A stretch of 34,435 nucleotides of DNA from Actinobacteria bacterium HGW-Actinobacteria-7 (lineage in GTDB: Bacteria > Actinomycetota > Coriobacteriia > Anaerosomatales > PHET01): contig PHET01000001.1 of assembly GCA_002841275.1 (NCBI GenBank), forward strand, positions 1 through 34,435, in the 5' to 3' direction. The notes below the pieces were generated by a model, which did not search any database, was not told where the DNA came from, and worked only from the letters and a program-made list of their open reading frames with translations. The position numbers and the translations under genes were made by a program. This document shows positions 1 to 34,435 of the stretch, piece after piece; within the stretch, counting starts at the first letter, position 1; each line of letters opens with the position of its first letter.

Positions 1-404
1 ACCGCTGCCGTCCCGTCGGTGATCTTCACAGAACGGAGACTGGTCCCCGCAGGTATCGCGGAGCTCAGTCCTTGGTCCTTCTCGGTGGGCGTGGGTCCCG
101 CTAGCAGCGCTTTGAGCGCCGATTCCGCCACCGCGGGAGCCTTCAGTACCCGTGAGGCCGCTGCCACCTTCTCGTCCGAGAGGAAGTAGACGCTGGCCGC
201 CGCTTGGTTCAGGTGGGGTTCCACGGGCTGCACCGCTGACGGTATCGCAGCGGTCGCTGAGGAAGGCACCGACGAGGGTGAAGGCGTCGCGGTTGTCACC
301 TGCTCGGCGAGTTTGGCGGGTTGCGGTTTCGCCCTGCAACCGCTGGTGCCAAGCACGGCCCCGACGAGTGCCGCTGCGAGCACGATCGACAGCAGTGATC
401 TCAT
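1..404 (-). CDS. GerMN-domain lipoprotein, N-terminal part (cut by window edge)
   Basis: Reading leftward from the ATG at 404-402, the frame stays open to base 1 (134 full codons). Residues 1-22 are a lipoprotein signal peptide (basic start, hydrophobic alanine/leucine/valine core) ending at Cys23 in a GTSGC context; Thr at -3 makes the lipobox slightly weak. A Pro/Ser/Ala-rich linker follows. From about residue 70 the protein matches the start of a GerMN domain: a VYFL strand, then an ALKALLAGPT segment, then SAIPAGTSLRSV followed by a DGTA strand. The family was named for the spore-germination protein GerM but is widespread in non-sporulating actinobacterial envelope lipoproteins, so no sporulation role is implied. 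A ribosome site AGGGGGA lies at about 412-418. It is divergent from the pyr operon. The C-terminus is unseen, so further domains are unknown. I am confident in the lipoprotein and in GerMN. Confidence 0.82.
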   Translation of the reverse strand, partial: MRSLLSIVLAAALVGAVLGTSGCRAKPQPAKLAEQVTTATPSPSSVPSSATAAIPSAVQPVEPHLNQAAASVYFLSDEKVAAASRVLKAPAVAESALKALLAGPTPTEKDQGLSSAIPAGTSLRSVKITDGTAA

Positions 405-440
405 GACCGGTTCCCCCTGAATCCAGCGTTGACTAAGCAC

Positions 441-446
441 ACTATA
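441..446 (-). promoter_or_regulatory. Candidate -10 box for the GerMN lipoprotein gene
   Basis: On the minus strand 446-441 reads TATAGT, five of six matches to the sigma70-type -10 consensus. It lies about 37 bases before the start codon, which would give a leader of about 30 bases. I see no convincing -35 box at 16-18 bp spacing, so this is a weak call. The rest of 447-529 holds no gene or recognisable motif. Confidence 0.35.
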
Positions 447-529
447 TGTTCCGCGCTGTCGAAGCGCATACCCGCGCGTTGCCCTTCGGTCACCAAGCGG
501 TTCATCGCCTGCCATCGTCGATCTCGCGC

Positions 530-558
530 TTGCTCTCAGCCATCTTGTGAGATAGATT
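530..558 (+). promoter_or_regulatory. Candidate promoter of the pyr operon
   Basis: TTGCTC (530-535) is separated by exactly 17 bp from TAGATT (553-558). Matches to TTGACA/TATAAT are 3/6 and 4/6. Transcription would start near 565, immediately before the PyrR-like element at 571, so that the element sits at the 5' end of the leader. The TTGACC at 562-567 is a poorer choice because it would leave the PyrR element untranscribed. Confidence 0.5.
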
Positions 559-570
559 GTGTTGACCTTT

Positions 571-1268
<698 letters not shown>

Positions 1269-2204
1269 ATGCTCTCGACGCGCCACATCATCGACGTCCA
1301 GGACATGACCGTCGACGATATCAACTTGATCTTGGACACGGCCGAGTCGTTCAAGGAGGTCAACGAGCGCCGCATCAAGAAGCTCCCTACGCTTCGCGGG
1401 CGTACCGTGGTCAACCTCTTCCTCGAGCCATCCACACGTACGCGCACGAGCTTCGAGATCGCAGCCAAGCGCCTGTCGGCCGACGGCATCAACTTCACCG
1501 CGTCGGCATCGGCAACGGTCAAGGGCGAGTCGCTGGCCGACACAGCGGCCACCCTGTCTGCGATGGCGTGCGACCTTGTCGTCATCCGGCACAAATACGC
1601 AGGAGCACCGCGGATTCTGACTCAGCAGATGGACGCACATATCGTCAACGGTGGCGACGGGATGCACCAGCATCCGACCCAGGCGCTGCTCGACCTGTTC
1701 ACCATGCGTGAGAAGCTGGGCAAGCTCGAAGGGCTCCGAGTCGGCATCGTAGGCGATATCGCGCATAGCCGGGTCGCGGGGTCACTCATTCCTGCGCTTC
1801 GCATGGTCGGTGCAACTCCCGTGGTGATTGGGCCACCAACGCTCATGCCCGCCAGACCAGAAGTTCTTGGCGCGGAGTTCGTGCCATCGCTCGACGAGGC
1901 CCTGCCGGGGCTGGATGTCGCCTACCTGCTCCGCGTCCAGATGGAGCGAGCCGAAGGCATGCCGTTCCCCAGTGTCAGGGAGTACTCCCGTCTGTTCGGC
2001 ATGAACAGCCAGCGGGTGGCCATGCTTCCCAATCATGCAATCGTCATGCACCCCGGTCCAATGAACCGCGGTGTTGAGATCTCAGCCGAAGTAGCGGACT
2101 CCGAGCGCTCACTGGTTCTTCACCAGGTCAACTCCGGCGTCGCGGTACGTATGGCCGTCATGTATCTGCTCTTGGGAGGTGAAGCGAGTGGCGCTTCTGC
2201 TTAG
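1269..2204 (+). CDS. pyrB: Aspartate carbamoyltransferase, catalytic subunit
   Basis: The product (311 residues) has the normal length for a catalytic ATCase chain. It contains the carbamoyl-phosphate loop LEPSTRTRTSFE, the second-domain HPTQALLDLFTM motif, the HPGPMNRGVEI signature and the FVPSLDEAL to LLRVQMER region. It condenses carbamoyl phosphate and aspartate to N-carbamoyl-aspartate, the committed pyrimidine step. No regulatory pyrI gene is visible, as is usual in PyrR-controlled operons, where PyrB forms trimers or associates with PyrC. ATG follows the pyrR stop without a gap; AAAGGGGGCG (1251-1260) serves as ribosome site. The 3' end overlaps the pyrC start, which suggests translational coupling. 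Confidence 0.96.
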   Translation: MLSTRHIIDVQDMTVDDINLILDTAESFKEVNERRIKKLPTLRGRTVVNLFLEPSTRTRTSFEIAAKRLSADGINFTASASATVKGESLADTAATLSAMACDLVVIRHKYAGAPRILTQQMDAHIVNGGDGMHQHPTQALLDLFTMREKLGKLEGLRVGIVGDIAHSRVAGSLIPALRMVGATPVVIGPPTLMPARPEVLGAEFVPSLDEALPGLDVAYLLRVQMERAEGMPFPSVREYSRLFGMNSQRVAMLPNHAIVMHPGPMNRGVEISAEVADSERSLVLHQVNSGVAVRMAVMYLLLGGEASGASA

Positions 2205-3480
2205 AGGAGGTCGCGTTGTCGACCCCGCGGTCGGTCTCGATGAGATCGCCGACATCATCATCCGTGACGGCGTCATCGTGGAGATCGGCCCGGATCTGAC
2301 AATCCCCAAGGGCATCACCATCGAATGCGCCGAGAAGATCGTGGTTCCCGGCCTCGTCGACATACACACGCATCTGCGCGAGCCGGGTTTCGAGTACAAA
2401 GAGGACATCGCAAGTGGTACGCGAGCCGCCGCTCACGGCGGATTCACCGCTGTGTGCGCGATGCCCAATACGAGTCCGATCTGCGACGAGGGCTCCGCCG
2501 TACGCTTCATCGTCGAGCGAGCGGCAGCACACGGCAAGGTCCGCGTCTATCCAATCGGCACCATAACGGTCGCCAGCAAAGGCGCAGCGCTCGCTGAGAT
2601 GGGTGACATGGTGGCAGAGGGTGCCATCGCCTTCTCCGACGACGGCAGCGGCGTGCAAGACACGGGAATGATGCGTCTGGCCATGGACTACGCCAAGCAG
2701 TTCGGCACCACCATACTCAGCCATTGCGAGGACGAGTCGCTTGCCGGCAAAGGCGTGGTGAATGAGGGCGTCGTCTCCACACGACTGGGGCTGGTCGGCT
2801 GGCCGTCCGCGGCCGAGGAGATCCACGTCGCTCGCGACATCGCACTGTGTGAGCTGACCGGTTGCCGCCTGCACCTCGCTCATCTCTCAACGGCGGGCAG
2901 TGTCGCTATGGTTCGAAGCGCAAAGGAGCGCGGACTACCCGTCACGTGCGAGGTGACCCCGCATCACCTCTTCCTCGACGAGGACGCCCTCACTCCTGAA
3001 TACAACACATCGCTCAAGATGAACCCGCCTTTGCGAACAGCCGCGGACAAGGAAGCGTTGATTGCCGGGCTCATCGACGGTACGGTGGATGCGATCGCAA
3101 CAGATCACGCTCCGCACGCGGTTCACGAGAAGGCGCTTGAGTTCGAGCTGGCTCCGTTTGGCTCGACTGGGCTTGAAACCGCGCTCTCACTTGCGATGAC
3201 CCACCTGGTTTCCCGTGATGATTTCTCGATGTCGGACCTCGTCCGCGTCATGGCGCACGGTCCGCGGAGCTGCTTGGGGCTGCCCACTATGCGGCTCGAG
3301 GCAGGCTCGGTTGCCGACATCACGGTCATCGACCCTGAGGCGCGGGTCGAGATCAATGCACCGTTTTTCGAGAGCAAGTCATCGAACTCAGCGTTCATGG
3401 GCACTACACTACTGGGCAAGGCCTCCGAAGTACTTGTCGGCGGACAGTTTGCTCTGCGCAACGGAAAGGTGGTCGACTAG
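2188..3480 (+). CDS. pyrC: Dihydroorotase
   Basis: This is a class I-type dihydroorotase of 430 residues in the amidohydrolase superfamily, which cyclises carbamoyl-aspartate to dihydroorotate. Metal and substrate motifs are visible: DIHTHLREPG near the N-terminus, AMPNT, SHCED in the middle, HHLFL, KMNPPLR, and ATDHAPH with the catalytic Asp. I prefer the GTG at 2188 over the upstream in-frame GTG at 2179, because GGGAGGT (2174-2180) is an excellent ribosome site seven bases before 2188, while 2179 lies inside it. The gene therefore begins 17 bases before the pyrB stop. It abuts carA. Confidence 0.95.
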   Translation: MALLLRGGRVVDPAVGLDEIADIIIRDGVIVEIGPDLTIPKGITIECAEKIVVPGLVDIHTHLREPGFEYKEDIASGTRAAAHGGFTAVCAMPNTSPICDEGSAVRFIVERAAAHGKVRVYPIGTITVASKGAALAEMGDMVAEGAIAFSDDGSGVQDTGMMRLAMDYAKQFGTTILSHCEDESLAGKGVVNEGVVSTRLGLVGWPSAAEEIHVARDIALCELTGCRLHLAHLSTAGSVAMVRSAKERGLPVTCEVTPHHLFLDEDALTPEYNTSLKMNPPLRTAADKEALIAGLIDGTVDAIATDHAPHAVHEKALEFELAPFGSTGLETALSLAMTHLVSRDDFSMSDLVRVMAHGPRSCLGLPTMRLEAGSVADITVIDPEARVEINAPFFESKSSNSAFMGTTLLGKASEVLVGGQFALRNGKVVD

Positions 3481-4743
3481 TTGACCGATCGCATTCCCGC
3501 AACCCTAGCGTTCGAAGATGGACTGATCTTGAGAGGTTGGTCGTGCGGCGCGCCCGGAGAGACCTCTGGCGAGCTGTGCTTCAACACGTCCATGAGCGGC
3601 TATCAGGAAGTCCTGACCGATCCGAGCTACGCCGGGCAGATCGTCACCATGACAGCGCCTCACATCGGCAACTACGGGACCAACGGGGCCGACATGGAGT
3701 CCCGGGGCGTGTTCGCCAAAGGTTTTGTTGTGCGCGAGATGTGCGCGACACCATCGAGTTGGCGCTCTGAGGAATCGCTTCCCGACTTCCTCGTTCGCCA
3801 CAACATCGTCGCCATCGAAGGCATTGATACCCGCCGGGTGGTCCGCCATCTGCGCGAACGTGGCGCGATGCGGTCTGTGCTGTCCACTGTCGACCATGAC
3901 GAGGGTTCGCTCGTCGCAAAGGCCAAGGCAGACCCTGGTCTACTGGGTCGGGACTTGGTCTCCGAGGTCGCCGTTACCGAGGCGTACCAGTGGGGAGAAT
4001 GCGTTCCCGGTGCAACATTGCCGGTGGATACCGGCGTGTTGCCGGTCACTGCCAAGTATCGCATCGTGGCGATGGACTCAGGAATCAAGTACAACATCTT
4101 GCGCAATCTGGCCGAGACTGGCTGCGCCGTGACCGTCGTCCCACCGTCGACCAGTGCTGCAGAAGTCCTGGCGCTTGAGCCCGATGGCGTCTTTCTCGCC
4201 AATGGACCGGGAGATCCCCAGGGCGTCGGCTATCTGTACGCAACACTGCAGGAGTTGCTCGGCTTGGTTCCGGTGTTCGGTATCTGTCTGGGACACCAGA
4301 TGCTCTCACTTGCCGTTGGGGCCGATACCTTCAAGCTGAAGTACGGCCACCGAGGCGGCAACCAGCCTGTCAAGAATCTCGTGAACGGACGAGTTGAGAT
4401 CACCAGCCAGAACCACGGATTCTGTGTCGACTTCGCCAGCATCGGGCCGATCGATGTCGCGCTGAGCGGGGGATTGGACATGCCAGCCGATGATCTGGGC
4501 GCGTGGGTCAAGGCGGGCATCGCCCCGGTTGTGGTTTCCGAACAGTTCGGGCCTGTCCAGCTCACACATGTCAACCTCAACGACATGACCTCCGAGGGCA
4601 TTCGGCTGCTCGAAGTGCCGGCCTTCTCGGTCCAGTACCACCCTGAAGCAGCACCAGGTCCCCACGATGCGCAGTATCTGTTCGGCGAGTTCACACGGAT
4701 GATGGACGGGCTGCCCGCGCCCGTCGGTTCATCAGACGACTAG
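3481..4743 (+). CDS. carA: Carbamoyl-phosphate synthase small (glutaminase) subunit
   Basis: The N-terminal small-subunit domain (FEDGLILRGWSCGAPGETSGE, then NTSMSGYQEVLTDPSY) is followed by a class I glutamine amidotransferase domain with nucleophile Cys269 in GICLGHQM and the His/Glu pair in YHPEAAPGPHD. It hydrolyses glutamine and passes ammonia to CarB. At 420 residues it is longer than the usual 350-390; the excess is an insertion of roughly 35-40 residues (about residues 320-359) between NHGFCVD and LTHVNLND. The start is TTG at 3481, directly after the pyrC stop with AAAGGTGG upstream; no better start fits the conserved N-terminus. Unusually, carB does not follow directly: a stress-protein gene lies between. 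Confidence 0.95.
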   Translation: MTDRIPATLAFEDGLILRGWSCGAPGETSGELCFNTSMSGYQEVLTDPSYAGQIVTMTAPHIGNYGTNGADMESRGVFAKGFVVREMCATPSSWRSEESLPDFLVRHNIVAIEGIDTRRVVRHLRERGAMRSVLSTVDHDEGSLVAKAKADPGLLGRDLVSEVAVTEAYQWGECVPGATLPVDTGVLPVTAKYRIVAMDSGIKYNILRNLAETGCAVTVVPPSTSAAEVLALEPDGVFLANGPGDPQGVGYLYATLQELLGLVPVFGICLGHQMLSLAVGADTFKLKYGHRGGNQPVKNLVNGRVEITSQNHGFCVDFASIGPIDVALSGGLDMPADDLGAWVKAGIAPVVVSEQFGPVQLTHVNLNDMTSEGIRLLEVPAFSVQYHPEAAPGPHDAQYLFGEFTRMMDGLPAPVGSSDD

Positions 4744-4763
4744 GCGAGAAACGGAGTCCAAGG

Positions 4764-5600
4764 ATGGCCATCAACTCGATGCTCGTACCTGTCAGTCTGG
4801 ACGGACGCGACGAAGAGGTGCTCCAGTATGTCTGTGGTCTGGAAGCCCAGTCGGTTCGCCGCGTCATAGTGGCTACTGCAGTCGACTCCACAGGCATGGA
4901 GGCCCCGGTTCTCGCCAAGGAACTCGACAGAGCCCGTGAGCGGCTCGTGGCTATGTGTGCTGAGTTCGCCGACTGCGGTATCGATCTGGAGACCCGTGTG
5001 GTCACCGGCGAGGCCCAGAACGCCATTCTGGCACTCGCTCAGCAGTCGCATGTCGACCTCATATGTTGCGGCACCGAAGGCAAGTCGATCGTCGACTACC
5101 TGTTCTCTGGATCGATTTCAGTGGATCTCTTCTCGGCAGGCCAGATCCGCACGATGACCGTGCGATACGACTTGCTCGAGGCAGCGGCCGACCCGTCCCG
5201 GTTGGGTAGCGATTTCGGCCAGCGACTCGTGATTCCCACTGACTTCTCGGCTTCTGCCACACGTGCATTCCTCTCGGCGTTCGACAGGCCTCCCTGCGCG
5301 ATGTGCGAACTGCACGTGTTGCACGTGCTGAAGCCCGGCGCGACGGGTGGTGAGCGGCGTGACGCAGAGGTGCTGCTTGAGGGGTTGCAGCTCATCGCGC
5401 GCGAGCACGGAGTTGCCATGATCCTTGCCATGCGTGAAGGCGATCCCGCGAAGGTCACGCTGGAGTACCTCAATGAGGTCAACGCCACCGGTGTCATCAC
5501 GGGCCAACACGGCCGCGGGAGACTCCGACAGGTGATGCTGGGTGGCGTCTCGGTGAAGCTGCTTCGGGAAGCACCTTGCCCGGTCGTCGTCCAACCGTAA
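4764..5600 (+). CDS. Tandem-domain universal stress protein (UspA family)
   Basis: The 278 residues form two Usp domains. The first starts with the beta strand NSMLVPVSLDG and ends with a GTEGKS...SGSIS nucleotide-loop variant. The second starts with QRLVIPTDFSASATRAF and ends with GQHGRGRLRQVMLGGVS, close to the G-x2-G-x9-G ATP-binding signature, then APCPVVVQP. Tandem Usp proteins bind ATP/AMP or act as dimers in stress and energy sensing; a specific function cannot be assigned. The gene lies 20 bp after carA and 36 bp before carB on the same strand, with GGAG (4756-4759, within CGGAGTCC) as ribosome site, so it is almost certainly co-transcribed in the pyr operon. That location is odd and is the most informative thing about it. 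Confidence 0.88.
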   Translation: MAINSMLVPVSLDGRDEEVLQYVCGLEAQSVRRVIVATAVDSTGMEAPVLAKELDRARERLVAMCAEFADCGIDLETRVVTGEAQNAILALAQQSHVDLICCGTEGKSIVDYLFSGSISVDLFSAGQIRTMTVRYDLLEAAADPSRLGSDFGQRLVIPTDFSASATRAFLSAFDRPPCAMCELHVLHVLKPGATGGERRDAEVLLEGLQLIAREHGVAMILAMREGDPAKVTLEYLNEVNATGVITGQHGRGRLRQVMLGGVSVKLLREAPCPVVVQP

Positions 5601-5636
5601 GTCCCCGCCCGTTCAGTACCGCCTTAAAGGAGTCAG

Positions 5637-8600
5637 ATGCCCCGCCGCACCGATATCAAGAAGATCCTCGTCATAGGTTCCGGACCGATCATCATCGGCC
5701 AGGCGTGCGAGTTCGACTATTCCGGCGCACAGGCGTGCAAGGTGCTTGAGGACGATGGCTACGAGGTCGTGCTCATCAACAGCAACCCCGCGACAATCAT
5801 GACCGATCCGGGTCTTGCGAGCCGCACCTATGTAGAGCCCATAACCCCTCAGTTCGTTGAGAAGATCATCGCCGCCGAGAGGCCTCAGGCCCTGCTTCCC
5901 ACACTGGGCGGCCAAACCGGTCTCAACTGCGCGGTTGCGTGTGCGGAAGCCGGAATCCTCGACAAATACGGCGTGGAGCTGATCGGCGCAAAGCTGGATG
6001 TCATCAAGAAGGGGGAGGACCGCAAGCTGTTCGCTGAAGCCATGGAGCGAATCGGTCTGGACGTTCCTCGTAGCGGGTATGCCTACAACTTCGAGGACGC
6101 CGAGAGACTCGTGGTCGATCTGAACTACCCCGTCGTCATCAGACCCTCTTACACAATGGGTGGTGCCGGAGGCGGTATCGCCTACAACTCAGAGGAACTG
6201 CGCGACATCGTGACCCAAGGCGTCGCTCTTTCGCCGTCAGGTGAGGTGTTGATCGAAGAGAGCGTCATCGGTTGGAAAGAGTTCGAGATGGAGGTCATGC
6301 GCGACGTCAACGACAACGCCGTGATCGTGTGCTCCATCGAGAACTTCGACCCGATGGGCGTGCACACCGGTGACTCGATCACCGTTGCACCTGCGCAGAC
6401 ACTCACCGACCGCGAATACCAGGCGATGCGCGATGCATCGATCGCCATCCTGCGCGAGATCGGGGTCGAAACCGGCGGTTCGAACGTCCAGTTCGCACTC
6501 AACCCGGCCAACGGGCGCATGACGGTCATCGAGATGAACCCGCGCGTCAGCCGTTCTTCCGCGCTCGCCTCCAAGGCCACCGGTTTTCCGATCGCTAAGA
6601 TCGCGGCGAAGCTCGCGGTAGGCTATACGCTCGACGAGATCACCAACGACATTACACGCGAGACACCTGCGTGCTTCGAGCCGAGCATCGACTACACGGT
6701 TGTCAAGGTTCCCCGATTCGCGTTCGAGAAGTTCAAGGGCACCGACGAGACGCTCACCACGCGCATGAAGTCAGTCGGCGAAGTGATGGCGATCGGGCGC
6801 ACGTTCGAAGAGGCGCTCGGAAAAGCCATGCGCTCACTCGAGAACGGCCGGGACGGCCTGGGTAGTGATGGTAAGGACTCCTTCGAAGAGCACAAGTTCG
6901 ACGAGTTCCTCGCAGTTCCCAATGAGTCTCGCGTGTACTACCTCGCTGAAGCGCTTCGCCGCGGCCGCAGCGTGAGCGAGCTCAACGAGATCACACACAT
7001 AGACCCGTGGTTCCTAGGTAGAATCGAAAAGATCGTCGCGGTCGAGAAGACACTTGCCGGTCGCACTCTGGACGACCTCGATGCCGAGGACCTCCGATGT
7101 GCCAAGCGCACCGGTCTCGCAGACGCGCAGATAGCGTTTCTCACCAGCTCGAGCCAAGCGAGCGTGCGTGCAGTACGCAAGGCGTTGGGAGTCAAGCCAA
7201 CATTCAAGTCCGTCGACACCTGTGCAGCGGAGTTCGCCGCCTACACACCGTACTTCTACAAGACCTACGAAGACGAAGACGAGTTCACCCCAGCCGAGAA
7301 GCCCCGCGCGATCATCCTTGGCGCAGGCCCCAACCGAATCGGACAGGGCATCGAGTTCGACTACTGCTGTGTACACGCCGCGTATGCCCTGCATGACGCC
7401 GGTTTCGAGACGGTCATGGTCAACTGCAACCCGGAGACTGTTTCGACCGACTACGACACGAGTGACCGGCTCTACTTCGAGCCACTGACGTTCGAAGATG
7501 TCATGGACATCGTCGATCGCGAGGATCCTGCGGGATGTGTCGTCACTTTCGGCGGCCAGACGCCGCTCAAGCTCGCAGACGCGCTCGAGGCTGCGGGCGT
7601 ACCCATCATGGGCACCAAGCCTGACGCGATCGATCTGGCCGAGGACCGCAGGCGCTTCTCGGCGGTACTGGATGAGCTTGGAATCCTGTACCCTGCCGCA
7701 GGCACCGCGTCGAGTTTCGTAGAAGCGCTTGAGGTAGCACGCAGAATCGGCTTTCCGCTGTTGGTGCGGCCCAGCTACGTGCTGGGTGGCCGAGGCATGG
7801 TCATCGCGTACGATGAGCGCTACCTCGAGACCTACATGACCGAGGCCACACGAATCTCGCCTGACCACCCGGTGCTGCTTGACCGCTTCCTCGAAGGCGC
7901 GATTGAAGTCGACGTCGACGTGGTCTGCGACGGCGAGACCGTCTACGTGGGCGGGGTCATGGAGCATATCGAGGAGGCCGGTATTCACTCCGGTGACTCG
8001 GCGTGCTGCATCCCCCCGTATTCGCTGGGCAATGAGACCGTAGAGAAGATTCGCGCGCAGGCCAATGCACTAGCACTGCGTCTCGAGGTTCGGGGCCTGA
8101 TGAATGTCCAGTTTGCAGTGAAGGATCAGGTCGTCTACGTGCTTGAGGTCAACCCGCGAGCCAGCCGCACGGTGCCGTTCGTGAGCAAGGCCACCGGCGT
8201 GCCCTTGGCAAAGATCGCCGCGAGGGTGATGGCAGGCGAGAAGCTCGCAACCATGGACCTCCCGCCCGCCGACCGCGACCTGGGCCGCTTCTGCGTCAAG
8301 GAAGCCGTCATGCCCTTCGGGCGCTTCCCGGGCGCTGACAGCGTCCTTGGACCCGAGATGAAGTCCACCGGCGAAGTCATGGGTGTGGCTAACGACTTCC
8401 CCGCGGCCTACGCGAAGTCGCAACTCGCCATCGACTACTCACTGCCTACGAGCGGAACCGCTTTCGTCTCGGTCTGTGAGCGTGACAAGCGACAAGTCGT
8501 TTCGCTTGCCAAACACCTCCAGATCCTGGGCTTCCGTATCATCTCGACTCGCGGCACGGCCAAGACCCTGCGCGCAGCCGGAATCCCGGTCGGCGAAGTC

Positions 8601-8876
8601 ATGAAGAAGCACGAGGGAAGACCGAACGTCATCGACGAGATGGCCAACGGCAACGTCCAGCTGGTGATCAACACACCGTTCGGGCAGGAGACACGCTCCG
8701 ACGGCTATCACATCCGCTCCGCGGCCATTCGCCATGGCATTCCCAACATCACCACCATGCAGGCGGCAGTTGCCGTCGTTCAGGCCATCGAGGCGGTCAA
8801 GGAAGACCGTCTCGGCGTCCGTGCGCTCCAGGACTTCGAGACCTACTCCGCACCGTCTGCGGAGGCTGGCCTGTGA
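5637..8876 (+). CDS. carB: Carbamoyl-phosphate synthase large subunit
   Basis: The full-length protein of 1079 residues carries two homologous halves, each with pre-ATP-grasp and ATP-grasp domains. The first half starts [20 protein letters not shown] and the second near residue 555 with [19 protein letters not shown]. The [18 protein letters not shown] and [18 protein letters not shown] motifs mark the two ATP sites. The C-terminal MGS-like allosteric domain (about 940-1060) includes [18 protein letters not shown]. It makes carbamoyl phosphate from bicarbonate, ammonia and two ATP for PyrB and for arginine synthesis. The ATG at 5637 has AAAGGAG at 5626-5632. The stop overlaps pyrK as GTGA. 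No damage is visible. Confidence 0.97.
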
Positions 8877-9685
8877 CCCATACCGAACACCCTTTTGTCG
8901 AGCACGTCGAGGTGCTGTCGAATGTGCGCGTCGCTTCGGGCGTCGGTCTTCTGTCACTCACTGCGCCCCGTTGCGCCGCCACCATTCGACCGGGTCAGTT
9001 CGTTCACCTGCGCATCGGGACCCAGACCTCGAATCTCTTGCGCCGGCCGTTCTCGGTGCATCGAGCGTACGGACAGACGATCGAGATCCTGTACCAGGTG
9101 CTGGGAGCCGGAACCCTCCAGCTCGCTGAGAAGGAGCCGGGCGACACCTCGATGGACCTCGTGGGTCCGTTGGGTACTGGCTGGCGGGTTCCGCAGAACA
9201 CTTCTCATGCGTTACTGGTCGCAGGGGGGCTTGGCGCTGCTCCGCTCGGCATGCTTGCAGAACAGCTTGCTGAAGCAGGTATCGCTACAGTGGTCGCCCA
9301 AGGTGCACCTACTGCCGAGCGACTCGTTGCACGAGTGCTATTCGACCGGGTGGCACGTCGCACCGAAGTCGCGACAGACGACGGCAGCGCGGGGGAGCGC
9401 GGCTTCGTCACCGCCGTCACCGCCCGTCTTCTAGCCGCCGAGAAGTTCGATGTCGTCTACACCTGTGGCCCGGAGGTCATGGAACGGGCTGTTATCGCGC
9501 AGTGCCAGGAACGTGGGGTCGCCTGTCAGGTCTCGCTTGAGCGCCTAATGGCGTGCGGCATCGGCGCCTGCCTCTCCTGCGTTGTCACGACGAAGTCCGG
9601 TCTCAAGAGGGCTTGTGTCGATGGGCCCGTCTTCGATGCCGAGGAGGTGCTCTTCGATGCGACGGAGATCCCACCGAAGCACTAG
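8873..9685 (+). CDS. pyrK: Dihydroorotate dehydrogenase electron-transfer subunit
   Basis: This 270-residue protein of the ferredoxin-NADP reductase fold shows the FAD-binding RRPFSVHRA motif, a glycine-rich NAD region ([12 protein letters not shown]), VYTCGPEVM, and a C-terminal [2Fe-2S] cluster site with Cys228, Cys233, Cys236 and Cys248. PyrK pairs with a class 1B PyrD to pass electrons from dihydroorotate to NAD+, the arrangement found in many anaerobes and Gram-positive bacteria. The GTG start at 8873 overlaps the carB stop by four bases, implying coupled translation. Its presence together with pyrD makes the quinone-dependent class 2 enzyme unnecessary here. Confidence 0.94.
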
Positions 9686-9790
9686 ACCACACATCCCAGC
9701 AGGGTCAGCGCCCTCGGCGTGCGGTCCTGGTCTCGCTTTGGCGCCGGCCGACCCCCGCACACTGCGAGGACGTGGAAGGGGGATGCGCCC

Positions 9791-10717
9791 GTGACCGTTG
9801 ACCTCACTGTTAACCTCGGGTCACTGCCTCTCAAGAATCCCGTCATGACCGCCTCGGGGACATTCGCCTCCGGGCGTGAGTTCTCTGACTTCGTCGATCT
9901 GACGCGGCTGGGCGCTATCGTCACCAAGGGCGTGTCCATGACACCGTGGCCCGGCAACGCCAGCCCGCGCATCGCTGAGACCGCCAGCGGGATGCTCAAC
10001 TCCATCGGCCTACAGAATCCTGGCGTCGAAGCGTTCATCGAGGGAGATCTCGCGTGGCTTTCGACCAACGCGAGCTCTACGCCGGTCATCGTGAACGTCA
10101 GCGGTCATTCGGCGGCCGACTATGCCCGGGTGATTGAACGCCTTGAGACTCAAGATTCTGTCGCCGCCTACGAACTGAACATCTCCTGTCCCAATGTCGA
10201 CACGGGCGGAATGGCATTCGGTACGAGCTCCACCGCCGCGGCGGAAGTGGTTCGTGAGTGCCGATCAGCCACAAACCGCCCCCTGATTATCAAGTTGAGC
10301 CCGAATGTGACGGACATCGTTGAGATCGCACGCACGGTCGAGGCCGAAGGTGCCGACGCGGTGTCGCTCATCAACACGCTGCTGGGAATGGCTATAGACG
10401 CGAACACCCGAAGGCCCATGCTATCCCGAGTGGTAGGCGGGCTCTCTGGGCCGGCGATCAAGCCCGTCGCGCTGCGCATGGTCTGGCAGGTGGCGTGCGC
10501 ACTCGACATTCCCATCATTGGAATGGGCGGCATCATGACTGCCGAGGACGCCATCGAATTCCTGATAGCAGGCGCAACGTGCGTGGCGGTAGGCACGGGC
10601 AACTTCATCGACCCGACCACCACAATGAAGGTCATAGACGGCATCGATGAGTGGTGCCGTTCTCACGGAGTCGAGCAGGTCACCGATCTGGTCGGATCAC
10701 TGGAGGTTTCCTGGTGA
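9791..10717 (+). CDS. pyrD: Dihydroorotate dehydrogenase, class 1B catalytic subunit
   Basis: The protein has 308 residues from the GTG at 9791, preceded by GGAAGGGGGA (9774-9783). Class 1B features are LKNPVMTASGTF at the N-terminus, VTKGVSMTPWPGN, the QNPGVEAF loop, and NISCPNVDTGG with the active-site Cys. The FMN phosphate region is PIIGMGGIMTAEDAIEFLIAGA, then CVAVGTGNF. It oxidises dihydroorotate to orotate and hands electrons to PyrK, encoded just upstream after a 105-bp gap. Translation could in principle begin upstream at 9719 in the same frame, but that extension has no family resemblance and no ribosome site. The stop overlaps the pyrF GTG. Confidence 0.94.
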   Translation: MTVDLTVNLGSLPLKNPVMTASGTFASGREFSDFVDLTRLGAIVTKGVSMTPWPGNASPRIAETASGMLNSIGLQNPGVEAFIEGDLAWLSTNASSTPVIVNVSGHSAADYARVIERLETQDSVAAYELNISCPNVDTGGMAFGTSSTAAAEVVRECRSATNRPLIIKLSPNVTDIVEIARTVEAEGADAVSLINTLLGMAIDANTRRPMLSRVVGGLSGPAIKPVALRMVWQVACALDIPIIGMGGIMTAEDAIEFLIAGATCVAVGTGNFIDPTTTMKVIDGIDEWCRSHGVEQVTDLVGSLEVSW

Positions 10718-11445
10718 CAGTTGAGCTGGAACCCAAGGACCGGTTGATTGTCGCACTTGACTGCGGCGCGACCGAGGCAGTGCAGCTCGCCCACGCACTG
10801 AGAGCCACGGTTCGCTGGCTCAAAGTCGGCATGACTCTCTTCTATCAAGAAGGCCCTGCGATTGTGATGGAGCTGCAACGGCTCGGCTACGACATCTTCC
10901 TAGACCTGAAGCTCCACGACATCCCGCACCAGGTGAGCGGTGCCGCCCATGCCGTTTCCGGGCTTGGGGTCCAGATGCTCACGGTGCATGCTTCCGGCGG
11001 CGAAGCGATGATGCGCTCGGCGTGCGAGGGCGCGCGGTCCGGGGCAGTACTCACCGGGGTGAAGCCACCATCAGTGATTGCGGTGACCGTGCTGACCAGC
11101 ATGGGAGATGACGGATTGTCCAGCATAGGGGTCGACAGGCCTGCTGAGGCACAGGTGCCGCTTCTTGTGGACCTCGCCATGTCCTCTGGAGTGGACGGCA
11201 TCGTATGCTCGCCGCTTGAGAGTGCCGGTGTTCGAGCATCCATTGGCCCCAACGCGCTTGTGGTCACCCCCGGGGTACGTCCGGAATGGTCCGAGAAGGG
11301 CGATCAGAACCGAATCACCACCCCTGGCGATGCACTCTCTCGAGGAGCGAGCCATCTTGTGATCGGGCGACCAATCACAGCCGCAAGCAGTCCTGTCGAA
11401 GCCGCACGGCGAATCATCGCCGAGATGGAGGGAGCAACCAGATGA
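10714..11445 (+). CDS. pyrF: Orotidine 5'-phosphate decarboxylase
   Basis: A TIM-barrel decarboxylase of 243 residues. The N-terminal LIVALDCG strand, the catalytic DLKLHDIPHQV segment, VTVLTSMGDD, the VVTPGVRPE strand, and the phosphate-binding SHLVIGRPITAA loop identify group I OMP decarboxylase. It converts OMP to UMP. GTG at 10714 overlaps the pyrD TGA by four bases and has TGGAGG at 10701-10706; upstream in-frame codons encode pyrD-shadow sequence and are not used. The stop overlaps the pyrE ATG as ATGA. Confidence 0.95.
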   Translation: MTVELEPKDRLIVALDCGATEAVQLAHALRATVRWLKVGMTLFYQEGPAIVMELQRLGYDIFLDLKLHDIPHQVSGAAHAVSGLGVQMLTVHASGGEAMMRSACEGARSGAVLTGVKPPSVIAVTVLTSMGDDGLSSIGVDRPAEAQVPLLVDLAMSSGVDGIVCSPLESAGVRASIGPNALVVTPGVRPEWSEKGDQNRITTPGDALSRGASHLVIGRPITAASSPVEAARRIIAEMEGATR

Positions 11446-12029
11446 CCGAGACTCTCGATGATGCTGCGATTGTTGAAGCACTCAAGCAAGCCCAGGCTCT
11501 CAGAACAGGTCATTTCGTCCTAACGAGCGGTCGCCACAGCGACTCCTACGTCCAATGTGCGCGCATACTTGAAGACCCGGCTTTGACAACTCGACTCGCG
11601 CGCAGTGTGGTCGATCGGCTCCCCGCTGATCTTCAGGTCGATATGGTGGCAGCACCGGCGGTGGGCGGGCTGATCATCGGGTTCGCGGTTGCTCAAGCAC
11701 TGGGGGTAAGGTTCATCTTCAGCGAACGGGAGGCCGGTTCCATGGCCTTTCGTCGCTCCTTCGAAGTGCCGTCCGGTGCGCGCGTACTCGTGGTTGAAGA
11801 TGTCGTCACAACAGGTGGCAGCGTTGCCGAGGTGATCAAGCTGGTACGGGCCGCTGGCGGTGTCGTTGCGGGTGTGGTCTCGCTTATCGACCGCGGTGGA
11901 GAGAAGGCCTTCACGGCGGACTTCTGGCCTCTTCTTCGGCTTGACGTTGAGTCCTGGGAGCCCGATGCGTGCGCGCTTTGTGCCCAGAATATTCCCGTGT
12001 ATTCACCTGGCTCACGACGCATCGGGTGA
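11442..12029 (+). CDS. pyrE: Orotate phosphoribosyltransferase
   Basis: The enzyme (195 residues) has GHFVLTSGRHSDSYVQ at the N-terminus, AAPAVGGLIIGFAVA, and the PRPP loop VLVVEDVVTTGGS. It adds orotate to PRPP to make OMP, used by the pyrF product encoded just upstream. The C-terminus carries a pair of cysteines (CALC), as in the PyrE branch with an extended C-terminal tail. The ATG at 11442 overlaps the pyrF stop; GGAGGGAG at 11426-11433 is the ribosome site. This is the last pyr gene; the following gene has its own promoter candidate. Confidence 0.94.
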   Translation: MTETLDDAAIVEALKQAQALRTGHFVLTSGRHSDSYVQCARILEDPALTTRLARSVVDRLPADLQVDMVAAPAVGGLIIGFAVAQALGVRFIFSEREAGSMAFRRSFEVPSGARVLVVEDVVTTGGSVAEVIKLVRAAGGVVAGVVSLIDRGGEKAFTADFWPLLRLDVESWEPDACALCAQNIPVYSPGSRRIG

Positions 12030-12035
12030 AGGGTG

Positions 12036-12064
12036 TTGGCATCTGTGCAGGTCAAAGGTACGAT
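12036..12064 (+). promoter_or_regulatory. Promoter of mihF-gmk-rpoZ
   Basis: TTGGCA (12036-12041, 5/6 to consensus) is separated by 17 bp from TACGAT (12059-12064, 4/6). Transcription would start near 12071. This gives the nucleoid-protein gene a supply independent of pyrimidine control, although read-through from pyrE, which ends seven bases earlier, is likely too. Confidence 0.6.
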
Positions 12065-12070
12065 ACGGGA

Positions 12071-12128
12071 GTCCGAAAGGACGCAGCGCCGTCTCTTGGA
12101 GGGGGCCGGCGCAGCGCGATTGGCGCCG
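12071..12128 (+). promoter_or_regulatory. Structured 5' leader of mihF
   Basis: The predicted transcript begins with GTCC-GAAA-GGAC (12071-12082), a perfect four-pair stem with a GNRA tetraloop. CGGCGC (12107-12112) can pair downstream with GCGCCG (12123-12128), or its GGCGC (12108-12112) can pair upstream with GCGCC (12086-12090). The two pairings are mutually exclusive. This may only be GC-rich chance structure. Confidence 0.35.
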
Positions 12129-12152
12129 TAGCTCGGAAGACGAGGAGTAACG

Positions 12153-12461
12153 ATGGCACTTCCTAACCTGTCACCGGAAGATCGTGCGAAGGCTCTTGAG
12201 AAGGCAGCAGCAGTGCGCCAGAAGCGTGCTGAGTATCGTGCAAAGATCAAGGCCGGCTCGATGACGTTTCTGGATGTCATGAAGAAGTCCGAGGATCCGG
12301 TCATCGCACGCATGAAGGTCACAACGCTCCTTGAGTCTCTTCCTGGTTTCGGCAAGGCGAAGGCCGCCAAGCTCATGCAGGAGCTCGAGATCTCTGAGAG
12401 CCGCCGAGTGCAGGGACTTGGCGCCCGTCAGCGCGAGCAGCTCATGGAACGCCTCGGCTAG
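12153..12461 (+). CDS. mihF: Actinobacterial integration host factor (mIHF)
   Basis: This 102-residue basic protein is the single-subunit actinobacterial IHF, unrelated in sequence to the proteobacterial IHF alpha/beta pair. The N-terminal helix LSPEDRAKALEKAA and the H2TH-like DNA-binding region LLESLPGFGKAKAAKLM, followed by ISESRRVQGLGARQREQL, are diagnostic. It binds and bends DNA in the nucleoid. ATG at 12153 has GAGGAG at 12142-12147. Its position directly before gmk and rpoZ and after the pyr genes is the usual actinobacterial order, and it is the best phylum marker in the window. Its stop abuts the gmk GTG. Confidence 0.95.
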   Translation: MALPNLSPEDRAKALEKAAAVRQKRAEYRAKIKAGSMTFLDVMKKSEDPVIARMKVTTLLESLPGFGKAKAAKLMQELEISESRRVQGLGARQREQLMERLG

Positions 12462-13070
12462 GTGCCGCAGAAATCGGACGTCTCCTCCTTTGCACATCAG
12501 CGCAAAGGACATCTATTCATTGTCTCGGGGCCGTCAGGCGCGGGAAAAGGCACTTTGGTCAAAGCCCTCTGCGCTGAGCTACCTGATGTCTGGGTATCCG
12601 TTTCAGTCACGACCCGGAAGCCGCGTCCCGGTGAGCTGGAGGGTGTACACTATCAGTTCATCTCCGAGACGGAGTTCGATCGGCTGACGACAAGCGGAGG
12701 CTTGCTGGAGTGGGCGGAGGTCCACGGCCACCGATACGGCACGCCGCGTGCTGAGGTTGAGCAGAGAATCGCGTGCGGTTATCAGGTGATTCTTGAGATC
12801 GATCCCCAAGGTGCGTTCCAGATTCGCGACGTGCTGCCCCGAACGGTATTGGTCTTCATCGTGCCACCTTCGATGGACGAACTCGTGCGGCGCCTGAAGG
12901 GCCGCGGGAGCGAGACCGACGAACAGGTCGCGATTCGAATGCAGACAGCAGAGCGCGAGATGGCGCTTGTGGGAAAGTACGACCATGTGGTAGTAAACGA
13001 CGACGTCTCGCGCGCAACGCGCGAGCTTGTCGAGATAATCGCCCGGTACGCCGACGACGAGGAGTCGTAA
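12462..13070 (+). CDS. gmk: Guanylate kinase
   Basis: The 202-residue product has the P-loop GPSGAGKGT (Gly23-Thr31), the GMP-binding VTTRKPRPGE and GVHYQFISE segments, LEWAEVHGHRYGTP, and the ILEIDPQGAFQIR stretch. It phosphorylates GMP or dGMP to the diphosphate. GTG at 12462 directly follows the mihF stop; about 14 extra residues precede the first strand compared with E. coli. No ATG alternative exists. Recognised neighbours mihF and rpoZ support the assignment. Confidence 0.95.
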   Translation: MPQKSDVSSFAHQRKGHLFIVSGPSGAGKGTLVKALCAELPDVWVSVSVTTRKPRPGELEGVHYQFISETEFDRLTTSGGLLEWAEVHGHRYGTPRAEVEQRIACGYQVILEIDPQGAFQIRDVLPRTVLVFIVPPSMDELVRRLKGRGSETDEQVAIRMQTAEREMALVGKYDHVVVNDDVSRATRELVEIIARYADDEES

Positions 13071-13073
13071 CAT

Positions 13074-13325
13074 ATGTCAGTCATCAAGCCAGAGATCGAC
13101 GTTCTGCTTTCCAAGGTCGATTCCAAGTACACCCTATGCATCGTGTCCGCCAAGCGTGCCCGGCAGATCAACGGAATGATCCACGGTGTCCGCGACCAGG
13201 CGCTGCTCACGATGCCCACCAGTGAGATCGCCAAGTTGACCAGCACCAAGCCGCTGTCACTTGCCATGGAAGAGATCGCCCAAGGCGATGTCTCCTACGA
13301 ACGCGTGAAGGACGGCTACAAGTAG
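13074..13325 (+). CDS. rpoZ: DNA-directed RNA polymerase omega subunit
   Basis: At 83 residues the product is of usual length for omega. The core YTLCIVSAKRARQIN is the conserved RpoZ helix (equivalent to the L.I.A.KRARQI motif), and the C-terminal KPLSLAMEEIAQGDVSYE segment matches the family. Omega helps fold and hold the beta' subunit. It lies three bases after gmk, with GAGGAG at 13060-13065. In many actinobacteria coaBC follows; here coaBC is 15.6 kb further on. Confidence 0.93.
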   Translation: MSVIKPEIDVLLSKVDSKYTLCIVSAKRARQINGMIHGVRDQALLTMPTSEIAKLTSTKPLSLAMEEIAQGDVSYERVKDGYK

Positions 13326-13339
13326 GCCCGGAGCGCGCG

Positions 13340-14608
13340 ATGACGCAGCGCGTCTGTCTCATCGGCTATCACGAAATCGGCCTCAAAGGCCGCAATAAGA
13401 ACGGTTTCGAGCGCCGCCTCCGGGACAACCTGGATACGGCGCTCGTTGGCTTGCCGGTAGAGAAGGCTCGAATCCTCGCGTCCCGGCTTGAGGTCGCCCT
13501 GACCGATGACACGCAGATAGAGCAGGTCGGGCAGCGGATTTCGCGCGTTCCCGGTGTCGCAACGGTATCGCTGGCCTACAAGACCAATCGGGATTTCGAA
13601 GTGATGGAGGCCACGGCACTTCGCGCATTGCGCGAAGCTGGCCCGTGGGAGAGCTTCGCGGTGGTTACCAAGCGCTCGAACACCGACCATCCCGAGACAA
13701 GCATCGAGATCAATCGGCGGCTGGGCGCCCACCTGCTGGCCCATGCGGGAGGGAAGGTCGACCTCTCCAACCCGGACGTACGGGTTGGCGTCACCGTGGC
13801 TCAGGGATATGTCTACACGTTCACACGCAAGATCAACGGCGTGGGCGGACTACCTGTTGGAAGCGCCGGCAAGATCATCTCCCTCCTGTCCGCGGGAATA
13901 GACTCGCCGGTCGCGAGCTGGCGCATGATGCGCCGCGGCGCGACCATCGTAGGAGTTCACTTCTCCGGACGCCCACACACCGGAGACCAAAGCGATCGGC
14001 TCGTCGTTGAGATCGGTGAGGTTCTCCGCCGCTCCGGAGGGCTGGGGCGCGTCTACTTCGTCGCCTTTGGAGAGCTGCAGAAGGAGATATCGCTGCTCTG
14101 TCCGCCCGACCTGCGCGTTCTCATGTACCGTCGCCTCATGATCAAGGTCGCCGAGAAGATCGCCCGGGTCGAGCGTGCGAAAGCGCTTGTTACCGGCGAG
14201 TCCCTCGGTCAGGTAGCGTCGCAGACCCTCGAGAACATCGCTGCAATCGACGAAGCTGCGATTCTCCCGGTACTCCGGCCGCTTGTGGGAAACGACAAGC
14301 AGGAGATCATCATCGAGGCGAAGACCATAGGCACCTATGAACTCTCCATATCCGATCATGACGACTGTTGCACGCTGTTCATGCCACGCACGCCTGAGAC
14401 TCATGCGCGCATCTCTGCGGTTGTCGAGGCGTGGGAGCTGCTAGACATCGATCGCATGGTGGAAGACGCACTGGCGACCCTGTCGTGGCGGGACTTCCCC
14501 GGAACGTCGTACCGCTCGCCCAAACCGTGGCATACCCCGACAGGGGAGAGCGGGTGGAGCGTGGCCCAAGTCGCGGCTGCACTGCCGCCTGAGACCCTCG
14601 GCTCATGA
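13340..14608 (+). CDS. thiI: tRNA 4-thiouridine sulfurtransferase ThiI (no rhodanese domain)
   Basis: The 422-residue protein has an N-terminal ferredoxin-like segment (IGYHEIGLKGRNKNGFERRL), a THUMP domain (about 60-165), and a PP-loop ATPase domain with SAGIDSP at 184-190, a variant of the usual SGGIDSP. ALVTGESLGQVASQT and DDCCTLFMPRTPETHA also match ThiI. It adenylates U8 of tRNA and inserts sulfur; in some bacteria the family also supplies thiazole sulfur. Without the C-terminal rhodanese domain, sulfur is presumably taken directly from a cysteine desulfurase, as in the short Bacillus-type ThiI; no desulfurase lies in the window. The stop overlaps the next ATG. Confidence 0.92.
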   Translation: MTQRVCLIGYHEIGLKGRNKNGFERRLRDNLDTALVGLPVEKARILASRLEVALTDDTQIEQVGQRISRVPGVATVSLAYKTNRDFEVMEATALRALREAGPWESFAVVTKRSNTDHPETSIEINRRLGAHLLAHAGGKVDLSNPDVRVGVTVAQGYVYTFTRKINGVGGLPVGSAGKIISLLSAGIDSPVASWRMMRRGATIVGVHFSGRPHTGDQSDRLVVEIGEVLRRSGGLGRVYFVAFGELQKEISLLCPPDLRVLMYRRLMIKVAEKIARVERAKALVTGESLGQVASQTLENIAAIDEAAILPVLRPLVGNDKQEIIIEAKTIGTYELSISDHDDCCTLFMPRTPETHARISAVVEAWELLDIDRMVEDALATLSWRDFPGTSYRSPKPWHTPTGESGWSVAQVAAALPPETLGS

Positions 14609-15699
14609 GCACGCTGCGTATCCTCGCTCTCGAGCCGTACTACGGCGGGAGCCATCGGGCCGTTCTCGATCTGCTGGTCGCACAGATTGACGCCGACTGG
14701 ACGGTCGTCTCGCTCCCAGCTCGCAAGTGGAAATGGCGGATGCGCGGTGCCGCCATCACCATGGCCCAGGAGGTTCAGGCGCTCGCGGATGTCGTTGGCG
14801 CCCCGGCACCATGGGATCTCATCTTCACCTCGACGTTCCTCAACCTCGCAGAGTTCCGTGGCCTGTGCGGCACTCAGGTCGCTACGATACCGGCCATTGT
14901 CTACTTCCACGAGAACCAGCTCAGCTATCCCAACCGGCATGTGGCTGAGTGGGACTTGCAGTTTCCGCTCACCAACATCACAACGGCACTCGCGGCGGAC
15001 AGCTGCATCTTCAACACCGCATGGAACAAGGAGCAGTTCCTTGAGCAGATCCCCGGCTTCTTTCGGCAGTTTCCCGACCATCACCCGGCCGGAGTCGCCG
15101 AGCTGATCGCCAAGAAGTCCTCGGTTCTCGCACCCCCGTTCGATCCGGAGCCCTTCGACGCCGTGCCACCGACCCGAGGGCCACGCTGTCGGATCATCTG
15201 GCCTCATCGTTGGGAGCACGACAAGAATCCCGAGGAGTTCTTCCACGCTGTCATGGCACTCGCGGCGGAAGGTCTCGACTTCGAAGTAGCGGTCGCCGGT
15301 CAGAGCTTTCGCGAGACGGCTGACCTCATGCGAGACGCTGCCGCCGCGCTTGGTACGCGCTTGGTGCACTGCGACGAACCGAAAACGAAGGAGCAGTACG
15401 TACAGCTTCTTTCTTCCTCGGATGTCGCCGTATCCACCGCTTCCAACGAGTTCTTCGGGCTCGCGATGATTGAAGCGTGCTACGCAGGCTGCACCCCAGT
15501 GGTGCCTGACCGCTTGGCCTATCCTGAGATCTACGTGCCGCGGTATCGCTACGACGGTGCCGACCAACTCGTCGCACGGCTGCGAGACCTTGTACTCCAT
15601 CGCCCTGCGCCAGGGGAGGCGCGTCTGCTCGCTGCCAGGTTCACGGCCACCCGGCTTGCGCCGGAGTATCAGACGACATTCGCCGCCGTCGCACGCTAG
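14605..15699 (+). CDS. DUF3524/QTMAN-like glycosyltransferase (tRNA-queuosine mannosyltransferase family)
   Basis: The 364 residues begin with ILALEPYYGGSHRAVLDLL and RKWKWRMRGAAITMA, the hallmarks of the DUF3524 N-terminal domain found in GTDC1/QTMAN, the animal enzyme that mannosylates queuosine in tRNA-Asp. IVYFHENQLSYP and FPLTNITTALAADSC follow. The second half is a GT-B C-terminal lobe: IIWPHRWEHDKNPEEF, VAVAGQSF, and the nucleotide-sugar site NEFFGLAMIEACYAGCTPVV with the Glu-x7-Glu pair. The ATG overlaps the thiI stop by four bases, linking it to another tRNA-modification enzyme. That it glycosylates tRNA here is inference; a different acceptor is possible. Family membership I consider firm. 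Confidence 0.82.
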   Translation: MSTLRILALEPYYGGSHRAVLDLLVAQIDADWTVVSLPARKWKWRMRGAAITMAQEVQALADVVGAPAPWDLIFTSTFLNLAEFRGLCGTQVATIPAIVYFHENQLSYPNRHVAEWDLQFPLTNITTALAADSCIFNTAWNKEQFLEQIPGFFRQFPDHHPAGVAELIAKKSSVLAPPFDPEPFDAVPPTRGPRCRIIWPHRWEHDKNPEEFFHAVMALAAEGLDFEVAVAGQSFRETADLMRDAAAALGTRLVHCDEPKTKEQYVQLLSSSDVAVSTASNEFFGLAMIEACYAGCTPVVPDRLAYPEIYVPRYRYDGADQLVARLRDLVLHRPAPGEARLLAARFTATRLAPEYQTTFAAVAR

Positions 15700-15757
15700 C
15701 CGGCTTTCAATCTTCACTCCTGTTCGATCATTTGGGTATCTGCCCAACACAGCTACC

Positions 15758-15786
15758 TTGTACCGCACGCTACCATGCGATACCAT
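15758..15786 (+). promoter_or_regulatory. Promoter with 10-bp phased TACC repeats before the PadR gene
   Basis: TTGTAC (15758-15763), 17 bp and TACCAT (15781-15786) form a promoter 39 bp before the PadR start. TACC recurs at 15761, 15771 and 15781, exactly one helical turn apart, the last two as TACCATG. Repeats covering both promoter boxes are a plausible autoregulatory operator. A small inverted repeat TTGGG-N6-CCCAA lies at 15732-15747. Confidence 0.5.
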
Positions 15787-15824
15787 GTACTCCAGCGCAT
15801 ACGTCGACCACCCAGGAGCAAGCC

Positions 15825-16169
15825 ATGACGAGCGAACAAGACCTGTGGGTCTCTCAGATACGCAAGGGTGTGGTCGAGATTGCCGTACTGGGCCTGCTGT
15901 CGGGCGAACGGATGTACGGCTCTCAGCTGGTCGAGGAGCTCTCGATACACGAGGAGCTCGCTATCAGCGCCGGAACCGTCTACCCGCTGCTCGCCAGGCT
16001 CAAGAAGGGGGGCGTGATCACGTCGACTTGGGCAGAGTCCCCCGTAGGACCGCCCCGCAAGTACTACCGCCTGACGGCGAAGGGGCAGACTCAGCTGACT
16101 GGAATGATCCGCGCTTGGGGTTCGGTGCGCAGCGCGGTCGACCTGATTCTGGCAGGGGGCGGAAACTAG
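15825..16169 (+). CDS. PadR-family transcriptional regulator
   Basis: The product has 114 residues from the ATG at 15825 (CAGGAG at 15812-15817). It shows the PadR winged helix: EIAVLGLLSGERMYGSQLVEEL, then ISAGTVYPLLARLKKGGVI (recognition helix) and the wing PVGPPRKYYRLTAKGQTQL, followed by a short C-terminal helix for dimerisation. PadR proteins repress their own operon and respond to small molecules or membrane-active drugs. Longer in-frame starts from 15732 would read through the promoter and are rejected. The stop TAG shares its G with the GTG of the next gene, so the two are translated together. Confidence 0.9.
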   Translation: MTSEQDLWVSQIRKGVVEIAVLGLLSGERMYGSQLVEELSIHEELAISAGTVYPLLARLKKGGVITSTWAESPVGPPRKYYRLTAKGQTQLTGMIRAWGSVRSAVDLILAGGGN

Positions 16170-17095
16170 TGGCCGTCCAGACGCTCGATCAACTCAATTT
16201 GGAAACTCGGCTCATACTCGAGAAGTTCCTCGATTCGGTCTCGTTGAATATGCGCTCATCCAATGCGGATGTGACACAGGAGACTGTCGCGGCACTCACC
16301 GGTGATCTTCTCGGTGAACTCGATGCCGATTCCACTCCATCGGATGCCCACCGGGTCTTGGATCGCTTAGGTGCCGCGCGTTCGTTCGGATCCGCTGTTG
16401 ACCAGCTCTCGACGCGCGCTGCCGGGACCTTCCTTGGCGTGCCCTACGACGTCCGCCTCCCAACGGCGGAGCGTCTGGCCGGTCGTCTATGGGACCCCCG
16501 CAATCCGCGTGTATTCGTCCCACGTGTGTTCGGCGCTGGCTGGGACATCAACTTCGGCGCTATTGCGGTCAGTTTGCGTCTGATTGAACCGGATTCAGAA
16601 GATGAACCGTTCGCTGCGGTTCCAGTCGATGTCTTCCTCAAAGCCCTGAGCGTGCCGCTCGCCATGACGGCGGCTATCGGCCTGTCGTACGGCGTCCTCC
16701 GGGGAGAACTCCCTGATCAGCTGCCCTCGCACTGGAACTTCGCGGGCCACCCCGACGACATGTGGTCGACAACTGCCATGTTCTTGGCCACTTTCGGGCT
16801 CGCGGCGCTCCCAACGGTATGGGCAGCGTGGTCCACGCTCAAACAGCGCAGCGCGCTGGCTCGTGGCGCAACCATCGGCCTGGCTTCATTTGCAGCTTCT
16901 CTTGCGTGCGGGGTCTGGCTGCTGAGCCTCATCACCGTAGGGGGTGGTCCGCAAGCGTGGTGGATTCCACTCGCCGTCATCCTGCCTTCGTTCGTCGTCA
17001 CGCTTGTCGTCTTCGCCGCGTTGGCTCGTATAGGACGGTCCGCTGAGCTCAAACGGGACCTCGAGGACGCTCCTGACGGAAGGGATCATCGATGA
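16169..17095 (+). CDS. HAAS/DUF5808/DUF1648-like membrane protein
   Basis: The 308-residue protein starts at GTG 16169, one base overlapping the PadR stop, with GGGGGCGG upstream (16155-16162). Residues 1-85 are helical and end ALTGDLLGELD...AHRVLDRLG, like HAAS domains that partner PadR regulators. A DPRNPRVFVPRVFGAGWDINF segment resembles DUF5808. Four membrane segments follow, with LPSHWNFAGHPDDMW after the first, a good match to the DUF1648 motif of the SdpI family. SdpI in Bacillus confers immunity to a killing peptide. Signal transduction to PadR or envelope protection are both possible; the domain calls are by eye. The stop overlaps the next ATG. Confidence 0.65.
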   Translation: MAVQTLDQLNLETRLILEKFLDSVSLNMRSSNADVTQETVAALTGDLLGELDADSTPSDAHRVLDRLGAARSFGSAVDQLSTRAAGTFLGVPYDVRLPTAERLAGRLWDPRNPRVFVPRVFGAGWDINFGAIAVSLRLIEPDSEDEPFAAVPVDVFLKALSVPLAMTAAIGLSYGVLRGELPDQLPSHWNFAGHPDDMWSTTAMFLATFGLAALPTVWAAWSTLKQRSALARGATIGLASFAASLACGVWLLSLITVGGGPQAWWIPLAVILPSFVVTLVVFAALARIGRSAELKRDLEDAPDGRDHR

Positions 17096-18081
17096 ACGAC
17101 GCGCGCGGCGAAACCACTGAGCACGCAAACAGCACTGTCGCCTGGGGAAGGGTTGCCCTGTTCTATGGCATAGCACTCGGGATGGTGTCACTGCTGGGCG
17201 TGGCCTTCGCCCTGTCCGGTGCAGACTTCTTCTTTGGTCGCAGCTCGACCTTCCTGCAGCTTGTGGTGGCGTTTCTCTACATGCCGATGCCGTTGGTTGC
17301 CGGTCTCATCGTCGAGCGAGTTGCAGGAAGACGTCCTGAAATCCGACGCATCTGGGCAGAGTTCAAGCCGAACTGGCGGCGCATTCTACTGGTGACCGTT
17401 GCAGCGGCATCAGCGATCTACCTGTTGGAAATGGGACTCACCGCGCTACTGGGCAACCTACTTGGCGTCAAAGGCGTGGGACATCTGGTGTTCACGCAGA
17501 AGGGGCTGATAGAAGTACTGACCACGCTACTGCCTGCACAGGTGGCAGACGGCCTGACGACCTCGAGCATGCCCGCCGTCCTCGCGCTGTACCCTCTGGG
17601 ACTCGTGGCGGGCATCGGCGCCGGCCTGACCATCAACGGCCTGTTCGCGTTCGGTGAAGAGTACGGATGGCGCGGGGTGCTCATGGACGAACTCGCGCCG
17701 CTTGGTGCGGTCAAAGCCAACCTACTGACCGGCGTAATGTGGGGCCTGTGGCACGCGCCGCTGATTCTCTTGGGGTTCAACTACGGTGCAGATCGCATAC
17801 TCGGCGCGTTCATGATGTGTCTGTGGGTCACGCCGTTGAGCTTTCTGCTGTGGCGCGCGCGTCAGTATTCCGGCTCTATCGTCGCCCCGGCAATGATTCA
17901 CGGTGCCTTCAACGGATCAGCCGGATTCTTCATGCTGCTGATCGCGGCGAAGACGCAACTCGTTGGAGCGCCGGTGGGGCTGGTTGGAGCTCTGGGCACA
18001 TTCATTGCCGCGGTGCTGGTGTGGTGGCTGACCGCGCGCGCAGTCAGTACACGCGCTCAGCAGCCCACCGAGTCGAACTGA
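17092..18081 (+). CDS. CPBP-family intramembrane metalloprotease
   Basis: A polytopic membrane protein of 329 residues with the three motifs of the CAAX protease/bacteriocin-processing family: EEYGWR (Glu189, Glu190, Arg194), WGLWH (His221) and HGAFN (His270, Asn274). All predicted catalytic residues are present, so an active membrane protease is likely. Bacterial members process peptides or give immunity to bacteriocins. It is the third gene of the PadR cassette (ATGA overlap with the previous stop) and ends four bases before the convergent rubrerythrin gene. Confidence 0.88.
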   Translation: MNDARGETTEHANSTVAWGRVALFYGIALGMVSLLGVAFALSGADFFFGRSSTFLQLVVAFLYMPMPLVAGLIVERVAGRRPEIRRIWAEFKPNWRRILLVTVAAASAIYLLEMGLTALLGNLLGVKGVGHLVFTQKGLIEVLTTLLPAQVADGLTTSSMPAVLALYPLGLVAGIGAGLTINGLFAFGEEYGWRGVLMDELAPLGAVKANLLTGVMWGLWHAPLILLGFNYGADRILGAFMMCLWVTPLSFLLWRARQYSGSIVAPAMIHGAFNGSAGFFMLLIAAKTQLVGAPVGLVGALGTFIAAVLVWWLTARAVSTRAQQPTESN

Positions 18082-18085
18082 CACC

Positions 18086-18625
18086 TCACTCGCAATGAGC
18101 TCGTCTCGCCGCCAGCACATCGAACTCCAGGTGGTCTCGCTCGATGGCTGACACCGCCGAGAAGACTTCGATGATGCGGGCGTTGGTGGCCCGGGCCACA
18201 ACTTCGGCGTAGAACTCGGCCGCACGCTGCTCGCGCGCTGCCGACTCGGTAATCGCGTCGCACCAGCCGCCGGCATCCCCTTCGGGAATCGCTAGGTCAT
18301 CGGGCTTCGTTTCACCCAACAGTTTGCAGAACAGCGAGCAGTGCTCGGCCTCCACGCGTGACAGCCTCTTGTAGGCACTGGCTAGGGTCTCGTCGTGCTC
18401 CAGCGAAGCCATCGCGGCATAGAACCGGGCATTCGATCGTTCAATACCGATTGCGGTCTCGAGGTCGTCCCGCTCGAGCTCAGTCAGCTGTACCCGGTTC
18501 TCGTCGCCAGAGAATCCATCACCTTCGACCATGAAGTGCTCCGCGGCTCCGCAGAACGGACAGCGCGACGGCGCGCTCGCACCAAGATAGGTCTCACCAC
18601 AGATCCGACATCGGTACATCTTCAC
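18086..18625 (-). CDS. Rubrerythrin with N-terminal rubredoxin-like domain
   Basis: The 179 residues place the iron site Cys6/Cys9/Cys22/Cys25 (CRIC...CPFC) at the N-terminus, in front of a ferritin-like diiron four-helix domain with ETAIGIERSNARFY, EAEHCSLF, EQRAAEFY and ERDHLEF supplying the Glu/His ligands. Classical rubrerythrin has the opposite order, so this is the 'reverse' architecture. Such proteins reduce peroxide or bind oxygen intermediates in anaerobes. GTG at 18625 is chosen because it overlaps the stop of the upstream gene (GTGA) and has GGGGGG seven bases before it. It is the second gene of a two-gene unit. Confidence 0.9.
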   Translation of the reverse strand: MKMYRCRICGETYLGASAPSRCPFCGAAEHFMVEGDGFSGDENRVQLTELERDDLETAIGIERSNARFYAAMASLEHDETLASAYKRLSRVEAEHCSLFCKLLGETKPDDLAIPEGDAGGWCDAITESAAREQRAAEFYAEVVARATNARIIEVFSAVSAIERDHLEFDVLAARRAHCE

Positions 18626-19161
18626 GATAATGCCCCCCGTTCTCCCTCGATAGGTCCTTCTAGAAGAGCAACAATGGTCTCGGCAAAATCCCGAGCGGCC
18701 TCGGGGCCGTTCGCCGTCACGACACAGCCGTCAACAACAACCGGACCGTCCTCCCATAGCGCACCGGAAGCCACCAGATCCTCGCGCTGACTCGGGAACG
18801 CCGTCGCCCTCACTCCGTCGAGCAGCCCCGCGTGGGCGAGCGTTGATGGAGCAATGCAAATCGCTGCGAGAAGAGCCCTGCGATCCAACGTCTCACGTGC
18901 TAGGGCGTGTGCAGTCGCGTCATCGAAGAACACCTGCGCGCCCGCACCTCCGACAAACACCACCGTGTCCCACGCCCCTCCGAGCGCGTCGCCAAGCGAC
19001 AGCTCGGCAGTCGCATGCATGCCCAGCTTGCCGATACAGTCACCCGGGCTGATGCTCGCGGTTGTCACTACGATTCCGTTTGTTTCGAAGATCTGCTTGG
19101 GTTCTGCATACTCCTCATCCCGAAAGAGGGTCGGAGCGATGACGAGCAGTGCGGATTTCAT
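18622..19161 (-). CDS. DJ-1/PfpI family protein
   Basis: A 179-residue protein with the flavodoxin-like DJ-1/PfpI fold: an N-terminal ALLVIAPTLFRDEEYAEPK (with the conserved acidic residue of the active site), VVFVGGAGAQVFFDD, and the nucleophile elbow AAICIAPSTLAHAGLL carrying the cysteine. DGCVVTANGPEAARDFAE near the C-terminus also fits. The family includes redox sensors, glyoxalase/deglycase enzymes and proteases; the substrate cannot be told. GAGGAG lies just before the ATG at 19161. It overlaps the rubrerythrin gene by four bases, pointing to a shared oxidative or carbonyl stress role. Confidence 0.88.
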   Translation of the reverse strand: MKSALLVIAPTLFRDEEYAEPKQIFETNGIVVTTASISPGDCIGKLGMHATAELSLGDALGGAWDTVVFVGGAGAQVFFDDATAHALARETLDRRALLAAICIAPSTLAHAGLLDGVRATAFPSQREDLVASGALWEDGPVVVDGCVVTANGPEAARDFAETIVALLEGPIEGERGALS

Positions 19162-19179
19162 GGAATGCTCCTCGAGCTG

Positions 19180-19208
19180 TTGACCCGGTCATAGGAAGAT
19201 TCTACCCT
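19180..19208 (+). promoter_or_regulatory. Candidate promoter of the polyferredoxin gene
   Basis: TTGACC (19180-19185, 5/6) is followed after 17 bp by TACCCT (19203-19208, 3/6). Transcription would start near 19215, about 60 bases before the GTG at 19275. The region is shared with the divergent DJ-1 gene. Confidence 0.45.
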
Positions 19209-19274
19209 CACCAAGGTTCACTTCTGCCGCCGGCACGGCCAAACGCATATCGAGGCTCTCTATCGGAGGTATTC

Positions 19275-20351
19275 GTGCCAGAGGATTCACGTCCAGACAC
19301 AGGTGTCCGTTCCGAGCCCGCAACCGCCGAGGTTGGCAGCGACCGCCCCTTGGCACCGCGCTGGCAGCGTGTGGTTTCGAGTCGCTGGCTGTACAAGACG
19401 ATCTTCCTGTTGTATTTCATCTTCGCTGTCGTTCAGCTTCTCAGGTTCGAGAAGTGGGCGAGAGGCAGCGGTCCGTACGTCCCGCGTCCTGAGTCTGTAG
19501 CTGGCATGTTGCCCATCGGCCATTTCACGAGCTTCTTCGCCTGGGTGCGCGGCGGGGGATGGGACATGCTGCTCCCCGCAGGACTGGTCATCATCCTGAT
19601 GTCACTTGCTGTCTCGCTCGCGTTCAAGCGAGGGTTCTGCGGCTGGATATGTCCCGTGGGCACGGTGTGGGAGCTCTTCGCAGCCCTGGGGCGCCGCCTC
19701 TTTGGTCGAAACGTCCGCATTCCGCGATGGCTCGATCTAGCAGGTCGTGGTTTCAGGTACCTGCTGGCGTCTCTATTCATGTTCGCTTTGATGGTCGTGC
19801 CGCTCAGCGAGGCCGTGGGCTTCAGACAACTCCCCTACATGTGGACGGCTGATCTCAAGATCGTGCACCTCATGGCGCAGCCCTCTTGGTTGGCCGTTGC
19901 AGGTCTTGCTGCAGTGCTGTCGGTCCTGTTCGGACCTGTCTGGTGCCGCTATCTGTGTCCGCTTGGTGGCTTGTATTCATCTGTCGGAGCTGCGTCTCCC
20001 TGCGCCGTCAGCAGAGATGCCGAGATCTGCATACACTGCGGCCGCTGCGCGCAGGTGTGCCACGCTTTCGTCGATCCTTCCAAGGTCTCGCGCGTACATG
20101 CACCTGAGTGCGATGGATGCATGGACTGCGTGAAGGAATGTCCGGTCGACGGATGCCTCGAAGCCAAGGCATTCTCACGCGTGCGCATCGCTCCATGGGT
20201 CTGGCCGCTGCTGGTGATAGGGTTGTGGCTCATCATCTTTGGATTTGCCAGTGCCACGGGAAACTGGACCTCCCATATCCCACCAGAGCAGTACCGCCAG
20301 GTCATACAGGCGGGAATCCTCGAGCAGCGTACGCAAGGCTTTCTGGAGTAG
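19275..20351 (+). CDS. NapH/NosR-like membrane polyferredoxin
   Basis: From GTG 19275 (CGGAGGT at 19264-19270) this is 358 residues. The cytoplasmic N-terminus is followed by five membrane segments, with two CxxxCP motifs (FCGWICPVG and WCRYLCPLG) at membrane boundaries, as in NapH, NosR and CcoG-related proteins. Two [4Fe-4S] sites follow: ICIHCGRCAQVC and CDGCMDCVKECP. A last helix lies near the C-terminus. Such proteins move electrons between quinol or ferredoxin and extracytoplasmic acceptors, or serve in cofactor insertion. No nap, nos or cytochrome gene is in the window, so the partner is unknown. Longer starts from 19149 would overlap the DJ-1 start and lack similarity. Confidence 0.85.
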   Translation: MPEDSRPDTGVRSEPATAEVGSDRPLAPRWQRVVSSRWLYKTIFLLYFIFAVVQLLRFEKWARGSGPYVPRPESVAGMLPIGHFTSFFAWVRGGGWDMLLPAGLVIILMSLAVSLAFKRGFCGWICPVGTVWELFAALGRRLFGRNVRIPRWLDLAGRGFRYLLASLFMFALMVVPLSEAVGFRQLPYMWTADLKIVHLMAQPSWLAVAGLAAVLSVLFGPVWCRYLCPLGGLYSSVGAASPCAVSRDAEICIHCGRCAQVCHAFVDPSKVSRVHAPECDGCMDCVKECPVDGCLEAKAFSRVRIAPWVWPLLVIGLWLIIFGFASATGNWTSHIPPEQYRQVIQAGILEQRTQGFLE

Positions 20352-20415
20352 ACGCCTCGTCTGCGGCGTGCGAATCCGCGCGGCACTCACACCCCCTGTG
20401 GTGGCATCTGCTATC

Positions 20416-20435
20416 GTGTACACAAACTTGTACAC
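20416..20435 (+). promoter_or_regulatory. Palindromic operator GTGTACA-N6-TGTACAC
   Basis: Two perfect inverted 7-mers (20416-20422 and 20429-20435) flank CAAACT. The right arm overlaps TTGTAC (20428-20433), which lies 17 bp before TGCAAT (20451-20456, 4/6 to the -10 consensus). A repressor bound here would cover the -35 region. The cognate regulator is not in the window. Elsewhere in 20352-20481 I see only a weak ACGCC/GGCGT stem (20354-20371) after the polyferredoxin stop. Confidence 0.65.
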
Positions 20436-20481
20436 ACGACACTTGATTGCTGCAATCGACCCCTTCGAGAGGACACCCTCC

Positions 20482-21696
20482 ATGCTGGAAGCCACACGCA
20501 TAGGCGACGGAGTCGACGCCCGCGTTGCAGAGTTCGCTGCACGCCGAGAGGCCCTTGTTTCGGCCAATCGCTACTTCTACCTGCAGCCCACGGTGGGTAA
20601 GACCAACAATCGTGTTGAGATGAAAGACGGACGCGATATGGTCATGTTGGCGTCCTACAGCTACCTCGGACTCATCGGCCATCCTCGGATTGAGGCAGCT
20701 GCCCAAGAAGCTATCGAGCAGTACGGGACCGGTGCCGGGGGAGTGCGACTCCTTACCGGTACGACCGACCTCCATGAGCGACTTGAGGCGCGTATCGCTG
20801 ACTTCTGCAGCCGCGAAGACGCCTGCGTCTACTCGTCCGGCTACATGACGAATATTGCGATCATCACCGGACTCACCGGTCCCGGCGACCTTGTCCTGAT
20901 GGACAAGCTCGATCACGCGTCGATCGTCGACGGATGTCTGCTGTCAGGCGCGAAGTGGCACACCTACCGACACAACGATATGGATCATCTGGAGCGTCTG
21001 CTTGAGAAGAATGCTGGGGAGTACGGCACGATTCTCGTCGTTGCTGACTCTGTCTTCTCAATGGATGGCGACGTGATGGACCTTCCCGGCACAAAGGCGC
21101 TATGCGAGCGATACGGCGCCCGTCTCATGGTCGACGAAGCGCATTCCGTCGGTTCTCTCGGCGCGACCGGCCACGGCATCGAAGAGCATTTCGACATGAT
21201 CGGGTCAATCGATTTCAAGATGGGCACCTTGAGCAAGTCGATCCCGAGTGTTGGAGGGTACCTAGCCGGACCACACGAGCTCATCGACTATCAGCGTCAT
21301 ATGTCCCGGCCGTTCATCTTCTCCGCTGCGCTGCCGCCTGCTCAGACCGCTGCCGCGCTTGCGGCCTTCGATGTCATCGAGGATGAGCCGTGGCGTGTCA
21401 AGCAGCTTCACGACGTCCAGCGCAGATACACGAGCGGCCTCAAGGCGCAGGGCTGGAACACCATGGAGTCGACCACGTGCGTGGTGCCGGTGCTCGTGGG
21501 CGACGAAGCCAAGACGATGGATCTCACTCGCATGCTCTTCGATGCCGGGATATTCGTGTGCCCGATTGTTCACCCCGCCGTGCCCAGAGGCAGCGACCGC
21601 CTTCGTACCTGCCTGATGGCGACTCACACGGATGCGGACCTGCAGCAGGCCCTGGACGCGTTCGAGCATGCCGGAAGGCAACTGGGGCTCATCTGA
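20482..21696 (+). CDS. PLP-dependent alpha-oxoamine synthase (BioF/KBL/SPT family)
   Basis: The protein has 404 residues from ATG 20482 (GAGAGGA at 20467-20473). Fold-type I PLP motifs are YSYLGLIGHPRIEAAA, GTGAGGVRLLTGTTDLHE, the DEAHSVGSLGATGHG loop, and MGTLSKSIPSVGGYLAG with the cofactor lysine at Lys252. The SKS context and the C-terminal THTDADLQQALDAFEHAG segment look more like serine palmitoyltransferase-type members than biotin-pathway BioF (usually GKAFG). The family joins an amino acid to an acyl-CoA with loss of CO2. No biotin, threonine-degradation or sphingolipid genes are nearby, so the product is undetermined. The gene stands alone behind its own operator, 100 bases before a sensor gene. 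Confidence 0.85.
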   Translation: MLEATRIGDGVDARVAEFAARREALVSANRYFYLQPTVGKTNNRVEMKDGRDMVMLASYSYLGLIGHPRIEAAAQEAIEQYGTGAGGVRLLTGTTDLHERLEARIADFCSREDACVYSSGYMTNIAIITGLTGPGDLVLMDKLDHASIVDGCLLSGAKWHTYRHNDMDHLERLLEKNAGEYGTILVVADSVFSMDGDVMDLPGTKALCERYGARLMVDEAHSVGSLGATGHGIEEHFDMIGSIDFKMGTLSKSIPSVGGYLAGPHELIDYQRHMSRPFIFSAALPPAQTAAALAAFDVIEDEPWRVKQLHDVQRRYTSGLKAQGWNTMESTTCVVPVLVGDEAKTMDLTRMLFDAGIFVCPIVHPAVPRGSDRLRTCLMATHTDADLQQALDAFEHAGRQLGLI

Positions 21697-21723
21697 CACT
21701 GCGTGCGAACCTGGCTCCCGAGC

Positions 21724-21732
21724 TGATAGAAT
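21724..21732 (+). promoter_or_regulatory. Extended -10 promoter candidate for the sensor pair
   Basis: TGATAGAAT combines the TGn extension with a 5/6 -10 hexamer (TAGAAT, 21727-21732). The -35 region is poor. Start would be near 21739, about 58 bases before the first sensor gene. Confidence 0.45.
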
Positions 21733-21788
21733 CTGTGATTGTGAGCAGTGGAAAGTGGGGGACTGCCGTTCAGCGTAGACAATCACAG
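21733..21788 (+). repeat. 10-bp perfect inverted repeat in sensor leader
   Basis: CTGTGATTGT (21733-21742) is the exact reverse complement of ACAATCACAG (21779-21788). Inside it GCAGT (21745-21749) pairs with ACTGC (21762-21766). The right arm overlaps the CAGGG ribosome site before ATG 21797, so as RNA it could hide the start. As DNA it would be paired TGTGA-type half-sites about 46 bp apart. Confidence 0.6.
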
Positions 21789-21796
21789 GGAACGTG

Positions 21797-23956
21797 ATGC
21801 AGGGGACTCGTGCGTTCGTGCCGCCCAAAGTCCAGCCGTCGGTTCTTGTGGCATGGCTATTTGCTGCCGTCGTGTTGGGTGCATATACCATCCTCCGGTT
21901 CGCGGTCGCCACACCTTCGGCCGTGGGAATCTCACAAGTGCTGTTCCTCAGCGGGCCGCTACTCGCACTCGCGTTCTCGACAGCAGCAACGTGGGCCGCT
22001 CCTTCCCGGACACGCGCTCAGTTCATCTGGCTGCTTCTCTCGGCCAGCATGGGCCTGCTTCTGGTTTCTGAGTGCCTGTACAGCTGGCAAGCTGTGTCTG
22101 AGGGAGCCGGACCACTTAGCCTCAACGTGGCCGACCTGCTGAATCTGATCGCGCTCGTGCTTGTGCTAGCGCTGATGGGCGCCATCTCCGGGATCGACCG
22201 GCGCGCTTGGCGGAGAAACGCTTTGCTCGTGGTCAACTGCCTGGTTGTTGCAGTGGCAGCCTTTGCGCTGTTGTACGGCGTGTGGATCGGCGAGTTGGCC
22301 TCGTCGATCGCCACCGTATACGCAATCACTATGACCGCCTATTCCGTATTCGGTCTGATGCTATTGATCCTTGTGGGCTTCGTCTGGGTCGAGATGGGTC
22401 CCGTCCGCGAAAGCAGCTCATCTCGACTCATCATCACAGCAATCGTGGTGTATGCGGCGGGCCTGTGCTTCTGGCCGCTCTGGCGGCTGTCATCGGAGGC
22501 GCATGTCTCAGCCCTCTGGGCAGAGATCGTCCTTGACGTTCTGCTTCTCACAGCCTACCTGCTGGTCTTTCTCGCTGGAGTCCACCGCATCGAGAATGCG
22601 ACTGCGGACTGGCTCCGAACACCGGCCGTAAGCTATCGCTTTCCGGTTCCGTGGGTAGACATGACCGTGTCGGCGATGGCGACCGTTGTGGTACTGGCCA
22701 GCGGCTGGGGAGCCTATCAGGCCGGACGGCTCTCGCCTGGCAGAGATGTCTACCTAGGAGTACTGATTGCCTCAACGCTACTTGCCGTCTGTCGTACCGT
22801 GCTGGCGGCGCACCTGGACGAGCGGTTGGGGACCCGCTTGATAACAGACGAAGTGACCGGGACACAGAACGCTCGCGGGCTCGATGCGAGAGTCGCTGTC
22901 TACCTGGCTTCCGCCACGCGGTTTGGAGAGAGCTTCGTTCTGATCATCGCCGCTGCTGACAGGTTCTCACATCTTGGCGACAGACTCGGGCCGGAACTGG
23001 GCGACGAGGCCCTCGCCAGAGTCGCCAGCGTGCTGACCGAGGGACTCGAGGGTACCGGTCAGGTATTCAGCCTGCTCGGTGATCGGTTCGCAATCCTCGC
23101 ACCAATAGCAGATTCCAGCGAGGCCGGCCGGCTTGCCTCAAGGGCCAGAAGCCTGGTCCGTTCGGTGGTCGTCGCGGGCAGGGGACTTGAATGCTCGGTA
23201 GGATTCGCCTTGTGCCCGGATGACGCGATTGTGCAGGATGCGCTCGTACTCAGAGCGGAGCAAGCGCTCGCGTGGGCGCAGAGTCACGGTGGCGGTCAGA
23301 TCGTGCGTCATGACGATCACATTGAGCGCGCGATCGGGATGAACGCCCGCACCAACACGCTTGAGAGAAGTTCACGACTTGATATGGTCCGAGCCCTTTC
23401 CGCCGCAGCCGACGCACGCGATCGCTCCAACACTGCTCATTCACGACAGGTAGCCGCCCTTTCGCGATCACTGGCCGAGCGTCTGGGATTCGATGAAGAG
23501 CACTCCGAACGGGTACAGATCGCGGCACTGCTGCACGATGTCGGCAAGATCGCATTGGCTCGCGACGGTCACCCCGATCGGTCGCGATACTTCCCACGCG
23601 ACGAAACCGTGGGCCAACATGCGCAGCTCGGTGCACGGATGCTCGAATCACTCGGGGCAGAGGACATCCCCGTCTGGGTTCTCCACCACCACGAGCGATG
23701 GGACGGACAAGGCTGCCCGAGCGGAGTTGCGGGAGATATGATTCCGATTGAGGCTAGGATCATCGCCATTGCCAATCACTTCGACCGCCGTATCTCCGGT
23801 GCGCTTCACGGTTCGCCGATGTCCAAACTGGCCGTACTGCAAGATATTGATCTAGGCATCGGCACACTGTTCGATCCTGCCCTCGCGGAGATGTTCATCG
23901 AGATGATTGCTTCGTCCCAAGGCTTCGGGTGGGCCGGATGGGGACACGACTCGTGA
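21797..23956 (+). CDS. Membrane sensor with degenerate GGDEF and HD (HD-GYP-like) domains
   Basis: The 719-residue protein has about nine hydrophobic segments in residues 15-345. Next comes a GGDEF-like domain (about 355-510) whose signature is Leu427-Gly-Asp-Arg-Phe431, so cyclase activity is unlikely. The C-terminal HD domain (about 535-710) retains His580-Asp581 in LLHDVGKIAL and HHHERWDGQG, but has GCP instead of GYP and lacks the usual IPD..L.K segment. A receptor or weak phosphodiesterase is possible. ATG 21797 is preferred over GTG 21794 because of spacing from CAGGG. It overlaps or abuts a paralogous gene. The ligand is unknown; the membrane part matches no sensory domain I can name. 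Confidence 0.85.
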   Translation: MQGTRAFVPPKVQPSVLVAWLFAAVVLGAYTILRFAVATPSAVGISQVLFLSGPLLALAFSTAATWAAPSRTRAQFIWLLLSASMGLLLVSECLYSWQAVSEGAGPLSLNVADLLNLIALVLVLALMGAISGIDRRAWRRNALLVVNCLVVAVAAFALLYGVWIGELASSIATVYAITMTAYSVFGLMLLILVGFVWVEMGPVRESSSSRLIITAIVVYAAGLCFWPLWRLSSEAHVSALWAEIVLDVLLLTAYLLVFLAGVHRIENATADWLRTPAVSYRFPVPWVDMTVSAMATVVVLASGWGAYQAGRLSPGRDVYLGVLIASTLLAVCRTVLAAHLDERLGTRLITDEVTGTQNARGLDARVAVYLASATRFGESFVLIIAAADRFSHLGDRLGPELGDEALARVASVLTEGLEGTGQVFSLLGDRFAILAPIADSSEAGRLASRARSLVRSVVVAGRGLECSVGFALCPDDAIVQDALVLRAEQALAWAQSHGGGQIVRHDDHIERAIGMNARTNTLERSSRLDMVRALSAAADARDRSNTAHSRQVAALSRSLAERLGFDEEHSERVQIAALLHDVGKIALARDGHPDRSRYFPRDETVGQHAQLGARMLESLGAEDIPVWVLHHHERWDGQGCPSGVAGDMIPIEARIIAIANHFDRRISGALHGSPMSKLAVLQDIDLGIGTLFDPALAEMFIEMIASSQGFGWAGWGHDS

Positions 23957-26142
23957 GGTACACAGACTACAAGCCGCTGCCTACGTGGCTGCGTTCATTG
24001 GCGTGGATCTCGGTCGCTGCACTGTTCGTTGCGCGTCTCGTCATCGGTTCGCTTGGCCTTGATTGGCGGACGGAAATCGTTGTCTCCGACTCCGTGACCT
24101 ACTTGCTCCCCATGGTAGTGGTGCTCTTCTTGGCGTTTGCCGCGAGTGTACGTACACGCGGCGCGGTCGAGCACGCACTCTGGGGGATGCTTGCGGCAGC
24201 CACGGTACTGGGCTTTGCAGCGGAATCATACTGGACGTGGTATTCGGTCAGTATCGACCTGCACGGCCCGCCGCCCGGATCATGGAGCTACGTGTTGCGC
24301 TTGGGCGCTTTCATGTTTCTCTTCTTCGGAGTGAGTCAAATGACGCGCTGGGGTTCGCACGGACTGGTATCTCGATTGCGAACCCATCTGGATATCCTGG
24401 GCATCGGCGCCATGGTCTTCTCGGTTCTGTATATGGGTTGGACCTATCCAACGATGAGTACCGTTCCTCGCGCGAGCAACGCAGGTGCGGTTGTGATGGC
24501 CCTCTACCCGATTACGGGGGCACTACTTCTGCTAGGCACGAAGGCGGTATTCGTCGGCTGGAAGACACATCGTTGGCGAGTGTGGGAGCGTCTGACGACG
24601 GCCTCGTTCGGGATGACCGCAGCTTCTCTGCTCGTGACGCCGATCTGGTACCCAGCATTTCTCAGGTCGAGCAACCTCGGGCCAACCTGGCTGACCACGT
24701 ACCTCGGGGCGGGCTATGCAATCCTAGGGGTCGCAGCGGTCTACCGACTCAGCGCACAATCCGACGAAGCCATTGTCGAACCGTGGCCCATGTCGTCTGA
24801 AGTTGGATGGTGGAAAGGTCGGTTCCGTCTCATGCTGATGGTGCTGGGCTTGCCGCTGATGGGCTGGGCCGCCGTCTCCATTCGAAATACCGACAACTCT
24901 CGCACCTTGGTGGGCGCGACTGCGACCCTCGCACTTGCGATTGTTGGTCGCGCGTTGCTCGACGACGTCATGCGAACGCGCAACCTCATACAACATGCGA
25001 CCGACCAGGTGGTCTGGCCGACCAGCAGGGCACAATTCGAGCGGTGCGTTCTCGAAGCGATTGCACGTGCTTGTGAAGCTGGCGCGCCCCTGAGTCTGGT
25101 CATCTTCGCAGAACCGAACGCGCCAGCATTCAACCAAAGTCCTGGGACATCGGACCGATACCAATCAGCGGCCAGGATCGCTGAAGCGATTCGCAGTTCG
25201 GGGGGGCAAGTTGGATCGTCATTCCGACTGAGCAATAGCCAGTTCGCAGTCGTGTGCGAACGCACGGATGTCCACGAGGCGGCGACATTCGCACGGCGGC
25301 TGTGGCTTCGCTACAGGCGCAGCCCCGGCGAGTCCGACGTGGCACCCGAGCTCTTCTCGGGAGTTGCGGGGTATCCCCAGCACGGTCAGGACGTCCAGCC
25401 CCTTCTGGCTGCAGCTCAGCTTGCGTGTCAGCAGGCTTCCGGCACCGACGGAGAACCGGTGGCCATATACGACCCGGAGTCCTGCACGAAGGAAGCCGGT
25501 CCTGTCGATAGCAGCCGACTTCGTATCATTCGGGCCACCGTGCGCTCGCTTGCACAGACCGTCGACGCACGCGATCCTCTCTCCCAGGACCATTCGACCA
25601 ACGTCTCAGAGCTGGCGACAGCCCTCGCACAAGTACTTGATCTCCCTGACGAACAGGTGCATATGATCGGCCTTGCCGCCCTGATGCACGACGTGGGGAA
25701 GGTCGGGCTGAGCGACTACCTCCTGCTGAAGCCGGCGCCGCTGACGGCCGAGGAGCAGCTCGAGTATGAAGAACACGTCATGCTCGGCGAAATGATTCTT
25801 GCGCCGGCGAATATCGACGAGGTGCTACCGGCGGTCCGTCACCACCACGAAAGATGGGATGGTACAGGCTATCCCGACGGGCTCTCGGGGCACGACATTC
25901 CGCTGGAGGCTCGTGTTCTCGCCGTCTGCGACGCATTCGAGAAGCTCACCGCTGACCGTGAACATGGGGAGACGCGGGACACCGAGGACGTGCTGCTCGA
26001 GCTGGAGCGTGGCTCTGGCACGCTCTTCGATCCGGTCATTTCGGCCGTCTTCTGCCGACTGATTCGCGGGCTTCGAACGCCACAGGCGGAATCATCAGAC
26101 AACCAACGAAAGCCCACGAGCGAACCCAACCATGCATTCTAG
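23938..26142 (+). CDS. Membrane sensor with degenerate GGDEF and canonical HD-GYP domains
   Basis: The 734 residues share the plan of the preceding product: eight to ten membrane segments (about 10-350), then a GGDEF-like region whose signature is replaced by Ser432-Asn-Ser-Gln-Phe436, then a complete HD-GYP phosphodiesterase domain with His584-Asp585 in LMHDVGK, LLLKPAPLTAEEQ, HHHERWDGTGYPDG (Gly644-Tyr645-Pro646) and CDAFEKLTADR. It probably hydrolyses cyclic di-GMP. Start choices are ATG 23938 or GTG 23953, the latter overlapping the previous stop as GTGA; both imply coupling. The stop codon overlaps that of the convergent korB in CTAG. Confidence 0.88.
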   Translation: MGTRLVRYTDYKPLPTWLRSLAWISVAALFVARLVIGSLGLDWRTEIVVSDSVTYLLPMVVVLFLAFAASVRTRGAVEHALWGMLAAATVLGFAAESYWTWYSVSIDLHGPPPGSWSYVLRLGAFMFLFFGVSQMTRWGSHGLVSRLRTHLDILGIGAMVFSVLYMGWTYPTMSTVPRASNAGAVVMALYPITGALLLLGTKAVFVGWKTHRWRVWERLTTASFGMTAASLLVTPIWYPAFLRSSNLGPTWLTTYLGAGYAILGVAAVYRLSAQSDEAIVEPWPMSSEVGWWKGRFRLMLMVLGLPLMGWAAVSIRNTDNSRTLVGATATLALAIVGRALLDDVMRTRNLIQHATDQVVWPTSRAQFERCVLEAIARACEAGAPLSLVIFAEPNAPAFNQSPGTSDRYQSAARIAEAIRSSGGQVGSSFRLSNSQFAVVCERTDVHEAATFARRLWLRYRRSPGESDVAPELFSGVAGYPQHGQDVQPLLAAAQLACQQASGTDGEPVAIYDPESCTKEAGPVDSSRLRIIRATVRSLAQTVDARDPLSQDHSTNVSELATALAQVLDLPDEQVHMIGLAALMHDVGKVGLSDYLLLKPAPLTAEEQLEYEEHVMLGEMILAPANIDEVLPAVRHHHERWDGTGYPDGLSGHDIPLEARVLAVCDAFEKLTADREHGETRDTEDVLLELERGSGTLFDPVISAVFCRLIRGLRTPQAESSDNQRKPTSEPNHAF

Positions 26143-27020
26143 AGCGAACGAGCAACTTCGCTGACGTCTCTGGGCTGCTCAGCCCGCTTGAACCCGGGGA
26201 GAGCGCTCGCGGGCGTCCGAGCCTCGTACGTCGGCACGCCCTCCTGCTTCAGAAACACCCCGATGGGAACCCTGCACGTCTCGGGTGAGCAGCTCATCTC
26301 ATGGAATGTCGTCAGCGAAAGTCCCAGCGCACCTGCGCGATCAGAGATATCCCAGTTCTCATCTTCGAGTTTGTAGACACGGTCTCGGAACCACGAGAAG
26401 GTATTGAGCTTGTTCCATGTGACGCAGGGTTGTAGCACGTCGACGACGGCGAATCCGTCGTGCGAGAGCGCCTCGATGTAGAGCGAGGCCAGGTGAGGGA
26501 TGTCGCCGGCGAAGCCGCGAGCGACGAATGTCGCTCCTTCCGCGAGAGCAAGTCCCACGGGATTGACGGGCTGCTCCAGTACCCCTGACGGTGTCGAGAC
26601 GGTCTTCATCATCTGCTCGGTAGTAGGAGACGCCTGCCCGGCTGTGAGCCCATATATCTGGTTGTTGTGGATGATCGCCGTCAGGCTGACATTACGGCGA
26701 CACGAATGAACGAAGTGCCCCAGCCCGATCCCGTAGCCATCACCATCGCCCATCTCGACGATGACCTGCTGATCCGGCCGCGTGAGCCGGTAGGCGGTCG
26801 CGGGAGGTAGAGACCTGCCGTGCAGCCCGTGGAAGCCCTGCACGTCGTAGAAGTCAGCCCCGTTGCCGTGACAGCCGATGCCCCAGAACATGGTGAAGTC
26901 CTTCTTCGCCCAGCCCATCTCGGCGAGTGCGCGCTTGAGTGCCTCGAACATGCCGTAATTCCCGCATCCCGGGCACCAGGTAGGCTTGTTCCCAGAGGCG
27001 TAGGTGGATAGGTCCGTCAC
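26139..27020 (-). CDS. korB: 2-oxoacid:ferredoxin oxidoreductase, beta subunit
   Basis: The thiamine-diphosphate subunit (293 residues) has KPTWCPGCGNYGM, IGCHG and the later QPCVTWN, together supplying the four cysteines of the [4Fe-4S] cluster. The thiamine/Mg site is MGDGDGYGIGLGHF followed by NNQIYGLTAGQ. It decarboxylates a 2-oxoacid, probably 2-oxoglutarate, and with the alpha subunit forms acyl-CoA while reducing ferredoxin. GTG at 27020 lies four bases after the korA stop, with GGAG upstream. The substrate is inferred from the two-subunit KorAB form; pyruvate or branched-chain oxoacids cannot be excluded. Confidence 0.88.
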   Translation of the reverse strand: MTDLSTYASGNKPTWCPGCGNYGMFEALKRALAEMGWAKKDFTMFWGIGCHGNGADFYDVQGFHGLHGRSLPPATAYRLTRPDQQVIVEMGDGDGYGIGLGHFVHSCRRNVSLTAIIHNNQIYGLTAGQASPTTEQMMKTVSTPSGVLEQPVNPVGLALAEGATFVARGFAGDIPHLASLYIEALSHDGFAVVDVLQPCVTWNKLNTFSWFRDRVYKLEDENWDISDRAGALGLSLTTFHEMSCSPETCRVPIGVFLKQEGVPTYEARTPASALPGFKRAEQPRDVSEVARSL

Positions 27021-27024
27021 GACA

Positions 27025-28863
27025 TCACTCTCCGTCCTGCGGCGCGATAGTCCCGGCTTGGGTCAATGTGACCGGCTTACCGAGAAGACCGCTCACGGTG
27101 GCGTAGATGAGCTCTGGCGAGAAGGGGCGACCGTCACTTCGGCGCAACCGGTGGTCGGGCGCCCTCAGACACTGCTCCCGTACCAGACCCTCGAGCTGAC
27201 CGGTCGCGTTTCCTTCGATGACCAGAGTCTGGGCTGCGGAATCGATGAACCGAGAGACCTCGGCGGCAGGGAAGGGCGCCAAGGTCACGATTTGGAGCAG
27301 ATTGACAGCGATCCCATCTGCCGCGAGCCAGTCGAGTGCCTGGAGTGCTGGCATCTTGGTTGTCCCGAAGCACAGAATGCTCAGAGGTGCGGAGTCGGGC
27401 CCGAACCGATTCGGCGGGGGGACGATCGACTCGGCAAGCGCGATCTTCTTGAGCCGCTTGGTGTTCTGCTGGGTACGCACTGTCGCAGACTCGGCCTGTG
27501 CTCCATACCCGGCCTCGTCGTGCTCGTAGGAGTTCACGAGTTGCACGGCACCCTCAACGCCCGGCAAGACGCGAGTGGAAACACCGGAGTCTGTGACCCG
27601 GTATCGCAGGTAGCGACCTGAAGGGTCCTTCAGTTCGGGATGGTCGGCGAGATCTCCTTCCGAGACCAGCTGACCCCGATCGATCGACACGTTCTGCATG
27701 TCGAATGGCGCGCAGGTACTCCGATTGTCCGAAAGGTAGCTGTCCCCAAGTACGATTACCGGCGTCTGGAGAACATCGGCGAGATTGAACGCTTTCCACG
27801 TGAGATCAAAGGCCTCCTGGTGATCACCCGGCGCAAAAACGATTCTGCAGAACTCTCCTTGAGACGCGTGCAACGCGAAGCGCAGATCGCTCTGCTCCGT
27901 CCATGTGGGCATGCCAGTGGCAGGGCCAGGCCGGGTCAACAGACCCACGACGCAGGCGCTCTCGCTGACTCCAGCTAGACCGTAGGCCTCGACCATCAAG
28001 GCGAACCCTCCGCCCGCCGAAGCACACATCGACCGGGTACCTCCGAACGCACCCCCGACGACCATGTTCATCGCAGCGAGCTCGTCTTCTGTGTGCTTCA
28101 CGACCACGCCGGCGTTCTCGCCGTGCTTCGCCATGAAGTTCAGTAGCGATGACGCGGGTGTCATGGGGTACGCGCAGTACAGACCTATCCCGGCGGCCAG
28201 GGCCCCTAGCCCGATCGCCTCATTTCCATCGACGGATATCGAGTCGAACGGACTGTCAGGCACGCCGAGCGTGTAGGGGAACGCGCACTTCACCTCGGTG
28301 GCATGTCGGTAGCCCTCCGTCGCGATGACGATGTTCTGCTCGGCGATCTCGGGGGCCTTGTGGGCGAACTGCGCGCGTATCGACCTGACCAGCCCATCAA
28401 GAGGGAACTCCATGTGGCCCAGTGTCGCGCCCAACGCAGCCACGTTGCGCATCACCTTCATGCCACCCGCATCGCGCACTATCTGCATCAGGGGAACCGG
28501 AACCAGACACAGGTCTCCTCGGCTGAGCGTGTCCGTCTCATTTGGCTCGAAGTCTGCGGGGTCGTAGATCACGGCACCCCCGGCTGTCAGCTCGCGTACG
28601 TGCTCCGCCATCGTGAACCGGTCCAAAGCGACAAGGATGTCGGTGGCCATGACGTGGCTGAGAATCGGACGTGCGCTGATGCGCAGATGGTAGGTGTTGT
28701 GACCACCCTTGATGAGCGATGGGTACTCGGTCAGATCGAAGCAGTGGTAGCCCGAGCGCGCGAAAACGCGAGAAAGTGACTGACCCGCCGCTTTGATGCC
28801 GAACCCCGCTGGACCACCGATCCTGATACGGACCTCTGGGCCATACGGCGCCGGTTGGGTCAT
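27025..28863 (-). CDS. korA: 2-oxoacid:ferredoxin oxidoreductase, fused gamma-alpha subunit
   Basis: The 612 residues combine a gamma domain (IRIGGPAGFGIKAAGQ, YPSLIKGGHNTYHLR; about 1-185) with an alpha domain that starts near VDGNEAIGLGALAAG and includes AYPMTPASSLLNF, GGAFGGTRSMCASAGGGFALM and RPGPATGMPTWTEQSD. The C-terminal part binds CoA. This fused arrangement is the KorA type. No separate ferredoxin subunit is encoded, so free ferredoxin accepts the electrons. The ATG at 28863 has AAGGAG. It is divergent from coaBC. Confidence 0.9.
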   Translation of the reverse strand: MTQPAPYGPEVRIRIGGPAGFGIKAAGQSLSRVFARSGYHCFDLTEYPSLIKGGHNTYHLRISARPILSHVMATDILVALDRFTMAEHVRELTAGGAVIYDPADFEPNETDTLSRGDLCLVPVPLMQIVRDAGGMKVMRNVAALGATLGHMEFPLDGLVRSIRAQFAHKAPEIAEQNIVIATEGYRHATEVKCAFPYTLGVPDSPFDSISVDGNEAIGLGALAAGIGLYCAYPMTPASSLLNFMAKHGENAGVVVKHTEDELAAMNMVVGGAFGGTRSMCASAGGGFALMVEAYGLAGVSESACVVGLLTRPGPATGMPTWTEQSDLRFALHASQGEFCRIVFAPGDHQEAFDLTWKAFNLADVLQTPVIVLGDSYLSDNRSTCAPFDMQNVSIDRGQLVSEGDLADHPELKDPSGRYLRYRVTDSGVSTRVLPGVEGAVQLVNSYEHDEAGYGAQAESATVRTQQNTKRLKKIALAESIVPPPNRFGPDSAPLSILCFGTTKMPALQALDWLAADGIAVNLLQIVTLAPFPAAEVSRFIDSAAQTLVIEGNATGQLEGLVREQCLRAPDHRLRRSDGRPFSPELIYATVSGLLGKPVTLTQAGTIAPQDGE

Positions 28864-28950
28864 CGTGAACTCCTTGTCCTGGCCGAGAACTGCTTCTTGC
28901 CTCGTGGTGGTATCTTCCCCACGACAGGACTCGCCCGGCGCACATCGTGC

Positions 28951-28956
28951 GATACT
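28951..28956 (+). promoter_or_regulatory. -10 box suggesting a leaderless coaBC transcript
   Basis: GATACT ends six bases before the coaBC ATG, so transcription would begin at or next to the start codon. No ribosome site precedes that ATG. I see no good -35 box, so the call is moderate at best. Confidence 0.4.
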
Positions 28957-28962
28957 TGCGTT

Positions 28963-30192
28963 ATGACTACTGCAAAGACACCCACCGTTCTGCTCGGCGT
29001 GACCGGCTGCATCGCGGCTTACAAGGCGTGTGAACTCGCTCGTGAGCTCATGCGTTCGGGTTGTCGCGTCAAGGTCGTCATGACTGACAACGCCACGCGC
29101 TTTGTGGGTCCCACCACATTTCGTGCGCTCACGGGTGAACCTGTGGCGGTATCACTCTGGGACGAACCGTCGGCGCGAGTGCACCACATCTCACTCGCGC
29201 AGGAAGCTGACGTGCTCGTCGTGGCTCCCGCGACCGCGAACTTCATAGCGAAGTTGGCACACGGACGTGCAGACGACCTGTTGAGCACCGTTGCACTGGC
29301 CACGCAAGCCCCCACAATCGTCGCTCCCGCCATGAACGTGGCGATGTGGCAGTCTGACGCGACCCGAGACAACGTCGCCGCTCTCACAGCTCGAGACGTC
29401 ACGGTGATCTCTCCGACCGCAGGCGACCTTGCATGCGGAGACACGGGCGAAGGCCGGCTTGCGGAGGTTCACGATATCGCCGACGAGGTGTTGGCTCAAG
29501 TTCGACGAACACGGGACCTCGAAGGCGTCCGAGTGCTCGTCACTGCGGGTCCTACGCACGAGATGATCGATCCGGTGCGATTCATCGGCAATGCATCCAG
29601 CGGCAAGTCCGGATTCGCCATTGCCGCGGAAGCGCGAGCTCGCGGCGCTCATGTCACGCTTGTGTCCGGTCCGACCACGCTGCCCAATCCCGCCGGCGTT
29701 GACGCTATCAGGGTGGTCAGCGCCCTTGAAATGGCCGCGGCAGTCTCGTCTGTGTACGAATCTACCGATGTCGTGGTCGCCACCGCCGCAGTCTCGGACT
29801 TCAGGCCGCTCGCGACCAGTCCTCAGAAGCTGAAGAAGGACTCTGCTGCGCTCACAATCGAGCTTGTACGCAACCCTGATATTCTGGCCAGTCTCGGCAA
29901 CGACAAGGGGGGTCGACTACTTGTCGGATTCGCGGCTGAGACCACCGATGTTGTCGCGCATGCACATGCCAAGGTGACCGCGAAGAACCTTGATCTGGTC
30001 GTTGCGAATGACGTTTCGGATTCCTCGCTGGGGTTTGGGACTGACGACAACGTCGTATGGTTCGTCGCGCACGAGAGCCAAGAAGAGCTCTGCCGGATGC
30101 CTAAGAGGATGATTGCTCGAGCTCTGTGGGACAGGATCGCCTCCGACGCCCGCGCTGCTACCGCCAAACGTACGAAGGGGGACCTCGCGTGA
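28963..30192 (+). CDS. coaBC: Phosphopantothenoylcysteine synthetase/decarboxylase
   Basis: The 409-residue bifunctional enzyme of CoA synthesis. The N-terminal CoaC flavoprotein has LLGVTGCIAAYKACEL, the active-site His in VHHISLAQEADVLVVAPATAN, PAMNVAMW and GDLACGDTGEGR (flexible lid). The CoaB domain has VLVTAGPTHEMIDPVRFI, NASSGKSGFAIA, the SDFRP segment, KLKKD and DLVVANDV. ATG 28963 is chosen although no ribosome site precedes it; the open frame back to 28855 overlaps the divergent korA start and its extension is unrelated to the family. The stop overlaps the DUF190 GTG. Confidence 0.94.
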   Translation: MTTAKTPTVLLGVTGCIAAYKACELARELMRSGCRVKVVMTDNATRFVGPTTFRALTGEPVAVSLWDEPSARVHHISLAQEADVLVVAPATANFIAKLAHGRADDLLSTVALATQAPTIVAPAMNVAMWQSDATRDNVAALTARDVTVISPTAGDLACGDTGEGRLAEVHDIADEVLAQVRRTRDLEGVRVLVTAGPTHEMIDPVRFIGNASSGKSGFAIAAEARARGAHVTLVSGPTTLPNPAGVDAIRVVSALEMAAAVSSVYESTDVVVATAAVSDFRPLATSPQKLKKDSAALTIELVRNPDILASLGNDKGGRLLVGFAAETTDVVAHAHAKVTAKNLDLVVANDVSDSSLGFGTDDNVVWFVAHESQEELCRMPKRMIARALWDRIASDARAATAKRTKGDLA

Positions 30193-30542
30193 TCAGAACG
30201 ATGGAAGGACAGGCCAAGAGGATTGCGGCCTACGTTGGAGAGAACGAGACCTACGAGGACCGTCCTCTGTACCAAGCACTCATCGAACAGGCTCGTATCC
30301 AAGGTTGCGCCGGCGCAACCGCCTTGCGCGGTCTATCCGGATTCGGCGCCGCGAGCCGCGATGTCGCCAAGCACGGCAGACGCATGTCGACTGACTGCCC
30401 TGTAATGGTAGTGGTAGTAGACTCTCCGCCTCGTATCGCCGCTTTGGCCGAAGTCTGGTCCGCCATGATTCCCAGCGGCCTCGTCACACTCGAAGACGTG
30501 GGAGTGATTCTCTACTGCGCGGAGGGCGACTGCAAGGAATAG
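30189..30542 (+). CDS. DUF190 family protein (PII-like fold)
   Basis: The product has 117 residues. The core PLYQALIEQARIQGCAGATA, LSGFGAASRD, and CPVMVVVVDSP followed by an alpha/beta stretch to VTLEDVGVILY match DUF190 proteins, which are small and have a ferredoxin-like, PII-related fold. Many DUF190 genes sit beside crcB fluoride-channel genes, but none is here. The function is unknown. GTG 30189 overlaps the coaBC stop by four bases and has GAAGGGGG upstream, so it is likely co-translated with coaBC. Confidence 0.82.
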   Translation: MIRTMEGQAKRIAAYVGENETYEDRPLYQALIEQARIQGCAGATALRGLSGFGAASRDVAKHGRRMSTDCPVMVVVVDSPPRIAALAEVWSAMIPSGLVTLEDVGVILYCAEGDCKE

Positions 30543-30555
30543 TCACGATTATGGG

Positions 30556-30584
30556 TTGAACCCGCAGGCCACGCGTCGTAGACT
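30556..30584 (+). promoter_or_regulatory. Promoter of the tRNA-Pro gene
   Basis: TTGAAC (30556-30561) and TAGACT (30579-30584), each 4/6 to consensus, are separated by exactly 17 bp. The start would be near 30591, leaving a 17-base leader before the tRNA. Confidence 0.6.
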
Positions 30585-30607
30585 AACGACTCGCCGCCTA
30601 GCGGCTT

Positions 30608-30684
<77 letters not shown>

Positions 30685-30700
30685 TATGAAGTTGCAGGTT

Positions 30701-30734
30701 GAGGGCTTGTTCTCGGAAACCGGGGCAAGCCCTC
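30701..30734 (+). terminator. Stem-loop after tRNA-Pro
   Basis: GAGGGCTTG (30701-30709) pairs perfectly with CAAGCCCTC (30726-30734) around a 16-base loop, 17 bases after the tRNA. There is no U-tract, so it is either a weak terminator or an RNA processing and stability element. The rest of 30735-30870 holds only a short CGGCC-TCA-GGCCG hairpin (30805-30817) and no supported gene. Confidence 0.45.
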
Positions 30735-30870
30735 TCCTCAAAGCTGGGCACGCGTCGCAGTGTCTCGTTTCCGCGAATCGATACTTGCTGCGCATTGTCT
30801 CTCCCGGCCTCAGGCCGAGAAGTTGGCCTTGGACCCCACCGGCCACCAACGTGCGATGCTGCGGCCACAT

Positions 30871-30898
30871 TTGAGTTGGCACGACCGCTCCGTATACT
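30871..30898 (+). promoter_or_regulatory. Promoter of the ADP-forming acyl-CoA synthetase gene
   Basis: TTGAGT (30871-30876, 4/6), 16 bp, TATACT (30893-30898, 5/6). Transcription would start near 30905, about 100 bases before ATG 31006. Confidence 0.55.
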
Positions 30899-31005
30899 AC
30901 GAGTAGCGGCGCACCAGTAGAGGAGCGTCGCTTCAGCGCCTCTGGGATCGGGAGCACATGTCATGGTGCGACGGAAGAACGCATGCGAGCCCAGGTGAGT
31001 GCGGC

Positions 31006-33213
31006 ATGGTGACAGAATGGACGGGCGTCCATCGCGCCGCAGCCGCCGTGGTGGCTGCGGCGGTAGCTCAGGGTGACGGCGCGCTAAACGAGTGGCAGGC
31101 GAAGGTGCTGCTCGCCAGCTACGGGATCTCCGTCCCCGAGGGTGACCTTGCGCGCGACGAAGTCGAGGCCGTAGCCATCGCTCGGAGGCTCGATGGTCCG
31201 GTGGTCGTCAAGGCCATTGGACCGCGCATCAGCCACAAGACGGAACACGGGCTGGTCGCTCTCGATCTTCGCGGGGACGAGGCCGTCCGCGCCGCCGCGC
31301 GCTCCCTTCTGGCGCTCACCAAAGGCCAAGACGCCATGCTCCTCGTCGAGCGGATGGTCCGGGGAGCACGCGAGTTCATGATCGGCATGAAGCGCGATCC
31401 TTCCTTCGGCCCTGTTGTCGTCTTCGGAGTCGGAGGGATCTTCGCCGAGGCCCACAAGGACATCACACTGGGCGTGATGCCTTTGGAGGACCGGGACATC
31501 GAAGGCATGCTCGCCGGGATCAGGGCCAGCGCACTGCTCGACGACTTCCGCGGCATGGCGCCCGTGGATCGCGCGAAACTGGCCGGAGCACTACGTGCGC
31601 TCGCGCGCATTGCCCAGGACCACCCATCCATTACCGAGATCGACGTGAACCCCCTCATCGTTGAGGGCACGAAGCCGGTGGCTGCGGACGCACTCGTGAT
31701 TCTCAATTCCGCCGCACCGCTGGATGCGTCTGCATCCCTCCCACACGTCACCTCGTCCCCTGATCTGACCCCCTTGTTCGCGCCGCGCGCCGTCGCGGTC
31801 GTCGGCGCGTCGAACGACCCAAACAAATGGGGCGGATGGCTCCTCCGTAACCTCATCGACGGGGGCTTTGCCGGTCCGATCTACCCTGTCAACGGTCGCG
31901 GTGGCACCGTGTCCGGTCTGCCAGCCTTCAGCAGCATCGCAGAGCTGCCGGAAGCTCCGGACCTGGCGTTGATGGCAGTAGGAGCCGCCCACGTGAATGG
32001 TGCGCTCGAGCAGTGCGGCGAGCGCGGGATCCCCGTCGCCCTCGTGGTGGCTGCCGGCTTCTCGGAGGCTGGCGAAGCGGGAGCTGCTATGGAGGCACAG
32101 CTGGTAAACACGGCCCATGAATCGGGGGTCACACTCATCGGCCCCAATTGTATGGGCCTTCTCGCGACGCACAGCCGGCTGCACGCCGTCGGCTTCCTGG
32201 AGCTGAGACCGAAAGCCGGCGGCCTCAGCATCATCTCCCAGTCCGGCAACATCGGCGTGCAGCTCATCACCAGGGCCGAGCGACGCGGCGTTGGCATCGA
32301 CAAGTACGTGTCGGTCGGAAACCAGGCCACCACGAGCGCACTCCATGTGCTGGACGCGCTGGGAGACGACCCGGAGACCACAGCTGTCCTCGTCTATCTC
32401 GAAGAGGTCGGCGACGGCCGTCGCTTCCTCGACGTCATGCGCCGCATCACCCTTAAGAAGCCCGTGGTGATCCTGCCCGGCGGCATGACGGATTATGGCC
32501 GCCGCGCAGCTGCATCGCATACCGGCGCTATGGCGGGTTCGACTGATACCTTCCTGGCCGCAGTCCGTCAAACGGGCTGCCTCGTGCGAACGGGCCCTGA
32601 CGAGAGCATGGACCTGGCGTTGTGTCTGAGCGCGCTCCCTCTGCCAGCGGGCCGTCGCGTGGCTATCATGACCCTGGGTGGAGGGTGGGGTGTGCTGGCG
32701 GCGGACGAGCTGGCGCGCAACTCCCTCGAGCTGGCTGCGCTTGAGCCTCACGTTCTCGCCGCGCTCGACGCGCTCTTGCCCGGCTACTGGTGCCGCAGTA
32801 ACCCCGTCGACCTCGTGGCTGCCGTCAGCCCGGATCTCGCAGCCAGCACGCTAACGATGCTCGCCCAGAGCGAGGTCGTCGATGCCGTGGTCGTACTGGG
32901 CATCCTCCGCAGCCCGTCCACCGGCTGGACGTCAGACGACCCCGTGTCGGCCGGCGTACCGGGCGGACCCGGGCGCGGCAGCTTCAACCCCGCCGAGGTC
33001 GCCTTTCTCGAGCGTGTATCGGAGCTCATTGAGAGCACCGGCAAGCCGATCATCAACGTCCCCCTGCGCCCAATCGAGGCCGCGACCTTCCCGGGCGGCA
33101 CGCGACACGATCCGGTCATCCTCTACTCGCCGGTCGCTGCTGTGCGCGCTCTTGCCGCCATGGCCTGGTACGGGGAGTACGTCGCCGCGCAGGCGGGTGC
33201 CACGCTCCCCTGA
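31006..33213 (+). CDS. ADP-forming acetate/acyl-CoA synthetase (fused, beta-alpha order)
   Basis: The protein has 735 residues from ATG 31006. The N-terminal ATP-grasp domain (about 15-225; YGISVPEGDLA, GPVVVKAIGPRISHKTE, FGVGGIFAEAHKD, EIDVNPLIV) precedes a CoA-binding Rossmann domain (from about 255; AVAVVGASNDPNKWGGW) and a succinyl-CoA-ligase-like part with phospho-His505 in SHTGAMAGS. It converts acyl-CoA, ADP and phosphate to acid, CoA and ATP, or the reverse, and is common in anaerobes and archaea. The substrate is not readable from sequence. An in-frame ATG at 30958 would add 16 residues; 31006 is preferred for its AGGTGAG site and because the extension is Cys-rich and unlike the family. 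Confidence 0.88.
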   Translation: MVTEWTGVHRAAAAVVAAAVAQGDGALNEWQAKVLLASYGISVPEGDLARDEVEAVAIARRLDGPVVVKAIGPRISHKTEHGLVALDLRGDEAVRAAARSLLALTKGQDAMLLVERMVRGAREFMIGMKRDPSFGPVVVFGVGGIFAEAHKDITLGVMPLEDRDIEGMLAGIRASALLDDFRGMAPVDRAKLAGALRALARIAQDHPSITEIDVNPLIVEGTKPVAADALVILNSAAPLDASASLPHVTSSPDLTPLFAPRAVAVVGASNDPNKWGGWLLRNLIDGGFAGPIYPVNGRGGTVSGLPAFSSIAELPEAPDLALMAVGAAHVNGALEQCGERGIPVALVVAAGFSEAGEAGAAMEAQLVNTAHESGVTLIGPNCMGLLATHSRLHAVGFLELRPKAGGLSIISQSGNIGVQLITRAERRGVGIDKYVSVGNQATTSALHVLDALGDDPETTAVLVYLEEVGDGRRFLDVMRRITLKKPVVILPGGMTDYGRRAAASHTGAMAGSTDTFLAAVRQTGCLVRTGPDESMDLALCLSALPLPAGRRVAIMTLGGGWGVLAADELARNSLELAALEPHVLAALDALLPGYWCRSNPVDLVAAVSPDLAASTLTMLAQSEVVDAVVVLGILRSPSTGWTSDDPVSAGVPGGPGRGSFNPAEVAFLERVSELIESTGKPIINVPLRPIEAATFPGGTRHDPVILYSPVAAVRALAAMAWYGEYVAAQAGATLP

Positions 33214-33369
33214 TGCAACAGCACTTCAGGACGTAGCCTCCCGTTCGGAGCATTCCGGTTTCGGGTATATCTAGAGCACCCCGGTGAGCTCGCTCGAGTG
33301 GGTTTCGGCTTGAATGACTGACGACCACAAGAGACTCGCTTCGGACTTCAGGGCAGCTGTCCCCGATAG

Positions 33370-34435
<1,066 letters not shown>

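Follow-up and report, generated by a model that had tools for sequence, protein, structure and literature searches.

A stand-alone serine palmitoyltransferase-like synthase of Anaerosomatales, probably controlled by a dedicated DNA-binding protein encoded elsewhere

The closest solved structures to the alpha-oxoamine synthase described here (AOS) are serine palmitoyltransferases (SPTs), enzymes that catalyse the first step in making sphingolipids. The best match is the SPT of Sphingobacterium multivorum (PDB 8guh/3a2b), with which AOS shares the PLP site, the motif GTxSKS and a deep clade (PMC10196870). A PKS-linked synthase of Streptomyces NBC_00158 falls in the same subclade as AOS, and SgaB of Pseudomonas fluorescens, a PKS-linked alpha-oxoamine synthase with SPT activity (PMC12134224), is likened to AOS by description, not by sequence. 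CqsA and LqsA belong to the same PLP enzyme superfamily and have the membrane sensors CqsS and LqsS encoded nearby; CqsA, also an alpha-oxoamine synthase, makes a diffusible signal of the aminoketone/hydroxyketone type and has a membrane sensor as its partner, and sensors of the CqsS/LqsS type are 6-TM histidine kinases (PMC3376566). The proteins encoded downstream of AOS are related to the HD-GYP c-di-GMP phosphodiesterases (PF13487).

We analysed a window of 34,435 nucleotides, which is the start of one contig of a 2.53 Mb genome. A first-pass annotation had described a regulated alpha-oxoamine synthase followed within 100 bp by two multi-spanning proteins with cyclic-di-GMP-type output domains, and had proposed that they may form a signal producer-receiver pair. 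The three genes are present as described: AOS (20482..21696, + strand, 404 aa), R1 (21794..23956, + strand, 720 aa) and R2 (23929..26142, + strand, 737 aa). R1 begins 97 bp after the AOS stop and overlaps R2 by 28 bp. The family assignment of AOS also stood, with a Pfam match to PF00155 at 217 bits and NCBIfam models pointing to the same alpha-oxoamine synthase family. Named homologues come from Coriobacteriia and Anaerosomatales MAGs, which places the genome in Anaerosomatales or very close to that order. The gene order common to the order is pyr genes, gmk, thiI, rubrerythrin, PfpI, AOS, receptors, KorBA and CoaBC. The rubrerythrin and DJ-1/PfpI genes (18086-19161), which resemble an oxidative-stress set and are conserved across the order, are divergent from the gene for an Fe-S membrane protein 5' of AOS. 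Within the pyrimidine operon, carA and carB are separated by a universal-stress-type-looking gene (4764-5600), as they also are in G013.

Upstream of AOS we found a -10-like hexamer, TATCGT (20412..20417, + strand; part of a predicted promoter), whose counterparts in relatives are TATAGT, TATGAT and TATCAT. It lies directly 5' of an operator, TGTACACA-AACT-TGTACACA (20417..20436, + strand), an imperfect palindrome that overlaps the presumed transcription start of AOS. The family form of the operator is TGTNNACA-N4-TGTNNACA; it follows the -10 box immediately, and its halves nearly always read TGTRYACA. The operator was found in all 40 orthologous AOS promoters examined (38 at 12/12 positions and 2 at 11/12), whereas 0 of 6000 shuffled sequences carried it at 11/12 or better, and the earlier description of AOS as regulated is borne out by this conservation. 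When TGTRYACA-N4-TGTRYACA was searched with at most one mismatch, the window's whole genome contained two sites, in the promoters of AOS and of a gene that we call REG, and genomes lacking both AOS and REG contained zero sites. Additional matches in G028, in G033 and, next to an rpiB-like gene, in G022 are apparently due in part to chance.

The second operator site precedes a two-gene operon encoding REG (206 aa) and Q5 (307 aa), and the operator precedes REG in most relatives. No Pfam or NCBIfam model scored REG above its cut-off, but weak hits (E 0.01-0.06) and the sequence pattern suggest an N-terminal HTH, and we regard REG as a putative HTH DNA-binding protein. Q5 likewise matched no Pfam or NCBIfam family; we take it to resemble proteins annotated as quinate 5-dehydrogenase. 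The Q5 family (about 307 aa; 892-2411 of locus L187 in the window's genome) is operonic with REG, and in relatives it adjoins cytochrome c maturation and heme genes. Searches for PDB relatives of REG and Q5, for REG on plasmids and for REG/Q5 homologues beside distant AOS genes found none.

The distribution of REG closely followed that of AOS. Among 41 relatives, REG was present in 27/29 genomes with AOS and in 1/12 without it. In a class-wide sample, the corresponding counts were 41/44 and 1/204 (p = 4e-42; this and the other p-values given here overstate the evidence, because genomes are not independent). Most of the genomes are MAGs, in which absences may be assembly gaps, and the exceptions are mostly incomplete genomes: three carry AOS without detected REG (82, 91 and 84% complete), and one, G022, carries REG without AOS (90% complete). 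In none of the genomes examined do REG and AOS share a contig. Outside Anaerosomatales, AOS and REG occur in the identical 10 genomes from two families; in these, the operator persists at the AOS promoters examined but is missing from the REG promoters, indicating that the link between REG and AOS is independent of shared position. Q5 is more widespread, being present in three genomes (G004, G019 and G032) that lack both REG and AOS, which shows that REG, not Q5, tracks AOS. Some members of families f10, f11 and f15, and all sampled members of f2 and f12, lack AOS and REG alike, a pattern that points to several separate losses or replacements. The real partner tied to AOS across the class thus appears, from gene distribution, to be REG, encoded elsewhere, and not the adjoining membrane sensors.

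R1 and R2 each contain a multi-helix N-terminal half, then a GGDEF domain, then an HD-GYP domain. Both carry a degenerate GGDEF motif (LLGDRF and RLSNSQF). R2 keeps HD...HHERWDGTGYP, while R1 retains HD and has GCP in place of GYP, so R2 alone has an intact HD-GYP motif and is the putative c-di-GMP phosphodiesterase. Residues 1-354 of R2 were modelled by AlphaFold as ten helices (mean pLDDT 84). The comparison of this membrane half with known structures gave no significant fold match, the best being rhodopsins (TM-score about 0.4, E >0.03). R2 shares the HD and GYP motifs with the PF13487 phosphodiesterases, but R1 and R2 differ from these in their novel polytopic N-terminal half and degenerate GGDEF, and R1 also in its altered motif. 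Being HD-GYP proteins of about ten helices, they also differ from CqsS/LqsS-type sensors. The proteins encoded at 21794-26142 and their relatives form a fast-evolving polytopic GGDEF/HD-GYP family of about ten helices, in 1-3 tandem copies, with a membrane half of weakly rhodopsin-like similarity only.

AOS scored under every NCBIfam equivalog cut-off. Its top score was against the BioF model (405 bits, cut-off 426), and its scores against the SPT models were 390/640, 315/500 and 264/670 bits (score/cut-off), against the KBL models 375/460 and 323/493, against the ALAS model 274/339 and against the LqsA/CqsA-type model 206/428. CqsA structures matched AOS at 117 bits, compared with 283 for SPT, a comparison of profile and structure-sequence scores alone. 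We placed AOS in a maximum-likelihood tree of 97 rows, none of them CqsA. The results showed that AOS falls within an SPT-containing clade of 69 rows (support 100/98), with KBL, BioF and ALAS outside, and that its lineage is sister to the SPT subclade, not inside it. The subclade of AOS (100/98) holds the PKS-fused Streptomyces synthase, 51% identical to AOS, and a 51% identical relative in G032. The catalytic residues of AOS are intact (PLP lysine K252, H145, D218, H221 and R375), and the His, Asp, His, Lys and Arg are kept in 17/17 Coriobacteriia rows checked. AOS has GTLSKS where the SPT motif is GTFSKS (PMC10196870). The serine contacts N52 and S81 of SPT are Y59 and V88 in AOS, uniformly in the same 17/17 rows, and Tyr at the first of these positions occurs in some SPTs (PMC9304779). 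Since two substrate-contact positions differ, the amino acid used by AOS may not be serine. Unlike bacterial SPTs, AOS has no sphingolipid genes visible beside it.

Other SPT-like synthases occur in the order. In G013 (9005-11064 of locus L282) and G032 (3464-5637 of L158), an SPT-like synthase adjoins an SDR, as in sphingoid-base synthesis; the two SDRs are 71% identical to each other, and these genomes are possible sphingolipid producers within Anaerosomatales, as judged from gene content. A 54% identical relative of this SDR lies inside the heme gene cluster of the window's genome. The window's genome therefore has a reductase available, but one whose relatives also occur in genomes without AOS; a KDSR-like SDR was on these grounds rejected as a specific partner of AOS. 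In family f12, the genomes searched had no AOS ortholog, REG or operator site and carry a 43-47% identical synthase instead; in the one examined, from G039, the contact residues are SPT-like, and the tree puts it close to enzymes of Anaerolineaceae.

The top BioF score, not far under its cut-off, would suit a housekeeping enzyme (BioF, KBL or ALAS) whose score happens to be low, a reading that we consider very improbable. BioB over cut-off was absent from 40/41 relative genomes in a profile search, the window's genome being without biotin synthase, and in G007, the sole BioB-positive genome, a separate BioF adjoins BioB. The second alpha-oxoamine synthase in the window's genome is a KBL beside tdh. 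This separate KBL, the near-absence of BioB and the tree together exclude BioF and KBL as the role of AOS. ALAS was rejected on its score and the tree, and the heme cluster with glutamyl-tRNA reductase, read from sequence, makes it needless. CqsA/LqsA membership was rejected at less than half the model's cut-off. A SulA-type cysteate acyltransferase was also rejected: Lys281, the SulA residue used for comparison (PMC9304779), corresponds to Ala282 in AOS. That AOS might off-load an assembly line, joining an amino acid to an ACP-bound polyketide or fatty chain, is suggested by the sister position of the PKS-fused Streptomyces synthase, which shares Y59 and V88, and by the precedent of SgaB. We hold this to be improbable, as the loci of the order show no recognisable gene for a PKS, an ACP or an acyl-ACP synthetase in the vicinity of AOS, which there, in contrast to the PKS-linked enzymes, is a free-standing single gene. 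The best reading of AOS from these comparisons is an SPT-like long-acyl activity, with a long-chain alpha-aminoketone (sphingoid-like) as the inferred product, so that the lipid-synthesis role, which the first-pass annotation had allowed as an alternative, fits best.

It is unlikely, in our judgement, that AOS makes a diffusible aminoketone or hydroxyketone that R1 and R2 sense, changing c-di-GMP. Receptors lie directly 3' of AOS in about 21/28 testable Anaerosomatales loci, on the same strand and mostly 40-170 bp after the stop, CqsA offers a precedent, and the HD-GYP motif of R2 is intact. Between AOS and R1 the window shows no terminator, and co-transcription remains plausible. However, AOS is equally often adjacent to the rubrerythrin/PfpI/Fe-S protein genes (21/29); synteny extends over the entire locus, and adjacency alone therefore says little. 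Receptor copies number 0, 1, 2 or 3 per locus. AOS is kept without receptors in five genomes (G003, G008, G021, G034 and G040), receptors were absent beside AOS in 7/7 testable loci outside Anaerosomatales, and G038 has receptors at the same locus without AOS. Inside the order, the receptor family was present in 24/34 genomes with AOS and 17/35 without (p = 0.09), a near independence; across the class the association (p = 4e-11) arises solely because both concentrate in Anaerosomatales. AOS is 75-83% identical across the order, whereas the downstream receptors are about 30% identical. AOS also lies far under the CqsA/LqsA model, and the membrane half of R2 is without a significant fold match. 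Co-occurrence across genomes thus held as frequent adjacency within Anaerosomatales, no tighter than that of neighbouring genes and lost elsewhere, and the specific pairing of producer and receivers was not supported. With the receptor family hardly tied to AOS in a syntenic locus, the producer-receiver reading gains little, and co-orientation is its sole support.

We therefore favour, as probable, a stand-alone SPT-like AOS that makes a long-chain aminoketone under the dedicated regulator REG, acting through the operator. AOS would join a long-chain acyl thioester to an amino acid, and the resulting alpha-aminoketone would be either a lipid of the sphingoid-base type or a precursor of one. 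REG would bind TGTRYACA-N4-TGTRYACA at the AOS promoter and most likely repress AOS and, in many species, itself: the overlap of the operator with the likely transcription start argues for repression, and its presence at REG's own promoter argues for feedback. REG would be released by a ligand inside the cell (the product, the acyl precursor or a substrate state), most economically by the AOS product or the acyl precursor. The downstream HD-GYP proteins would be fast-evolving, dispensable membrane sensors, probably read from the AOS promoter in Anaerosomatales. A further version, in which the aminoketone is an intra- or intercellular signal, REG its cytoplasmic receptor and, in Anaerosomatales, the co-transcribed HD-GYP proteins added receivers that convert lipid or signal levels into c-di-GMP, strikes us as doubtful; if it were true, REG would be a one-component system that regulates itself and has AOS as its only enzyme target.

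The favoured regulator-operator-enzyme arrangement would be a minimal unit for a sphingolipid-type enzyme, conserved in Anaerosomatales and two further families and thus across much of a little-studied class of Actinomycetota. The locus also carries a caution, namely that producer-receptor pairs should not be read from adjacency where synteny is strong. The operator provides a direct means of tracing both ligand and product, and it would be a novelty for a lone SPT-like enzyme to have its own regulator from an unclassified DNA-binding family.
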